64,000 nt of DNA from Pseudomonas entomophila (GTDB lineage: Bacteria; Pseudomonadota; Gammaproteobacteria; Pseudomonadales; Pseudomonadaceae), in assembly GCF_023277925.1 (NCBI RefSeq), contig NZ_CP063832.1, forward strand, positions 62,001-126,000, given 5' to 3'. A program made the position numbers and the translations under genes. Position 1 is the first letter of the stretch; each line of letters opens with the position of its first letter. Below are positions 1 through 64,000 of this stretch, one piece after another. Under the pieces are notes generated by a model that was not told the DNA's origin, did no database searches, and worked only from the letters and a program-made list of their open reading frames with translations.

Positions 1-284
1 AGTTCGGTGGCGAGCTGTACCCTATGCTGGGCATCGTTGCGGTGTTCATGGTCGGGCAGGCGCTCGAAGGCATGGTACTGACGCCGCTGCTGGTGGGGGA
101 TCGCATCGGCCTGCACCCGGTGGCGGTGATCTTCGCCATCCTGGCCGGTGGCGAGCTGTTCGGCTTCACTGGCGTACTGTTGGCCCTGCCGGTGGCGGCG
201 GTGATCATGGTGCTGCTGCGGCATGTGCATGACCTGTACAAGGAGTCGGACATGTATGCCGGGGAGATTGACCCGGACCTTTAG
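1..284 (+). CDS. AI-2E family transporter (PerM-like), C-terminal fragment
   Basis: The reading frame is open from the left edge and ends at TAG 282-284, so only about the last 93 residues are present. They hold hydrophobic segments with the family-typical run MVGQALEGMVLTPLLVGDRI followed by GLHPVAVIFAILAGG and a final helix ending in a short charged tail. This pattern matches the C-terminal part of AI-2E/PerM family inner-membrane permeases, whose substrates differ between members and cannot be told here. The N-terminus lies outside the window. It precedes hda on the same strand, separated by a REP pair. Confidence 0.85.
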   Translation, partial: FGGELYPMLGIVAVFMVGQALEGMVLTPLLVGDRIGLHPVAVIFAILAGGELFGFTGVLLALPVAAVIMVLLRHVHDLYKESDMYAGEIDPDL

Positions 285-290
285 CGATTG

Positions 291-358
291 TTCGCCGGTA
301 AGCCGGCTCCGATGGGGAGCGCACCGCGTGCGAACTATGGGAGCCGGCTTGCCAGTGA
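291..358. repeat. REP pair (inverted)
   Basis: Two imperfect inverted copies of the TTCGCCGGnAAGCCGGCTCC palindrome lie between the permease and hda. This is one of the common intergenic REP types of P. putida. Confidence 0.7.
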
Positions 359-514
359 TGGGCTGGCGGGCGGCTCCAGGCGGGTTGAAATCATGCAACT
401 TCTTGATTTTCCATGCGCTATTCCCCTCGCCGATTGTGCCGCCCGCGTTGCGGGTATAGACTTTGCACACTGTTCACCAAAGGCCCCCTGCGGTCCCCGC
501 GACCGCCCGCGAGC

Positions 515-1219
515 ATGAAACCGATCCAGTTGCCCCTGGGTGTGCGTCTGCGCGATGACGCCACCTTCATCAACTACTACCCGGGCGCCAATGCCGCGGC
601 ATTGGGCTACGTCGAGCGGTTGTGCGAAGCCGACGCCGGCTGGACCGAGAGCCTCATCTATCTGTGGGGCAAGCAAGGCGTTGGTCGTACCCACCTGCTG
701 CAGGCCGCCACCCACCGTTTCCAGCAGTTGGGCGAGCCCGCTGTCTATCTGCCGCTCGCGCAATTGCTCGACCGTGGCGTCGAGCTGCTCGACCATCTTG
801 AGCAGTACGAACTGGTGTGCATCGACGACCTGCATGTGATCGCGGGCAAGGCGGACTGGGAAGAGGCCATGTTCCACCTGTTCAACCGCTTGCGTGACAG
901 CGGTCGACGCCTGCTGCTGGCCGCGTCCAGTTCGCCTCGCGAACTGCCGATCAAGCTGGCGGACCTCAAGTCCCGGCTCACCCTCGCGCTGATTTTCCAG
1001 ATGCGCGGCATGTCCGATGAAGACAAACTGCGCGCCTTGCAGTTGCGCGCCTCGCGCCGCGGCCTGCACCTGACCGACGAGGTCGGCCACTTCATCCTGA
1101 CCCGCGGTACGCGCAGCATGAGCGCCCTGTTCGACTTGCTCGAGCGCCTCGACCAGGCTTCGCTGCAAGCCCAGCGCAAGCTGACGATCCCGTTCCTCAA
1201 GGAAACCCTGGGCTGGTAA
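515..1219 (+). CDS. hda: DnaA regulatory inactivator Hda
   Basis: A 234-residue AAA+ protein related to the DnaA ATPase domain. Hda binds the DNA-loaded sliding clamp and stimulates ATP hydrolysis by DnaA, which prevents re-initiation. Seen here: an N-terminal clamp-binding-like QLPLGV (residues 5-10), a P-loop GKQGVGRTH (52-60) and a Walker B stretch CIDDLHVI near residue 95. The C-terminal part ends in a lid domain containing LFDLLERLDQASL. The frame is open 100 bases further upstream, but ATG 515 begins the conserved MKPIQLPLGV and gives the usual Hda length. There is no strong Shine-Dalgarno sequence. Confidence 0.95.
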   Translation: MKPIQLPLGVRLRDDATFINYYPGANAAALGYVERLCEADAGWTESLIYLWGKQGVGRTHLLQAATHRFQQLGEPAVYLPLAQLLDRGVELLDHLEQYELVCIDDLHVIAGKADWEEAMFHLFNRLRDSGRRLLLAASSSPRELPIKLADLKSRLTLALIFQMRGMSDEDKLRALQLRASRRGLHLTDEVGHFILTRGTRSMSALFDLLERLDQASLQAQRKLTIPFLKETLGW

Positions 1220-1345
1220 GCCCTTCAAACAGGGGCTTGCAGCTTCGAATCAGAAAAGTCACATGTTTTTCGATAAAATTTGCAAATGGTCCCGATAGAA
1301 GGCATAGTTTCCCCCTTCTAAAGGATTACAGACACGGTCGTGCCC

Positions 1346-1981
1346 ATGCTAAAGCGCTTCGCACCCCTCGTGCCACTTGCACTTGTGACCCTGTTGTTCG
1401 GTTGCGCCTCCCAAGGCCCGGTTTCGCAGCAGCAGGATCAACATCACATCACCGCCCAGTCGATCAGTTCGAAGGCCTCCGCTTCTTCCGTATTCGGTGA
1501 GGAAGAACTGGCAACCGAAGAAGACATGGGCGCATTCTCCAGCAATGGCAAGCCCTACCAGTTGCCTGTGCTGGCCGACAGCATTCTCGAGCGCGGCATG
1601 TCGTTGATCGGCACCCGCTACCGCTTTGGCGGCACTTCGGAGCAGTCGGGTTTTGATTGCAGCGGTTTCATTGGCTATCTCTTCCGCGAGGAAGCGGGTA
1701 TGAACCTGCCGCGCTCGACCCGCGAGATGATCAACGTCGACGCCCCCAAGGTGGCTCGCAACAAGCTCAAGCCAGGCGACCTGCTGTTCTTCAGCACCAA
1801 CGGCCGTGGCCGTGTGAGCCATGCCGGCATCTACTTGGGTGACAACCAGTTCATCCACTCCAGCAGCCGCCGCAGCGGTGGCGTGCGTATCGACAGCCTG
1901 GGCGATCGCTACTGGAGCAAGACCTTCATCGAGGCCAAGCGCGCGCTCGCCATGGCGCCGACCACGATCTCGCGCAATTGA
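1346..1981 (+). CDS. NlpC/P60 family cell-wall peptidase lipoprotein
   Basis: A 211-residue lipoprotein with a signal peptide ending in the lipobox LFGC (Cys20), a low-complexity Ser/Gln-rich linker and a C-terminal NlpC/P60 domain. The catalytic Cys105 sits in GFDCSGF and the His159 in SHAGIY, as in gamma-D-glutamyl-meso-DAP endopeptidases (peptidase family C40) that trim peptidoglycan. The frame also offers a GTG start at 1340, two codons earlier. AAGGA at 1321-1325 is nearer to that GTG, so the exact start is uncertain. A paralogue follows directly at 2127. Confidence 0.9.
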   Translation: MLKRFAPLVPLALVTLLFGCASQGPVSQQQDQHHITAQSISSKASASSVFGEEELATEEDMGAFSSNGKPYQLPVLADSILERGMSLIGTRYRFGGTSEQSGFDCSGFIGYLFREEAGMNLPRSTREMINVDAPKVARNKLKPGDLLFFSTNGRGRVSHAGIYLGDNQFIHSSSRRSGGVRIDSLGDRYWSKTFIEAKRALAMAPTTISRN

Positions 1982-2006
1982 TTTGATATCAAAATGCTGT
2001 ACTCTC

Positions 2007-2041
2007 GCACGGCGGCGGAGCTGAAAAGCTCGCCGCCGTGC
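2007..2041 (+). terminator. Strong hairpin between the two NlpC genes
   Basis: GCACGGCGGCG.AGCT pairs with AGCTCGCCGCCGTGC around a GAAA loop, with one bulged G. The stem is about 15 bp. It is followed by CATTTATA rather than a clear T tract, so it may act as a terminator or as an mRNA-stabilising stem. Confidence 0.5.
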
Positions 2042-2126
2042 GCATTTATAGAAAGCGTCTAATCTAAATTCTCAACTCTTTTTACCTTCGGTCACGGCCG
2101 GAGGGTTCTGACAGGACGTTCACATC

Positions 2127-2660
2127 ATGGCGATGTTGGCGCGCTTCGCACTGCTTTCCTTCCTGGCCCTGCTCGCGGCCTGTTCCAGCCGTGCGCCGGG
2201 TCCAGCGCCCATGGCCAAGCCTCCCGTGGTGTTCAATCAGTCGGCCTCGTCGCCAGCGGCGGAGGATGTATTGTTCCGGGCCATCGGCCTGGTGGGCACG
2301 CCCTACCGCTGGGGCGGCAATACACCGGATTCCGGATTTGATTGCAGTGGGTTGATCGGCTATGTCTACCGTGATGCGGCGGGGGTCAGCCTGCCGCGCT
2401 CGACCCGCGAGATGATTGTCATGCGCGCGCCAAACGTCGACATCAACGCGCTGCAGTCCGGGGACCTGGTGTTCTTCGCCACCAGTGGCGGCTCGCAGGT
2501 CAGCCATGCCGGCATCTATGTCGGTGAGGGGCGTTTCGTGCACGCGCCTTCGACTGGTGGGACCGTGCGCTTGGACTACCTCTCCAGCCGTTACTGGGCC
2601 AAGGCCTACCTGCAAGCCAAGCGGGTACTGCCGCCAGGGCATCTGGCCCAGAACCCCTGA
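2127..2660 (+). CDS. NlpC/P60 family cell-wall peptidase lipoprotein (second copy)
   Basis: A 177-residue paralogue of the preceding gene. It has a signal peptide with lipobox LAAC (Cys19) and a shorter linker. The NlpC/P60 domain carries catalytic Cys73 in GFDCSGL and His127 in SHAGIYVG. Both proteins share the run LPRSTREMI. As C40 family peptidases they probably cut peptide stems of peptidoglycan from the outer-membrane-anchored position. Tandem NlpC/P60 lipoproteins downstream of hda are a usual arrangement in Pseudomonas. I see no sign that either copy is damaged. Confidence 0.9.
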   Translation: MAMLARFALLSFLALLAACSSRAPGPAPMAKPPVVFNQSASSPAAEDVLFRAIGLVGTPYRWGGNTPDSGFDCSGLIGYVYRDAAGVSLPRSTREMIVMRAPNVDINALQSGDLVFFATSGGSQVSHAGIYVGEGRFVHAPSTGGTVRLDYLSSRYWAKAYLQAKRVLPPGHLAQNP

Positions 2661-2890
2661 TAGCCGAAACCGAGCCAGTAGGGGCGACTTCTGCCGCGAT
2701 GAAGTATCGCGGTGTCTGGTCCCCTTTTACGGGGGGGGCGCGGCTAAAGCGCTCCTACACAGGTTGTGTCAGGTCAATGGATTGAGTTTCGCTCCATGGG
2801 AGCGGCTCAATCCATACAAACATCTACCGCTTGTTTTGCTGCTCATGTGGCCAGGATGTCCGTTCGATAACGACATCCCGGGAGTGGGCC

Positions 2891-5467
2891 ATGAGCACTA
2901 TCAAAGACCGAGTGGAGCGTAGCTTCGACGCATTGGAAGCAGGGCGACCGCTGGTTCGTCTGGTGGATGAGATCATCCGCGAGTACCCCGATCCCTATGT
3001 GCTGGCTACCCGGCATGCGCAGCGCATCGTGCTCAAGCACACGGGCAAGGCGATCGATCCGCGTTTCATCTGGTGGCACCAGTTCGCATCGGCCAGCACC
3101 AGCCATCTCAGCTTCACCGGCTGGCAGCACAGCGGCCCGCCGGTGAAATCGTTGCGGCTGGTCGAGTTGGTGATCAAGCGTTTCGATGTCAGGTTTCAGG
3201 AGGCGCCGGATGAGCTTGACTTGTATGGCGGTTTCTATCGCCAAGGGCGGCAAGCCAGTTATTTCGACGAGCGTAACGAAGTGGCCATGCTTGGCAGCAA
3301 AGTCCAGGAGGACCTGTGGGCGTTGGACTTCGCGGTGGCCTACCGCACCGAAATCACCCGTTTCTGGAGGAAGTACGCGCAACATTTTCGCGTGCTGGCC
3401 AAGGTCAACCTGTTAGGGCAGGCGGTGCTGGCAGCCCGTGATGCTCGAATCAGCCGAGGTGATTGGGTGCAATTGCGGGCGATGGTTGCCGATGGCCTGG
3501 TCGACGGCACCTTTCCGACACTGGATAAGCTTCGCCAGGACAGTTCAGCAAGCCCATTACCGGTCAGCCGCTACATGCTGGACAAGGGTGACCGAGGTTG
3601 TCTCTACTGTTTTGCGTTAACCGGTGATCGGGTACTCCTGTATCGACCATGGGCCACTGAAGTGTTCAAGAGCTTTGCGTCCGAGCTGGCCTTGGCGCAG
3701 TGGCTGCGAACGCAACTGCAAGATGCCGACACCCTGGCCAGCTATGTCAAGGCAGCCCATACCGATGCCCGAGACCCTTCCCGTGCCCATTCGGTCAAGA
3801 CTCACCTGCGAAGCATCGCCAACAGCGACTCCGGGCAGGCCGCGCTGGTCCTGCTCGACGACCTCAAAAGGCCAATCAACGCAGACATCTTCACCTACCT
3901 GACCAACCAGGCCACCACCGAGATGAACGACAACGCCACGGCGATTTTGGGCAACGCCGAATTGCGCAAGGCGATGTGGAGCGGCTATCTCTCAGCGTTC
4001 CTCAAGGTCTTTGGCGGCTTCGCCCCTATCGGGTGGCCAATGACGCTGATGCTGCTGGGGGCTAGCCTGGGTAAGTTGGGGCTGGATATCGACGCGGCCC
4101 TGCATACCATGGACGAGCAGACTCGCAAGAGCGCGTTGCGCGATGCCATGCTCGATAGTCTGTTCGCCGCCTTGAACATGACCGACCTGGGGTTCCAGTC
4201 GAGCTTTGCCTCGTTGGCCTACGAGGCGCCGGCCAACGAGGTGGATGCCAACCTGAGCCAATGGGAGGTGTCCAGCGCTGCCACGCAAACGCTAGATGGG
4301 CGTGAGAGTAACCTGGTCATCAATGGTGAGCTGGTCAGCGCCGGGCGCCTGCGGGGCATCCGAATCGGCTCTGATGGCAGTTGCTGGATAGCCTTGCATG
4401 GTTTGTCGTACCGGGTTCGCTACAACTATGGCTTGCAGGTCTGGCAGATTGTGCCGACACATAATCCATTTGCCTTCGGTCCCTTGTATCCGGTACGCCT
4501 GAGCGAATCGGGCGAGTGGGAACTGCTGGTGCCGCCAGGGCTGCTCGGTGGCGCGCCACCGGAAGTGGAAGGTATGCCCAGCACCACGTCGCAGTTCTGG
4601 AATCGTCATCTTGCCACCGACGTGGCACGCAGCGGAAAGTCTTCCGCCGCAGCGTTGCACCGTCAGAAAGCGTTGCTGCAGTCCAGCCAGATTCCGCAAC
4701 TGACTCGTGACCAGGTGCCCGATGTGGACGCGCACGGCCTGGACTGCATACTTGTCGATGGCGTGGCGTATTACTCGTATCGCTATGATCGGGAGTACTT
4801 CAATTCCTTGATCGAGTACTACACCAGCGACGAGTCGAAGGTTAACGATGTGTTCCGTTCTGGCACATATCGCTACGATGACGAGGATATCTACATCCGC
4901 GAACTTGCCGATAACCTCGACGAGCTGCCACGCAGCAACGAGGTGAGCTTGTATCGAGGCGGGCACAGCTCACGGGGTACCAGTGGCGAAAACTATCGAA
5001 ACGGACGGTTGCGTGTCGGTGATGTGCTGGTCAATACCGACCTGACCTCGTTTACCGAAAACCCTTACAAGGTGGCGGAATTCGCTTCTCGACCTTCCGT
5101 AAACGCGCCGGGCAATCTGCCGGGTGTGTTCGACGACAGCTCAGTGGTGTTCGAGTTGCCAGCCAATCACTACCAGGGGGGCACGCCGATCAGCGCGTTT
5201 TCCCTCTATTGGGATGAGGGCGAGACACTGTTTCTGCCAGGCCACTATTTCCGGATCGACCATCTGGAGCAGGTCTATGGTGAGCATTACCGTTTCATAC
5301 ATGTCACGCTCCGCCAGGTCCCCAAGCCAACTTCGGGGTCGGTCTACGATCTGCGTACAGGCCTGCTGTTTGACCGTGACGCCTACAAGGCACGCTTCAA
5401 GACGGCGGCGCTGGTGGAGCGTTTCTTCCCTGCCGACACGCAGGTTGTCACCACCGGCGCCAACTGA
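2891..5467 (+). CDS. DUF6543-like (dermonecrotic toxin-like) protein with C-terminal ADP-ribosyltransferase-like domain
   Basis: An 858-residue protein. ATG 2891 has GGGAG just upstream; the frame extends 20 codons further without a better start. The N-terminal two thirds resemble the DUF6543 / dermonecrotic-toxin-like proteins common in Pseudomonas: W-rich blocks, FALTGDRVLLYRPW near 240, and a glycine-rich hydrophobic stretch near 375-400. The C-terminal part looks like an ARTT-class ADP-ribosyltransferase: Arg689 in LYRGG, Ser720 in DLTSFTE, and Glu776-Gly-Glu778 in WDEGETLFLPG, i.e. an R-S-ExE triad. I infer an effector or toxin; its target and its export route are unknown. No signal peptide, PAAR or RHS motif is seen. 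No immunity gene is obvious: the next gene is convergent. Confidence 0.75.
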   Translation: MSTIKDRVERSFDALEAGRPLVRLVDEIIREYPDPYVLATRHAQRIVLKHTGKAIDPRFIWWHQFASASTSHLSFTGWQHSGPPVKSLRLVELVIKRFDVRFQEAPDELDLYGGFYRQGRQASYFDERNEVAMLGSKVQEDLWALDFAVAYRTEITRFWRKYAQHFRVLAKVNLLGQAVLAARDARISRGDWVQLRAMVADGLVDGTFPTLDKLRQDSSASPLPVSRYMLDKGDRGCLYCFALTGDRVLLYRPWATEVFKSFASELALAQWLRTQLQDADTLASYVKAAHTDARDPSRAHSVKTHLRSIANSDSGQAALVLLDDLKRPINADIFTYLTNQATTEMNDNATAILGNAELRKAMWSGYLSAFLKVFGGFAPIGWPMTLMLLGASLGKLGLDIDAALHTMDEQTRKSALRDAMLDSLFAALNMTDLGFQSSFASLAYEAPANEVDANLSQWEVSSAATQTLDGRESNLVINGELVSAGRLRGIRIGSDGSCWIALHGLSYRVRYNYGLQVWQIVPTHNPFAFGPLYPVRLSESGEWELLVPPGLLGGAPPEVEGMPSTTSQFWNRHLATDVARSGKSSAAALHRQKALLQSSQIPQLTRDQVPDVDAHGLDCILVDGVAYYSYRYDREYFNSLIEYYTSDESKVNDVFRSGTYRYDDEDIYIRELADNLDELPRSNEVSLYRGGHSSRGTSGENYRNGRLRVGDVLVNTDLTSFTENPYKVAEFASRPSVNAPGNLPGVFDDSSVVFELPANHYQGGTPISAFSLYWDEGETLFLPGHYFRIDHLEQVYGEHYRFIHVTLRQVPKPTSGSVYDLRTGLLFDRDAYKARFKTAALVERFFPADTQVVTTGAN

Positions 5468-5478
5468 GGTGGCGATTC

Positions 5479-6057
5479 TCAGGCCTGTTTGAGCAGTAAC
5501 GCTACCCCTGGGAAGTACTGCCCCAGCTCGTTGTGCAGCTTGCGATAGGCATAAGGGAAGTACCAGGCCAGGGCGCAGGCCGTGTGCTTCTGCAGGTCGT
5601 CTACCAGGTCTTGCAGTTCCTCGGGGCTGGCGTGCTGGCCGGCCTTCCAGGGGGTGACGAATAGCGCGCCGGCCTTGAGCTGGCTGGCATAGGCAATCGG
5701 CTTGGCCAGGGTGGCGGTCTCCTGCAGGGCCGCCGCCAGGTCCAGGCGGGCGATGCGTGGCCAGCGCTGGCTGGCGCGCAGGTGCACGGTCGCTTCGGCG
5801 CTGCTGATCGACAGGTCGCAGCGCCCCTCGCGTTCACCCTCGTCGCGCTGTTTCTTGCTCGCGTATTGTTCCAGCGTCACCAGCTCGCCTTGCCAGGCAG
5901 CCGCCGCAAGCACGCCGACGTTGGCGGCCGCGCCATGCCAGTAGGGCGCTTCGTTGTCACCCTGGATCTGGTTGAAGCGATCGATGCAGTCGACCCAGCG
6001 CTCGAGGGCCGGGCGCAGGAACTCCAGGCTCGGGTTGTTGATGATCAGGCCTTGCAT
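5479..6057 (-). CDS. Hypothetical protein, about 192 residues
   Basis: A soluble, acidic protein with no signal peptide or membrane segment. AAGGAG lies at good distance before the ATG complement at 6055-6057. I do not recognise a domain. The sequence has a conserved-looking aromatic C-terminus (ALAWYFPYAYRKLHNELGQY) and a central stretch of charged residues (KKQRDEGEREG). It runs convergent to the ART-like toxin gene with only 11 bases between the stops, and divergent from the cobalamin operon. Its base composition matches the core genome, so an immunity role is possible only by position, not by any sequence sign. Confidence 0.7.
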   Translation of the reverse strand: MQGLIINNPSLEFLRPALERWVDCIDRFNQIQGDNEAPYWHGAAANVGVLAAAAWQGELVTLEQYASKKQRDEGEREGRCDLSISSAEATVHLRASQRWPRIARLDLAAALQETATLAKPIAYASQLKAGALFVTPWKAGQHASPEELQDLVDDLQKHTACALAWYFPYAYRKLHNELGQYFPGVALLLKQA

Positions 6058-6221
6058 GCTGCGCTCTCCTTGTCATTGTGATCGAGGTCAGCCGAAATGG
6101 TGGCTATGTGATATCACTGCTTTGATTGTGGCACAAGCTGGCGGATCGGCCATTGATCCAGGCCAGATCGGCCCTCGTTCGATTGACGCTCCCGGTGCAA
6201 CCCTCTAACCTTCGCGGCGTG

Positions 6222-6418
6222 TTTCAGGTGCCCTGCGAATCTATGTTCGGCAGGGTGAAACTGGGAAGCCGGTGGGCGCCAGCAAGGTGCGATTCCGGCG
6301 CTGCCCCCGCAACGGTAGATGAGTCGACGGCTGCGCATGGCCACTGGATTTCGCGATCCGGGAAGGCGCGTGGCCTGGGCATGGCCCCACTCATGAGCCC
6401 GGAGACCGGCCTGTCACT
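6222..6418 (+). promoter_or_regulatory. Cobalamin (adenosylcobalamin) riboswitch
   Basis: The conserved blocks of the cobalamin riboswitch appear in order: AGGGTGAAACTGGGAAGCCGG (6252-6272, the GGGAA block), GCTGCCCCCGCAACGGT (the B12 box, 6300-6315) and GAGCCCGGAGACCGGCC (6396-6412). It sits about 120 bases before cobO and should switch the ten-gene operon off when the cofactor is plentiful. I could not assign the expression platform from sequence alone. Confidence 0.93.
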
Positions 6419-6539
6419 GCCAACGGCATCACGGAGGGTGATGCGCGGTGCGATGTGGCCTGCGCCACGGTCCCTGCGTGTTCTCCGTCTGCCCGCCTAT
6501 TACCTGTCACCCGCCGGTGGCAGCCTGCGGAGAACCCTG

Positions 6540-7151
6540 ATGAGCGAATCCACCGACCGCGACGAACGCCACCTGGCGCGCATGCAGCGCAAGAAGGCGA
6601 TCATCGACGAACGCATCGCCAATTCCCCCAACGAGTGTGGCCTGCTGCTGGTGCTGACCGGCAATGGCAAGGGCAAAAGCAGCTCGGCCTTCGGCATGCT
6701 CGCCCGCGCGTTGGGGCATGGCATGCACTGCGGCGTGGTGCAGTTCATCAAGGGCCGCAACAGCACTGGCGAAGAGTTGTTCTTCCGGCGTTTTCCCGAG
6801 CAGGTGCGCTATCACGTGATGGGCGAGGGGTTCACTTGGGAGACCCAGGACCGTCAGCGCGACATCGCCGCCGCCGAGGCCGCCTGGGCCGTGTCGCGCC
6901 AGTTGCTGCAGGACCCGTCGATCCAGTTCGTCGTGCTCGATGAGCTGAACATCGCCCTCAAGCACGGCTACCTCGACCTCGACCAGGTGCTTTCGGACAT
7001 CCAGGCCCGTCCGCCGATGCAACATGTAATCGTCACTGGCCGTGCAGCCAAGCCCGAGATGATCGAGCTGGCTGACACCGTGACCGAGATGGGCATGCTC
7101 AAGCATGCGTTCCAGGCCGGTATCCGCGCGCAGAAGGGCGTTGAACTGTGA
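6540..7151 (+). CDS. cobO: Corrinoid adenosyltransferase (cob(I)yrinic acid a,c-diamide adenosyltransferase)
   Basis: A 203-residue ATP:corrinoid adenosyltransferase of the CobO/BtuR family, which puts the 5'-deoxyadenosyl group on cobalt. The P-loop is GNGKGKSSS (residues 41-49). The family motifs VVQFIKG and VVLDELNIALKHGYL follow. ATG 6540 has GGAG 8 bases upstream; the frame stays open into the riboswitch, but that is chance. It is the first gene of the riboswitch-controlled operon and its TGA overlaps the GTG start of cobB by four bases. Confidence 0.95.
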   Translation: MSESTDRDERHLARMQRKKAIIDERIANSPNECGLLLVLTGNGKGKSSSAFGMLARALGHGMHCGVVQFIKGRNSTGEELFFRRFPEQVRYHVMGEGFTWETQDRQRDIAAAEAAWAVSRQLLQDPSIQFVVLDELNIALKHGYLDLDQVLSDIQARPPMQHVIVTGRAAKPEMIELADTVTEMGMLKHAFQAGIRAQKGVEL

Positions 7152-8443
7152 GTGACGCTCGCCATTGCCCGGCGGTACTCATTGCCGCCCCGGCCTCCGG
7201 CCAGGGCAAGACCACGGTCACCGCTGCCCTGGCCCGCCTGCACCGTAACCTCGGGCGCAAGGTGCGGGTGTTCAAGTGTGGGCCGGATTTCCTCGACCCG
7301 ATGATTCTCGAGCGCGCCAGCGGTGCGCCGGTCTACCAGCTGGACCTGTGGATGATCGGTGCAGAGGAGAGCCGCCGCCTGCTGTGGGAGGCGGCGGGCG
7401 TAGCCGACCTGATCCTGATCGAGGGGGTAATGGGGCTGTTCGACGGCACACCGTCGAGCGCCGACCTGGCGCGCCATTTTGGCGTGCCGGTGCTGGCGGT
7501 GATCGATGGCACGGCCATGGCTCAGACCTTTGGCGCCCTGGCCCTGGGCCTGGCGCGCTACCAGCCCGACCTGCCGTTCGCCGGCGTGCTGGCCAACCGG
7601 GTCGGCAGCCTGCGCCATGCGCAGTTGCTCGAAGGCAGCCTGACCGAGGGGTTGCGCTGGTACGGCGGGCTGTCCCGCGAGCGTGGCATCGAGTTGCCCA
7701 GCCGGCATCTCGGGTTGGTGCAGGCAAGTGAATTGAATGATCTGGATGCGCGTCTGGATGCCGCCGCCGAGGCACTGGCAGCCAGTTGCGATGCGGCCCT
7801 GCCGCCGCCGGTGACGTTTGCCGCGCCGGAACGCTGCGACACCGGGACTTCGTTGGCCGGTGTGCGTATCGGCGTGGCTCGCGACGAAGCCTTCGCCTTT
7901 ACCTATGGCGCCAACCTTGAGCTACTGCGCAATCTCGGTGCACGGATCGAACTCTTCTCGCCGCTGCATGACCGTGAGCTGCCGGTGATCGACAGCCTGT
8001 ACCTGCCAGGCGGCTACCCGGAGCTGCATCATCATGCCCTGGCGGCCAATGCGCCAATGCTCGAGGCGATCCGCAACCACCATGCCCAAGGCAAGCCCCT
8101 GTTGGCCGAGTGCGGTGGCATGCTTTACTTGCTCGATGCGCTGACCGACGTGGCTGGCGAGCGTGCCGCGCTGCTCGGCCTGCTGCCGGGCGAGGCGACC
8201 ATGCAGAAGCGCCTGGCAGCGCTGGCCCTGCAAGCAGTCGAGCTGCCGGAAGGCACCCTGCGCGGTCATACCTACCACCACTCGCTGACCGAGACGGTGC
8301 TCGAGCCGATTGCCCGAGGCCTGAGCCCCAATGGTGGGCGCGGCAACGAAGCGGTCTACCGTCTGGGCCGGCTGACTGCGTCCTACGTGCATTTCTACTT
8401 CCCCTCCAACCCCGACGCGGCGGCGGCGCTGCTGCGACCATGA
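7148..8443 (+). CDS. cobB: Cobyrinate a,c-diamide synthase
   Basis: A 431-residue glutamine-dependent amidotransferase that amidates the a and c side chains of (hydrogeno)cobyrinic acid. The N-terminal ATPase half has the P-loop ASGQGKTT and the motif KCGPDFLDP. The C-terminal class I glutaminase-like half has LPGGYPELH and the nucleophile Cys in LLAECGGMLYL, then the late HYH-type segment. GTG start at 7148 overlaps the cobO stop. Length is normal for CobB/CbiA. Confidence 0.95.
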   Translation: MSDARHCPAVLIAAPASGQGKTTVTAALARLHRNLGRKVRVFKCGPDFLDPMILERASGAPVYQLDLWMIGAEESRRLLWEAAGVADLILIEGVMGLFDGTPSSADLARHFGVPVLAVIDGTAMAQTFGALALGLARYQPDLPFAGVLANRVGSLRHAQLLEGSLTEGLRWYGGLSRERGIELPSRHLGLVQASELNDLDARLDAAAEALAASCDAALPPPVTFAAPERCDTGTSLAGVRIGVARDEAFAFTYGANLELLRNLGARIELFSPLHDRELPVIDSLYLPGGYPELHHHALAANAPMLEAIRNHHAQGKPLLAECGGMLYLLDALTDVAGERAALLGLLPGEATMQKRLAALALQAVELPEGTLRGHTYHHSLTETVLEPIARGLSPNGGRGNEAVYRLGRLTASYVHFYFPSNPDAAAALLRP

Positions 8444-9090
8444 ACCAACATGCCTACAGCGAGGCCGAGCGCGCAGCCATCTACCGTGCCATCGGCGAGC
8501 GTCGCGACATGCGCCATTTCGCCGGTGGCGAAGTCGCCCCGGCATTGCTCGCCCGGCTGCTGGCTGCCGCGCACCAGGCCCCCAGTGTCGGGCTGATGCA
8601 ACCGTGGCGCTTCATCCGTATCAGCCAGCGTGAGCTGCGCGCGCGCATCCAGGTGCTGGTGGAAGAGGAGCGGGTGCGTACCGCCGAGGCGCTGGGCGAG
8701 CGCACCGATGAATTCATGAAGCTCAAGGTCGAGGGCATCAGCGATTGCGCCGAGGTACTGGTAGCCGCGTTGATGGACAACCGCGAGCCGCATATCTTCG
8801 GGCGCCGCACCTTGCCCGAGATGGACCTGGCCTCGCTCGCCTGCGCCATCCAGAACCTGTGGCTGGCGGCCCGGGCCGAAGGTTTGGGCATGGGCTGGGT
8901 GTCACTGTTCGACCCGCTGGCTCTGGCTGAGCTACTGGGCATGCCTGCAGGCGCCAAGCCGGTGGCAGTGCTGTGCCTGGGGCCTGTAACCGCGTTTTAT
9001 CCCGCACCGATGCTGGTGCTGGAAGACTGGGCCGAGCAACGGCCGTTGCATGAAATGCTCTACGAGAACCAATGGGGAGAGCGGCCATGA
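8440..9090 (+). CDS. bluB: 5,6-dimethylbenzimidazole synthase
   Basis: A 216-residue nitroreductase-fold flavoprotein. BluB destroys FMNH2 with oxygen to make the lower ligand 5,6-dimethylbenzimidazole. Seen here: RRDMRHF near residue 20, [13 protein letters not shown] around residue 45 (the FMN pocket of the family), and [13 protein letters not shown], which is highly conserved in BluB. ATG 8440 overlaps the cobB stop by four bases; a longer open frame upstream runs inside cobB and is not used. Its presence shows that the organism makes its lower ligand aerobically. Confidence 0.94.
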
Positions 9091-9995
9091 GCGTGGCCCT
9101 GCTGACTGTCGCGGGCGTGGCCCTGGATGCCTTGCTCGGCGAGCCGAAACGATGGCATCCACTGGTGGGTTTCGGCAACCTGGCCAAGAGCCTGGAGCGG
9201 CGTTTCAATGCCGCAGGCCGCGGTTGGCGCAGCCATGGCGTCAGTGCCTGGTTCCTGGCCGTGGTGCCGCTGACCTTGGTGGCGTTGATCCTGTCCTGGT
9301 TGCCCTGTATCGGCTGGATCGTCGATGTGCTGGCCCTGTACTGCGCGCTTGGCCTGCGCAGCCTGGGCGAGCATGTGCTGCCGGTGGCCCAGGCATTGCG
9401 CCAGGGTGACCTCGAAGAGGCGCGGCGGCGGGTCGGCTACCTGGTCAGCCGGGAAACCCGCGAGCTGGACGAGCCGGCAGTAGCCCGGGCGGCCACCGAA
9501 TCCGTGCTGGAAAACGGTAGCGATGCTGTGTTCGCCGCGCTGTTCTGGTTCGTGATCGCCGGCGCGCCAGGTGTGGTGCTTTATCGCCTGAGCAACACCC
9601 TGGATGCCATGTGGGGTTATCGCAATGAACGCTTCGAGCGTTTCGGCTGGTGCGCGGCGCGTATCGACGATGGGCTCAACTACATACCTGCCCGGTTGGT
9701 GGCGCTAACCTACGCGCTGCTGGGCAAGACCCGGCTGGCCATGAATTGCTGGCGCCGGCAGGGGCCGCAATGGGACAGCCCCAATGCCGGCCCGGTCATG
9801 GCTGCCGGCGCGGGGGCGCTGGGTGTGGAGCTGGGTGGCCCTGCGGTTTATCACGGCCAGTTGCATGAGCGTCCACGCCTGGGTGACGGGCCGATGGCCG
9901 ATGCCGACGCCATCGAGCGCGGCTGGAACCTGGTGCAGCGTGGTGTGTGGCTGTGGTTGCTGGTGATTTGCCTGGGAGGCTACTGGAATGCTTGA
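9087..9995 (+). CDS. cobD: Adenosylcobinamide-phosphate synthase
   Basis: A 302-residue integral membrane protein of the CobD/CbiB family, which attaches aminopropanol (phosphate) to cobyric acid. Visible motifs are [17 protein letters not shown] at the N-terminus, the conserved [14 protein letters not shown] near residue 120, [18 protein letters not shown], and [11 protein letters not shown]. Several hydrophobic helices are present. ATG 9087 overlaps the bluB stop. Note that the name cobD means a different enzyme in Salmonella. Confidence 0.94.
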
Positions 9996-10980
9996 GCACG
10001 GTGGGCGCCTGCTGCGTGCGGTAGAACACTACGGGATCGCCCGTGAGCACTGGCTCGATCTGTCCAGCGGCATCGCGCCGTGGAGCTACCCGATCCCCGC
10101 GATCCCACAGGATGCCTGGGCGCGCTTGCCGGAAACCGAGGACGGCCTGGAACAGGCGGCGCGGCAGTACTATGGCGTGCGCCAGTTGCTGGCGGTGGCC
10201 GGCTCCCAGGCGGCTATCCAGGCGTTGCCGCATTTGCGTGTGGCGGGTCGGGTCGGTGTTCTGTCGCCGTGTTATGCCGAGCATCCGCATGCCTGGCAGC
10301 GCGCCGGGCACACGCTCGTTGAGCTGGACGAGGCCCAGCTGGAGGGCGCACTCGACAGCCTCGATGTGCTGCTGTTGGTCAACCCCAACAACCCCACTGG
10401 GCGCCGTTTCCCCCGCGATCAATTGCTGGCCTGGCACGCGCGTCTGGCCGCGCGGGGCGGCTGGTTGCTGGTCGATGAAGCGTTCATGGACAACACGCCT
10501 GAACACAGCATCGTCGACTGCGCCGAGTGCCCAGGGCTGATCGTGCTGCGCTCGTTCGGTAAGTTTTTCGGGCTCGCTGGCGTAAGGCTTGGCTTCGTGG
10601 TCGCAGAAAAATCACTGCTGCAACAGCTGGCCGACCTGCTGGGGCCCTGGACGGTCAGCGGGCCGACGCGGATGATCGGCCAGGCCTGCTTCGCCGACAT
10701 CGTCGCGCATCAAGGGCAGATCGAACGTTGCGCGCGGGCCAGCCAGCGTCTGGTGGTAACGCTGCAAAACGCCGGCCTGGCGCCGAGCGGTGGCTGCGAC
10801 CTGTTCCAGTACGTGCGCGGCGAACACGCCGCGCACCTGCATGATTTTCTTGCCCGGCGCGGCATCCTGGTGCGCCTGTTTGCACAACCGCCCGCCGTGC
10901 GCCTGGGGCTGCCTGCCAACGCGGCAGATGAACAACGCCTGGCACAGGCCCTGGCGGATTACCAGAAGGATTCGGCATGA
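9988..10980 (+). CDS. cobC: L-threonine-O-3-phosphate decarboxylase (CobC type)
   Basis: A 330-residue PLP-dependent class I/II aminotransferase-fold enzyme that makes aminopropanol phosphate for the nucleotide loop. It carries VNPNNPTGR, the aspartate in LLVDEAFMD, and the PLP lysine in [14 protein letters not shown] (residues near 190). It overlaps cobD by eight bases and its stop overlaps the cobQ start. In Salmonella naming this activity is CobD. Confidence 0.93.
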
Positions 10981-12440
10981 CCACCCTCATGGTGCAAGGC
11001 ACCACTTCCGATGCCGGCAAGAGCACATTGGTCACCGCCCTGTGTCGCTGGCTGCTGCGCCAGGGCGTCGCCGTGGTGCCGTTCAAGCCGCAGAACATGG
11101 CGCTCAACAGCGCAGTCACCGCCGACGGCGGCGAGATTGGCCGGGCCCAGGCGGTGCAGGCCCAGGCCTGCCGGCTGGCAGCGCACACCGACATGAACCC
11201 GGTGCTGCTCAAGCCCAACAGCGATACTGGCGCCCAGGTGATCGTGCATGGGCGTGCGGTCACCAGCATGAACGCCGTGGCCTATCACGACTACAAGGTC
11301 ATTGCCATGCAGGCGGTACTGGCCTCCCATGAGCGCCTGCGCCAGGCCTATCAGGTGGTGATGGTGGAGGGTGCCGGCTCGCCCGCCGAAATCAATCTGC
11401 GCGCCGGTGATATCGCCAACATGGGTTTCGCCGAGGCAGTCGACTGCCCGGTGATCCTGGTCGCCGACATCAACCGGGGTGGTGTGTTCGCCCACCTGGT
11501 CGGCACTTTGGAGCTGCTGTCACCGAGTGAGCAGGCGCGGGTCAAGGGCTTTGTCATCAACCGTTTTCGCGGCGACATCGCCTTGCTGCAACCGGGCCTC
11601 GACTGGTTGGAGCAGCGCACCGGCAAGCCGGTGCTGGGCGTGCTGCCCTATGTCACCGACCTGCACCTGGAGGCCGAGGATGCCATCGACGTACGCCAGG
11701 CGGTCAAAGGCGAGCGCGTGCTCAAGGTGATCGTCCCGGTGTTGCCGCGCATCAGCAATCACACCGATTTCGACCCTCTGCGCCTGCACCCGCAGGTGGA
11801 CCTGCAGTTCATCGGTCCGGGCCAGCCGATCCCGCCCGCCGACCTGATCATTCTGCCCGGCTCAAAGAGCGTGCGCGCCGACCTGGCGCAATTGCGCGAT
11901 CGGGGTTGGGACAGTGCCATCGCCCGGCACCTGCGTTATGGCGGCAAGGTAATCGGTATCTGCGGCGGCTTGCAGATGCTCGGCCATGAAGTGCACGACC
12001 CGCTGGGCCTGGAAGGGCCGGCGGGCTCCAGCGCCGGGCTCGGCTTGCTGGACTACAGCACCGTGCTGGACGCTGAAAAGCAGCTGCGTAATGTCGCCGG
12101 TACCCTCGACCTGGAGCAGGCGGCGGTGTCCGGCTATGAGATCCATGCGGGTGTGACCCACGGTCCGGGCCTTGAGCATCCGGCCGTCCAGTTGGACGAT
12201 GGCCGCATCGATGGCGCCATCAGCGCCGACGGCCAGATCCTCGCCACCTACCTGCACGGGCTGTTCGAAGGCAGCCAGTCGTGCGCCGCGCTGCTGCGCT
12301 GGGCCGGGCTTGCGGATGCACAGACCATCGACTACGAGGCCCTGCGCGAGCACGATATCGAGCGCCTGGCCGACCTGGTGGAGCAGCACCTGGATACCGT
12401 GCGCCTACGCCAACTGTGTGGGGTGACCGCCAATGCGTAA
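10977..12440 (+). CDS. cobQ: Cobyric acid synthase
   Basis: A 487-residue glutamine amidotransferase that amidates side chains b, d, e and g to give adenosylcobyric acid. It begins [19 protein letters not shown] (P-loop) and contains [14 protein letters not shown] and the glutaminase Cys in [10 protein letters not shown] near residue 330. The catalytic His is in the [14 protein letters not shown] region. The start codon overlaps the cobC stop (ATGA). Confidence 0.96.
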
Positions 12441-12954
12441 TCTGATCCTGGGCGGTGCCCGCTCCGGCAAGAGCCGCCTGGCCGAACAGTTGGCCACGGG
12501 CAGCAGCCTGCCGGTAACCTATATCGCCACCAGCGAACCCCAGGACGGTGAGATGAGCGAGCGCGTGCGCTTGCACCGTGAACGCCGCCCGGCCGACTGG
12601 GGGTTGATCGAAGAACCCCTGGCCCTGGCCGCCGTGCTGCGCGCCGAGGCGGCTGAAGGGCGCTGCCTGCTGGTGGACTGCCTCACCTTGTGGTTGACCA
12701 ACCTGTTGATGCTCGAAGATGACCTGCGCATCGTCCAGGAGCGCGATGCGCTGCTCGATTGCCTGGAGCAACTGCCCGGCACGATCATCCTGGTCAGCAA
12801 CGAAACCGGCCTGGGCGTGGTGCCCATGGGCGAACTGACCCGGCGCTACGTCGACCTTTCCGGCCTGCTGCACCAGGCCGTGGCCGCGCGCTGCCAGCGC
12901 GTGGTGCTCACCGTGGCCGGCCTACCTCTCATGCTCAAAGGACCTGCTCTATGA
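12433..12954 (+). CDS. cobU: Bifunctional adenosylcobinamide kinase / adenosylcobinamide-phosphate guanylyltransferase
   Basis: A 173-residue protein beginning [18 protein letters not shown], the P-loop of CobU/CobP. It contains [12 protein letters not shown], the [12 protein letters not shown] block (GMP-linkage region with HRERR) and [14 protein letters not shown]. It phosphorylates adenosylcobinamide and then transfers GMP to it. It overlaps cobQ by eight bases and cobT by four bases. It is called cobP in Pseudomonas denitrificans naming. Confidence 0.95.
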
Positions 12955-14006
12955 CCCAGACGTGGTGGCGCGACGCCTGCCAACCCCTCGATACCGCCGC
13001 CATGGACCAGGCCCGCGCTCGTCAGCAACAGCTGACCAAACCCACCGGTTCCCTCGGCCAGCTCGAAGGCCTGGCGATTCGCCTGGCCGGTTTGCAAGGG
13101 CGGGAGCGCCCCACCTTGGGGCAGGTGGCGATCACGATATTCGCCGGTGACCATGGTGTGGTGGAGGAGGGTATCTCTGCGTATCCACAGGCCGTCACCG
13201 GGCAGATGTTGCGCAACTTCGTTTCGGGCGGCGCGGCGATCAGCGTGCTGGCACGGCAGCTGGAGGCGAGCCTGGAAGTGGTCGACCTCGGTACGGTCGA
13301 CCCGTCGCTGGAGCTGCCGGGCGTGCGCCATCTGCGCCTGGGTGCGGGCACCGGCAACTTCGCCCGTCAGGCGGCAATGACCGACGCCCAGTTGGCTGGT
13401 GCCTTGCAAGCTGGCCGCGACAGCGCCCTGCGCGCGCTCGAACAGGGTGCCCAACTGTTCATCGGCGGTGAGATGGGGATTGGTAACACCACGGCCGCCG
13501 CCGCCCTGGCCTGCACGCTGATGGGGTGCCCGGCGCGTGAGTTGAGTGGGCCGGGTACCGGCCTGGATAGCGCCGGTGTGCGGCACAAGGCCGAGGTGAT
13601 CGAGCGTGCCCTGGTGCTGCATGGGCTGCGTGCCGACGAGCCGCTACGTGCGTTGGGGCATGTCGGCGGTTTCGAGATCGCCGCACTGGTGGGCGCCTAC
13701 CTGGCCTGTGCCCAGCACGGGCTGCCGGTACTGGTCGATGGTTTTATCTGCAGCGTCGCCGCCCTGGTGGCGGTGCGCCTCAATCCGCAGTGCCAGCCTT
13801 GGTTGCTGTTCGCCCACCAGGGTGCGGAACCTGGGCACAAGGCTTTGCTTGCCGCCCTGCAAGCCGAGCCGCTGTTGGCCCTGGGGCTGCGCCTCGGCGA
13901 GGGCAGTGGCGCTGCCCTGGCCGTGCCGCTGATTCGCCTGGCCTGTGCCCTGCACGGGCAGATGGCAACCTTCGCCGAAGCCGCGGTGGCGGATCGCCCG
14001 GCATGA
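12951..14006 (+). CDS. cobT: Nicotinate-nucleotide--dimethylbenzimidazole phosphoribosyltransferase
   Basis: A 351-residue enzyme that makes alpha-ribazole phosphate from nicotinate mononucleotide and the dimethylbenzimidazole made by BluB. The family motifs are [12 protein letters not shown] near residue 25, [29 protein letters not shown], and the C-terminal catalytic glutamate region [13 protein letters not shown] 12951 overlaps the cobU stop; the longer open frame upstream lies within cobU. It is cobU in P. denitrificans naming. Confidence 0.96.
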
Positions 14007-14569
14007 TCCTCGACCTGCTGCGCCACGGCGAGACGGCGCTCGGCGGTGGCCTGCGCGGCAGCCTGGACGATGCCCTGACACCGCTTGGCTGGACGCAGAT
14101 GCGCCAGGCGGTGGCCGAGGCCGGCCCTTGGGATGTGCTGGTCAGCTCGCCGCTGCAACGTTGCGGGTTGTTCGCTGACGAACTGGGCGCACGCCTGGGG
14201 CTGGCGGTGCAGCGCGAGGCGGATGTGCGCGAACTGCATTTTGGTGAGTGGGAAGGGCGCAGTGCGGCGCAGATCATGCAAACCGAAGCCGATGCCCTTG
14301 GCCTGTTCTGGAATGACCCCTATGCCTTCACGCCGCCCGGCGGCGAGGCGGTGCTGGCATTTGCCACACGGGTACACGCGGCAGTCGCCAGGCTGGCGTG
14401 CCAGCACACGGGCAAGCGTGTGTTGCTGGTCACCCACGGTGGTGTGATGCGGCTGCTGTTGGCACAGGCCCGTGGTTTGCCACGGGAGCAGTTGCTGCAC
14501 GTCGAAGTCGGGCATGGTGCGTTGAAACGGCTGGTCTGCGAAGGCGACCAGTTGCGCGAGTTGGGTTGA
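14003..14569 (+). CDS. cobC: Alpha-ribazole phosphatase, histidine phosphatase family
   Basis: A 188-residue phosphoglycerate-mutase-like phosphatase with the catalytic LLRHGET at residues 5-11, the second arginine in SSPLQR, a Glu in LHFGEWEG and the second His in VTHGGVMR. It should remove the phosphate from alpha-ribazole phosphate or from the cobalamin phosphate. ATG 14003 overlaps the cobT stop. The gene symbol follows the Salmonella name and clashes with the decarboxylase at 9988. Confidence 0.9.
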
Positions 14570-14570
14570 G

Positions 14571-15305
14571 ATGCTGCCGTTCTGGATCGCCTTGCAGTTT
14601 CTCAGCAGCTTGCCGGTACGCCTGCCGGGCATGCCGACACCGAACGAGATGGGGCGCTCGCTGTTGTTCTATCCCGTGGTCGGGCTGCTATTCGGCCTGC
14701 TGCTGTGGCTGGCCAGCCATCTGCTTCAAGGGGCGCCGGCGCCGCTGCATGCGGCGTTGCTGTTGGCGCTGTGGGTGCTGCTCAGTGGCGCCTTGCACCT
14801 GGATGGCTTGGCCGACAGCGCCGATGCCTGGCTGGGCGGATTCGGTGATCGCGAGCGCACCTTGCAGATCATGAAGGATCCGCGCAGCGGGCCGATTGCC
14901 GTGGTCACCCTGGTGCTGGTGCTGTTGCTGAAATTCTGTGCGCTATGGGTGCTGGTCGAGTGTGGCACCGCTGGCTGGCTGGTGCTGGCGCCCGTGGTCG
15001 GGCGGGCGGCGATGCTCGGGCTGTTCATCACCACGCCCTATGTCCGAGCGGGCGGCTTGGGCGCTGCCCTGGCCGAACATCTGCCGCGCAAGGCCGCAGG
15101 TTGGGTTTTGCTCGGGAGCGTGCTGGCTTGCAGCGTACTGGGGGGCTTGCCTGTGCTTTGGATGCTGCTGCTGTCGCTTGGGGTATTCCTCTGGTTGCGG
15201 CGGTTGATGTGTGTTCGGTTGGGGGGGGGCACCGGCGATACGGCAGGCGCGATGGTGGAGCTGCTGGAGCTGGCGGTGGTGGTTGGGCTGGCTTTGATGG
15301 TTTGA
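14571..15305 (+). CDS. cobS: Adenosylcobinamide-GDP ribazoletransferase (cobalamin synthase)
   Basis: A 244-residue polytopic membrane protein that joins the GDP-activated corrinoid to alpha-ribazole. It has FLSSLPVR, the conserved LHLDGLADSADAWLGG with the acidic metal-binding cluster, MKDPRSGPIAV, and late RLGGGTGDTAGA. It is the last gene of the operon, one base after cobC. A run of nine G residues at 15221-15229 encodes part of the late glycine motif and is a possible slippage site; the frame is intact here. Confidence 0.94.
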   Translation: MLPFWIALQFLSSLPVRLPGMPTPNEMGRSLLFYPVVGLLFGLLLWLASHLLQGAPAPLHAALLLALWVLLSGALHLDGLADSADAWLGGFGDRERTLQIMKDPRSGPIAVVTLVLVLLLKFCALWVLVECGTAGWLVLAPVVGRAAMLGLFITTPYVRAGGLGAALAEHLPRKAAGWVLLGSVLACSVLGGLPVLWMLLLSLGVFLWLRRLMCVRLGGGTGDTAGAMVELLELAVVVGLALMV

Positions 15306-15310
15306 TTGTT

Positions 15311-15398
15311 CCGGCCCTTTCGCCGGTCAGCCGGCGCCCACTGGGCGGGGAGTGCCTGGCGTCGTGCTCACGTAGGAGCCGGCTTGCCGGTGGAAGGG
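15311..15398. repeat. REP pair after the cobalamin operon
   Basis: A degenerate TTTCGCCGGTCAGCCGGCGCC copy and an inverted GTAGGAGCCGGCTTGCCGG copy lie between cobS and the GH5 gene. No separate T-rich terminator is seen in this gap. Confidence 0.65.
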
Positions 15399-15481
15399 AA
15401 GTTGCCTGCTGACGCTTCGGAGGCTTGCACGGGAAACCTGACGTATCCTCGAACGCCTCTTCTTTTTGCCAGGAGCACTGC

Positions 15482-16660
15482 ATGCGCCACTGGATCTTCG
15501 TCTGCCTGCTGACCTTTGCGGCCTCCCCACTCAATGCCGCCGATCTCATCGGCTTCTGGAACACGCCACGCCACGGCGGCAACAGCTTCAACCGCCTGCC
15601 CCCGGAGCAAGCCTATTTCAACGCGCTCGATGGATACGGCGCCAGCTGGGTGCGGCTCTCCTACGACAAGTGGCACCCGGCGCGCCGCGACTTTCTGCTC
15701 GGCGATGCCGACGATTACAAGGGGCTGGTCGAGGCCGACCTGAAGCAACTGCTCGCTGTGCTCGACCGCGCCCATGCAGCCGGCCTCAAGGTTGTGATCA
15801 CGCCACTGTCGTTGCCCGGCATGCGCTGGGCGCAGAACAACCAGGGCCGGTTCGACGATCGCCTGTGGCAGGAGAAGCGCTACTGGGAGCAGTCGGCTCG
15901 CTTCTGGCGTGACCTGGCCCGGGCACTGAAAGACCATCCAGCCATCGCCGCCTACAACCTGATCAACGAACCGGCTCCGGAAAAGCAGGGTGGCCTGGCC
16001 GAGCATGCCGATCCTGGGCAGATGAAACGGTGGTATGCCCAGCAGAAGGGCAGCGCGCGTGACCTGCCAGCCTTGTACAGGCAACTGCTGGCGGCTGTTC
16101 GTGAAGTCGACAGCGAAACACCGGTGATGCTCGATGCTGGCTGGTACGCCGCCGCCGATGCCTTCGGTTACTGGCCCGAAGCGCTGGACGACCCGCGCGT
16201 GCTATACAGCGTGCACATGTATGAGCCCTATGCCGCCACCAGTGCGCCGAACCTGGCCCGTGAACACCCCTACCCGTATCCCGGCCAAGTACCCTTTGCC
16301 GGCCAGGTGCAGCAGTGGGATGCGAAACGGGTCGCCGATTACCTGCGTCAGCCCCTGGCCTGGGCTGATGGAATCAAGCTGCCGCGCTCAAGGCTGGTGG
16401 TCGGTGAGTTCGGTTGCATGCGACGGCTTGCCGGTTGTCGGCAGTACCTGGAGGATGTCCTCACGGTGCTTGACCGTGAACAATTGCACTGGGCGTTCTA
16501 CAGCTTCCGTGAGGACAGCTGGGATGGCATGGACTATGAGCTGGGCACGACGAAGGTACCGTGGGGCTATTGGCAGGCTGCCGAGCAGGGCACTCCTGAC
16601 CCCGTTGAACGCGCGGCGACAGCGGCATTCGAACCGATTGCCCGACGTTTGCGGCCTTGA
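15482..16660 (+). CDS. Glycoside hydrolase family 5 (cellulase-like) secreted protein
   Basis: A 392-residue protein with a clear signal peptide (cut probably after PLNA, residue 19). A TIM-barrel GH5 domain fills the rest. The acid/base Glu163 lies in YNLINEPAP and the nucleophile Glu309 in VVGEFGC. VHMYEPY and a C-terminal W-rich WAFYSFREDSWDG agree with the family. The substrate is probably a beta-linked glucan or mannan, but cannot be set from sequence. AGGAG lies 8 bases before ATG 15482. It appears monocistronic. Confidence 0.88.
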   Translation: MRHWIFVCLLTFAASPLNAADLIGFWNTPRHGGNSFNRLPPEQAYFNALDGYGASWVRLSYDKWHPARRDFLLGDADDYKGLVEADLKQLLAVLDRAHAAGLKVVITPLSLPGMRWAQNNQGRFDDRLWQEKRYWEQSARFWRDLARALKDHPAIAAYNLINEPAPEKQGGLAEHADPGQMKRWYAQQKGSARDLPALYRQLLAAVREVDSETPVMLDAGWYAAADAFGYWPEALDDPRVLYSVHMYEPYAATSAPNLAREHPYPYPGQVPFAGQVQQWDAKRVADYLRQPLAWADGIKLPRSRLVVGEFGCMRRLAGCRQYLEDVLTVLDREQLHWAFYSFREDSWDGMDYELGTTKVPWGYWQAAEQGTPDPVERAATAAFEPIARRLRP

Positions 16661-16695
16661 GTGTTACTTTGAAACGTCTTGCAACATCCATATCG

Positions 16696-16709
16696 CGGGT
16701 ATATACACG
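16696..16709. promoter_or_regulatory. Probable MarR operator upstream of the marR-like gene
   Basis: CGGGTATATACACG differs at one position from the perfect palindrome CGGGTATATACCCG found before the MFS gene at 17137-17150. It ends five bases before the ATG of the regulator, a position that fits autorepression. Confidence 0.65.
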
Positions 16710-16714
16710 TATCT

Positions 16715-17119
16715 ATGTTGACCAGTGAATGCATCTGTACCCATCTACGTCGTGCCGCCCGCGGGGTGAGCCGCCGCTACGACGAAGCCCTTGCCGGTTT
16801 CGGCATCAACGTTGCCCAGTTTTCGCTGCTGCGACACCTGCAGCGGCTCGACCGCCCCAGTATCACCAGCCTGGCCGAGGCCATGGGGTTGGAACGCAGC
16901 ACGCTTGGGCGCAACTTGCGGGTGCTGGAGGCGGACGGCCTGGTACAGCTGGCCGAAGGTGACGACCAGCGTAACCGTGTGGTCTTGCTGAGCGAGGCGG
17001 GCAGGGCGCGGCTGGAGGCCGCATGCCCGGCCTGGGAGCAGGCACAGGCACAGCTGGTCGAGCAACTGGGCGAAGGGCAGCGTGAGGTGCTGGTGCGGAT
17101 GCTGGAGCACCTGGCGTGA
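16715..17119 (+). CDS. MarR family transcriptional regulator
   Basis: A 134-residue winged-helix regulator. The DNA-binding part has TSLAEAMGLERSTLGRNLRVLE (helix-turn-helix with recognition helix) followed by the wing QLAEGDDQRNRVVLLSEAG. ATG 16715 was chosen over an upstream TTG because the upstream start would place the operator-like palindrome inside the gene. Palindromes of the same sequence before this gene and before the following MFS gene suggest that it represses both itself and the exporter. The inducer is unknown. Confidence 0.88.
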   Translation: MLTSECICTHLRRAARGVSRRYDEALAGFGINVAQFSLLRHLQRLDRPSITSLAEAMGLERSTLGRNLRVLEADGLVQLAEGDDQRNRVVLLSEAGRARLEAACPAWEQAQAQLVEQLGEGQREVLVRMLEHLA

Positions 17120-17136
17120 TGCGGTATGACTAAAAG

Positions 17137-17150
17137 CGGGTATATACCCG
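17137..17150. promoter_or_regulatory. Probable MarR operator upstream of the MFS gene
   Basis: CGGGTATATACCCG is a perfect 14-base palindrome between the regulator stop and the MFS start. It matches 13 of 14 bases of the copy before the regulator. Confidence 0.7.
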
Positions 17151-17183
17151 TATAAACCTTGCGATGTGCTGGAGAGAACGACA

Positions 17184-18386
17184 ATGACTTCCGTGTGGCG
17201 GACCAGCGGGTGGGTGTTACTGGGGGCGGCGCTGATCCTGGCGTTGTCATTGGGTGTGCGGCATGGATTCGGCCTGTTCCTGGCGCCGATGAGCGCCGAC
17301 TTCGGCTGGGGGCGGGGGGTGTTCGCTTTCGCCATCGCCTTGCAGAACCTGATCTGGGGGCTTGCGCAGCCGTTCTCCGGCGCTCTCGCCGACCGCCTTG
17401 GCGCGGCGAAGGTGGTGATCATCGGTGGCATTCTCTACGCCGCCGGGCTGTTGCTGATGGCCGTGTCCGATTCCCCCTGGTCGCTGTCGCTCAGTGCCGG
17501 CCTGCTGATCGGTATTGGCTTGTCCGGTACTTCGTTCTCGGTGATTCTCGGTGTGGTGGGGCGCGCGGTGGCACCGGAAAAGCGCAGCATGGCCATGGGC
17601 ATCGCCAGTGCGGCGGGGTCGTTCGGCCAATTCGCCATGTTGCCGGGCACCCAGGGGCTGATTCAGTGGTTGGGTTGGTCGGCGGCTCTGCTGGTGCTGG
17701 GCTTACTGGTGGCGCTGATCGTACCGTTTGTCAGCCTGCTGCGTGATCGTCCGCTGCCCAGCCAAGGCGTCGAGCAGACCCTCGGCCAGGCGCTGCGTGA
17801 GGCGTGTACGCACTCCGGCTTCTGGTTGCTGGCCCTGGGTTTTTTCGTCTGTGGTTTCCAGGTGGTGTTCATCGGGGTGCACCTGCCGGCCTACCTGGTA
17901 GACCAGCACCTGGCCGCGACCACCGGTACCACGGTGCTGGCGCTGGTGGGCTTGTTCAATATCGTCGGTACCTATACGGCGGGCTGGCTTGGCGGGCGCA
18001 TGTCCAAGCCGCGTCTGCTGACCGGCCTCTATCTGCTGCGTGCGGTGGTGATCGTGCTGTTCCTCTGGGCACCGGTCACTCAGTTCAGCGCCTACCTGTT
18101 CGGTATCGCCATGGGCCTGTTGTGGCTGTCCACGGTGCCGTTGACCAATGGCACCGTGGCCACGCTGTTTGGTGTGCGTAACTTGTCCATGCTGGGGGGC
18201 ATCGTATTCCTGTTCCACCAGTTGGGTGCGTTCCTGGGCGGTTGGTTGGGGGGCGTGGTGTATGACCGGACTGGCAACTACGACCTGGTCTGGCAAATCT
18301 CGATCCTGCTTAGCTTGCTGGCAGCCGCTTTGAATTGGCCGGTGCGTGAGCGTCCAGTTGCGCGCTTGCAGGCCCAGGCGGTATGA
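17184..18386 (+). CDS. MFS transporter
   Basis: A 400-residue major facilitator with about 12 hydrophobic segments. It has a typical cytoplasmic loop 2-3 motif (GALADRLGAAKV) and no large soluble domain. ATG 17184 has GGAGAG seven bases upstream; a GTG six codons earlier is less likely. Its placement behind a MarR gene and a shared palindrome suggests an efflux or uptake system induced by a small molecule. The stop overlaps the start of a 40-residue membrane ORF. The substrate is not predictable. Confidence 0.88.
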   Translation: MTSVWRTSGWVLLGAALILALSLGVRHGFGLFLAPMSADFGWGRGVFAFAIALQNLIWGLAQPFSGALADRLGAAKVVIIGGILYAAGLLLMAVSDSPWSLSLSAGLLIGIGLSGTSFSVILGVVGRAVAPEKRSMAMGIASAAGSFGQFAMLPGTQGLIQWLGWSAALLVLGLLVALIVPFVSLLRDRPLPSQGVEQTLGQALREACTHSGFWLLALGFFVCGFQVVFIGVHLPAYLVDQHLAATTGTTVLALVGLFNIVGTYTAGWLGGRMSKPRLLTGLYLLRAVVIVLFLWAPVTQFSAYLFGIAMGLLWLSTVPLTNGTVATLFGVRNLSMLGGIVFLFHQLGAFLGGWLGGVVYDRTGNYDLVWQISILLSLLAAALNWPVRERPVARLQAQAV

Positions 18387-18505
18387 ACCGTTTGCTGGGG
18401 CGGGCACTGCTGGCCCTTGCCGCGTTGCTGGTGTTGGCCTTGGTCTGGTGGGGCTGGCAGAAGGGCGGGTTGGCGTTGATGCAGTTGGGCATGAGCCTGT
18501 GTTAG
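18383..18505 (+). CDS. Small membrane protein (40 residues)
   Basis: ATG 18383 overlaps the MFS stop (ATGA) and the frame ends at TAG 18503-18505. The product is MNRLLGRALL... with one strong hydrophobic helix (residues 5-24, ending LVWWGW) followed by a short tail with a terminal Cys. The coupled start suggests real translation. I do not know a family for it; it may assist the transporter. Confidence 0.55.
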   Translation: MNRLLGRALLALAALLVLALVWWGWQKGGLALMQLGMSLC

Positions 18506-18551
18506 GCGCTACCCTGCACTGTCAGGGAATGTCTTGCAGGAGAACTAAACA

Positions 18552-19103
18552 ATGCGTGCATGGTGGCTGACGATACCCGTGCTGGCCTGGGTGGCTGCTA
18601 CTTCGAGTTGGGCGGCGGATTGCCCGGCACTGCTGCAGGGCAGCCTGCCGGAGTTGCGGGGCAAGGAGCAAATCGACTTGTGCGAGCGTTTTGCCGGCAA
18701 GCCGCTGGTGGTGATCAATACCGCCAGCTATTGCGGTTTTGCCCCGCAGTTCGAGGGGCTCGAAGCAACCTACAAGGACTACCACGGCAAGGGGCTGGAG
18801 ATGCTCGGGGTGCCGTCCAACGATTTCAAGCAGGAAGATGCCGATAGCGACAAGACGGCCAAGGTCTGTTACGCCAATTATGGTGTGACGTTCACCATGA
18901 CCAAGGCGCAGCCGGTGCGGGGCAAGGATGCGATTCCGTTGTTCGTCGAGCTGGCTCGGCAGAGCAGTGCGCCTAGGTGGAATTTCTACAAGTATGTGGT
19001 GGATCGGCGGGGGAAGGTGATCGGGAGTTTTTCGAGTTTGACCAAGCCGGATGATCCGGTGTTCAGGGCGGCTATCGACAAGGCGATCGCTTCGCCGCTT
19101 TGA
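18552..19103 (+). CDS. Glutathione peroxidase family protein, exported
   Basis: A 183-residue thioredoxin-fold protein with an N-terminal signal peptide (cut near SSWA, residue 21). The peroxidatic site is [16 protein letters not shown], the glutathione peroxidase signature with Cys in place of selenocysteine. [10 protein letters not shown], a Trp in [12 protein letters not shown] and a late [13 protein letters not shown] complete the family pattern. It should reduce hydrogen or lipid peroxides in the periplasm using a thiol donor. AGGAG lies before ATG 18552. It follows the MFS and small membrane genes on the same strand. Confidence 0.88.
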
Positions 19104-19133
19104 TTGTTTGGTTGTTTGGGTTTTGGGCTTTTT

Positions 19134-19926
19134 GAGCATATCCATTGGCGATGGAGACGCTGATTCACCTTTCCGCCCTTACGGCGGGTTACTTTGGTCG
19201 TGGCCAAAGTAACCAAAGCCGTGCGCTCCATCATACGGCCCCTACGCTACGCTTCGGGGTCCCTTCGCTCCGGCGCCTTCCGGGCCCGCGCGGCCTACGA
19301 CTTGCTGCGCAAGTCTACATCTCGCGCCTTCGGCTAACGCCGAAGGGTGCTGCGCACCTGGCCCTCCAGACGCCTGCGCTCAGCCTCCTGAAGTCGCGAA
19401 GTTACGGGCGGCGCCTGGGCAGACGCAGCTGTCGCTAGTTTCCAGTTCTTGACCTTGAGTGCGTATTCGCCGGCAAAGCCGGCTCCTACCGGATGGTGTA
19501 CGCCGCTCCATTGTAGGAGCCGGCTTTGCCGGCGAACCAATGGTGCAAACAATACGTCCATCCAGCATTACACAACTATCAAATTTTCTGCTCTTTGCTC
19601 TTTGCTTCTGCGAGCGCGTAGCGCCTCGCACGGCTTTTGATCTTGATGCGCGATAGTCCAGACGCCGCCTATTGCGACTTCAGGAGGCCGAGTGGAGTTC
19701 TTGCGTAGTGGGGCGACGGCCATGGATGGCCGTCGAGCGCTGCGGCCCAGGATGGGCCGTTCAGCGCGGTACCCACGGGAGCAAGAACGGAGCGAGGGGA
19801 CCCCGGAGCGAAGCGCAGGGGCCGGATGATGGAGCAAGCGGCTTTGCCTACTTTGGCCAAGACCAAAGTAGGCCGCCGTAAGGGCGGAAAGGTGAATCAG
19901 CGTCACCATCGCCAATGGATATGCTC
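19134..19926. repeat. Large palindromic repeat element (about 790 bp)
   Basis: The outer 66 bases of each end (19134-19199 and 19861-19926) are inverted copies with three mismatches. Similarity continues inward with interruptions (CTCCATCAT, CGGCCCCT.CGCT, GGGGTCCC.TCGCTCCG) to about 140 bases, and a CCTCCTGAAGTCGC block recurs further in on both arms. A perfect inverted REP pair lies near the centre. No transposase is encoded. Small open frames on both strands of the arms look like products of the repeat and not genes. This accounts for the whole gap between the peroxidase gene and the hexanucleotide repeat. Confidence 0.75.
19466..19536. repeat. REP pair, perfect inverted copies
   Basis: TTCGCCGGCAAAGCCGGCTC.. 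at 19466-19489 is repeated as an exact 24-base reverse complement at 19513-19536. It sits near the middle of the large palindromic element. Confidence 0.85.
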
Positions 19927-19951
19927 ACAAACCTCCAAACCCAAACTCTGA

Positions 19952-20028
19952 AAGCCGAAGCCGAAGCCGAAGCCGAAGCCGAAGCCGAAGCCGAAGCCGA
20001 AGCCGAAGCCGAAGCCGAAGCCGAAGCC
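19952..20028. repeat. Hexanucleotide tandem repeat (AAGCCG)n, about 13 copies
   Basis: An uninterrupted run of AAGCCG units. It ends eight bases from the stop codon of the DUF2798 gene on the minus strand. Read as protein it would give Glu-Ala or Gly-Phe strings, which I treat as artefacts. Confidence 0.9.
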
Positions 20029-20036
20029 AATCCCCC

Positions 20037-20297
20037 TCAGCGCAAATCCACCGTAAACGCCACCAACCGAACCACCACCGGCCGCACCACCAGCACACAG
20101 ACAAACGCCACCGGCATCGCCAACTGATAAGCCTTGAGCACACGCCCCATATAATCGCCATCGACCCCGCCGTTGGCCGCCGTGATCACAAAGCACATCA
20201 GCATCGCCATGATCGCCGACATGTAGAAGGCGAAGACATAGGGCATGGCCCCCGGCCGCAGCTTGCGCCGGCTACGTGGTGCAGACAGTTCGTTCAT
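20037..20297 (-). CDS. DUF2798 family small membrane protein
   Basis: An 86-residue protein with two hydrophobic segments (YVFAFYMSAIMAMLMCFVI near residue 19 and AMPVAFVCVLVVRPVVV near residue 62) joined by a short polar loop with NGG. This is the layout of the DUF2798 family, whose function is unknown. The start MNELSAPRS was chosen as the usual N-terminus; the frame extends 13 codons further. It is divergent from the LysR gene at 20414 and is a likely target of it. Its 3' end abuts the hexanucleotide repeat. Confidence 0.75.
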   Translation of the reverse strand: MNELSAPRSRRKLRPGAMPYVFAFYMSAIMAMLMCFVITAANGGVDGDYMGRVLKAYQLAMPVAFVCVLVVRPVVVRLVAFTVDLR

Positions 20298-20372
20298 GGG
20301 AACCCCGTTCGATTGAGTGGAGGCGCAGGTTAGCAATGGCCGCCCGGCCCGCTGTAGACCTCGTTCGATGAG

Positions 20373-20386
20373 TTCTTTATAAAGAA
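20373..20386. promoter_or_regulatory. Palindrome in the DUF2798-LysR divergent promoter
   Basis: TTCTTTATAAAGAA is a perfect 14-base palindrome 28 bases before the LysR start codon. It may be the binding site of the LysR regulator or part of overlapping promoters. Confidence 0.5.
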
Positions 20387-20413
20387 AATCTTACGAATGC
20401 TCAGGGAACATCG

Positions 20414-21346
20414 ATGGACCTGCTCAACGCTATCCGTAGTTTCATCAAGGTAGTCGAGGCCGGCAGCATCGCAGGTGGTGCCCGTGCGCTAGGGATCAGC
20501 CCGGCGGCGGTCAGCCAGACTCTGGCCCGGCTCGAGTCGCACCTGCAGGTCCGTCTGCTGACGCGCACCACCCGCAGCATGGCCTTGACCGCCGCAGGCA
20601 GCCTCTACTATGAGCGCGTCCGTGAGATCGATCGCGACCTCGCAAGGGCCGAACAGGCATTGAGCGCGCCCGATAGCGAACCCCAAGGGCGCCTGTGCAT
20701 CGCATCGACTTCGGCTTTCGGCCGACACATATTGGCGCCCATGATCCCGGCCTTTGCCGCGCGCTATCCGCAGCTTTCAATAGAGTTGGTAACGACTGAT
20801 CGCAAGGTCAACCACGCCCGAGAGGATGTCGATGTCAGCCTGCGCATCACCCCGCAGCTGGAGGATAACCTGCTGGCCCGGCACATTGCGCGGATTCCCT
20901 TCATCTGCTGCGCATCGCCCGGCTACCTGGCCAACGCTGGTTGGCCGGACAGCCCCGAGGCCTTGCGCGATCACCGATGCCTGGTATTCCGCTACCCCGT
21001 GGACGGGCGCTTCCTGCCCTGGGGCTTCGTTCGCGATGGGCTGCGCTTCGAAGCGCCCTTCGGTCCGGTGCTGATCAGCGATGACATCGATGCCCTGACC
21101 CAGATGGCCTTGAATGATGGCGGTATCACCCGCCTGGCCGAGTTCATCGTTCGCCCGCACCTGGATGCCGGTCGCTTGGTGCCGTTGTTCGAATTCAGTG
21201 CGCATGGCCAGCAGGCCTACGCCCAGACTGAACCCATGGACGTGTACCTGTGCCTGGCTGATCGCTTCGCGATGACCACCAAGGTCCGTGCGTTCATGGC
21301 GTACCTGGAACAACAGCTTGGCGATAGCTGGCGCGTGCAGGCATGA
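20414..21346 (+). CDS. LysR family transcriptional regulator
   Basis: A 310-residue regulator of the CrgA/DmlR-like LysR subgroup. The N-terminal helix-turn-helix has GSIAGGARALGISPAAVSQT and LTRTTRSMALTAAG. A type 2 periplasmic-binding-like effector domain follows (ASTSAFGRHILAPMIPAF, VDVSLRITP). It is transcribed away from the DUF2798 gene, so that gene is the best candidate target. A shared terminator separates it from fadL. The effector is unknown. Confidence 0.9.
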   Translation: MDLLNAIRSFIKVVEAGSIAGGARALGISPAAVSQTLARLESHLQVRLLTRTTRSMALTAAGSLYYERVREIDRDLARAEQALSAPDSEPQGRLCIASTSAFGRHILAPMIPAFAARYPQLSIELVTTDRKVNHAREDVDVSLRITPQLEDNLLARHIARIPFICCASPGYLANAGWPDSPEALRDHRCLVFRYPVDGRFLPWGFVRDGLRFEAPFGPVLISDDIDALTQMALNDGGITRLAEFIVRPHLDAGRLVPLFEFSAHGQQAYAQTEPMDVYLCLADRFAMTTKVRAFMAYLEQQLGDSWRVQA

Positions 21347-21373
21347 AAAAACCGCCCGAAGGCGGTTTTTTCA
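21345..21373. terminator. Bidirectional intrinsic terminator
   Basis: AAAAAACCGCC-CGAA-GGCGGTTTTTT lies between the convergent LysR and fadL genes and has an A tract and a T tract on opposite sides, so it can serve both. Confidence 0.9.
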
Positions 21374-21388
21374 TGCAGCGCGAGCGAA

Positions 21389-22651
21389 TCAGAAGCGGTA
21401 GGTGAGGGAAGCACCGAGGCCGTGAGCGCTGTTTTCGTACTTGGCCTGGTAAGTACCCTTGGTCGGGCTTGCCAGGTTGACCTTGGTGTCTTCTTCCCAC
21501 AGGTAGGAGTATGCCACGTCGATGGTCATGTCGTCGTTCGGGCTCCAGCCGGCACCCAGGCTGAAGATCTTGCGATCGCCAGTGGGGATGCGTGGCGAAC
21601 GGTCCTGGTTGTTGGTCGGCGACTGGTCGACGGAGAAGCCAGTGCGCAGGGTCCACTCCTTGTTCACTTTGTACGAAGCACCAATGGCGCCTGCCCAGGT
21701 GTCGTGCCAGTTCTGCTCTTCGCTGATGGTGCCGAACTGCGCACGCAGCGCTGCCGGAACATCGTTGTTCACCGTGATGTCCTTCAGGCGGCTCCAGCGC
21801 GTCCAGGTGGTGCCTGCGTACAGGGTCCACTGGTCGTCGAGCTCGTGGGTGACCGAGAAGTCCACCGACTCAGGGGTCTTGATCTTCAGGTCGGCATCGA
21901 ACTTGCTGCCGCTGTAGGGGCCGATGAGTGCGTTGTTGATCTTGGTCTTGCCTTCGAGCTTGTAGTCCACCATCGAGTGGTAGGTCAGGCCGAGGCGGGT
22001 GTGATCGGTGGCCTGGACCAGGATACCGATGTTGTAGCCGACCGCGGTGTCGTCGCCCTTGATCTTCACTTCACCATCGTTGCGACCAGGGGTGCGCGGG
22101 TTGATGGTGTTCGAGCCCAGCTCGCCCTTGATGCGGTTGATGGTCGGACCGAAGCCGATCGAAACCTTGTCGTTGAAGGCGTAGCTGACGGTAGGCTGGA
22201 AGGTTACCACTTCGACGTGGCTCTTCTTGCCCCAGTAACGTGCGGCGTCTCCACTGCCATAGTCGGTCACCAGGCCGAACGGAACGTACACACCGAAGCC
22301 GACGCTCCAGTTGTTGTCCAGCGGCTTGACGTAGTAGCCCATTGGCACACCGACGAACGGCACCATGTCACCATCGGTTTCCCCCCCGAGGTTGCTTCCA
22401 CGGCCCGAAATATCGGATTTTGCGATGACGGCTGCGCCACCCACGGTAATTTGCTCGCGCTTCAGGCGCGACATGCCCGCCGGGTTTCCAAAGACCGTAC
22501 TGGCATCTTCGGCAGATGAAGAACGACCCGCGAAACCTGTCCCCATGCCGCTGACACTTTGTTCGTTCAGCGCGAAACCGCTGGCGAGCAAGTGGCTGGA
22601 AGCGAGGGCAACGGCAATACCGAGGGAGGTTTTGAGCATTGCTTTTTTCAT
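21389..22651 (-). CDS. fadL: FadL/OmpP1 family outer membrane transporter for hydrophobic compounds
   Basis: A 420-residue beta-barrel protein. The signal peptide MKKAMLKTSLGIAVALASSH is followed by the mature start SGFALNEQS, and the hatch-domain NPA motif is in VFGNPAGMSRL, the hallmark of the FadL family. The C-terminus ends in Phe (LTYRF), as expected for BAM-assembled barrels. It imports long-chain fatty acids or related hydrophobic substrates. The open frame continues 146 codons upstream, but AAGGAG just before ATG 22651 and the signal peptide fix the start. Confidence 0.93.
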   Translation of the reverse strand: MKKAMLKTSLGIAVALASSHLLASGFALNEQSVSGMGTGFAGRSSSAEDASTVFGNPAGMSRLKREQITVGGAAVIAKSDISGRGSNLGGETDGDMVPFVGVPMGYYVKPLDNNWSVGFGVYVPFGLVTDYGSGDAARYWGKKSHVEVVTFQPTVSYAFNDKVSIGFGPTINRIKGELGSNTINPRTPGRNDGEVKIKGDDTAVGYNIGILVQATDHTRLGLTYHSMVDYKLEGKTKINNALIGPYSGSKFDADLKIKTPESVDFSVTHELDDQWTLYAGTTWTRWSRLKDITVNNDVPAALRAQFGTISEEQNWHDTWAGAIGASYKVNKEWTLRTGFSVDQSPTNNQDRSPRIPTGDRKIFSLGAGWSPNDDMTIDVAYSYLWEEDTKVNLASPTKGTYQAKYENSAHGLGASLTYRF

Positions 22652-22797
22652 TATTAGAAACTCCTTGGGATCTCCGGGGCGAAAAGCTACCAACAAATCT
22701 CGCTCCACGCTATAGCCTGTAACGCAGGAGATAGAGCGGTTTTGTAGGACAATCCGACCAAAATTCCTTTTTTTCCGGTCTTCCAGGGAGATGGCGC

Positions 22798-23280
22798 TCA
22801 GGAAGTCTGGGCCAGCATCGGGGTGATGCAGTGGTGCCAGGCGAGGGTGAAGTCGCGTAGCCGCCCTTGAGGGTTGAAGGTCTGTCGCCAGATTCTCGCC
22901 AATCCCAACAAGTCGTCGGCGGGCGGCAAGGGGGAGGCCTGTTCTTCGATCAGCATCCAGGCGATAGCCGTGGCGTAGCGCAGGTTGACGGTCAGTTCCA
23001 GGTGCGGGCCGCCGAGGAAGGCGTGCTGGCTTGCCAGGCCTCGGACCAGGCTGGCGAGTTCGGGGTCGCGGGCGAGAAAGTCGTCCCACACCGATTGGTG
23101 ACGCTGTTCACCGATGCGGTACAGGCCATGGCCACGGCGATCATGCAGTGCCGAACCCAGCGCCGACTGGCTTGCGGCAACGCCCAGTAACAAAGCTTCG
23201 GCGCTTTCAGAGTGGCGGTTCAGGTAGATCAGGGTTGGCCGGATCACATATCGGCTCAACTCAGTCGCAGCGATGCCCAT
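22798..23280 (-). CDS. Hypothetical protein, 160 residues
   Basis: A soluble, mostly helical protein beginning MGIAATELSRYVIRPTLIYLN. It contains SALGSALHDRRGHGLYRIG and a C-terminal LRDFTLAWHHCITP. Codon use is that of the core genome. I recall similar unannotated proteins in other Pseudomonas, but I know no function. It lies upstream of fadL on the same strand with a 146-base gap holding the fadL promoter. Confidence 0.7.
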   Translation of the reverse strand: MGIAATELSRYVIRPTLIYLNRHSESAEALLLGVAASQSALGSALHDRRGHGLYRIGEQRHQSVWDDFLARDPELASLVRGLASQHAFLGGPHLELTVNLRYATAIAWMLIEEQASPLPPADDLLGLARIWRQTFNPQGRLRDFTLAWHHCITPMLAQTS

Positions 23281-23540
23281 GATGCCCTCGCCCAGGATGC
23301 CCTTGTTATGGAAAGGGCCGACGGGCGCTGGAGCTTGGCAGCTGGTGATTGGTCAGGCCCGCCGGAAGCGACCAAGGCCGCTCGAGTTGAAGTGTAGTGT
23401 GATAATCGTGGTGTAAAGGGCTGTTTTTAAATCGATTGCTGCCTGAGGGGGCGGGGCATATGCCCGCAGGCAATTAAGCCGGGAACCTTCAGGCAGTTTG
23501 GCGGGGCATGCATTCATGGTGTGAATCTGCCGCCATTCGT

Positions 23541-23765
23541 TCATGCAGTCAGCGATTGGCGGGTGCGCTCGATCACGGCCTGGAGCGGTTCAGCCCGGGT
23601 GTACTGGTCCGGGTAGAGGCGCTCGGAGTGGCAGGCGATGCCATGTTCGTCGACCAGGGTGAAGCTGAAGCTGCCCTTGCGTGGGGCAACGATAAGGCAC
23701 TTCAGTGGAGCGAAGGCTTTGGAAAGGGTGCCGAAGGCAACCTGGATCTGTTGATGGTTACTCAT
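23541..23765 (-). CDS. Small DUF3509/DUF1652-like protein, 74 residues
   Basis: MSNHQQIQVAFGTLSKAFAP..., with FSFTLVDEHGIACHSERLYPDQY in the middle and a C-terminal helix PLQAVIERTRQSL. The pattern of a beta-rich core with 'TL.D..G' and a final helix resembles the small Pseudomonas DUF3509 or DUF1652 families; I cannot decide between them. The frame extends 15 codons upstream, but MSNHQQ is the natural start. The 260 bases between this stop and 23280 hold nothing I can support. Confidence 0.6.
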   Translation of the reverse strand: MSNHQQIQVAFGTLSKAFAPLKCLIVAPRKGSFSFTLVDEHGIACHSERLYPDQYTRAEPLQAVIERTRQSLTA

Positions 23766-24310
23766 ATTGTTGGATGTTCCTGCGTAAGACACGGCTTTTG
23801 ATCCGTGCACAATAGAAACGTTCCAGTGACATCTTTATTAAGGAGATGCAGAACCTGACCGGAACAGGGCAGCCAGAGGGGCGCATGCAATAGGTGGCGC
23901 TGGGCTGACTGGTAGGTACGACAGAAGGCAGGCAGCACACCGGGGCCAGGGTTCGAGGCGCCGGGGAAGATCCTGATCAATCTGAAACGTGATTCGTGCT
24001 TGAGCAGCGTGAGCCGCCGAGTGAATCATCGAATGGGCCGGTCCTGATGGGGCAGCGCTGTGCTGCAAGGACTGAGTGGCCAGAATTGACTTTCAGCTGG
24101 GTACTAACAGGGCGCAACCCTACACGAATGATTCAGGGGTTGCAAGTTTTTGGTGTTTGTTACGCGAAGCCGAGCATTATGGCGCTTCCATAGGCGGCTG
24201 TGAAGAGGGGCGAATGCCCCGGTAATCCCTCGAATGTACCGATTTCGTGCATGGACGTGCCGTTTGATGGTGCACTTGTACACATTCGGGCGAGGACTTG
24301 TAACCCCCTT
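23766..24310. other. Intergenic region without supported gene
   Basis: Several short frames are open here on both strands but none has a start signal, codon bias or recognisable sequence. I see no RNA gene or repeat in this part. Confidence 0.5.
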
Positions 24311-24319
24311 GCAACAGGT

Positions 24320-24486
24320 TGTGGATGACTCGCCAATGCCTTGACTAGGGGCTTAAGTCAATGAAAAAAAACGCTAATTTTTGCTGGTGAAAAAATCGAC
24401 AGTTTGACTGAAACCCCGATTTCACAGGGGTTTGCGGGCTGTGTAGGGTGGTTGTCCACCGAGTTATCCACAGCTTCTGTGGATTG
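24320..24486. promoter_or_regulatory. Cluster of DnaA-box-like sites upstream of the Sel1-like gene
   Basis: A perfect DnaA box TTATCCACA lies at 24464-24472. An inverted near-match TGTGGATTG follows at 24478-24486 after five bases. TGTGGATGA at 24320-24328 is one mismatch from the inverted box. The surrounding sequence is A/T-rich with several A and T tracts (24361-24375, 24590-24612). This could be a DnaA-regulated promoter or a titration site. Confidence 0.5.
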
Positions 24487-24694
24487 TCCCATGCGCTTGC
24501 TCTAGTACGGGCGTGCCAGCAGTTTCATGAACTGTCCGACAATTGGGTTCCATGCTGGAAGTCACACGCGGGCAGCTGTAAAACGTCAAGAAAAAAACAT
24601 TGAATATTTTTTTGCGTGGCCAAAAGTCGAGCACGTCACGAACGCGAAAAAGGAGTAGAGTGGCGCGCCTTACGAGTCACCATCGCTGTCGGTC

Positions 24695-25099
24695 ATGAAG
24701 CTTCGCGGTAAACACCTCGCCAGTCCTGTTGCATCCCCTGTGCTGCCATCGCCAAAACAGTTTTCCCTGAAAGTGGCCCTGTGGCTGCTCGACAACCCGC
24801 GTCTAGGTGACAAACCCAGCGTCAAGCACCTGGCCGGGCGCATGCTCAAGCAACCGGCGCGCCAGGGCGTGGTGGTGGCCCAGAGCCGTCTGGGGCAGAT
24901 GCTTTGCCGTGACTGTGGCAACGCCCGGGACCGGCGCATCGGCCATGAACTGTTGCGCCAGGCCGCGCGTGCCGGTGACTGCCGTGCGCAACTGGAATAC
25001 GGCCGGTTGTGCCAGGCGCAGGCGCCAGAGCAGGCCCGTTACTGGCTGGAACTGGCGGCGGGGCAGGGGTCGCAGGAAGCCCGGCGGTTGTTGCTGTAG
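24695..25099 (+). CDS. Sel1-like repeat protein (tetratricopeptide-like)
   Basis: A 134-residue helical-repeat protein. The units are recognisable by A..G...AQ..L G..Y spacing: QGVVVAQSRLGQMLC, AARAGDCRAQLEYGRLC and YWLELAAGQGSQEARRLL. Such Sel1-like proteins are usually scaffolds for protein-protein contacts. ATG 24695 is the only in-frame start; the nearest purine-rich site (AGGAG at 24651) is too far to be its ribosome site, so translation initiation is weak or unusual. The leader carries DnaA boxes and A/T-rich tracts. Confidence 0.75.
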   Translation: MKLRGKHLASPVASPVLPSPKQFSLKVALWLLDNPRLGDKPSVKHLAGRMLKQPARQGVVVAQSRLGQMLCRDCGNARDRRIGHELLRQAARAGDCRAQLEYGRLCQAQAPEQARYWLELAAGQGSQEARRLLL

Positions 25100-25203
25100 G
25101 AGCGGATTCATCCGCGATGCGCACGGCCATGCCTGGTGACAGGCAGCTTCGCAACCGGGCTGATAAGCTGAGCGGCAATCGTCAACGTTAGATCGGGGTA
25201 AGC

Positions 25204-26676
25204 ATGACAGTGGATCTGACCAGCATTCTGCTGGGCTTGGTGGCCGGCGCGGTGCCCTGCCTGGGCTGGGTCATGCAGGTGCAGCGTGGTCAGGGCGCGC
25301 GCAGGGCTGAGCAGGCGCTGCTTGAGGAGCGCCTCAATGCCGCGCAGTTGGCCCAGGCGGGGTTGCAGGCGCAACTGGAGGCCGGGCGCGACGAGATCAG
25401 CGACCTCAGTGAGGCCAACACCGTCAAGCAGACCCAGCTCGCAGCTCAGGGCCGTGAACTCGAACTGCTGCAGATCGACCGTGACAACGCTCGCGACGCC
25501 GCCCACGCCTGGAGCCTGGAGCGCGCCAACCGTGAAGCCGAGCTGCGTCGCCTGGAGGCACAGGCCGCGCGCCTGGAGGCCGAATTGCGCGAGCAGCAGG
25601 AGAGCCACCAACAGCGCCTCGAAGACCTGCAAGAGGCGCGTGACACCCTGCGTGCCCAGTTCGCCGAGATGGCGACGAAGATCTTCGACGAGCGCGAGCA
25701 ACGTTTCGCCCAGACCAGCCAGCAGCACCTGGGGCAATTGCTCGATCCGCTCAAGGAGCGTATCCAGGCGTTCGAGAAGCGCGTCGAGGAAAGCTACCAG
25801 CAGGAGGCGCGCGAGCGCTTCTCCCTGGGTAAGGAGCTCGAGCGCCTGCAGCAGCTCAACCTGCGCCTGTCCGACGAAGCCACCAACCTCACCCAGGCGC
25901 TCAAGGGGCAGAAGACCCAGGGCAACTGGGGCGAGTTGATCCTCGAGCGGGTGCTGGAGCACGCCGGGCTGGAGAAGGGGCGCGAGTACCAGACACAAGT
26001 CAGCCTCAAGAGCGCCGACGGCGAGCGCTTCCAGCCCGACGTGCTGATCATGCTGCCCGGCGACAAGCAGGTGGTGGTCGACGCCAAGGTCAGCCTCACC
26101 GCCTACCAGCAGTTCGTCGGCAACAACGACGAGGCTGCGCTCAAACAGCACGTGCAGTCCCTGCGCAGCCATGTCAAAGGCTTGTCGAGCAAGGACTACA
26201 ACCGTCTGGACGGGTTGCACAGCCTGGATTTCGTCTTGCTCTTCGTACCGATCGAGGCGGCGTTCTCGGCGGCCTTGCAGGCCGAGCCCAACCTGTTCCA
26301 GGAAGCCTTCGACCGGCAGATCGTGATCGTCAGCCCGACCACGCTGCTGGCCACCCTGCGGGTCATCGACAGTTTGTGGAAGCAAGAGCGCCAGAGCCAG
26401 AACGCCCGCGAAATCGCCGAGCGTGCCGGCTGGCTGTATGACAAGTTCGTGCTGTTCATCCAGGACCTGGACGAACTGGGCGCTCGTCTCACCCAGGTGG
26501 ACAAGGCCTATGCCGCGGCGCGGAACAAACTCTGCGAAGGGCGCGGCAACCTGGTCAGCCGCAGCGAGCAGCTCAAGCTGCTCGGTGCCAGGGCCAGCAA
26601 GAGCCTGCCCAGCGAGCTGATCGAACGGGCACTGGCGGACGAAGCGGTTACTGAACCAGGCTCAGATGCCGATTGA
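25204..26676 (+). CDS. rmuC: DNA recombination protein RmuC
   Basis: A 490-residue protein with an N-terminal membrane segment (SILLGLVAGAVPCLGWVM), a long coiled coil (about residues 30-190, rich in E, Q, R and L heptads) and the conserved RmuC nuclease-like domain with LKGQKTQGNWGELILERVLE and DVLIMLPGDKQVVVDAKVSL (restriction-endonuclease-like fold core D..DAK). It limits recombination at short inverted repeats. The last 29 bases overlap the end of the kinase gene on the other strand. Confidence 0.94.
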   Translation: MTVDLTSILLGLVAGAVPCLGWVMQVQRGQGARRAEQALLEERLNAAQLAQAGLQAQLEAGRDEISDLSEANTVKQTQLAAQGRELELLQIDRDNARDAAHAWSLERANREAELRRLEAQAARLEAELREQQESHQQRLEDLQEARDTLRAQFAEMATKIFDEREQRFAQTSQQHLGQLLDPLKERIQAFEKRVEESYQQEARERFSLGKELERLQQLNLRLSDEATNLTQALKGQKTQGNWGELILERVLEHAGLEKGREYQTQVSLKSADGERFQPDVLIMLPGDKQVVVDAKVSLTAYQQFVGNNDEAALKQHVQSLRSHVKGLSSKDYNRLDGLHSLDFVLLFVPIEAAFSAALQAEPNLFQEAFDRQIVIVSPTTLLATLRVIDSLWKQERQSQNAREIAERAGWLYDKFVLFIQDLDELGARLTQVDKAYAAARNKLCEGRGNLVSRSEQLKLLGARASKSLPSELIERALADEAVTEPGSDAD

Positions 26677-29600
26677 GCAGGGCGCGCAGGGCGGCCGGCT
26701 TGACCGGTTTGGCGAGGTAGTCGAGGCCGGCGGCGTGGACCATGGCGATGGTTTCATTGCGCCCGTCGGCACTGATCACCACGCCCGGCACCGGCTCGCC
26801 CAGGCGCGCGCGTAGCCAGCCCATCAAGCCGGTACCGGTCTCGCCATCGTCCAGGTGATAGTCCACCAGGGCCAGATGCGGGCGTAGCCCTTCGGCCAGC
26901 AGCGCCTCGCATTCAGCCTGGTTGCGCGCGGTCCACACCTGGCAACCCCAGCGCCCGAGCAGGCTGTTCATGCCGATCAGGATGCTATCCTCGTTGTCGA
27001 CACACAGCACCTGCAACCCGGCCAGGGGCTGGCCGGCCTGCTCCACGGGGGCCACGACCGCGGGCGCCGGGCTGCGGGCGATCGGCACGCTGACGCGGAA
27101 CACGCTGCCTTTGCCTGGCCATGAGCGCACTTCCAGCTGATGCCCCAGTACCCGGCACAGGCCATCGGCAATCGCCAGGCCCAGCCCCAGGCCTTTCTCG
27201 GCGCGGGTCTGGTGGCTGTCCAGGCGCTTGAACTCCTGGAAGATCACCTGCAGCTTGTCGTCGGCGATGCCCGGGCCTCGGTCCCACACTTCCAGCCACA
27301 AGCGCTCACCCTGGCGTCGTACGCCGAGCAGCAGCGGGCTCTTGCCGTAGCGCAGGGCGTTGGTGAGGAAGTTCTGCAGGATCCGGCGCAGCAGCTTCAT
27401 GTCGCTGTCGACCCGCAGCCGGCTGCCGCGCAGGCGGAATTCCAGGCCTTTCTCGGCGGCCAGCACCTTGAACTCGGCGCCCAGGGTGTCGAACAGTTCG
27501 TTGAGGGCGAAGGGCTTGACGTCCGGAGTGACCTTGCCGTTTTCCAGGCGCGAGATGTCCAGCAGGTCGCTGATCAGCTCTTCGGCCGAGCGCAGCGAGC
27601 TGTCCATGTGCTGCACCAGTTGCTGGGCTTCGTCGTTCATGCCCTCGGCCTGCTGTGACAGGGCCGCGGAGAACAGCCGTGCGGCATTGAGCGGCTGCAT
27701 CAGGTCATGGCTTACGGCGGCCAGGAAGCGGGTCTTCGACTGGCTGACCGCTTCGGCGCGGCTCTTGGCTTCGGTCAGCGCCTGGTTGAGCTGCGACAGT
27801 TCGTGGGTGCGCTCGGCGACCCGCTGCTCCAGGCTTTCGTTGGAGTCGCGCAGGGCCTGTTCGGCTTCGCGGAACGGGGTGATGTCGGTGAAGCTCATGA
27901 CGAAGCCGCCACCGGGCATTGGGTTGCCGATCAGCTCGATCACCCGGCCATTGGGGAACAGCCGTTCGGAGGAGTGGGCGCGGCCCTGGCGCATCCAGTG
28001 CAGGCGCCGGGCCACATGGACCTGGGCCTCGCCCGGGCCGCACAGGCCGCGTTCGGCGTTGTAGCGGATGATGTCGGCGATCGGCCGGCCGACGCTGATC
28101 AGGCCGTCGGGGTAGTTGAACAGCTCCAGGTAGCGGCGGTTCCAGGCCACCAGGCGCAAGTTCTGGTCGACCACGCTGATGCCCTGGTTGATGTTCTCGA
28201 TGGCGCCTTGCAGCAGTGCGCGGTTGAACTGCAGCACCTCGCTGGCCTCGTCGGCGATGCGCACCACGTCCTCGAGCTGCATCTCGCGGCCTTCAATGGC
28301 GGCCTTGACCACCGCACGGGTGGAGGAGGTGCCAAGCACGCCGGCGAGCAGGCGCTCGGTGTGTTCGATCCAGTCGCCATCGGCGTTCTGGTTGGGGTTG
28401 AAGCCCTTGCCCTGGCGGTAGGCGAAGCGGATGAAGCTCTGCCGTGCGCGCTCTTCGCCGACGAAGCGTGCTGCAAGTTTGAGCAGGTCGTCGATCTGCA
28501 CCGCCAGCAGTGGTTTGCTGGAAGGGCGGGCGCTGGTCTGCTGGCCGATGAAGCGGCCGGCCTGCCAGTGCTCGGAGACCCGCGTGCGCGACAGGATCGA
28601 GACCCAGGCGAACAGGGTGAAGTTGCCCGCCAGCGACAGCACCACGCCTTGGGTCAAGGGGGTGATCGGCAGGTTCAGCGGGTTGCCGTGCAGCCAGGCC
28701 AGGCCCGGGAACAGTGACAGCGACCAACCCAGGCTGTGGGCGGTGATGGGCAGGACCAGGGTGTAGAACCACAGGAAGATGCCGGCGGCGAGGCCGGCGA
28801 ACACGCCGCGGCGGTTGGCCTGTTTCCAGTACAGCGCGCCGAGCATCGCGGGGGTCAGTTGGGTGACCGCGGCGAAGGCGATCTGGCCGATGGTCGCCAG
28901 GCTTGCGGTGGAACCCAGCAGGCGGTAGCTGACGTAGGCCAGCAGCAGGATCACCACGATGGTCACCCGGCGCACCGAGAGCATCCAGTGGCGGAACGCT
29001 TCAAATGGCCGTTCGGCGTTGTTGCGCCGCAGCAGCCAGGGCAGCAGCATGTCGTTGGAGACCATGGTCGACAGCGCCACCGCCTCGACGATGACCATGC
29101 CAGTGGCCGCCGAGGCGCCGCCGATGAAGGCCAGCAGCGCCAGGCTCGGATGCGCCTCGGCCAGCGGCAGGCTGATGACGAACGAGTCGGAGATCACCGT
29201 GCCCGGCAGCAGCATCTGCCCGGCCAGGGCAATGGGCACCACGAACAGTGCGGCCAGCGCCAGGTACAGTGGGAACACCCAGCGCGCCAGGCGCATGTCC
29301 TGGGGCTCGATGTTCTCCACCACGGTGACGTGGAACTGCCGTGGCAGGCAGATGATCGCCATCATCGCGACGGCGGTCTGCACCACCATCGAAGGCCAGT
29401 TGATGGTCTCCTGCCAGTAGCTTTCCAGATGCACGGACTGGCGCGCCTGGGTGAACAGGTCGTCGAAGCCGTCGTACAGGTTGAACACCACGAACGCGCC
29501 CACGGCGAGGAACGCTAGCAGCTTGACCAGTGACTCGAAGGCAATGGCCAGGACCATGCCCCGGTGGTGCTCGGTGACGTCCAGGCTGCGGGTGCCGAAA

Positions 29601-30124
29601 ACGATGGCGAACAGCGCCAGTACCAGCGAGATCACCAGCGCGGTGTCCTGTACCCGGCTGCCGGTGGCGTCGGCGTTGGCGCCGATCAGCAGGTTCACCC
29701 CGAGCACGATACCCTTGAGTTGCAGGGCGATGTAGGGCAACACGCCGACCAGGCAGATCAGCGCCACCACCACCGCAAGCGTCTGCGACTTGCCATAGCG
29801 GGCGGCGATGAAGTCGGCGATGGAGGTGATGTTCTGCTGCTTGCTGATCAGCACCATCTTCTGCACCACCCAGGGAGCGAAGATCAGCAACAGCATTGGC
29901 CCGAGGTAGATGGGCAGGAACGCCCACAACTGTTCGGCGGCCTGGCCGACCGCGCCGAAGAAGGTCCAGCTGGTGCAGTACACCGCCAATGACAGGCTGT
30001 ACACCCAGGCACGCAGGCGCGGCGGCAACGGCGTGCTGCGGCGGTCGCCGTAGAAGGCGATGGCGAACATGATGGCCATATAGGCCAGGGCGACCACGGC
30101 GATCAGCCCACTGGACAACGACAT
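26648..30124 (-). CDS. crbS: Hybrid sensor histidine kinase with sodium/solute-symporter domain (CrbS/MxtR type)
   Basis: An 1158-residue protein: SSSF-type symporter region with about 13 membrane segments (residues 1-500), a linker, a PAS domain (about 620-745), a coiled coil, HisKA with His806 in AVSHDLMQPLNAAR, an HATPase domain (GLGLGLAIADGL) and a C-terminal receiver with Asp1088 in LVDYHLDD. This order is that of CrbS/MxtR, which with a LuxR-type response regulator controls acetate use and acs expression in Pseudomonas. No response regulator lies nearby, as is usual for this family. CbrA shares the symporter but lacks the receiver. Confidence 0.87.
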   Translation of the reverse strand: MSLSSGLIAVVALAYMAIMFAIAFYGDRRSTPLPPRLRAWVYSLSLAVYCTSWTFFGAVGQAAEQLWAFLPIYLGPMLLLIFAPWVVQKMVLISKQQNITSIADFIAARYGKSQTLAVVVALICLVGVLPYIALQLKGIVLGVNLLIGANADATGSRVQDTALVISLVLALFAIVFGTRSLDVTEHHRGMVLAIAFESLVKLLAFLAVGAFVVFNLYDGFDDLFTQARQSVHLESYWQETINWPSMVVQTAVAMMAIICLPRQFHVTVVENIEPQDMRLARWVFPLYLALAALFVVPIALAGQMLLPGTVISDSFVISLPLAEAHPSLALLAFIGGASAATGMVIVEAVALSTMVSNDMLLPWLLRRNNAERPFEAFRHWMLSVRRVTIVVILLLAYVSYRLLGSTASLATIGQIAFAAVTQLTPAMLGALYWKQANRRGVFAGLAAGIFLWFYTLVLPITAHSLGWSLSLFPGLAWLHGNPLNLPITPLTQGVVLSLAGNFTLFAWVSILSRTRVSEHWQAGRFIGQQTSARPSSKPLLAVQIDDLLKLAARFVGEERARQSFIRFAYRQGKGFNPNQNADGDWIEHTERLLAGVLGTSSTRAVVKAAIEGREMQLEDVVRIADEASEVLQFNRALLQGAIENINQGISVVDQNLRLVAWNRRYLELFNYPDGLISVGRPIADIIRYNAERGLCGPGEAQVHVARRLHWMRQGRAHSSERLFPNGRVIELIGNPMPGGGFVMSFTDITPFREAEQALRDSNESLEQRVAERTHELSQLNQALTEAKSRAEAVSQSKTRFLAAVSHDLMQPLNAARLFSAALSQQAEGMNDEAQQLVQHMDSSLRSAEELISDLLDISRLENGKVTPDVKPFALNELFDTLGAEFKVLAAEKGLEFRLRGSRLRVDSDMKLLRRILQNFLTNALRYGKSPLLLGVRRQGERLWLEVWDRGPGIADDKLQVIFQEFKRLDSHQTRAEKGLGLGLAIADGLCRVLGHQLEVRSWPGKGSVFRVSVPIARSPAPAVVAPVEQAGQPLAGLQVLCVDNEDSILIGMNSLLGRWGCQVWTARNQAECEALLAEGLRPHLALVDYHLDDGETGTGLMGWLRARLGEPVPGVVISADGRNETIAMVHAAGLDYLAKPVKPAALRALLNRHLSLVQ

Positions 30125-30249
30125 GCAAACTCCGGAGCAAAAAATAGAACGCGGTCCCGATCAATCAGTCTGGCACGCGAGCGTGGGTTCGTCAGCGCAG
30201 ACCATGGTCGCAGTGGCAGGAGGTCGCAGGGGGAGGGCACGGCACATCC

Positions 30250-30334
30250 TGCAGGCGCGGGTTTACCCGCGATCACCGGCGCAGCCGGTGCCATGCCCCG
30301 TGGAGACTGCATCGCGGGTAAACCCGCGCCTGCA
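30250..30334. repeat. REP pair, perfect inverted copies
   Basis: TGCAGGCGCGGGTTTACCCG.. (30250-30273) recurs as its exact 24-base reverse complement at 30311-30334. This is the classical P. putida REP core (GCGGGTTTACCCGC). A small inverted CACCGGCGCAGCCGGTG lies between the two. Confidence 0.9.
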
Positions 30335-30359
30335 AGGTCCGTGCTGCAGTCGCTAGCGC

Positions 30360-31544
30360 CTATTGCACCACGCTTCGCGTACCCAACCAGTAGAACACCG
30401 CCGCCAGTATCACCGAGCCGATCAACAGATAGAACACCGCCCCCGGCACCAGATAGCCCAACGCCGCCCCCACCAGCACCGGCCCCAGCGCGGCGCCAAG
30501 GTTGCCCAGGTTCTGCGCCCCGTAATAAACACCCCGCAGGTGCTCCGGCGCAATCAGGTCGATGAACATGTATTCGGCCGGGATGACGATGATCTCGCCC
30601 AGGGTGAACACCAACATGGCGACGCACCAGGCCAGTACCGAACCGGCCAGGGAGAAGCCCAGCAAGCCGGCGACGAACATCGCCATGCCGGCCATCAGCC
30701 AGGGCATCAGGCGGCGCCGGTTGATGCGTCGGCCGATCAGGTACTGCAGGGCGATCACCGTCACGGCGTTGGTGGTCACCAGGTACCCGACCAGTCGCGC
30801 CGCCTCCTCGGGGCTGCTGGTGACCACCAGGTACTGCGACAGGTAGGCGGTGAACTGGCCGAACACCACGGCGCTGAGCACGCCACCCAGGGTGAAGCAC
30901 ACCAGGCGCCGGTCGCGGGCCAGGCCTAGGGCCACCTGGGAAAAACCGGCGCTGGGTTGGGTTTCGGCGCGGGCCTCCAGGCCACGGGCGCCTAGGCGCT
31001 GGTAGGTCAGGCACATGCCCAGGCCGATCAGCGCGGAGGCCACGAATGGAAGATGGCCGTCCACCTCGATCATGGCAACCCCGAGCATCGGGCCGACGGC
31101 GTAGCCGATGTTGCTCAGGGTGTACTTGATTGCGAATACTTCCGCGCGCGCGTCCACCGGCAGCAGCGCGCAGAACCCCGCCTTGGCGGCGATGTCGACC
31201 ATGGCCAGGGTCAGGTTGATCAGCACCAGGCAAAGGAAGAATAGCGCCGCCGAGGGGCTGGCGATGGCACCGGCGAAGGCCAGCGCGAAGATCAGCAGGC
31301 TGGCGATGACCAGCGTATGGTTGCGCACGGTATCGACCAGGTGCCCGCCGTACAGGCTTAGTAACGACGCGACGATCAGCGCGCCGCCGATCAGCAGGCC
31401 GATGCGTCCGACCGTGAGCTGGAAATTGTCGGCCAGGTAGACCACCAGGTAAGGCAGGGTGATGGCTCGGGCGACTGTCAGGGTGAAGGTGGTGAGCAAC
31501 AGCAGGCGTACCGGCTTCGGGTAGCCTTTGAGAGCGGCAAGCAT
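30360..31544 (-). CDS. MFS transporter (DHA1-like)
   Basis: A 394-residue major facilitator with about 12 membrane helices. YGGHLVDTVRNHTLV is the loop 2-3 motif, and the second half has GEIIVIPAEYMFIDLIAPEHLRG, typical of the YajR/MdtH-like drug transporter branch. The start MLAALKGYPKP was chosen because AGGACG precedes it; the frame is open 15 codons further. It is divergent from the TDT transporter at 31708. The substrate is not known. Confidence 0.85.
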   Translation of the reverse strand: MLAALKGYPKPVRLLLLTTFTLTVARAITLPYLVVYLADNFQLTVGRIGLLIGGALIVASLLSLYGGHLVDTVRNHTLVIASLLIFALAFAGAIASPSAALFFLCLVLINLTLAMVDIAAKAGFCALLPVDARAEVFAIKYTLSNIGYAVGPMLGVAMIEVDGHLPFVASALIGLGMCLTYQRLGARGLEARAETQPSAGFSQVALGLARDRRLVCFTLGGVLSAVVFGQFTAYLSQYLVVTSSPEEAARLVGYLVTTNAVTVIALQYLIGRRINRRRLMPWLMAGMAMFVAGLLGFSLAGSVLAWCVAMLVFTLGEIIVIPAEYMFIDLIAPEHLRGVYYGAQNLGNLGAALGPVLVGAALGYLVPGAVFYLLIGSVILAAVFYWLGTRSVVQ

Positions 31545-31707
31545 TGCGACGTCCTGGTCTGGGTGGGGCGGTCGCCAAGCATATTCCAAGCGATATGGCG
31601 TGCGCTATATCTGCAAAATAGATAACAGATAGAGAAATTACCCGTTATATGGATATTCTTTCCGGGCATAAGATAATTCCACCTTACACAAGGCCAGGAG
31701 ACATCCC

Positions 31708-32847
31708 ATGCCATGCCCCCAGACTCGCGCACCGTCGTGGCGCCCCTTCAGCCAGTTGGCCCATCCCCGCGAGGTGATCCGCCAGTTCACCCCCAACTGG
31801 TTTGCCGCGACCATGGGGACTGGCGTGCTGGCGCTGGCCCTGCATCAAGTCCAGGTGCCAATGCTCGATGCCGTGGCCGAGGGCCTGTGGTGGTCGACCA
31901 TCGGCCTGTTCGTCCTATTCTGTGTCCTGTATGGCGCACGCTGGCTGCTGTTCTTCGACGAGGCACGGCGAATCTTCGCCCACTCCACCGTGTCGATGTT
32001 CTTCGGCACCATCCCCATGGGCCTGGCCACCATCCTCAACGGTGCGCTGGTATTCGGCCTGGCACACTGGGGCGAGGCCGTAGTGCCGTGGGTCGAAATG
32101 CTCTGGTGGCTGGACGTGGGCCTGGCGTTGCTGTGCGGCGTGGCCATTCCCTACCTGATGTTCACCCGCCAGGAACACAGCATCGACCAGATGACCGCGG
32201 TGTGGCTGTTGCCGGTGGTGGCGGCGGAGGTCGCCGCAGCCAGTGGCGGGCTGCTGGCGCCACACCTGATGGATGTGCACCGACAGTTCCTGGTGGTGAT
32301 CACCAGCTACGTGATGTGGGCCGTGTCGTTGCCGGTGGCCTTCAGTATCCTCACCATCCTCATGCTGCGCATGGCCCTGCACAAGCTGCCACCGGCCAAC
32401 ATGGCGGCGTCGAGCTGGCTGGCGCTGGGGCCGATCGGCACCGGCGCGCTGGGCATGCTGGTGCTGGGGGGGGATGCGCCGGCGGTGTTCGCCGCCAATG
32501 GTCTTGGCAGCTTGGGTGAAGTGGCCCGGGGCCTCGGCCTGGTGGCCGGCATCGTGCTCTGGGGCGCCGGTTTGTGGTGGCTGCTGACGGCGGTGTTGAT
32601 CACCCTGCGCTACATGCGCCAGGGCATGCCGTTCAACCTGGGCTGGTGGGGCTTCACCTTCCCGCTGGGGGTGTACTGCCTGGCAACCCTGAAGCTGGCG
32701 GCCTGGCTGGGGCTTGGGTTCTTCACTGTGTTCGGCCTGGTACTGGTGGTGGCGCTGGCACTGCTGTGGCTGCTGGTGGCCAGCCGGACTGTGCGTGGGG
32801 CCTGGCGAGGCGAGTTGTTCGTGTCGCCCTGCATCGCGCAGGCTTGA
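31708..32847 (+). CDS. TDT family transporter (tellurite-resistance/dicarboxylate, SLAC1-type)
   Basis: A 379-residue protein with ten hydrophobic segments. It begins after a soluble lead with REVIRQFTPNWFAATMGTGV, the conserved first-helix motif of the TDT family (TehA, Ssu1, SLAC1). SMFFGTIPMGLATILNG is also typical. Members export sulfite, dicarboxylates or anions, or confer tellurite tolerance; which applies here cannot be read. CAGGAG precedes ATG 31708. The 160 bases between it and the MFS start hold two divergent promoters in AT-rich sequence. Confidence 0.85.
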   Translation: MPCPQTRAPSWRPFSQLAHPREVIRQFTPNWFAATMGTGVLALALHQVQVPMLDAVAEGLWWSTIGLFVLFCVLYGARWLLFFDEARRIFAHSTVSMFFGTIPMGLATILNGALVFGLAHWGEAVVPWVEMLWWLDVGLALLCGVAIPYLMFTRQEHSIDQMTAVWLLPVVAAEVAAASGGLLAPHLMDVHRQFLVVITSYVMWAVSLPVAFSILTILMLRMALHKLPPANMAASSWLALGPIGTGALGMLVLGGDAPAVFAANGLGSLGEVARGLGLVAGIVLWGAGLWWLLTAVLITLRYMRQGMPFNLGWWGFTFPLGVYCLATLKLAAWLGLGFFTVFGLVLVVALALLWLLVASRTVRGAWRGELFVSPCIAQA

Positions 32848-32886
32848 ATGTGCCCTGCCCCTCGCAGGTGCTGGCTTGCTGCCTCT

Positions 32887-32973
32887 CGTAGCAGCGGCTT
32901 CAGCCGCGATGCAGGCGTCCCGGTACGTGGCACCCGCTTTGCGGGTGATCGCGGCTGAAGCCGCTCCTACAGA
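32887..32973. repeat. REP pair (inverted)
   Basis: GTAGCAGCGGCTTCAGCCGC and ATCGCGGCTGAAGCCGCTCC are inverted copies around a small CACCCGCTTTGCGGGTG hairpin, in the gap before the LplT-PlsC gene. Confidence 0.85.
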
Positions 32974-33129
32974 GGGCTGTGACAATGCAGTCCCAGGGCA
33001 ATTTCCTGCAAAGTCTCTACCTGCCCTGGCGGTGTACCGATCTTGTGCCGGCACGCAATCCCGTGCAGATTTGTGGCTTCGCGCGCCCGGCGTGCCTCCA
33101 ATGACAAAGCCCAACCAGGTACAAGGACG

Positions 33130-35004
33130 ATGAGTCACCCCTCGCAATTCACCCTGCTCGGCAAGCGGCGCTTCCTGCCGTTCTTCATCACCCAGTCGCT
33201 GGGTGCCTTCAACGACAACCTGTTCAAGCAGTCGTTGATCCTGGCCATCCTCTACAAGCTGAGCCTGGAAGGTGACCGCTCGATCTGGGTCAACCTCTGC
33301 GCGCTGCTGTTCATCCTGCCGTTCTTCCTGTTCTCGGCACTGGCCGGGCAGTTTGGCGAGAAATTCGCCAAGGACCGCTTGATCCGCGCGATCAAGCTGG
33401 CCGAGATCGTCATCATGGCCATCGGTGCCACCGGTTTCGTCACCCACCACCTGGAGCTGATGCTGGTGGCCTTGTTCGCCATGGGCACCCACTCGGCGCT
33501 GTTCGGCCCGGTCAAGTATTCGATCCTGCCCCAGGCCCTGCGTGAAGAGGAGCTGGTGGGGGGTAATGGCCTGGTGGAGATGGGCACGTTCCTGGCGATC
33601 CTGGCCGGCACCATTGGTGCCGGTGTGATGATGTCGTCTTCGAACTACGCCACCGTCGCTGCCATAGGCGTGGTGGGCACTGCGGTGCTCGGTTACCTGG
33701 CCAGTCGCTGGATCCCCCGCGCCGCCGCTGCGGCGCCGCAGATGAAACTGGACTGGAACATCTTCCGCCAGTCGTGGGCCACCTTGCGCATGGGGCTGGG
33801 GCAGACCCCGGCGGTGTCGCGCTCGATCGTCGGTAACTCGTGGTTCTGGTTCGTCGGTGCCATCTACCTCACGCAGATCCCGGCCTATGCCAAGGACTGG
33901 CTGCACGGTGATGAAACCGTGGTGACCCTGGTGCTGACCCTGTTCTCGGTGGGCATCGCCATCGGTTCGCTGCTGTGTGAGCGGCTCAGCGGGCGCAAGG
34001 TGGAGATCGGCCTGGTGCCCTTCGGTTCCTTTGGCCTGACCCTGTTCGGTTTGCTCTGGTGGTGGCATTCGGGCGATGTACCGGCCGGCGCCGTGCCCCA
34101 CGACTGGCTGGCGTTGCTGGGCATGAGCCAGGCCTGGTGGATTGTGCTGTCCATCGTCGGGCTGGGCATCTTCGGTGGTTTCTACATCGTGCCGCTGTAC
34201 GCGCTGATCCAGGCGCGTACCCCGGAAGATCAGCGGGCTCGGGTGATCGCCGCCAACAACATCCTCAATGCACTGTTCATGGTGGTCTCGGCGGTCGTCA
34301 CCATCGTCCTGCTGAGCGTTGCAGAACTGAGCATTCCGCAGCTGTTCCTGGTGGTGTCGCTGCTCAACATCGCGGTGAACGCCTACATCTTCAGGATCGT
34401 GCCCGAGTTCACCATGCGCTTCCTGATCTGGCTGCTCAGCCATTCGATGTACCGGGTCGAGCACCGTGAGCTGGAGCGCATCCCCGACGAGGGCGCAGCC
34501 TTGCTGGTGTGCAACCATGTGTCGTTCGTCGATGCATTGTTGATCGGCGGCGCCATTCGCCGGCCGGTGCGTTTCGTCATGTACTACAAGATCTACAACT
34601 TGCCGGTGCTCAACTTCGTGTTCCGTACCGCTGGCGCGATCCCCATCGCCGGGCGCGGTGAAGACGAGGCGACCTACGCGCGCGCTTTCGCCCGCATTGC
34701 CCAGTACCTGGCCGACGGCGAACTGGTGTGCATCTTCCCCGAAGGCAAGCTCAGTGCCGACGGTGAGATCGATGTGTTCAAGGGGGGCGTGAACCGCATC
34801 CTGCAGGAAACGCCGGTGCCGGTGATTCCGCTGGCGTTGCAGGGGCTGTGGGGCAGCTTCTTCAGTCGCGACCCGAACAAGGGCTTCTTCAAGCGCTTGT
34901 GGTCGCGGGTGACCATCGTGGCCGGCGCCGCCATCCCGGTGGAGGCGGCGCAGCCCGAGGCGCTACGCGAGCAGGTCAGCCTGTTGCGCGGCGATAGTCG
35001 TTGA
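33130..35004 (+). CDS. MFS (LplT-like) - acyltransferase (PlsC-like) fusion
   Basis: A 624-residue fusion. Residues 1 to about 430 are a 12-helix MFS domain of the lysophospholipid transporter LplT type (FFITQSLGAFNDNLFKQ, GPVKYSILPQAL). The C-terminal 190 residues form a glycerolipid acyltransferase: block I NHVSFVD (from residue 462) and block III FPEGKLS (near 535). In many bacteria this unit is followed by an acyl-ACP synthetase (Aas); that third domain is absent here. It probably flips and re-acylates lysophospholipids. ATG 33130 (after AAGGACG) replaces an upstream chance start. Confidence 0.9.
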   Translation: MSHPSQFTLLGKRRFLPFFITQSLGAFNDNLFKQSLILAILYKLSLEGDRSIWVNLCALLFILPFFLFSALAGQFGEKFAKDRLIRAIKLAEIVIMAIGATGFVTHHLELMLVALFAMGTHSALFGPVKYSILPQALREEELVGGNGLVEMGTFLAILAGTIGAGVMMSSSNYATVAAIGVVGTAVLGYLASRWIPRAAAAAPQMKLDWNIFRQSWATLRMGLGQTPAVSRSIVGNSWFWFVGAIYLTQIPAYAKDWLHGDETVVTLVLTLFSVGIAIGSLLCERLSGRKVEIGLVPFGSFGLTLFGLLWWWHSGDVPAGAVPHDWLALLGMSQAWWIVLSIVGLGIFGGFYIVPLYALIQARTPEDQRARVIAANNILNALFMVVSAVVTIVLLSVAELSIPQLFLVVSLLNIAVNAYIFRIVPEFTMRFLIWLLSHSMYRVEHRELERIPDEGAALLVCNHVSFVDALLIGGAIRRPVRFVMYYKIYNLPVLNFVFRTAGAIPIAGRGEDEATYARAFARIAQYLADGELVCIFPEGKLSADGEIDVFKGGVNRILQETPVPVIPLALQGLWGSFFSRDPNKGFFKRLWSRVTIVAGAAIPVEAAQPEALREQVSLLRGDSR

Positions 35005-35022
35005 GGGGCAGGGAAGTGGAGG

Positions 35023-35340
35023 TCAGCTGGCGCTGACCTTCAGGCCAACCAGGCCGGTGATGATCAGCGCGACGCTGGCCAGGCGCACCAACGCCATCGA
35101 TTCGCCGAACAGGATGATCCCGGCGATCACCGTGCCAACCGCACCGACGCCGGTCCAGATGGCATAGGCGGTACCCAGCGGCAGCTCTTTCATGGCCAGG
35201 CCTAGCAGGCCGAGGCTGATGACCATGGCGCCGACCGTGAGAAGGGTGGGGAGTGGGCGAGTGAAGCCGTCGGTGTACTTGAGGCCGACAGCCCAGCCGA
35301 CTTCGAACAGGCCGGCGAAGAACAGGATGATCCAGGACAT
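35023..35340 (-). CDS. sugE: Guanidinium exporter (SMR family, SugE/Gdx)
   Basis: A 105-residue small multidrug resistance protein with four helices. The essential Glu is in [16 protein letters not shown] and the Gdx-type signature [19 protein letters not shown] follows. Gdx proteins exchange guanidinium for protons; the older name SugE comes from quaternary-ammonium and groEL-suppressor phenotypes. The guanidine-II riboswitch directly upstream supports the guanidinium role strongly. It is convergent with the LplT-PlsC gene. Confidence 0.94.
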
Positions 35341-35366
35341 GGTGAGTCTCCATCGTTATCAATGAT

Positions 35367-35415
35367 GGGGCCGTCCCCGGAGCGATCACGCACTGCGTCG
35401 TGAGGTCGTCCTCAC
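35367..35415 (-). promoter_or_regulatory. Guanidine-II (mini-ykkC) riboswitch
   Basis: On the minus strand two hairpins occur in tandem: GTGAGG-ACGA-CCTCAC (35415-35400) and GGGG-ACGG-CCCC (35378-35367). Two short stems each with an ACGR loop are the definition of guanidine-II. The second hairpin ends 26 bases before the sugE ATG. A TATAGT box (minus strand, about 35423-35428) may be the promoter -10 element. Confidence 0.93.
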
Positions 35416-35481
35416 AGTGCGCACTATAGTGCACATAATTCGAAGGTGGGGCAAGCCAGGGGGATCAGTGGTGCAGGGTGG

Positions 35482-35543
35482 TTCGCCGGCAAGCCGGCTC
35501 CTACAGGTACAGCATGCTTCGTAGGAGCCGGCTTGCCGGCGAA
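35482..35543. repeat. REP pair, perfect inverted copies
   Basis: TTCGCCGGCAAGCCGGCTCC.. (35482-35504) and its exact reverse complement (35521-35543) lie between sugE and rdgC. Confidence 0.88.
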
Positions 35544-35564
35544 CGGGGCGGCGCTCGGAGCGAC

Positions 35565-36485
35565 TCAGACCCCTTGCGGAATCTCCTCGCCCCCCAGCGC
35601 CTCGAACAGCGCCGGCAGGAACTCGGTGAAGGTCATCATCATCAGGGTGAAGCTGGCGTCGAATTGCTGCTGGGCTTCATCGCCGCCGTCCTGCTCGGCT
35701 TGTTCCTGCAGCAGTTCCTCGAACTTCAGGCGCTTGATCACGGTCTTGTCGTCGAGCACGAACGACAGCTTGTCCTGCCAGGCCAAGGCCAGCTGCGTGA
35801 CGACCTTGCCGGTGCTCAGGTGCAGCTGGATCTCTTCACCGGTCAGGTCCTGGCGCTTGCAGCGCACGATGCCGCCGTCTTCACCGGTGTCGCGCAGCTC
35901 GCACTCGTCCAGCACATAGAAGCCTTCGGCGGCTTGTTGCGACTTGACCCAGTCGGTCATGGTCGCGGCCGGGGCGATCTTCACGGTCACCGGCCGCACC
36001 GGCAGCGAGCCCATGACTTCGCGCAGGGTCGACAGCAGGTCCTCGGCACGCTTGGCGCTGGCCGAATTGACCAGGATCAGGCCCAGGCGCGGGGCGATGG
36101 CGGCGAAGATCATCGAGCGGCGGATGAACGCCCGCGGCAGGAAGGCCTGGATGATCTCGTCCTTGATCTGGTCGCGCTCCTTCTTATAGACCTTGCGCAT
36201 CTGCTCGGTCTCGATTTCCTCGACCTTCTCCTTGACCGCGTCGTTGACCACGCTGCTGGGCAGGATACGTTCTTCTTTGCGCGCGGCGATCAGCAGGAAT
36301 TCACCGCTGACGTGCACCAGGGGAGCATCGGCGCCCTTGCCGAACGGGGCGACGAAACCGTAGGTGGTCAGCTCCTGGCTGGCGCAGGGGCGGGCCGGCT
36401 TGCTGGCCAGGGCGGCTTCCAGCGCTTCGGGCTCGAACGGGACATCCTGGGTCAGGCGGTAGGTCAGCAGGTTCTTGAACCACAT
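35565..36485 (-). CDS. rdgC: Recombination-associated protein RdgC
   Basis: A 306-residue protein beginning [16 protein letters not shown], as RdgC proteins do, with [36 protein letters not shown] and the conserved C-terminal part. RdgC is a ring-shaped dimer that binds double-stranded DNA and restrains RecA. The start at 36485 gives the normal family length; the frame stays open 12 codons upstream. AAGGAGAG precedes it. The 210 bases upstream also hold the tRNA promoter in the other direction. Confidence 0.95.
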
Positions 36486-36652
36486 GAGGGGGAATCTCTC
36501 CTTAATGCATAAGGCGGGCATTATTCTCCGAGCGGTGGTTCGAGGCCAGCCCTGTCAGAGGGCCAGCAAGCATATATAAGGAGGGAAAAGCCCGGCGCAG
36601 CTAGGTCTTTGAAAGGCCTGGCATTTTTTTTTGATTTTTTTGAAAAAAGTGC

Positions 36653-36681
36653 TTGCCAGGGTAAAGGGTCCTCCGTAGAAT
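36653..36681 (+). promoter_or_regulatory. Sigma-70 promoter of the tRNA-Val/tRNA-Asp operon
   Basis: TTGCCA (36653-36658) and TAGAAT (36676-36681) are separated by exactly 17 bases. A/T tracts at 36624-36646 form an UP-element-like region, and the GCGCGCC after the -10 box is a GC-rich discriminator of the type linked to stringent control. Confidence 0.8.
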
Positions 36682-36701
36682 GCGCGCCACACCGAGACGA
36701 A

Positions 36702-36777
36702 GGGTGATTAGCTCAGCCGGGAGAGCATCTGCCTTACAAGCAGAGGGTCGGCGGTTCGATCCCGTCATCACCCACCA
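36702..36777 (+). tRNA. tRNA-Val (anticodon TAC)
   Basis: Acceptor stem GGGTGAT pairs with ATCACCC, with encoded CCA. The D-arm has TAGCTCAG, the anticodon loop is CTTACAA with TAC, and the T-loop is GGTTCGATCCC. 76 bases. Confidence 0.96.
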
Positions 36778-36790
36778 CTCGATGTATAGC

Positions 36791-36867
36791 GCGGCGGTAG
36801 TTCAGTCGGTTAGAATACCGGCCTGTCACGCCGGGGGTCGCGGGTTCGAGTCCCGTCCGCCGCGCCA
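36791..36867 (+). tRNA. tRNA-Asp (anticodon GTC)
   Basis: Acceptor stem GCGGCGG pairs with CCGCCGC, discriminator G, encoded CCA. Anticodon loop CTGTCAC with GTC; T-loop GGTTCGAGTCC. 77 bases. It lies 13 bases after tRNA-Val in one transcript. Confidence 0.96.
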
Positions 36868-36909
36868 TATTCAGCTTCAAGGGCCCACTGAACACCCTGA
36901 AGCTACAGA

Positions 36910-36938
36910 GAAAGCGACCTTAGGGTCGCTTTTTTTGT
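36910..36938 (+). terminator. Intrinsic terminator of the tRNA operon
   Basis: AAAGCGACC-TTAG-GGTCGCTTTTTTTG, an eight- to nine-base stem followed by seven T residues. Confidence 0.93.
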
Positions 36939-37025
36939 TTCTGGCATTGCGCCAGAATGCCCCCTGTCCGCCGCACGTGGCCAGCAGGCCCTGCGCCGGT
37001 TCTTATCGCAAGCAAGAGACCGACC

Positions 37026-38732
37026 ATGCAGGATGCCAGCCTCTCTCCTTCCTCTACACAACCCACTCCGCTCCTGGGCATCGACCTGGGGACCACCAAC
37101 AGCCTGATCGCAGTCTGGCAGGATGGCGAAGCGCGTCTGATCGCCAACGCCCTGGGCGAAGTGCTGACCCCCTCGGTGGTCAGTGTCGATGACGATGGCA
37201 GCATCCTGGTGGGCCAGGCTGCCCGGGCCCGGTTGACCACTCACCCGCAGCGCACGGCGGGCGCTTTCAAGCGCTTCATGGGCAGTGACAAGCGCTACGC
37301 GCTGGGTGAGCACTGTTTCACGCCTGAAGAGCTGTCGGCCCTGGTGCTGGGTGCATTGAAGCAGGACGCCGAGGCCCATCTGGGCTGCTCGGTGAGTGAA
37401 GCGGTGATTTCGGTACCTGCCTATTTCAGCGACGAGCAGCGCAAGCGCACGGTGTTTGCCGCCGAGCTGGCCGGGCTCAAGGTGCAGCGGCTGATCAACG
37501 AACCCACGGCCGCCGCCATGGCCTATGGCCTACATGAGCAGAAGTTCGAACGCACCCTGGTCTTCGACCTGGGGGGCGGTACCTTCGACGTCACGGTGCT
37601 CGAGTACGCCTTGCCGCTGATCGAGGTGCATGCCTCCACCGGTGACAACTACCTGGGTGGCGAAGATTTCACCGAGGCGTTGCTGCAGGCCTGCCTGCAC
37701 GACTGGAAGCTCAAGGTCGAAGACCTCGAGCCCCAGGCTCTGGCCAGCCTTCACGACGCCGTCGAGCAGCTCAAGCGCGAGGCGGGCGAGGGTAGCCGCA
37801 CATTGAACTGGAGTGGCGATGGCCAGGCCCGTGAATGGGTAGTCGACGACCTGAAGCTGCAAGCGATCTGGGCGCCGTTGCTGGCACGGGTGCGCACGCC
37901 CATCGAACAGGCCCTGCGCGATGCCCGGCTCAGCCCGCGGGAGTTGGACAGCCTGGTGCTGGTCGGTGGCGCCACGCGCATGCCGCAGGTGCAGCAACTG
38001 GTGGCCAAGCTGTTCGGTCGCCTGCCGTACCGGCACCTTGATCCGGACACCATCGTCGCCCTGGGCGCCGCCAGCCAGGCGGCTTGCAAGGCGCGCGACG
38101 CGGCGATCGACGAGCTGATCCTGACCGATGTCTGCCCCTACACCCTGGGCATTGCCTCCTCGCGTGGCGAAGACGTCACCGGGGCCTTCTCGCCGATCAT
38201 CGAGCGCAACACGGTGATTCCGACCTCAAAAGTCCAGCGCTTCTACAGCAGCCACCCCGAGCAGGAATCCATTCGCATTGCCGTGTACCAGGGCGAGCGC
38301 CCCTGGGTGCGTGACAATATCCTGGTCGACAGCTTCGTGGTGCCGTTGCAGCAGACCGGTGCGGTCCAGTCGCTGGATGTGCGTTTCAGCTACGACATCA
38401 ACGGCCTGCTGGAAGTGGACGTGACCTTCCTCGAAAGTGGCCAGAAACACAGCCACAGTATCGACCGCAGCCCTACCGGGCTGGATGCCGAGGCACGCCA
38501 GGCCAGCCAGGAGCGCCTGGCGCGGCTGAAGATTCACCCACGCGACACCCTGCCCAATCGCACCCTGCTGGCCCGACTGGAGCGGGCCTGGATGCAGAGC
38601 CTGGGCGATGAGCGCGAGTTGATCGGCAGCTGGCTGGATGCGTTCAACGCGGTGCTGGCCAGGCAGCAGTCCAGTGAGATCGGCCGCGAGCGCCTGGCCT
38701 TGAGCCAAGCGCTCGATGAGCTGCGTTACTGA
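37026..38732 (+). CDS. hscC: Hsp70 family chaperone HscC
   Basis: A 568-residue Hsp70 protein, shorter than DnaK because the lid is reduced. The ATPase domain has GIDLGTTNSLIAVW, INEPTAAAMAYGL and VFDLGGGTFDVTVLE; the substrate domain has DVCPYTLGIASS and FSPIIERNTVIPTS. In E. coli, HscC works with J-proteins of the DjlB/DjlC type and not with DnaJ. Such a J-domain gene lies convergent directly after it, with a seven-base overlap of the two ends. ATG 37026 starts the conserved region; the frame runs 23 codons further upstream. Confidence 0.93.
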   Translation: MQDASLSPSSTQPTPLLGIDLGTTNSLIAVWQDGEARLIANALGEVLTPSVVSVDDDGSILVGQAARARLTTHPQRTAGAFKRFMGSDKRYALGEHCFTPEELSALVLGALKQDAEAHLGCSVSEAVISVPAYFSDEQRKRTVFAAELAGLKVQRLINEPTAAAMAYGLHEQKFERTLVFDLGGGTFDVTVLEYALPLIEVHASTGDNYLGGEDFTEALLQACLHDWKLKVEDLEPQALASLHDAVEQLKREAGEGSRTLNWSGDGQAREWVVDDLKLQAIWAPLLARVRTPIEQALRDARLSPRELDSLVLVGGATRMPQVQQLVAKLFGRLPYRHLDPDTIVALGAASQAACKARDAAIDELILTDVCPYTLGIASSRGEDVTGAFSPIIERNTVIPTSKVQRFYSSHPEQESIRIAVYQGERPWVRDNILVDSFVVPLQQTGAVQSLDVRFSYDINGLLEVDVTFLESGQKHSHSIDRSPTGLDAEARQASQERLARLKIHPRDTLPNRTLLARLERAWMQSLGDERELIGSWLDAFNAVLARQQSSEIGRERLALSQALDELRY

Positions 38733-41353
38733 CCGTTCAGGCGCCGCAAGGTGGCCTGCAGGCCACCGTCCATCGGCATGCCCTTGCCTGGCGGCGGCCC
38801 GTACTGGTTAGGCAACTTGTTGCCGGGCAGGCCCAGCAGCACCAGGGTAACGAACGGCAGCACACGGCTGATCACCAGTAGCAGCAGCAGGGTCGGCACG
38901 CCCCGGCCGAGGTCGCGCAAGCGGCGCAGGCTGGCGCTGATCATCAGCACCGCGACCACCGCGAACAGTGCCGGGAACTTCAGGGCCATGGCGCTGCATG
39001 GCACAGTGGCCACCAGATGCCAGGCGAAGCCGGTGCGGTTCAGGCGACTGTTGAGCTTCCAGAATGCCCACAGAGGGGCGGGCGGCTGTTTCAGGTCGTT
39101 GCCCAGCATGCGTTCGGCCCAGGACAGCACGGCCATGCTTGCGCAGCGCAGGCCGGGGTACTGTTGGGTATCGTCCTTGATTTTCTGCAGGGCGCACAAC
39201 GCCCGGGGCTTGGGGGGCGTGCAGTCGTTGAGCAGGCTGTTCAGCGCGTCCATCACACCCTTGAACGCCTGGCTGTCGATGCCCTGGTTACGCAGTACGT
39301 CGGCCGGCGGCCGTCCGACCTTGCCGTCCACCAGCCCGCGACGCAGCGGCTCGAACCAGGCGCCTTGCAGCGTCATGGCTTCAAGGCGGTTGCGCAGGCG
39401 CGTGCGTTGTTCCTCGCCCAGTGAGCGGTCGTGGTACAGCACCGCGCAGAACAGCAGGTAGCTCAGCGGGCTCGCGTCGAACAGGCGGCCATCATCGTTG
39501 TCCAGGCAGGCGGCCAACTGCGCGGCGCTGGGCAGGCGCGTGCTGTCGAGGGCCTGCTGCAGGGTCTGCAGGGGCGCGGACAAGACGACCTCTGGCAGGC
39601 TGTTGTCGCCTGTGCGGGCATCGAGCGCCTGCAGGAGCTGCGCGTGCTGCTCGGCGAAGGGGTGGTCGGCGGGATACTGCAACTGCCCGGGCAAGGCCGG
39701 GTCGATCAGCGCCAGCCAGCGTGATTGCTGCTCCAGCAGGGCGAGCATGAACAGCTGTTGGCGATGCCAGGCCCACAGGGCCTCGCCGTCAGGCATCGCT
39801 GGCAGCAGTACGCCGTCCTCGGCCAGGCGGCCCTGCAACGGCAGGGCGAATGGCGTGGTGAACAAGCGGAGCATGTCGAACTGGCTGTTGAGCGCGTTCA
39901 GGGCCTGGGCCGAGTAGACGCGCATGCGCCGCAGCCATTCGCGGCACACCGAGCGGATGGCGTCATCGGCCAGTGCTTCGGGCAGTTCGACTGTCGGCGC
40001 TTCGCTGGCGCAGAACTGCACCAGGGCCTGCACCACCGGCGATTGCTCGAGCCAGTGCAGGTGTTGCGCGGCCTGACGTTGGAAGCCCTCCAGGATCAGG
40101 GCATCGAGCGGGTCTTCGCCGGGCTGGCGTGACAGGATCTGGCGTAACAGGCCAGCTTCGCCGCGTTGCAGGGCCCACGCTTGCCAGTACAGGTGATGCA
40201 GTTCGCGGTCGGGCTGCTCCTGCAGCAACCAGGCCAGCAGTGGCAACTCGTCGTCACCGTCCAGGCGCCAATCGACAAAGGTGCCGGCAATCCCGCCAAG
40301 CTCCATGCGCGCGGCTTCTGCCCAGCGGGCCAAGGTCTGCGGCGTCTGTGCCGGGCTGCCCCAGGCCTGGGCCGGATCGGCCAGGTCGATGGGCCAGGAG
40401 GCGGGCATGTGCAGGTGGTCGAAGGCCTGGATCAACAACGGCAGGCGCTGCGGTTGATGGCGCGCGCACAGGTCGATCAGCCAACGCTCGGCCTGGGGGT
40501 GCTGGTGTTCGCGGTACAGTCGCAGCCAGCAGTCCAGGGCTTGCTGTTCGGCGTCCAGGGCATGGGCTTGGCGCGCCAGCAGGTAAAGCAGGTCGATGTC
40601 GTTGGGCGCCTGTTGCAGGCGCTCTAGCAGTTGGCCATGGAAGGCGCGGCTGCCGATCCCCGCCTGGCTGAACTGCACCAGCAGGCGCTGCATCAGGGCG
40701 GGGTCGTCGGGGATGGCCAGGCAGGTGTGCACGTTGACGAACTGCTTGTATTCGAACAGCGGGTGCTGCTGGTAGCAGTATTCCAGGCTGCGGAAATACC
40801 ACAGGCTTTCCAGCTGTGCGCTGGGCGGCCAATCGCGCATCAGTGCGGTGTCGTAGGGGTCGGGCTCTTCCAGGCGGTCGAGGAAGGCTTCCACCTCATG
40901 AGGGTTTTCCAGGCGCAGCAGCTGTTGCGCCCAACCCAGGCGCTGGGCCAGCAGGCTGGCGCAGCGATGCGAAAGCGGGCCGGCGTCGCGAAGGGTGGCG
41001 AGCAGATGCCAGCTCAGGTCCTCCAGTTCGTCCAGTGGCAGAGTGTCCAGTTCGTCGATGTAGCGCTGCCAGGCTGGCGGATCGAAGCGGGTGGCCGGCG
41101 CTTCGAGCAGGCTGTGGAAGGCTTGCAGCGCGGGATGCACGGCGGCGTGCTCGGCCGCGGGTTCCAGGTCGTCAGGCGCTGGCGCGGTGTGTTCGCGGGC
41201 CAGGCGCTGGGCTTGCTCGTAGGCTTCACGCAGTGCCTTGAAACCTTCCGGGTCGGTCTCGGGGTGGTGCGAGGGCAGCTGGCTGCGGTAAGCCAGGCGG
41301 ATGGCATCGAGATCCTGGGTCGGTTCGATCCCCAGGCGAATCCAGCAACTCAT
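38726..41353 (-). CDS. Membrane-anchored J-domain protein, DjlB/DjlC-like partner of HscC
   Basis: An 875-residue protein. Residues 1-50 form a J-domain (YRSQLPSHHPETDPEGFKAL) in which the catalytic HPD is replaced by HPE (residues 30-32). A long helical middle of about 700 residues follows, rich in Leu, Ala, Gln and Trp, without a named domain. Two or three hydrophobic segments (about residues 770-850, LFAVVAVLMISASL and TLLLLLVISRVLPFVTLVLLG) anchor the C-terminus. HPE and C-terminal membrane anchoring are features I associate with the HscC-linked J-proteins. It overlaps the upstream DUF1266 gene by four bases. Confidence 0.83.
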   Translation of the reverse strand: MSCWIRLGIEPTQDLDAIRLAYRSQLPSHHPETDPEGFKALREAYEQAQRLAREHTAPAPDDLEPAAEHAAVHPALQAFHSLLEAPATRFDPPAWQRYIDELDTLPLDELEDLSWHLLATLRDAGPLSHRCASLLAQRLGWAQQLLRLENPHEVEAFLDRLEEPDPYDTALMRDWPPSAQLESLWYFRSLEYCYQQHPLFEYKQFVNVHTCLAIPDDPALMQRLLVQFSQAGIGSRAFHGQLLERLQQAPNDIDLLYLLARQAHALDAEQQALDCWLRLYREHQHPQAERWLIDLCARHQPQRLPLLIQAFDHLHMPASWPIDLADPAQAWGSPAQTPQTLARWAEAARMELGGIAGTFVDWRLDGDDELPLLAWLLQEQPDRELHHLYWQAWALQRGEAGLLRQILSRQPGEDPLDALILEGFQRQAAQHLHWLEQSPVVQALVQFCASEAPTVELPEALADDAIRSVCREWLRRMRVYSAQALNALNSQFDMLRLFTTPFALPLQGRLAEDGVLLPAMPDGEALWAWHRQQLFMLALLEQQSRWLALIDPALPGQLQYPADHPFAEQHAQLLQALDARTGDNSLPEVVLSAPLQTLQQALDSTRLPSAAQLAACLDNDDGRLFDASPLSYLLFCAVLYHDRSLGEEQRTRLRNRLEAMTLQGAWFEPLRRGLVDGKVGRPPADVLRNQGIDSQAFKGVMDALNSLLNDCTPPKPRALCALQKIKDDTQQYPGLRCASMAVLSWAERMLGNDLKQPPAPLWAFWKLNSRLNRTGFAWHLVATVPCSAMALKFPALFAVVAVLMISASLRRLRDLGRGVPTLLLLLVISRVLPFVTLVLLGLPGNKLPNQYGPPPGKGMPMDGGLQATLRRLNGQ

Positions 41354-42042
41354 GACCAGCAGTCCTCTTCCAGCGTTGTGGGGCGTTGTGGCTCGGGCAG
41401 GGGCAGGTCCCAGGGCAGTTCGGCGAACAAGGCGTGGGCACCATGGCGCAGGTTGAGCAGGATGCAGCGGTTCCAGTGTTCGTCACCCTGGCGTTCGAGG
41501 TTGGCGGCCAGGGTGTCGTCGCTGCTGCCGCTGGCGTTCCACAACGCCTTGCCGAACAGGTAACCGGCCAGGTAGCTGTCCCAGCGGTTGTAGTAATGGC
41601 GGGCGCGCAAGGCCAGGCGGTAGTGCAGGTAGAGGCTTTCCTCACGGCTGACCAGGCCTTTCTTGACCCCGGCACGGAGCAGGTAGCTCATGCGGCCCAG
41701 GTCCCAGGCGCGGGTGCCGCCCGGGCCGCAATCGGGGAAGGTGCGCGCGGCGTACTGGTGGCGGATGCGTTCACGCGGGGGCAGGGTTTCGAGCAGCGCC
41801 TGCCATTGGCTGGGCAGACAGCGCTGGTACTGCCAGTAGGCCTCGCTCAGTTCGGTGGCGTGGCCGTTGTCGGCCATGCTCAGCATGTCCAGCAACTGGG
41901 CACGGGTGCTGATGCCCCACCAACGTTCCAGGTCGGCCTGGTCTTCGCCTTCGAAATAGTCGGGGGCGGTGTAGCTGGCGCCGTTCAGGGCGGCCATGGG
42001 GGCGGAGAGGGCATGTAGCCAGTGCTGGGCGGGTTCGTCCAT
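41350..42042 (-). CDS. DUF1266 domain protein
   Basis: A 230-residue soluble protein. W-rich DLERWWGISTRAQLLDML at the start and AWDLGRMSYLLRAG in the middle are typical of DUF1266, a family of unknown function. The start MDEPAQHWLHAL at 42042 was chosen from several in-frame options because it follows AGGACC on the minus strand and begins the conserved part. Its stop overlaps the start of the J-domain gene (ATGA), so the two are translationally coupled, tying it to the HscC chaperone set. Confidence 0.8.
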   Translation of the reverse strand: MDEPAQHWLHALSAPMAALNGASYTAPDYFEGEDQADLERWWGISTRAQLLDMLSMADNGHATELSEAYWQYQRCLPSQWQALLETLPPRERIRHQYAARTFPDCGPGGTRAWDLGRMSYLLRAGVKKGLVSREESLYLHYRLALRARHYYNRWDSYLAGYLFGKALWNASGSSDDTLAANLERQGDEHWNRCILLNLRHGAHALFAELPWDLPLPEPQRPTTLEEDCWS

Positions 42043-42126
42043 GAGGGGTCCTGGGGGGCTTTGGGCTGGCGCGGATTGTAATGCAATAGTCTTGCGGCGC
42101 GCTTGAGATCGAGCGCCGCCCGCGCG

Positions 42127-42152
42127 GCGCATCGCGGATGAATCCGCTCCTA
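42127..42152. repeat. Single REP copy
   Basis: GCATCGCGGATGAATCCGCT.. is a lone REP-like palindrome upstream of the DUF1266 gene. The rest of the 215-base gap between map and DUF1266 holds no gene. Confidence 0.6.
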
Positions 42153-42257
42153 CGTTTGTTTCGGGCCAGTTATGCCTGGGAAGGTAGCGGTGACCGCATC
42201 GTTCATGGCGCCCTCCTGAAAGGGCTGGCAAAGGGAGGGTGTCCGAATGCCAATCCG

Positions 42258-43034
42258 TCAGCGCCGAACCTCCTCCCCCCGAAGCGTCAGCACCTCGTAC
42301 CCGCTCTCGGTCACCGCCACGGTATGCTCCCACTGCGCCGACAGCGTGTGATCCCGGGTAATCACCGTCCAACCATCACGCAGTCCGCGGGTCCCGCGGC
42401 CGCCCTGGTTGATCATCGGCTCGATGGTGAACACCATCCCCGCTTGCAGTTTCATGCCCATCCCACGATGGCCGTAATGCAGCACCTCGGGCGCCTCGTG
42501 CATCTGCGTGCCGATACCATGCCCGCAGTACTCGCGCACCACGCTATAGCCGGCGGCTTCGGCGTGCACCTGGATGGCGTGGCCGATATCACCGAGGGTG
42601 GCGCCGGGGCGTACCTGCTCGATGCCTTTCCACAACGCATCGTAGGTGGTGTCGACCAGCCGCCGGGCCTCTTCGCTGATCTGCCCGATGCAGTACATCT
42701 TCGACGAGTCGGCAATGTAACCGCCCTGCTCCAGGGTGATGTCGACATTGACGATAGAGCCTTCGTTCAGCACCTCACCGGCCTTGGGCATGCCATGGCA
42801 CACCACATGGTCCACGGAAGTGTTCAGCGCATAGGGGAAACCATACTGGCCCTTGCTCGCCGGGCGCGACTTGAGCGTCTCGACGATGAACGTCTCCGCG
42901 CGGTCGTTGATCTGCATCGTCGTCACGCCCGGGCGGATGAAACCGTCGAGGTGGGCGAACACCTGGGCCAGCAGTTGCCCGGCGCGGCGCATCAGCGCCA
43001 GTTGGGCGGCGTCCTTGAGCATGACCTGGCTCAT
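42258..43034 (-). CDS. map: Type I methionine aminopeptidase (probable second copy)
   Basis: A 258-residue enzyme that removes the initiator Met. All metal ligands are present: the two Asp in VNVDITLEQGGYIADSSKM, His in CGHGIGTQMHEAP, Glu in VFTIEPMIN and Glu in QWEHTVAVTE. HVVCHGMPKAG holds the substrate-site His. The housekeeping map gene in Pseudomonas lies next to rpsB, so this is probably an additional copy. ATG 43034 overlaps the stop of a ParD-like gene by four bases; longer in-frame extension upstream is chance. Confidence 0.93.
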   Translation of the reverse strand: MSQVMLKDAAQLALMRRAGQLLAQVFAHLDGFIRPGVTTMQINDRAETFIVETLKSRPASKGQYGFPYALNTSVDHVVCHGMPKAGEVLNEGSIVNVDITLEQGGYIADSSKMYCIGQISEEARRLVDTTYDALWKGIEQVRPGATLGDIGHAIQVHAEAAGYSVVREYCGHGIGTQMHEAPEVLHYGHRGMGMKLQAGMVFTIEPMINQGGRGTRGLRDGWTVITRDHTLSAQWEHTVAVTESGYEVLTLRGEEVRR

Positions 43035-43234
43035 TGCAGCAGTTCCTTGAGGTTGGCCTGTTCCTGGCGCAGCAACTGGCGCAGCAGGTCCTGGTAGGTG
43101 GCTTGCGGATGCAGCTCGGCGAGCATGCCGAGGCGGATCCAGTGTTCGGCCTGTGCGTTGATCGAGCGCGACAGCGCGGCACTGGCCACGCGCAGGTCTT
43201 CGTGGAGGTCGTCGGAGATCTTGACGATGCCCAT
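43031..43234 (-). CDS. ParD-like (ribbon-helix-helix) protein
   Basis: A 67-residue protein: MGIVKISDDLHEDLRVASAA (a ribbon-helix-helix start), SRSINAQAEHWIRLGMLAE, then a C-terminal coiled tail ending LLRQEQANLKELLQ. It fits the ParD-like antitoxin family, members of which are found before a type I methionine aminopeptidase gene in many Gammaproteobacteria. It is translationally coupled to that gene. An inverted repeat just upstream may be its own operator. Confidence 0.82.
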   Translation of the reverse strand: MGIVKISDDLHEDLRVASAALSRSINAQAEHWIRLGMLAELHPQATYQDLLRQLLRQEQANLKELLQ

Positions 43235-43245
43235 GGTGGGGTACC

Positions 43246-43266
43246 CGTATATATGAAACGTATACG
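43246..43266. promoter_or_regulatory. Inverted repeat upstream of the ParD-like gene
   Basis: CGTAT-N11-ATACG are perfect inverted half-sites starting 12 bases upstream of the ParD-like ATG on the minus strand. Ribbon-helix-helix proteins often autoregulate through such sites. Confidence 0.5.
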
Positions 43267-43344
43267 AAGCATATCGCTTGGCCAGGCCTGAACGCCACCC
43301 AATGGTGCAACAGGCCCACTACGGTGCGACAAGACGCGATCCCA

Positions 43345-43392
43345 CGTAGGAGCCGGCCTTGCCGGCGAACACCGGCAAAGCCGGTGCCAAGC
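43345..43392. repeat. Single REP copy with small hairpin
   Basis: GTAGGAGCCGGCCTTGCCGG.. followed by ACCGGCAAAGCCGGT, between the ParD-like gene and the nitrate leader. Confidence 0.7.
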
Positions 43393-43458
43393 GCCACGGT
43401 GCCTGATTCGCAGGCAGGCGCCGGTCATGGCCCGGCTTTTGCTGTCGCTCATTCATCA

Positions 43459-43498
43459 GGTCATCAACGCCGATGGCCGACTTTCATCACGACGAAGG
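43459..43498 (+). promoter_or_regulatory. ANTAR-type antitermination leader of the nitrate reductase gene
   Basis: Hairpin P1 (43459-43478) has a seven-base stem GGTCATC/GATGGCC around the hexaloop AACGCC, matching the AnnGnn loop recognised by ANTAR proteins. Three bases later a weaker stem CTTTC/GAAGG (43481-43498) could form P2; its loop of eight bases is not canonical. The 3' arm of P2 lies inside the 5' arm of the terminator that follows, so the two are mutually exclusive. NasT is the likely partner. Confidence 0.7.
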
Positions 43499-43556
43499 CG
43501 CCGTGTTGCCCCCGTTTGCCAGTGCAGGCCGGGGCAGCCGGCGCCTTTGTCGTTTC
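43491..43556 (+). terminator. Leader attenuator before nasA
   Basis: GACGAAGGCGCC (43491-43502) pairs with GGCGCCTTTGTC (43540-43551) over 12 bases with one G-T pair, with an inner stem TGCCCC/GGGGCA. A broken T-rich run follows. It lies 19 bases before the start codon, so it can only act as a conditional attenuator. Confidence 0.7.
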
Positions 43557-43574
43557 GTCAGCAGGAGATCGCCG

Positions 43575-46500
43575 ATGAGCAGCAGCGAGGTCCGCAGCGT
43601 TTGCCCCTACTGTGGCGTGGGGTGCGGCATCGTCATGAGCGTGACCGACGGCAAGGTGGTCAAGGTCAGTGGTGATAAACAGCACCCGAGCAACTTCGGC
43701 CGGCTGTGCACCAAGGGCCTGACGGCTCACATCCCCCTGACCACCGGGCGCATGGCCTACGCCTGGCTGCGCCGCCAGCGCGACCAGGAACCGGTGCGCG
43801 GCGCTCTGGACGAGGCCATCGCCGAAACCGCGTCCCGCCTGCGCACGATCATCGACCAGCACGGGGCGGACGCCGTGGCCTTGTACGTGTCGGGGCAGAT
43901 GTCGCTGGAGGCCCAGTACCTGGCCAACAAGCTGGCCAAGGGGTATATCCGCACCCGCCATATCGAATCCAACTCGCGCCTGTGCATGGCCAGCGCCGGC
44001 AGCGGTTACAAACAGTCGCTGGGCGCCGATGGGCCGCCCGGCAGCTACCAGGATTTCGAGCACGCCGAGGTGTTCCTGGTGATCGGCGCGAACATGGCCG
44101 ACTGCCATCCGATCCTCTTCCTGCGCTTGCTCGAGCGGGCCAAGGCCGGGGCCCGGCTGATCGTCGTCGACCCTCGGCGCACGGCCACCGCCGACAAGGC
44201 CGACCTGTTCCTGCAACTGCGCCCGGGCACCGACCTGGCGCTGCTCAATGGCCTGTTGCACCTGCTGCATGCCAACGGCCATACCGACCCCGACTTCATT
44301 GCCCGTCACACCGAAGGCTGGGAGGCGCTACCGGCCTTTCTCGCCGACTACACCCCTGAACGCGTCGCCGCCATCACCGGCTTGGCCGAGGCCGATATCC
44401 GCCAGGCCGCCACCTGGATCGGCGAGTCCCAAAACTGGATGAGCTGTTGGACCATGGGCCTGAATCAGAGCATCCACGGCACCTGGCACAGCAACGCGCT
44501 GTGCAACCTGCACCTGGCCACCGGCGCCATCTGCCGCCTGGGCAGCGGGCCGTTTTCCCTGACTGGCCAGCCCAACGCCATGGGCGGGCGCGAGATGGGC
44601 TACATGGGGCCTGGCCTGCCGGGCCAGCGTTCGGCGCAGGTCGAGGCCGACCGCGCCTTCGTCGAGGGGCAATGGCAGTTGGCGCCGGGTACGCTGCGCA
44701 GCGACGGCGGTGAGGGCACGGTGGCGCTTTTCGAGCAGATGAAGCAGGGCGAGGTGAAGGCCTGCTGGATCATCTGCAGCAACCCGGTGGCCAGCGTCGC
44801 CAACCGCCAGCAGGTGATCGACGGCCTGCGCCAGGCGGAACTGGTGATCAGCCAGGACGCCTTCCACGATACCGAGACCAATCGCCATGCCGACATCCTG
44901 TTGCCTGCCGCGCTATGGGCCGAAGGCGAGGGGGTGATGATCAACAGCGAGCGCAACCTCACCCTGATGCCGCGCGCGGTCGACCCGCCCGGTGAAAGCC
45001 TCGAGGACTGGCGCCTCATCGCTCGGGTGGCCTGTGCCATGGGGTATGGGCATGCTTTCGACTACCCCAATGCCGAGGCGGTGTATGAGGAAATCCGCCG
45101 CTTCTGGAACCCCGCCAGCGGCTACGACCTGCGTGGCATCGGTTACCCCGAGCTGCGTGAGCGCCCGCGGCAGTGGCCCTGCGCGCCAGGCCGGGAAGCC
45201 CCCCGCAGCCCGCTGCGCTACCGCAACGACGGGGTCAGCCAGCAGCTGTTGCAGGATGAGCAGGGGGCTCGCCCGGCACTGGATTTTCCCACGCCCAATG
45301 GCAAAGCGCGGTTCCTGGCACGGCCCTGGCTGCCAGCGGCCGAGCAGGCGGACGAGGCGTATCCCTTCGTGCTCAACACCGGGCGTGTGCAGCACCAGTG
45401 GCACACCCTGACCAAGACCGGCCAGGTGCCCAGCCTGAACAAGCTGGAGCCGGGCCCCTTCGTCGAGATCAACCCCGAGGATGCCCGGCGCCTGGGGATC
45501 CGTGACCGCGACACGGTGGCGATCCGCTCGCGGCGCGGCCTGGCGCAGTTGCCCGCGCGGGTCAGTGATCGCGTGCTGCCCGGTGGTTGCTTCGCGCCGT
45601 TCCATTGGAACGACCTGTATGGCGAGCAACTGGCGATCAACGCCGTCACGTGCGACGCAGTCGACCCGACCTCCCTGCAACCGGCTTTCAAGTATTGCGC
45701 CGTGGCCCTGGAGCGGGTCGCGGGCGAGCGTATCGACGCCATCGACCTTGTTTCGGAGCCCACCCGCATGCCCACCGCCACCCTGTCTCGGCTGCTTGGC
45801 CTGGATGCTTTGCCAGCACCGGAGCTGGCAGAGGACGAGCGCCATTACCTGCAAGGTTTCCTGTTCGGCCTGGGCCAGGCCCGTGCCGAAGGGGTTCCGC
45901 GCTTGCCGGCCGGGGCGCCCCTGGCCCCCGCCCGACGCCTGTTCGTCGATGGACTGCTGGCAGCCTTGTTCAGCCAACCGGTACCGGCCAGTGAAGTCTC
46001 CAGTCATCACGTGGTGTGGGCGTCGCAGACCGGCAACAGCGAAGCCCTGGCCGAACGATGTGCGCAGCACCTGCGCGCAGCAGGGTTGGCGGTGCGCCTC
46101 AGTTGCATGGATGCGCTCGGCCCGGCGCAGTTGCAGGGGGCTGCCAGTGTGCTGCTGATCGCCAGCACCTTTGGTGACGGCGACGCCCCGGATTGCGCCA
46201 CGGCGTTCTGGCAGGCCCTGCAAGGCGAGGAGGGCGGGCACTGCGCCACGTTGCCCTACGCGGTATTGGCCTTGGGCGATTCCAGCTACGACCAGTTCTG
46301 TGGTTTCGGGCGCAAGCTCGACCAGCGCCTGGCCGAGCTGGGCGCGCGGCGCCTGCTGGCGCGGGTCGATTGCGAAGGGGATGCCGACGAGGCCTTCAGC
46401 GCCTGGCTGGACGCCTTGATGGAACAGTTGGGCAGTGCCAGGCCGACACCCGCCGAGCCCGAGCCGGTCGCGGGCTATGGCAAGCAGCAACCGTGGCTGG

Positions 46501-47570
46501 CGTCGGTGTTGGAAAACCGCCTGCTCAATACCCCCGGGTCGGCCAAGGAAACCCGTCAGCTGGTGTTTGACCTGCGCGGCAGTGGCTTCACCTATCAACC
46601 GGGCGACGCCCTGGGTGTGTGGCCACGCAATTGCCCAGCGCTGGTCGCGGAACTGCTGGCGCTGACGCAGCTCGATGGACAGGCCACGGTCGAGCTCAAG
46701 GGGCATGCGCCAATGCCGCTCTCGGTCGCGCTGGAGCGCCACCTGGACATTACCCGGGTCACCCCGCAGCAACTCGAGCGGTTCAGCCAGGGCAGCGACG
46801 ACTTGCGGCGTCTGCTGCAACCTGAGCGCAAGGCCGAATTGAAGGCCTGGCTGTGGGGGCGGCAACTGGCCGATGTGTTGAGCGCCTTTCCACAGCGGTT
46901 GTCGCTGACCGCCTGGTTGGGCTTGCTAAAGCCCTTGCAGCCACGCCTTTACTCGATCAGCTCCAGCCCCAACGCGCATCCCGAACAGGTGCACCTGACG
47001 GTCTCGACGGTGCGCTACGGGGAACGCAAAGGTGTCTGCTCGAGCTTTCTCGCCGACCGTGCCGGCGCGCTGGAAGTGGCGATCTTCCCGCAGCCGTCGA
47101 AGCACTTCCGCCTACCCGAGGACGACGCCACACCGATCATCATGATTGGCCCTGGCACCGGTATCGCACCGTTTCGCGCCTTTCTCGAGGAGCGCGAGGT
47201 ACGCGGGGCGAGCGGGCGCAACTGGCTGTTCTTCGGTGAACAGCAGGCGGCCAGCGATTTCTATTACCGCGAGCAGTTGCTGGCTTGGGAGAGCAGTGGG
47301 CACTTGCGGCTGAGCACTGCGTTCTCCCGTGATCAGCCGCAGAAGATCTACGTGCAGCAGCGCTTGCTGGAACAGGGCGCCGAGCTGTGGCGGTGGCTGG
47401 AGGATGGGGCGTGGGTGTATGTCTGCGGCGACGCCCAGCGCATGGCCAGGGATGTGGATGCGGCGCTGCGCCTGGTGGTGGCGGCGCAGGGCGGGATGAA
47501 TGATGAGGCAGCGGCTGCCTGGGTCGAGGCGCTGGGCAAGGCTGGGCGCTATCGGCGGGATGTGTATTGA
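43575..47570 (+). CDS. nasA: Assimilatory nitrate reductase fused to a CysJ-type flavoprotein reductase
   Basis: A 1331-residue fusion. Residues 1 to about 790 are a molybdopterin bis-MGD nitrate reductase of the NasA/NarB type, with a 4Fe-4S site Cys10, Cys13, Cys17 and Cys45 and a C-terminal dinucleotide-binding domain ([12 protein letters not shown]). From about 812 a flavodoxin domain (VWASQTGNS) follows, then FAD-binding ([16 protein letters not shown]) and NADPH-binding ([12 protein letters not shown], near 1191). One polypeptide can therefore take electrons from NAD(P)H to nitrate. ATG 43575 has AGGAG; the frame runs upstream through the leader hairpin by chance. Confidence 0.94.
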
Positions 47571-47627
47571 ACGCCCCGAGATGGTGAGCCGTGCACCCGT
47601 GCGGTGCATTAATTCGGCATGACCTCT

Positions 47628-47710
47628 GTAGGAGCGGCTTCAGCCGCGATCATCCGCGAAGCGGATACCAGGCACCGCGCCGTCTGCATCGCGGCTGAAG
47701 CCGCTCCTAC
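47628..47710. repeat. REP pair, perfect inverted copies
   Basis: GTAGGAGCGGCTTCAGCCGC.. at 47628 and its exact reverse complement ending at 47710, between nasA and nirB. Confidence 0.9.
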
Positions 47711-47786
47711 AGAGGGCAAGCAGGGTTACCCGCGAAGCCGTTGCCAGGCACATTGGCACATTCCCTGCTTCGACCATTGCACAAAA

Positions 47787-47838
47787 GCCCCACTGATCAA
47801 CGGCGATCATCCCGGGGCCTCACACTGATGAGTACAGG
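47787..47838 (+). promoter_or_regulatory. ANTAR-type antitermination leader of nirBD
   Basis: Hairpin P1 has TGATC/GATCA (47794-47809) around the hexaloop AACGGC, again AnnGnn, within an outer GCCCC/GGGGC stem. A second element, GCCT...ACTGAT...AGGC (47817-47839), places another AnnGnn-type six-base segment in a weak stem just before the terminator. The same layout before nasA suggests shared control by a NasT-like protein responding to nitrate or nitrite. Confidence 0.68.
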
Positions 47839-47839
47839 C

Positions 47840-47880
47840 AAAGGCGCCTGGAGCTTCGGCTCCAGGCGCCTTTTTGTTTT
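47840..47880 (+). terminator. Leader attenuator before nirB
   Basis: A perfect 15-base stem AAAGGCGCCTGGAGC/GCTCCAGGCGCCTTT with a TTCG tetraloop is followed by TTGTTTT. It ends 20 bases before the nirB start codon. Confidence 0.9.
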
Positions 47881-47899
47881 CCGTGATCGAGGATCGGCT

Positions 47900-50455
47900 A
47901 TGAAGGCAACAGCGAACGGCGCACCACGTGCGCGACTGGTCATCGTCGGCAACGGCATGGTCGGCCACCACTGTGTCGAGCAACTGCTCGAGCGGGGTGC
48001 CCTGGACCGTTTCGAGCTGCATGTGTTCGGCGAGGAACGCCAGCGCGCCTACGACCGGGTGCACCTGTCCGAGTACTTCGCCGGTAGCTGTGCCGAGACC
48101 TTGGCCCTGTGCGAGCAGGACTTCTACACGCGCCATGGGGTGCACCTGCACCTGGGCGAAGCGGTGCTGGAGATCGACCGCGAGCGCTGCGAGGTGGTCA
48201 CTGGCGAAGGCCGCTACGGCTATGACCAACTCATCCTGGCCACCGGCTCCTATCCCTTCGTGCCGCCGATCGAAGGTTCCAGCGGCAATGCCCGGCTGGT
48301 CTACCGCACGCTCGATGACCTTGACGCCATCCGCAATGCGGCCGCCGATGCCCGCCGTGGCGTGGTGGTGGGCGGTGGCCTGCTGGGGCTGGAAGCCGCC
48401 AACGCGCTGAAGTCGCTGGGCCTGGAAGCGCATGTGGTGGAGTTCGCCCCACGGCTGATGCCGGTGCAGCTCGACGCTGAAGGCGGCGCGGCCCTCAAGG
48501 CGCAGATCGAAGCCCTTGGCGTGGGCGTGCACCTGTCCCGCGCCACCCAGTCGATCGGCGCGGGCGAAGACTATCGCTACCGCATGCAGTTCGACGGTGG
48601 CGAGTACCTGGAGACCGACTTGATCGTGTTCTCCGCCGGCATCCGCCCCCAAGACGCCTTGGGCCGTGCCTGTGGCCTGGACATCGCCACGCGCGGCGGC
48701 GTGGTGATCGACAACGATTGCCGCAGCAGCGACCCGCGAATTTTCGCCATCGGTGAATGCGCCTCGTGGAACGGCAGCGTGTTCGGCCTGGTTGCGCCGG
48801 GCTATGCCATGGCGCGCAACCTCGCGGCGCTGCAGGTCGGTGACACGGCGGGCGCGTTCACCGGCGCCGACATGTCGACCAAGCTCAAGCTGCTGGGCGT
48901 CGATGTCGGCTCCATCGGCGACGCCCACGGCGCCACGCCGGGCTCGCGCAGCTACCGCTTCATCGACGAGGCCAACGCCGCCTACCGCCGCCTGGTGGTG
49001 GATGCCAGCGGCAAGCACGTGCTCGGTGCGGTGCTGGTGGGCGACAACAGCTACTACGACACCTTGCTGCAATACGCCCAGAACGGCCTTGCGCTGCCGG
49101 CCGACCCGGCCGCGCTGATCCTGCCGCAAAGCGGCGGCGCACCAGCCCTGGGCGCCGACGCGCTGCCCGACAGCGCGACCATCTGCTCGTGCCACAACGT
49201 CAGCAAGGGCGCGGTGTGCGCGGCCATCGACAGCGGTTGCGGCGACCTCGCCGCGGTGAAGGGCTGCACCAAGGCGGCCACCGGCTGCGGTGGCTGCGCG
49301 GCGCTGCTCAAGCAGGTGTTCGAGCACGAACTGACCGCCCGTGGCGTGACCGTGGACAAAAGCCTGTGCGAACACTTCGCCTACACCCGCCAGGAGCTCT
49401 ACGCCCTGGTGCGGGTCGAGGGTATCCGCAGCTTCGACGAACTGCTGGCGCGCCATGGCCAGGGCCATGTCGGCTGTGACATCTGCAAGCCGACGGTGGG
49501 CTCGATCCTCGCCTCATGCTGGAACCAGCCGATCATGGACCCGTCGCTGGTGCCGCTGCAGGACACCAACGACACCTTCATGGCCAACATGCAGAAGAAC
49601 GGCACCTACTCGGTGGTGCCGCGCATCCCCGGTGGCGAGATCACCCCGGACAAGCTGATCGTGATCGGCCAGGTGGCGAAGAAATACGACCTCTACACCA
49701 AGATCACCGGTGGCCAGCGCATCGACCTGTTCGGCGCCCAGTTGCACGAGTTGCCGCTGATATGGGGCGAACTGATCGAGGCCGGCTTCGAGACCGGGCA
49801 CGCCTACGGCAAGTCGACGCGCACGGTGAAATCCTGCGTGGGCAGCACCTGGTGCCGCTACGGTGTGCAGGACAGCGTGGCCATGGCCTTGCGCCTGGAA
49901 GACCGCTACAAGGGCCTGCGCTCGCCGCACAAGCTCAAGTTCGCGGTGTCGGGCTGCACCCGCGAATGCGCCGAGGCGCAGAGCAAGGATATCGGCGTGA
50001 TCGCCACCGACAAGGGCTGGAACCTGTATGTCTGCGGCAATGGCGGCATGCGCCCGCGACATGCCGAACTGTTCGCCACCGACCTGGACGACGAGGCACT
50101 GGTGCGCCTGATCGACCGGGTGCTGATGTTCTACATCCGTACCGCCGACAAGCTGCAGCGCACCTCGGTGTGGCGCGAAAGCCTGGAAGGCGGGCTGGAT
50201 TACCTCAAGGCGGTGATCCTCGACGACAGCCTGGGCCTTGGCCACGAGCTGGAGGCGCAGATGCAGCAGGTGGTCGACCGCTACGAATGCGAATGGGCCA
50301 ATGCCCTGAAAGACCCTGAGAAGCTCAAGCGCTTCCGTACCTTCGTCAACGACCAGCGCGCCGACCCCGATGTGCATTTCGTTCGTGAGCGTGAACAGCG
50401 CCGGCCCGCCGCGCCGCTGCACCTGATCCCCACCATCACCGAGGAGGCTGTCTGA
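47900..50455 (+). CDS. nirB: Nitrite reductase (NAD(P)H) large subunit
   Basis: An 851-residue siroheme enzyme that reduces nitrite to ammonium. An FAD/NAD(P)H oxidoreductase domain comes first (RLVIVGNGMVGHHCVEQL, LATGSYPFVPPIEG), then a [2Fe-2S] BFD-like domain (CSCHNVSKGAVC near 430 with CGGC), and a siroheme/4Fe-4S domain with C-x5-C in SCVGSTWC (about 645) and C-x3-C in SGCTRECAEA. GAGGATCGG precedes ATG 47900. An in-frame ATG at 47828 would translate through the terminator stem and has no ribosome site, so it was not used. nirD follows directly. Confidence 0.96.
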   Translation: MKATANGAPRARLVIVGNGMVGHHCVEQLLERGALDRFELHVFGEERQRAYDRVHLSEYFAGSCAETLALCEQDFYTRHGVHLHLGEAVLEIDRERCEVVTGEGRYGYDQLILATGSYPFVPPIEGSSGNARLVYRTLDDLDAIRNAAADARRGVVVGGGLLGLEAANALKSLGLEAHVVEFAPRLMPVQLDAEGGAALKAQIEALGVGVHLSRATQSIGAGEDYRYRMQFDGGEYLETDLIVFSAGIRPQDALGRACGLDIATRGGVVIDNDCRSSDPRIFAIGECASWNGSVFGLVAPGYAMARNLAALQVGDTAGAFTGADMSTKLKLLGVDVGSIGDAHGATPGSRSYRFIDEANAAYRRLVVDASGKHVLGAVLVGDNSYYDTLLQYAQNGLALPADPAALILPQSGGAPALGADALPDSATICSCHNVSKGAVCAAIDSGCGDLAAVKGCTKAATGCGGCAALLKQVFEHELTARGVTVDKSLCEHFAYTRQELYALVRVEGIRSFDELLARHGQGHVGCDICKPTVGSILASCWNQPIMDPSLVPLQDTNDTFMANMQKNGTYSVVPRIPGGEITPDKLIVIGQVAKKYDLYTKITGGQRIDLFGAQLHELPLIWGELIEAGFETGHAYGKSTRTVKSCVGSTWCRYGVQDSVAMALRLEDRYKGLRSPHKLKFAVSGCTRECAEAQSKDIGVIATDKGWNLYVCGNGGMRPRHAELFATDLDDEALVRLIDRVLMFYIRTADKLQRTSVWRESLEGGLDYLKAVILDDSLGLGHELEAQMQQVVDRYECEWANALKDPEKLKRFRTFVNDQRADPDVHFVREREQRRPAAPLHLIPTITEEAV

Positions 50456-50817
50456 TGAACCGTTCCAATGTTGCCGAGACACAACCGTTGCACTGGCAGG
50501 CGGTGTGCCAGGTCCGGGACCTGGTGGCCGATTCGGGTGTGGTGGCCTGGTTCGACGGGGAACAGGTGGCGCTGTTCTACCTGCCGGGGCGCGAGCAGGT
50601 GCTGTATGCCGTCGACAACCGCGATCCGCGGTCGGGGGCCAATGTCATTGGCCGCGGCCTGGTCGGCAGCCTGGGCGGCGAGCTCGTGGTGGCGGCGCCG
50701 TTGTACAAGCAGCATTTCAGCTTGCAGGACGGGCGCTGCCTGGAAGATCCGGCGCAGCGACTGCGGGTGTGGCCAGTGCGGGTGACCGGGGAGCAAGTAG
50801 AGATCGCCCAGCACTGA
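50455..50817 (+). CDS. nirD: Nitrite reductase (NAD(P)H) small subunit
   Basis: A 120-residue Rieske-fold subunit of the assimilatory nitrite reductase. The typical YAVDNRDPRSGANVIGRGLVG and PLYKQHFSLQDGRCLED are present; as in other NirD proteins, the Rieske iron ligands are missing. The start codon shares one base with the nirB stop (TGATG), so the two are coupled. Confidence 0.95.
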   Translation: MNRSNVAETQPLHWQAVCQVRDLVADSGVVAWFDGEQVALFYLPGREQVLYAVDNRDPRSGANVIGRGLVGSLGGELVVAAPLYKQHFSLQDGRCLEDPAQRLRVWPVRVTGEQVEIAQH

Positions 50818-50832
50818 CTTAGCACGAACTTT

Positions 50833-50950
50833 GTAGGAGCGGCTTCAGCCGCGATCACCCGCAAAGCGGGTGACGGGCACCGCGTCGCCTGCATCGCGGC
50901 TGAAGCCGCTCCTACACGCGGTCCCCTGTAGGAGCCGGCTTGCCGGCGAA
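50833..50950. repeat. REP pair plus a third REP copy
   Basis: GTAGGAGCGGCTTCAGCCGC.. (50833-50855) and its exact reverse complement (50893-50915), then a separate GTAGGAGCCGGCTTGCCGG.. copy at 50928-50950. They lie between nirD and the RHS gene. Confidence 0.88.
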
Positions 50951-51098
50951 AGGGCCGGAACATACACCCTTGGCCCCGCGCATTCCCACACCCCCTCAGG
51001 GTTTCCCCCATGGCCGAACCGCCCCCGCCTTAGTATCATTTCGCCCTCACGGACCACCCGGGACCTCAACGTCCCCCGCCTAGGAAGGCCCTTTCACG

Positions 51099-54000
51099 AT
51101 GTCTGCCGCACCCGCCGTTCCCGCGCCCAGCGAGCGCGAAATCCAGATCGCCATCGCCCCCCTCGACACCCTCCTCAGCGAAGACCTCGGCGCCGCCGCC
51201 GCTTCCGTCGACCACTGGCTGCAAGAAATCAGCTACGGCCTGGTCGATCTGCAACTGCTGCGCCAGCACGCCGAGAGCATCCCGGCCATGGCCAACTCCC
51301 TGGCCTGCATCGACGCGCTGATCGACATCCTCGAACTGGTCGAAAACCCCGACCCCGATCCGCTGGTGTGGGTCAGCCTGGGCATCAACCTGATCGGCAT
51401 CGTCCCCTACCCACCCGGCCTGTCCCGCGCCCGCACCGTGCTGCGCCCGGTGCTGCAACTGACCCGCCAGACCCTGCGCCGCCGCCCCGGCGCGCACATC
51501 GGCGCGGTGATCCTGGAGATCATCGACGGCCACCTGCACGCCAATATCCGCGGCGCCCTGGAGCACTACGTACGCGAGGCCCTGGCCCAGTTGCCGGCGA
51601 TGCTCAGTGCCGCCGCCGACACTGCGCGCCTGTTGTTCACCTCGTTGGCCAAGACCATTGCCGCCGCCGCCCGTGGCAAGCTGGATGCCGCCAGCAGCCA
51701 CCGCCTGGCCCGCGCGCAGATGGCCCAGGTGGCGCTGTACGACTCGGCCCTGGAGACCGACGCCTGGCGCCTGGCCCTGTCGGCCCTGGCCAACGCCACC
51801 GAGGGCAGCCTCAAGGACGGCTACAACAGCGTTGCCCGCCACTTCAAGGGCGAGCTGGACAGCCTGCTCGGGCCGTTGATCCGCACCCTCGAAGACCTGG
51901 CCAAGGTCGTGCCCCAGCGCCTGCAGGCCCTGGGCAGCGCTGGTATGGAAAACAGCATCGCCTGGCTGCTGACCCGCCTGCTCGAGACTGTGCTGGCCAA
52001 CCCGCGCCGCCCAGGCATGGCCGTCGCCATCCGCCCCGGCGTCACCCACCAGGCCCGGCATGTCCACCCCGAAGGGCCGACCGAGGTGGTGCGCAGCCAG
52101 GTCCGCGCCAACAAGCAGCCCAAGCCCGAGAAGAACGGTCCGTGTGCCTGCACCGGCTTCAGCATCGGCCATGTGCTCGGTGACGAGACGCTGGCCCATC
52201 AGGATTTCAGTCTGTCCGGGCCGTTCCCGGTCAACTGGACGCGGGTGTACAACTCCCGGCTGGCCAAGCTGGACGACGGCAGCCTCGGCGCCCGCTGGAT
52301 CACCGAGTTCACCACTTGCCTCGATGTCGTGGACAAGGGCGTGGTGTTCCACGACAGCGACGGCCGCAGCCACGACTACCCGCTGCCCAAGGTCGGCAAG
52401 CCGCACTATGACCCGATCGAGTACGTCAGCCTGGTGCGCACCACCGAGACCCAGCTCATCCTCATCCGCGGCCTCTCGCGGCGTGAGACCTACGAGCGGG
52501 TCGGTGATCGCTTCTACCTGGTCCACATCGTCCTGCGCAGCGGCGCCGGGGCAATGCTGCACTACGAGCACAGCCACAATGGCCGCCCGGTGCTGTCGGA
52601 TATCAACACCTATTCCGACAACGACCCCGAAAAAGTCCACCTGCAACTGGGCACCCTGCTCGACGACCATGGGCATATCCAGGGCCTGTGGCAGGTGGTC
52701 GACGGCACGCCGCTGCGCCAGCTGTGCGGCTACCACTACGACGCTCAAGGCGACCTGATCGCCGCCCAGGACGAGCACGGCGCCGCCTGGCACTACCAGT
52801 ACCAGCATCACTTGGTGACCCGCTACACCGACCGCACCGGGCGCGGCATCAACCTGGAATGGGACGGCAGCGGCCCACAGGCCAAGGCCATCCACGAGTG
52901 GGCCGACGACGGCAGCTTCGAGACCCGCTTGGCCTGGGACCCGAACATCCGCCTGACCTATGTCACCGACGCCCACGGCCAGGAAACCTGGCACTACTAC
53001 GACGCCCTCGGCTACACCTACCGCCTGATCCACCCGGACGGCCGCGAGGAGTGGCTATTCCGCGATGAACGCAAGAACGTCATCCGCCACGTCCACCCCG
53101 ACGGCAGCCAGGACCGCTACACCTACGATGAACGCAGCAACCTGTTGCAGCACATCCGCGCCGACCACAGCACGGTGCACTACGCCTACGACGAGCACGA
53201 CCAGCCGATCAAGCTGCGCGATGCCGAGGGGGGCTTGTGGCTACGCGACTATGACGAGCGCGGCAACCTGGTCGAGAGCGTCGATCCGCTGGGCAACAAG
53301 ACCGAGTTCGCCTATACCCCGGCCGGGCTGGTCAAGGCGATCAAGGATGCGCTGGGCAACGAGAAGACACTGGCCTACAACGCTGCCGGGCAGTTGCTTG
53401 AGTACACCGACTGCTCGGGCAAGACCAGCCAGTGGGCGTACAACGCCCTCGGCCAGCTGACCGAATTCGCCGATGCAGCGGGTAACACAACCGCCTACGA
53501 GTACCAGGCCGGGCAACTGGCCAAGGTCACCCATCCCGACAAGACCGAGGAACGCTTCAACTACGACGCCGAAGGTCGCCTGCTGGCCCACGTCGACGCG
53601 CTCGACCGCTGCACCACCTGGTCCTATACCGCTGCCGGTATGCTCGCTGAGCGCGTCGACGCCAACGAGCACACCTTGCGTTATCGCTGGGACAAGCTCG
53701 GCCGCTTGATCGGGCTGGAAAACGAGAACACCAGCAAGGCCACCTTCCTCTACGACCCGGTCGGCCGGCTGCTGCAAGAAACCGGCTTCGATGGCCTGGT
53801 CACCCGTTACCAGTACGACCCGTACAGCGGTCGGTTGGCGAGCACCCAGGTTGGCCAGCGCCGTATCGAGCTGACCTTCGACCCCATGGGCCGCTTGAGT
53901 GAACGCACGGCCCGCCTGGGCAACCAGAGCCAGAGCGAAACCTTTGCCTACAACGGCAACGGCCAGTTGATCCAGGCCGTCAACGCCGCCAGCAAGTTGC

Positions 54001-54950
54001 AATGGTTCCACGACGAAGCGGGCAACCTGACCCGCGAGCATCAGTATTACTTGGCCACCGGCACGCCGATGGTCGCGGTGTGGCAGCACGAGTACGACGC
54101 GCTCAACCAGCGCACCGCGACGATCCGTCCGGACGGCCACAAGGTCAGCTGGCTGACCTACGGCAGCGGCCACCTGCTCGGCATGACCCTCGACCAGCAC
54201 GAAATGCTGGCTTACGAGCGCGACGACCTGCACCGCGAAACCGTGCGGCATCAGGGCAATAAGCTGATGCAGACCCAGGCCTGGGACCCGGCCGGGCGCT
54301 TGCAGGAACAGTTGTTGGGCAGCCACGACGGCCAGTCCACGCTGCTCAAGCGTCAGTACCGCTATGACGCCGCCGGCCAGCTGACCAATATCCACGACAG
54401 CCGTCGTGGGCAGCTGGAGTACCAGTACGATCCGGTCGGTCGCCTGCTCAAGGCCACCAGCCGCCTGGGTGTGGAAACCTTTGCCTTCGACCCGGCCGGT
54501 AACCTGCTGGACCAGAAAACCCAGGAACTGAACCGCCCGCTGGAAGCCGATCCACGGCGTAACAAGCTGATGGACAACCTGCTGCGCGAGTACGCGGGTA
54601 CTCATTACCGCTACGACGAACGCGGAAATTTGATCCACCGCCTGCACAACGGCGCCCACGCGCACTTCACCTGGGACCTGTTCGACCGGCTGGCCTCTTA
54701 CAACGACGATAAGCTCAAGGTCGACTACAGCTACGACGCCCTGGGCCGGCGTTTGCACAAGCATTCGGTGGCGCACTTCTGGGACCGCCCGGAAGCGGGC
54801 ACCGGCTGGAACCAGCTGCAACGGGCCAAGCGCCAACGTGAACTCGGCTGTGGCTTCACCCTGTTTGGCTGGGATGGCGACACCCTGGCCTGGGAGAGCT
54901 CACCGCCACGCGACGAAGGCGACACCGGTCGCACCGTGCATTACCTGTAA
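51099..54950 (+). CDS. RHS repeat protein, N-terminal and core part (ends at an in-frame TAA)
   Basis: 1283 residues before the stop. The N-terminal 330 residues are a helical region with hydrophobic stretches (WVSLGINLIGIVPYPPG) and no PAAR domain. A DUF6531-like segment follows (DFSLSGPFPVNWTRVYNSRL near 368), then about 25 YD repeats (YDxxGxL/xxxTDxxG type) to the end. AGGAAGG precedes ATG 51099. The TAA at 54948-54950 stands where relatives read a Tyr codon (VHYLYEPGSF), and the same frame continues with the missing RHS core and toxin tip. This is probably a single-base nonsense change in one polymorphic toxin gene of 1544 codons. Confidence 0.88.
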   Translation: MSAAPAVPAPSEREIQIAIAPLDTLLSEDLGAAAASVDHWLQEISYGLVDLQLLRQHAESIPAMANSLACIDALIDILELVENPDPDPLVWVSLGINLIGIVPYPPGLSRARTVLRPVLQLTRQTLRRRPGAHIGAVILEIIDGHLHANIRGALEHYVREALAQLPAMLSAAADTARLLFTSLAKTIAAAARGKLDAASSHRLARAQMAQVALYDSALETDAWRLALSALANATEGSLKDGYNSVARHFKGELDSLLGPLIRTLEDLAKVVPQRLQALGSAGMENSIAWLLTRLLETVLANPRRPGMAVAIRPGVTHQARHVHPEGPTEVVRSQVRANKQPKPEKNGPCACTGFSIGHVLGDETLAHQDFSLSGPFPVNWTRVYNSRLAKLDDGSLGARWITEFTTCLDVVDKGVVFHDSDGRSHDYPLPKVGKPHYDPIEYVSLVRTTETQLILIRGLSRRETYERVGDRFYLVHIVLRSGAGAMLHYEHSHNGRPVLSDINTYSDNDPEKVHLQLGTLLDDHGHIQGLWQVVDGTPLRQLCGYHYDAQGDLIAAQDEHGAAWHYQYQHHLVTRYTDRTGRGINLEWDGSGPQAKAIHEWADDGSFETRLAWDPNIRLTYVTDAHGQETWHYYDALGYTYRLIHPDGREEWLFRDERKNVIRHVHPDGSQDRYTYDERSNLLQHIRADHSTVHYAYDEHDQPIKLRDAEGGLWLRDYDERGNLVESVDPLGNKTEFAYTPAGLVKAIKDALGNEKTLAYNAAGQLLEYTDCSGKTSQWAYNALGQLTEFADAAGNTTAYEYQAGQLAKVTHPDKTEERFNYDAEGRLLAHVDALDRCTTWSYTAAGMLAERVDANEHTLRYRWDKLGRLIGLENENTSKATFLYDPVGRLLQETGFDGLVTRYQYDPYSGRLASTQVGQRRIELTFDPMGRLSERTARLGNQSQSETFAYNGNGQLIQAVNAASKLQWFHDEAGNLTREHQYYLATGTPMVAVWQHEYDALNQRTATIRPDGHKVSWLTYGSGHLLGMTLDQHEMLAYERDDLHRETVRHQGNKLMQTQAWDPAGRLQEQLLGSHDGQSTLLKRQYRYDAAGQLTNIHDSRRGQLEYQYDPVGRLLKATSRLGVETFAFDPAGNLLDQKTQELNRPLEADPRRNKLMDNLLREYAGTHYRYDERGNLIHRLHNGAHAHFTWDLFDRLASYNDDKLKVDYSYDALGRRLHKHSVAHFWDRPEAGTGWNQLQRAKRQRELGCGFTLFGWDGDTLAWESSPPRDEGDTGRTVHYL

Positions 54951-55733
54951 GAACCGGGCAGCTTCGTGCCGGTCGCCCAGGCCCTGCGCAAGAGCCCGAT
55001 CCGCTTGCACAAGCAACCGGACTGGGGTCAGCGTGAATATGACTTCGATCAGGACCCGTTGTGGCATACCGAGGTGAAGCCACAAGCGTTCGACGCGATT
55101 GCCTGGTACCACTGCGACCACCTCGGCACGCCGATGGAGCTGACCGATGAGCACGGCCACATCGCTTGGGCAGGGCAGTACAAGGCGTGGGGTGAAGTGA
55201 GGGAGGAGCGCTCGGCGTGGGCCAAACAGCACGGCCTGGGCAACCCGCTTCGCTTCCAGGGGCAGTACCACGATCACGAGACCGGGCTGCACTACAACCG
55301 CTATCGATACTACGATCCAAAGTCTGGCCGTTTTACAAGTCCAGACCCAATCGGCTATTCGGGGGGGATGAACCTTCAGGTTTATGCACCTAATCCCATC
55401 GAGTGGATAGACCCACTAGGACTAGCAAAAGGGTCAAATACGAGAGGTGATGTGACGTATCGGGCCAGATGGAGGAAAGGCTCGGTTCAGAAGGCTTGGA
55501 GTGAAGCTGATGAAGGCCCCACGGGAGGGCGCTTGTGCCCAGCCTGCCAAAAAGAGGTTAAGGTTGCCCCAGGTACTGGCCATCGTGATTGGGATATGGA
55601 CCATCATCCGGAGCCTTGGTCGCTTCGAGATTTCCCGGATGACGTCACTCGGAAACAGGTTATCGATAATTATCAAGAAGGAGTGATTTTGAAGTGTCAA
55701 TCTTGCAATCGTCGAGAGGGCAATAGAAAGTGA
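54951..55733 (+). pseudogene. RHS core C-terminus with HNH-like nuclease toxin tip (continuation of the RHS gene)
   Basis: In the same frame as 51099-54950. It begins EPGSFVPVAQAL and carries the conserved RHS core end (YHCDHLGTPMELTD, GLHYNRYRYYDPKSGRF, SPDPIG) and the self-cleavage site IDPLGLAKG (55407-55433). The tip of 99 residues contains CPAC, DWDMDHHPEPW and CQSCNRREGN, an HNH/GH-E-like nuclease pattern with two CxxC knuckles. GC content falls after about 55310, as is usual where the variable tip begins. A GTG at 54966 could start a separate polypeptide, which would lack the N-terminal delivery part. The stop overlaps the next start (GTGA). Confidence 0.82.
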
Positions 55734-56290
55734 CGATAATTAACCATGTTGAGAAGATATTTGGTGGGATTGAGCGTGGTTGGTCCTTTGAATATGAGAG
55801 CCATTCATACAATATCGTAGAATGCGAGGGAGGGCGACTGGAAGGTGTTAGTACATATTGTACCCTCGGCTTGTCGCGTGCGGTTCTGCAAATAGGGAGG
55901 GGGAGGGAGATATCTCATGAGATTCTAATATCTGTTGAGGAAGATTCTGTTCCGGGTAATGTCGCCGCATTGATAAGTCAGGTGGTGGAGCAGATTTTGG
56001 CAAAGCATGAGCCGCTAAAAAATGATCAGGTGCTCAGGCGAAGTGGAGTTCTCTTTAAGGGTAGGGAGTTCAACTCGTTTTGGGTTAAGTCTCCGTTCTT
56101 TTTTGGAGAAGATGCAGAGATCTATGAAAGTGATGATGTAGGGGGCGGGGTGTGCATTATTGTATGGCTGGTTCCGATTTTTGAATCAGAGGCCAGGTAT
56201 ATAGAGCTGCGTGGTGGCGAAGCCTTTGAAGATATATTGACCGATCTGGAGGTTGATTTCTTTTCCCTCGATCGACGTGCTGTGGTTTGA
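55730..56290 (+). CDS. Suppressor-of-fused (SUFU)-like immunity protein
   Basis: A 186-residue acidic protein with GTG start at 55730 overlapping the toxin stop by four bases. It contains VSTYCTLGLSRAVL, EILISVEEDSVPGNVAALISQVVE and GVCIIVWLVPIFESEARYI, a pattern that matches the SUFU superfamily used widely as immunity proteins of nuclease tips. It most likely neutralises the HNH-like tip encoded just upstream. It is clearly AT-richer than the core genome. Confidence 0.75.
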   Translation: MTIINHVEKIFGGIERGWSFEYESHSYNIVECEGGRLEGVSTYCTLGLSRAVLQIGRGREISHEILISVEEDSVPGNVAALISQVVEQILAKHEPLKNDQVLRRSGVLFKGREFNSFWVKSPFFFGEDAEIYESDDVGGGVCIIVWLVPIFESEARYIELRGGEAFEDILTDLEVDFFSLDRRAVV

Positions 56291-56390
56291 ATAGTGAGTG
56301 ATAATGAGGTTTGCAATGGGTGGTAGTTCGGTCGAATCTCAAGCTACGCAACCTATGATGAGCACGGCCGCATTCTGAGTGCGTGTAGAC

Positions 56391-56534
56391 GTTACTGGTG
56401 CCGCCCACGCTGGCGTGCCAACGCCCCACGTACTAGAGTATGGTCGGAACACTTTGCCAAATGGGGTAGTCAGAGTAAACTCTCCATCCTCAAAATTGCC
56501 ACCGCGCCCAGCAACTGCAGAGGAAATTCCATGA
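56391..56534 (+). pseudogene. Orphan polymorphic-toxin tip fragment
   Basis: In this frame the codons read VTGAAHAGVPTPHVLEYGRN..., with NTLPNGVVRV and ending PRPATAEEIP, a typical C-terminus of a tip domain (GVPTPHV then N.LPNG). There is no start codon, and an upstream in-frame TGA lies at 56376-56378. A short RHS-like YATYDEHGRIL is readable in another frame at 56345-56377. Its TGA overlaps the ATG of the next gene (ATGA), the standard toxin-immunity junction. Confidence 0.65.
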
Positions 56535-57004
56535 GCAAACTTTACTCCACTCCGGACTTTGGAAATCTGGAAAAGTATGAGTCATGGCGAGAGCAATGGG
56601 AAAACCCATCAGATATCAACCTTTTCTCATACCTTCGTAGTGAATGCCACCCTGAGGACACCTTGATCGTAAGCAAGTTATTATTGCCCGACATGCTATG
56701 CGTCGACGACGGTGTGTTTCTTGAGCTCTCATTCAATGAATCCACCTACCTATCGCTTAAAAAAAATGGAGAATGCACTTCAAACATAGAGCAAAGCATG
56801 AATCACACATTGCTCTACGACATGTACGATGGATGCCCAAGCAATGTATCAGATGAAGTGTTCGTAAGGCTGTCAGCGCTACTAAAGTACTCTTGGGGTT
56901 TAGTTCTGCGTGATAGATTCCCTGAAAAGCAGTTCACCATAGCTATCGAAGATAATATTGAAGACTACGGCCCCTCAATAACCTTCTACCAGCTCAATAC
57001 ATAA
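56531..57004 (+). CDS. Probable orphan immunity protein, 157 residues
   Basis: An acidic, AT-rich gene beginning MSKLYSTPDFGNLEKYESWREQW with GAGGAAATTCC before ATG 56531. No known domain is recognised. Its start overlaps the stop of the displaced toxin tip at 56391-56534, so it is most likely the immunity partner kept after the tip lost its delivery part. Confidence 0.68.
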   Translation: MSKLYSTPDFGNLEKYESWREQWENPSDINLFSYLRSECHPEDTLIVSKLLLPDMLCVDDGVFLELSFNESTYLSLKKNGECTSNIEQSMNHTLLYDMYDGCPSNVSDEVFVRLSALLKYSWGLVLRDRFPEKQFTIAIEDNIEDYGPSITFYQLNT

Positions 57005-57125
57005 AGCAAGGCAACGTTCAGGATCTAAAGGCCAACTCATGTCGCAGCCTTGTTGAAGCCACGAAACTTGCAATTACTCTCCGCACCACAACGGTAGAGA
57101 GCCCGCGCCAGTTCAAGCGACACCC

Positions 57126-57184
57126 GGCCTGGGAAAGCTTACCGCCGCGCGACGAAGGCGACACCGGGCGTACCGTGCATTACT
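57126..57184 (+). pseudogene. Duplicated scrap of RHS core
   Basis: This stretch repeats 54886-54944 of the RHS gene (about 50 of 58 bases equal, encoding AWESLPPRDEGDTGRTVHYL). Similarity stops at the point where the main gene has its TAA. Nothing else in 57005-57460 is recognisable as a gene. Confidence 0.75.
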
Positions 57185-57462
57185 TGGGCCGAAAAGTGGA
57201 CGGATGTATTTTTAACTCTAATTGCTACCTGAGCAGGGCCGAAGGGACCACAGAACTTAGGTGATATCGGCTGAAGAGAATAGTCCTATTAAATAGGCTA
57301 TCTAGCGAGCATGCTGACTGGCAATAGTCGGTTCGTGGGTGATCCTATGCGATTGATTGGAAATGCATTGAGAAGATGAAGCAGGGTGGGCTGAAACTAG
57401 AGTAGAGAAAGTAAATCTACCCTTTTTTCTGTTCACCCCATTTTTCTGTCTGGAGCAAGACT

Positions 57463-57705
57463 TCCATAATTCCAAAAAATGCGGAAGATCTCTATAAAAT
57501 GGCGATCCCTGACAGAGATGGGCTTCACTGGTACGCCATGGACGAGAAAGGCGTTATCCATCGATTTGGCAATTGTAATGATGGAACGGTTCACTGGAAC
57601 GGAGATTCGGTTCAAGGCCGAGGAATCAAGCCACCGCCAGAGGTCGAGCGGAAATTTGCAGAGATGAAAAAAGACTGCATGTGCGGAATGAAGAAAAATG
57701 GTTGA
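57463..57705 (+). pseudogene. Third displaced toxin-tip fragment
   Basis: The frame reads IPKNAEDLYKMAIPDRDGLHW, then YAMDEKGVIHRFG, GTVHWNGDS and ends CMCGMKKNG. An internal ATG lies at 57499, giving 68 residues. The composition and short length suit a polymorphic-toxin tip cut from its carrier. Its stop overlaps the next gene by eight bases. I do not recognise its toxin family. Confidence 0.6.
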
Positions 57706-58162
57706 ACTAAAGGCAAGAGTTGACACATTCAAATCCGATGACGGAAGTGCTCACTTCACACAGTGCTGTTTGATCTTCGGCGATGTGACAGTCGGTGACT
57801 ATGGCCAGCTAATGCTGGTCGGCGCTCTAGATGGCGCAATCAAGGATTTGTTTAAACGAGCAAAAAATAATGAACCAATACAATTAACAGTCAGCAATTT
57901 GGAAGCCAAAATACAAGAAGTCGAGACGGATATAAGAAATTCCTACTTACCTATTGGAGTAGAAAGTTTTGACGGTGACTTTGTAGGGTTTGTAAGAATT
58001 GACGGCCACGAGAGCATGGTGATTAGGCTTTGGGGGGAAGAGAATTTATCCCTGCTGGATATAAGCGAGTCAAACTATATAAAGTTCATGCATGACCTTA
58101 GAGAAACCTTGGCTGAGCAATGTAAAGCGCTAGGATTGAATCTTGATCAGGACTCAGCATAG
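57698..58162 (+). CDS. Probable orphan immunity protein, 154 residues
   Basis: An acidic protein: MVELKARVDTFKSDDGSAHF, LIFGDVTVGDYGQLMLVGAL and a C-terminal helix (IKFMHDLRETLAEQCKALG). It overlaps the toxin-tip fragment before it by eight bases. The layout and base composition argue for an immunity function; the 'FG..~~GD' region is somewhat reminiscent of Imm42-type proteins, but that is a guess. Few bases downstream the GC-rich core genome resumes. Confidence 0.68.
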   Translation: MVELKARVDTFKSDDGSAHFTQCCLIFGDVTVGDYGQLMLVGALDGAIKDLFKRAKNNEPIQLTVSNLEAKIQEVETDIRNSYLPIGVESFDGDFVGFVRIDGHESMVIRLWGEENLSLLDISESNYIKFMHDLRETLAEQCKALGLNLDQDSA

Positions 58163-58265
58163 GTGCAATGAATAGGGGCGACACCTGCCGCCCCAAGAAG
58201 TATCGTACTGCATGAGTGATCCAAGCCGACTGGCTACGAGACACCCAGACCGAGCCGTTCCGGCC

Positions 58266-58523
58266 TCAGTGCCTCATACCCAGCTCCGCATCATCCATCA
58301 GCGCCTTGGCCAGCGCGCTCAGGTAATACGACGCCCAGAGCAGTTGTGGCTTTTCTTCCATGATCCCGGCAATGGTCAGGTCGCGCACGCAGCCCATCAG
58401 ATCCGAGGCTTGTTCGCGGGCGTGCTGGCAGGGGATGCCGGGTTTGATGCAGAACAGTGGGACGGTCTGGCCTTCGCCTTGGTAGAACTTGGTTTTGCCT
58501 GCGGTGGTGTCGTCTGTGGTCAT
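58266..58523 (-). CDS. DUF3077 family protein, 85 residues
   Basis: MTTDDTTAGKTKFYQGEGQT, then IPCQHAREQASDLMGCVRDL and a C-terminal helix WASYYLSALAKALMDD. This is the DUF3077 pattern found in small Pseudomonas proteins of unknown function. GGGAG precedes the ATG complement at 58521-58523; the frame runs 17 codons upstream. Confidence 0.8.
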   Translation of the reverse strand: MTTDDTTAGKTKFYQGEGQTVPLFCIKPGIPCQHAREQASDLMGCVRDLTIAGIMEEKPQLLWASYYLSALAKALMDDAELGMRH

Positions 58524-58563
58524 TGTTTTTCTCCCCGAAGTTGTCGGTGCCTGGGTGGGCCCT

Positions 58564-58631
58564 TTCGCCAGCAAGGCTGGCTCCTACAGGTGTAGCGTGG
58601 CGTTCTTCGTAGGATCCGGCTTGCCAGCGAA
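58564..58631. repeat. REP pair (imperfect)
   Basis: TTCGCCAGCAAGGCTGGCTC.. and GTAGGATCCGGCTTGCCAGC are inverted REP copies between the two small genes. Confidence 0.75.
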
Positions 58632-58647
58632 CAGGGCCGGGCGCGGG

Positions 58648-58890
58648 CTAGTGCAGCGTCTGCGGAGCCTTGGGCATCTGCACCTGGATCAACGCCGACT
58701 CGAGCAACACGCGCAGCGATTCGACTTCGTGGATCGACGCCATCATCAGGATCGTGGCCGGTGATCTGGGCTGGGCATGCACGGCCTGATGGGCCACGGT
58801 CAGTGCACACAGGGCGTACTCGGTGGCCTGGATGAGGGTGTCTTCGAGGGAGTGAGGGTTGTGGGGTGGATCGGGAACAATCTTAAGCAT
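58648..58890 (-). CDS. DUF6124-like small protein, 80 residues
   Basis: MLKIVPDPPHNPHSLEDTLI..., then ALCALTVAHQAVHAQPRSPA and a final helical stretch VESLRVLLESALIQVQ. The start 'M.K..PDPP' resembles the DUF6124 family of Pseudomonas, often found beside DUF3077 genes. The function is unknown. The reading frame is open upstream to 59118, but no better start with ribosome site is seen. Confidence 0.65.
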   Translation of the reverse strand: MLKIVPDPPHNPHSLEDTLIQATEYALCALTVAHQAVHAQPRSPATILMMASIHEVESLRVLLESALIQVQMPKAPQTLH

Positions 58891-59454
58891 GTGGTCGGCC
58901 TCTATAAGGGCCGCTACAGGCTTGCTGTCAAACAAGTGGGTGGCAGCTGTACATGGGTTGACAGACCGGCAGGCAAACCAAAACCCGGCGCACATGAAGT
59001 GCCCCATGCACAGCAGCCATTGAGGGCTAAGCCATGTAGTTTGACTGATCGGCCTGTCAAAGCCGGTCGCTGATTCAAGCGCCCCGCCGAGACTAGAGCC
59101 GTGCCAGAACGACCGCAACGGAAAAAGGGCGGCGGGAGTATGTTTGGGAAATGGACTACAAGGAAGGGGTTAAATCTGATTTCAGAGCCTGAAATGCAAT
59201 CCCATCGAGGCGTGGCATATCCCTGGCTCCACACTAACCTCAAGCCTTGCGCGATCCCTGTGGGAGCGGCCTTGTGTCGCGAAAAGACTGCATTGCAGCC
59301 CCTGGATCTCAGTATCAATGCAATGATCGCTGGGGCCGCTTTGCGCCCCTTTCGCGACACAAGGCCGCTCCCACATGGGCAAACGTAAACTACAAAAACG
59401 CTGCAAGACAGCCGCTCCCACAGGGCTTGTCGTTTTACGGATACACTGCCGGGC
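58891..59454. other. Intergenic region with a long inverted REP-like pair
   Basis: The left part (58891-59250) holds no gene I can support. A perfect 25-base inverted pair (GTGGGAGCGGCCTTGTGTCG.. at 59260-59284 and its complement at 59350-59374) fills the right part, with one further CGCTCCCACA half-site near 59413. Confidence 0.7.
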
Positions 59455-60387
59455 ATGAACCTCGACACCCGCATCAAGTACCGCCACCTGCTGTGCTTCC
59501 TGGAGATTGCCCGGCAGGGCAGCCTGGCCAGGGCCGCCGACGTGCTCGCCATCAGCCAGCCGGCGATCTCCAAGACCCTCAAGGAACTGGAAGACCTGCT
59601 CGAGACGCGCCTGTTCGAGCGCTCGCGCAACGGCGTCGCGCTGACCCCGGCCGGCACCCGCTTCATGCGCTACGCCGGCCCCAGCGTGCAGGCCCTGCGC
59701 GAGGGCGTGGGCAGCGTGCGTGGCGAGGCGCGCGCGCCGTCGCAGGTGCGCATCGGCGTGCTGTCCACCGTCGAAGGGTTGCTGATGCCGGAGGTGCTCT
59801 GCCGCCTGCACCAGCGCCACGAGGCGCTGGTGATCAGCGTGGTGACCGGGGTGAGCGCGCAACTGCTCGGGCAGTTGCACCTGGGCGAACTGGAACTGGT
59901 GGTCGGGCGCATGACCGACAGCCCGCAGATCCAGGGCCTGTCGTTCGAGCACCTGTACAGTGAATCGATGGCCCTGGTGGTGCGCCCAGGCCACCCGCTG
60001 CTGGCCAGCACCCCGGTGGAGCGGGCCCAAGTGGGGCGCTACCCGTTGGTGCTGCCGCCCCAGGGCACCACCATTCGCCAGCATGCCGACAGCCTGTTCG
60101 TGCAGTGCGGCATCCCGCTGCCGGCGCAGCGCCTGGAAACCTTGTCGCTGGCCCTGAGCCGCCGCTACCTGCTGGGCAGCGACGCGCTGTGGGTGGCGCC
60201 GCGCGACGCGGTGCTGCTCGACCTGCGGCGCAACGAACTCGCCGAGCTCGACCTGGGCGTGCGCGAGCCGGGCGGCTCGGTGGGCATCTGCCGCAACGCC
60301 GCCTTGCCGCAGAGCCTGCCGGCCCAGTGGATGTGCGAGGTACTGCGCGAGGTGGCCGGGCAGTACCGGGATGGCGATTACCCCTGA
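59455..60387 (+). CDS. LysR family transcriptional regulator, PcaQ-like
   Basis: A 310-residue regulator beginning MNLDTRIKYRHLLCFLEIARQ, with the helix-turn-helix AADVLAISQPAISKTLKELE. The opening and the GVALTPAGTRFMRYAG stretch are close to PcaQ, the activator of protocatechuate genes, and to related GbpR/Cbl-like regulators. No aromatic-degradation gene lies beside it; the efflux operon ending at 60378 is convergent and overlaps its last ten bases. Its target may therefore be elsewhere. Confidence 0.82.
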   Translation: MNLDTRIKYRHLLCFLEIARQGSLARAADVLAISQPAISKTLKELEDLLETRLFERSRNGVALTPAGTRFMRYAGPSVQALREGVGSVRGEARAPSQVRIGVLSTVEGLLMPEVLCRLHQRHEALVISVVTGVSAQLLGQLHLGELELVVGRMTDSPQIQGLSFEHLYSESMALVVRPGHPLLASTPVERAQVGRYPLVLPPQGTTIRQHADSLFVQCGIPLPAQRLETLSLALSRRYLLGSDALWVAPRDAVLLDLRRNELAELDLGVREPGGSVGICRNAALPQSLPAQWMCEVLREVAGQYRDGDYP

Positions 60388-61724
60388 GCCGGGCGGGTGA
60401 GCAGGGCACTGAGGCGCTTGAGGTTGTCGTCGCCCAGGCTGCCGCTGGCCGCCATCAGGCGCAACTGGGCCTGCAGGATGGCATAGCGCTGGCGGGCCAA
60501 CTGTAGGGTGGTGCGGGTCACCTGCTGTTCGGCGTCCACCACGTCGCTGCTGATCCGCGCGCCGGCTTCGAAGGCGTGGGTGGTGATCTGCAGGTTGCTC
60601 TGGCTGGAGCGTAGCGCCTGCTGCAGGGCCTGGTACTGGCTGAGCCCGCCGGTCAGGTTGAGGTAGGCCTGGCGGGCCATGAAGTCGGCCTCGCGGCGGG
60701 CATCTTCCAGTTCATCCTCGGCGGCGCCGTGCAGGGCGCGGGCCTCGCGGGTGCGGCTCTGGGTGCCGCCACCGGCGTACAGCGGCACGCTCAGTTGCAC
60801 GCCGACCACGGTCTGGGTGTACTTTTCCTCGGGCACGGTGACGTCGTAGAGGCTGCCGCCGACCGAGGCGAAGCGCCCGTGGGCGGCCACCAGGTCGAGG
60901 GTTGGCAGGTGGCCGGCCTGCTGTTTCTCCACCTCCTGCTCGGCGATCAGCCGGCGCACTTCGGCGGCCTGCACCTTGAGGTTCTGCGCCCGGGCCTGTT
61001 CGGTCCAGGCCTCCATGCGCGCCGGTTGCGGGCCGCTGAAGGCCACCTGGTCATCCAGCCGCGCCAGCTCGCCGGGGTCGCTGCCGATCAGCCGCGCCAT
61101 CGCCTGTTGCTGCAGGCGCAGGGCGTTGCCGGCGGCGATTTGCTCGGCCTGGGCCAGGTCGTAGCTGGCCTGGATGCGCTGCACTTCGTTCTCGGTGCCC
61201 GAGCCTTCGCGGCGCAAGCGTTGCGCCTTGTCCAACTGCTGGCCGAGGTTGCGCACCTGCTGGTGGCTGGTGTGCAGCTGGTCTTCGGCCAGCAGCAGTT
61301 CGAAGTAGGTATCGGCCACGCGCAGCATCAGGTCCTGGCGCGCCGCCAGCAGGTCGATCTCGCCGGCGGTGGCCTGGGCCTTGCCCTGGGCATGGCCGAT
61401 GACGTTCTGCCAACGTAGCAGCGGCTGGACCAGCACCAGCGCGTAGGCGTTGGAGTTGTCCTTGTCGCGCTGAGCGCCGCCGCTGTGCTCGCGGTCGACC
61501 CAGGCCGCGCCGCCTTCCAGCGACAGGTGCGGCAGCAGCGTCGCCAGCCCCTGGGGGGCTTTCTGCGCCGCGGCCTGCTGGCGTTGTTGGGCGGCGGCGT
61601 AGGCCATGTCGTGGTCCACGGCCTTGAGGTAGGTCTGGTACAGGTCGCTGGCCTGGCCAGGGTTGGCACAGAGCGCCAGCAGCGCCAGCGCGGCTACGCG
61701 GATTCGAGGGCGGTGTCCGGGCAT
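60378..61724 (-). CDS. TolC-family outer membrane efflux protein
   Basis: A 448-residue outer membrane factor. A signal peptide (VAALALLALCANPGQASD) is followed by two repeats of long alpha-helical hairpins (DLLAARQDLMLRVADTYFELLLAEDQL and the later VVDAEQQVTRTTLQLARQRY). LSVPLYAGG is a typical strand of this family. AAGGA precedes the ATG complement at 61722-61724. It overlaps the MFS gene by 31 bases and is the last gene of the tripartite efflux operon. Confidence 0.9.
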   Translation of the reverse strand: MPGHRPRIRVAALALLALCANPGQASDLYQTYLKAVDHDMAYAAAQQRQQAAAQKAPQGLATLLPHLSLEGGAAWVDREHSGGAQRDKDNSNAYALVLVQPLLRWQNVIGHAQGKAQATAGEIDLLAARQDLMLRVADTYFELLLAEDQLHTSHQQVRNLGQQLDKAQRLRREGSGTENEVQRIQASYDLAQAEQIAAGNALRLQQQAMARLIGSDPGELARLDDQVAFSGPQPARMEAWTEQARAQNLKVQAAEVRRLIAEQEVEKQQAGHLPTLDLVAAHGRFASVGGSLYDVTVPEEKYTQTVVGVQLSVPLYAGGGTQSRTREARALHGAAEDELEDARREADFMARQAYLNLTGGLSQYQALQQALRSSQSNLQITTHAFEAGARISSDVVDAEQQVTRTTLQLARQRYAILQAQLRLMAASGSLGDDNLKRLSALLTRPAQG

Positions 61725-63265
61725 GTCGCAGATTCCTTTGCGGGTTGAGGCTTGGGGGTCCTGGGGTTGCGCATCATCAGCACCATGGGCACGCCGACCA
61801 GCATGACCGCGCCGAGCAGGCCGAAGAGCATGCTGAAGCCGAGCATCTGTGCCTGGTCGCGGGCTTCGAGGAAGGCCAGCAGGGTGTTGGCCTGGCCGGG
61901 GTCGAGCAGGTCGGTGGACAGGCGCCTGGGGTCGAGGTTGGCGACCTCCCAGCCGCCGGCGAGCAGACGGGTTTCGTCGACGTGCTCGGACAACTGCCGG
62001 TAGCGCGACCAGGAAAAGCGCGTGAGCAGGGTGGCGGCGATGGCGATGCCGACGCTGCCGCCGAGCTGGCGCATCAGGTTGAGCACGCCGGAGCCGACCG
62101 AGATCAGCCCTTGCGGCAATTGGCGCATGGCCAGGTTGGTCAGCGGCACGAAGATCATGCCCAGGCCGAAGCCACGGATGACCAGTGGCCAGAACAGCGT
62201 GTCCGGGTTGCTTTGCAGGGTGAACTGGGTGTGCAGGTACATGGCGTAGCCGTAGATCAGGATGCCCAGGCAGATGAACACCCGCTCGTCGATACGGTTC
62301 TCCTGGGACAGCTTGCCGATCACCAGGGTGCTGACGGCGCTGGCCAGCGCGCCGGGGAAGATCACCAGACCGCTTTGGTAGGCGCTCTGCTCGAGCAGGG
62401 TCTGCAACAGCAGCGGCACCATGAACAGGGTGCTGTACAGGCCGAAACCCACGCAGAACGCGCAGACCGACCCCAGCAGGAACTCGCGGTGGGCGAACAG
62501 CGACAGGTTGACGATCGGGTTGGCGACTCGCCGCTCCCAGTAGCAGAACCCCGCCAGGCCGAACCCCGACAACAGCAGGCACAGCACGGTGAGGTCCGAC
62601 TCCAGCCAGTCCCAGTGCTCGCCGCGCTCCAGTAGAATCTGCAGGCTGCCCACCCCAAGGGCGAGCAGGATGAACCCGAGATAGTCGATGCTCTGCGGGC
62701 GCCGCTCGTGGCGTGAATCGTCCACGCACAGCCAGGCCAGCAGCAGGGCCAGCGCGCCGATCGGCAGGTTGATCAGGAAGATCCAGTGCCAGGAAAACGC
62801 ATCGATCAGGTAGCCGCCCACCGATGGGCCCAACGTCGGCCCCATCATCACCCCGACACCGTACACCGCCATGCCGGCGCTGACCTTCTCCTTGGGGAAC
62901 ACGTCGTAGATGATCGCCTGGGAGATCCCCAGCAGGCCGCCGCCGGCCAGGCCCTGGACCACCCGGCACAGCACCATCTGCCACAGCTCCACCGACAGCG
63001 CGCAGCCCAGCGAGGCGACCACGAACACGGCGGACGACACCAGGTAGTAGGCGCGCCGGCCGAACCAGGCCGACAGCCAGCCGCTGGCCGGCAGGATCAC
63101 CACGTTGGCGACGATGTAGCCGGTCGACACCCAGGAGATCTCGTCCACCGACGCTCCGTAGCTGCCCATCAGGCTGGGGATCGCGACGTTGACGATGGTC
63201 ACGTCGAGCAGCTCCATCATCGAGATCAGCGTGACCGTCAAGGCCACCAACCAGGGTGATTTCAT
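61694..63265 (-). CDS. DHA2 family MFS efflux permease (EmrB/QacA type)
   Basis: A 523-residue transporter with 14 predicted helices. MMELLDVTIVNVAIPSLMG is the DHA2 first-helix motif (LD.TIVNVA), followed by WVSTGYIVANVVILPASGWL, LCRVVQGLAGGGLLG and GPTLGPSVGG (motif C). It forms the inner-membrane pump of an EmrAB-TolC-like system. The start overlaps the HlyD stop by four bases (ATGA). Substrates of this class are hydrophobic drugs and uncouplers; which ones apply here is unknown. Confidence 0.92.
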   Translation of the reverse strand: MKSPWLVALTVTLISMMELLDVTIVNVAIPSLMGSYGASVDEISWVSTGYIVANVVILPASGWLSAWFGRRAYYLVSSAVFVVASLGCALSVELWQMVLCRVVQGLAGGGLLGISQAIIYDVFPKEKVSAGMAVYGVGVMMGPTLGPSVGGYLIDAFSWHWIFLINLPIGALALLLAWLCVDDSRHERRPQSIDYLGFILLALGVGSLQILLERGEHWDWLESDLTVLCLLLSGFGLAGFCYWERRVANPIVNLSLFAHREFLLGSVCAFCVGFGLYSTLFMVPLLLQTLLEQSAYQSGLVIFPGALASAVSTLVIGKLSQENRIDERVFICLGILIYGYAMYLHTQFTLQSNPDTLFWPLVIRGFGLGMIFVPLTNLAMRQLPQGLISVGSGVLNLMRQLGGSVGIAIAATLLTRFSWSRYRQLSEHVDETRLLAGGWEVANLDPRRLSTDLLDPGQANTLLAFLEARDQAQMLGFSMLFGLLGAVMLVGVPMVLMMRNPRTPKPQPAKESATCPDTALESA

Positions 63266-64000
63266 AGGGTCTGGCCCTTGTCGTCACGGGTGTCGACCTC
63301 GACGAACACGCTCATGCCCTGGCTGATGGCGTCCTTCAGCCCGGCGGGCAATTCCTTGAACTCGATGCGCGTCTGTACCCGCTGCACCACCTTGGTGAAG
63401 TTGCCTGTGGCGTTCTCCTGGGGCAGCAACGAGAAGCGCGCGCCCGTGGCCGGCACCAGGCTGTGCACCACGCCTTCGAAGGTCTGGCCGGGGAAGGCGT
63501 CGACGCTGATCCGCGCCGGTTGGCCGACCCGCACGCGGCCGATCTGGGTCTCCTTGAAGTTGGCCACCACCCAGACGTGATCGGTGCTCACCAGGCTCAG
63601 CAGTTTCTGCCCGGCCACCACGAACTGCCCGGGCTGCACATCCTTGTGCACGATGAAGCCGGCCCGTGGCGAGGTCTGTCGGGTGTCTTGCAGGTTGATG
63701 CGCGCCAGGGCCAGCTCGGACTCGGCGGCCTTGATGCGGTATTCCTCCACCTTGAGTGCCGCCTGGTTGGCCAGGGTGCCCTCACGGGCGGCGTTGGAGT
63801 TGTCGCGCGCGCCCTGCAATTGGTGGCTCAGGGCGCTGTAGCGGGCGCGCGCGGCTTCCAGGTCCTGGGTGCTGACCACACCCTGTTGGGCCAGGCGCTG
63901 GGTGCGCCGGTAGTCGCTGTCGGCCTGTTCGACGTTTGCCACCAGCTGCCCGATCATGGCCTTGGCGGCCTGGCTGCGGGCGACGGCGCCGCGCACCTGG
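63262..64000 (-). CDS. HlyD/EmrA family membrane fusion protein, partial
   Basis: The frame is open to the right edge, so the N-terminal part with the membrane anchor is missing. Visible are the coiled-coil region, the lipoyl half with LQDTRQTSPRAGFIVHKDVQPGQFV and the beta-barrel stretch VWVVANFKETQIGRVRVGQPA, and a C-terminal FVEVDTRDD. It links the EmrB-type pump to the TolC-type channel encoded downstream in the same operon. Confidence 0.92.
   Translation of the reverse strand, partial: QVRGAVARSQAAKAMIGQLVANVEQADSDYRRTQRLAQQGVVSTQDLEAARARYSALSHQLQGARDNSNAAREGTLANQAALKVEEYRIKAAESELALARINLQDTRQTSPRAGFIVHKDVQPGQFVVAGQKLLSLVSTDHVWVVANFKETQIGRVRVGQPARISVDAFPGQTFEGVVHSLVPATGARFSLLPQENATGNFTKVVQRVQTRIEFKELPAGLKDAISQGMSVFVEVDTRDDKGQTL

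Follow-up and report, generated by a model that had tools for sequence, protein, structure and literature searches.

A probable NasS-NasT antitermination leader upstream of nasA in Pseudomonas entomophila with a variant second hexaloop

The 64,000-nucleotide stretch of Pseudomonas entomophila DNA analysed here (the window) contains a structured leader directly upstream of the assimilatory nitrate reductase gene nasA, which raises the question of whether nasA is governed by ANTAR-domain antitermination and, if so, in which form. A preliminary description had proposed such a layout with a NasT-like regulator, and this proposal is supported by covariation among related leaders, by a gene pair encoding receiver-ANTAR and NMT1-like proteins, and by the co-occurrence of leaders with ANTAR genes. 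Thus, this region is very probably a nitrate-responsive NasS-NasT/ANTAR leader; the features of the window are collected in Table 1. Sources given by PMC accession are cited from excerpts of their texts.

Table 1. Features of the window around nasA and nirB and elsewhere in the stretch
Feature	Position	Strand	Remarks
Cobalamin riboswitch	6209-6428	+	102.5 bits
Guanidine-II riboswitch	35366-35417	-	42.3 bits
NtrC-like site, weak	43293..43309	+	CGCCACCCAATGGTGCA; 10/14 positions of an NtrC consensus
Palindrome pair upstream of nasA	near 43345-43395		REP-like by eye; resembles that at 47617-47721
Sigma54-type promoter before nasA	43428..43443	+	TGGCCC-N5-TTGCT; GG-N10-GC spacing; aligns with positions 1-15 of Rfam narK
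nasA leader, ANTAR hairpin 1	43459..43478	+	7 bp; loop AACGCC (A1, G4) at 43466-43471; covarying
nasA leader, ANTAR-like hairpin 2	43488..43505	+	CACGAC[GAAGGC]GCCGTG; loop with G1 and G4; A.C mismatch in stem
nasA leader, predicted intrinsic terminator	43489..43553	+	29 pairs; engulfs hairpin 2, both arms; U-tract UUUGUCGUUU is broken
nasA	43575..47570	+	assimilatory nitrate reductase fused to a CysJ-like flavoprotein reductase, by similarity
NtrC-like site	47592..47608	+	TGCACCCGTGCGGTGCA; 12/14 positions of an NtrC consensus
Palindrome pair between nasA and the nirB leader	47617-47721		REP-like by eye
Sigma54-type promoter before nirB	47754..47769	+	TGGCAC-N5-CTGCT
nirB leader, ANTAR hairpin 1	47792..47811	+	loop AACGGC; outer stem 47787-47791/47814-47818
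nirB leader, ANTAR hairpin 2	47835..47850	+	CAGGC[AAAGGC]GCCTG; perfect 5-bp stem; A1, G4
nirB leader, predicted terminator	47840..47873	+	15-bp stem, then U-tract; 5' arm begins inside the hairpin-2 loop
nirB, nitrite reductase large subunit	47900..50455	+	over NirB cut-off (scanned as 47894-50455)
nirD, nitrite reductase small subunit	50455..50817	+	TIGR02378 over its cut-off
Large RHS-like open frame	51099-54950	+	by eye
C4 antisense RNA	58936-59024	-	68.6 bits; a phage-type RNA

Anatomy of the leaders and the proposed switch

The first hairpin of the nasA leader is the seven-base-pair stem with hexaloop AACGCC that had been described previously, and it carries both A1 and G4. The second hairpin had been placed elsewhere, as a stem CTTTC/GAAGG (43481-43498) closing an eight-base loop. 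This stem is predicted at -2.0 kcal/mol vs -4.3 kcal/mol for the hairpin 2 of Table 1, is seen only in the folds of some partial transcripts, and its 5' arm, by eye, is lost in relatives; comparison with 87 leaders identifies the Table 1 hairpin instead as the conserved one. Its loop is in fact a hexaloop, GAAGGC, in which G4 is present and A1 is replaced by G. The leader is therefore a divergent variant as had been suspected, but on account of this G and of the A.C mismatch in the stem rather than of loop size, and the fold program pairs the loop G1 with C6, leaving a tetraloop. A terminator does follow hairpin 1; its predicted fold has three runs of 15, 8 and 6 pairs, 29 in total, rather than the 12 initially assigned to it. 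Hairpin 2 and the terminator exclude each other in the predicted folds. The fold of the whole leader is markedly stable compared with shuffles (z -6.69, with 0/200 shuffles as good). No family named for ANTAR appeared among the matches of the Rfam scans; the families RF03032 (narK RNA) and RF00625 (P11), together with R1, a model built from 40 leaders with the promoter excluded, were used as stand-ins for the ANTAR model that the preliminary description had called for. RF03032 matches 43429-43504 at 51.0 bits, above its gathering score of 43.2, and R1 scores the leader at 55.2 bits, both window leaders being in its training set.

A second leader, absent from the preliminary description, precedes nirB at 47754-47873. 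Its hairpin 2 has a loop with both A1 and G4, and the fold of 47760-47880 reaches z -6.12. P11 matches it at 47742-47870 with 48.4 bits, under the 70-bit gathering threshold, and the anatomy is the same. A third leader is located between nasT and narK (G000:C1:498133-498204, 65.2 bits). The search of the window's own genome with R1, in which 150 of 5367 candidates were scored, listed 35 matches, which include the leaders of nasA and narK; the nirB leader was absent among the matches listed. Five other R1 matches (19.6-25.4 bits) were rejected as leaders, all of them lying inside open frames longer than 600 bases.

A search of the 5.76 Mb genome returned one ANTAR match, in a receiver-domain protein whose neighbouring product is NMT1-like. 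From their domains and position, these are probably proteins of the NasT and NasS kinds, respectively; no NCBIfam model assigned either name to them. The nasA product reached no NCBIfam cut-off among the 25 families listed.

In the mechanism that we propose, nitrogen limitation would activate the sigma54 promoter, presumably through NtrC, and the RNA would start near 43454. Without nitrate, NasS would hold NasT, the terminator would displace hairpin 2, and transcription would halt ahead of nasA. When nitrate or nitrite is present, free NasT would bind the hexaloop of hairpin 1 and then that of hairpin 2, and the bound hairpin 2 would retain the 5' arm of the terminator, allowing the polymerase to continue into nasA. 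A canonical version of this switch would act before nirB in the window and before narK, adjoining nasT. There are published accounts of NasT antitermination in Bradyrhizobium, Paracoccus and Pseudomonas (PMC6759348, PMC5424462, PMC3795266, PMC12830290), NasT binds the nasA leader of Paracoccus (PMC3795266), and growth of P. putida on nitrate requires NasT (PMC7261876).

Several observations count against this mechanism: the weak covariation of hairpin 2, the loss of A1 from its loop, the broken U-tract, the small number of class genomes over the RF03032 cut-off, and the absence of the nirB leader among the R1 matches listed for its own genome. Additionally, 20 added bases abolished antitermination by EutV (PMC8934654), whereas the spacer between the hairpins ranges here from 1 to 21 bases (40 rows). 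As regards NtrC, sites scoring at least 10/14 against the consensus occur in 26/36 nasA-type upstreams and 4/13 P11-type upstreams, with about 11% in shuffles, and are unenriched before narK (2/33); furthermore, the excerpted text of PMC3973561 reports the Pseudomonas leader NalA without an NtrC-like site. Finally, NasT hairpins are predicted for narK of Bradyrhizobium, whose expression nevertheless rises in a nasT mutant (PMC6759348).

Comparison of leaders and co-occurrence with ANTAR genes

A set of 87 leaders was assembled from the two in the window, the third in its genome and those of relatives; because all were found with RF03032 and RF00625, they share the features that those models demand. 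The genes behind them, by best match, are nasA (37, one of which, in G086, is missing most of its length), narK (34), nirB (13) and nasS (3). Twelve of the 13 nirB matches are just 33-36% identical to the NirB of the window, and a nirB-like gene lies downstream of all 13 P11 leaders checked.

Hairpin 1 covaries strongly, as the preliminary description would lead one to expect, whereas hairpin 2 does so weakly. For hairpin 1, 92.2% of cells are paired over 44 distinct sequences, and 6/7 pairs have two-sided changes, amounting to 63 cells vs 19.3 +/- 3.5 in shuffles; the covariation score is 0.610 vs 0.213 +/- 0.023 in shuffles and falls to 0.174 or less when the arms are slid. Since the closing C-G and the motif of the loop are built into the search pattern for this hairpin, those positions provide no evidence; the hairpin of one leader, L067, was placed by hand and left out of alignment A4, and the hairpin-1 loop of L176 is without G4. 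For hairpin 2 (33 distinct sequences), 82.4% of cells are paired and 3/5 pairs have two-sided changes, in 10 cells in total. Since its covariation score of 0.177 is nearly matched by a +2 slide (0.169), this hairpin is supported, not strongly. The position of the A.C mismatch is unpaired in 12/33 distinct rows and in 24/40 rows. When one counts only how many pairs have two-sided changes, 149/500 shuffles did as well as hairpin 1 and 108/500 as well as hairpin 2. Both hairpins together (40 rows) have a covariation score of 0.337 vs 0.138 +/- 0.013. In 87/87 leaders, the window included, the predicted fold has the 3' arm of hairpin 2 paired within the terminator that follows. The GG-N10-GC spacing is likewise present in 87/87, most of which were found with models containing the promoter.

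Over 80 named nasA loci, R1 gave 120 matches at E <= 0.5 and 50 at E <= 1e-4, 49 of the latter in Pseudomonas contigs. Beyond Pseudomonas, the matches (in Burkholderia, Paraburkholderia, Thauera, Pectobacterium, Paracidovorax and other genera) are weak, with E from 8.7e-5 to 0.48. GG-N10-GC was found within 80 bases upstream of 31 of the 44 examined (of 45) vs a chance expectation of 11.5%; a handful of these 31 resemble chance matches, and many come from close relatives. Four Burkholderia contigs (L148, L158, L161 and L162) show, near 565-1160, two back-to-back R1 matches with sigma54-type spacing and weak scores.

Among 119 genomes of the genus, RF03032 matched in 106 (E <= 0.01; 100 over the cut-off) and ANTAR genes were found in 107. 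A leader match occurs in 104/107 genomes with an ANTAR gene and in 2/12 without (Fisher p 1.7e-10, a value that treats the genomes as independent, which is untrue). With either Rfam family, the figures are 106/107 and 2/12; P11 by itself occurs in 80/119 and in 0/12 of those without ANTAR. Genomes with an ANTAR gene and without an RF03032 match are G001, G018 and G051. The ANTAR frames of G001 and G018, both of which carry P11, are 438 and 432 aa long, and we read them as NasR-like, in both cases from the length and in G001 also from the appearance of the start. In G001, the P11-type leader L217, which is over the cut-off, has the 438-aa frame downstream in place of NasT; apparently the leader was retained and the regulator swapped. 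The two genomes with a match and without ANTAR are G003 (E 0.0075) and G086. The latter is a relic, in which the leader (L216, 2711-3430) is kept over the RF03032 cut-off, the middle of nasA is gone (matches to residues 1-117 and 1245-1331 only) and no ANTAR match is present in the genome.

In the wider class set of 274 genomes, RF03032 matched in 25 and passed its cut-off in just 3; 22 of the 25 contain an ANTAR gene vs 87/274 overall (p 1.4e-9), and in 21 of these 22 it lies within 12 kb of the match. R1 at E <= 1e-4 matched 10 of the same 274 genomes, 8 of them with ANTAR, a yield small enough for R1 to be regarded as an insensitive model.

These comparisons bear on two other explanations of the stretch. 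It might be an ordinary attenuator, or the terminator of an upstream transcript, outside NasT control and resembling an ANTAR target by chance, since a long palindrome by itself yields a strong fold. However, hairpin 1 covaries, nitrate genes stand behind 87/87 leaders, leader matches co-occur with ANTAR genes, and the nearest upstream open frame taken by eye as a gene lies on the minus strand, which together make this explanation extremely improbable. Alternatively, the narK RNA and P11 could be two independent stand-alone regulators, the first a riboswitch and the second a trans-acting sRNA, which is what their Rfam types, Cis-reg (RF03032) and Gene (RF00625), would imply. We likewise judge this very improbable. 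The sigma54 spacing, the pair of A..G hexaloops and the terminator that covers hairpin 2 are common to leaders found with either family, and published descriptions make NalA a leader of nirBD that has a sigma54 promoter (PMC3973561, PMC12830290).

The G at position 1 of loop 2

Position 1 of loop 2 is A in 80/87 leaders and G in seven, all before nasA (G110, G024, G104, G025, G102, G053 and the window genome, G000). The exact G1 pattern was found in 20/398 genus genomes; four of these (G078, G642, G543 and G432) were rejected as coding-like matches without hairpin 1, hence 16 G1 leaders. The exact A1 pattern occurs in 112/398, as a bare count of pattern matches. In a tree of 45 NasA N-termini (16 G1, 29 A1), the G1 genomes form one clade of 15 (support 98/91) plus G053, a topology that points to at least two origins of the change. 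One A1-to-G change was found in loop 1, in L074 (G068).

Within the clade, terminator pairing runs through loop position 1 and five further bases in 13/15 leaders vs 2/30 A1 leaders (G080 and G115). In G024 and G443, C replaces U opposite G1, a matching change in the stem. Hairpin 1 still covaries within the clade (GACCATC/GATGGTC and GGCCATC/GATGGCC). The narK leaders in 6/6 and the nirB leaders in 5/5 clade genomes read are canonical, with A1 in both loops. No change in NasT that tracks G1 was found in 18 NasT rows (7 G1 genomes and 11 others, the row of G068 missing); by eye, no position after 'AERKRIE' splits all G1 rows from all others. An H near the C terminus in six A1 relatives vs S/A in the G1 clade was rejected as a marker, S being found in other A1 rows as well.

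How the clade came by this leader may be read in two ways. Tentatively, and with clearly less than even confidence, we suggest that the clade rebuilt it as a reinforced stop, in which G1 can pair with C6 and also with the 3' arm of a terminator that in most of the clade extends over the whole of hairpin 2, and NasT would open it mainly via hairpin 1 or a collapsed loop 2, at a threshold differing from that of the narK and nirB leaders. The other possibility is partial decay, in which NasT binds hairpin 1, hairpin 2 (with G1, the A.C mismatch and a closable G1-C6) is no antiterminator, nasA is expressed via leak or another promoter, and nitrate control is left to narK and nirB. The tetraloop predicted for hairpin 2 fits such decay, as do the canonical narK and nirB leaders of the clade and the loss of eutP induction when A1 of either loop is mutated (PMC3369931). 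However, the rest of the leader is kept in 15 genomes with hairpin 1 covarying, and the terminator is retained and in 13/15 extended, both of which are unexpected under decay, so that we consider it unlikely. In the EutV structure, as excerpted from PMC8934654, no specific contact with A1 is seen, and A1 is suggested to hinder pairing across the loop. The G1 change is thus a natural experiment on the role of A1, an open point according to that source, and the nasA leader, if rebuilt as suggested, would be a natural test of A1 conservation in ANTAR targets.

Rfam families and known systems

RF03032 has the same hairpin 1 as the nasA leader, and the Rfam structure line marks this hairpin and leaves the second hairpin and the terminator unmarked. 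RF00625 has its elements in the same order as the nasA leader, with a spacer of 20-21 bases, and the Pseudomonas rows of P11 have space for an additional hairpin. We infer that both families are NasT leaders and that RF03032 begins with ~15 positions of promoter DNA; judging from place and anatomy, we also take P11 and NalA to be the same RNA. No statement that RF03032 is a NasT leader was found in the literature searched. If the inference on the two families holds, two Rfam families, one named for a gene and the other for an sRNA, would be tied to one known regulator, and promoter DNA would have been modelled as RNA in RF03032.

Among characterised ANTAR targets, the EutV/eutP and NasR/nasF leaders likewise contain small hexaloop hairpins, and the second hairpin of eutP overlaps the terminator; the A at position 1 is described there as conserved, whereas loop 2 of the window has G1 (PMC3369931, PMC8934654). 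The Paracoccus nasA leader is similar by its published description, having two hairpins before nasA and being bound by NasT (PMC3795266, PMC5424462). NalA, the nirBD leader of P. aeruginosa and P. putida (Romeo 2012 and Nie 2024, as cited in the excerpts of PMC12830290 and PMC3973561), shares the sigma54 promoter, the NasT-dependent antitermination and the nitrate assimilation operon. Compared with NalA, the window contains a separate leader before nasA in addition to that before nirB, and this nasA leader is distinguished by G1 in loop 2 and by a longer terminator stem.
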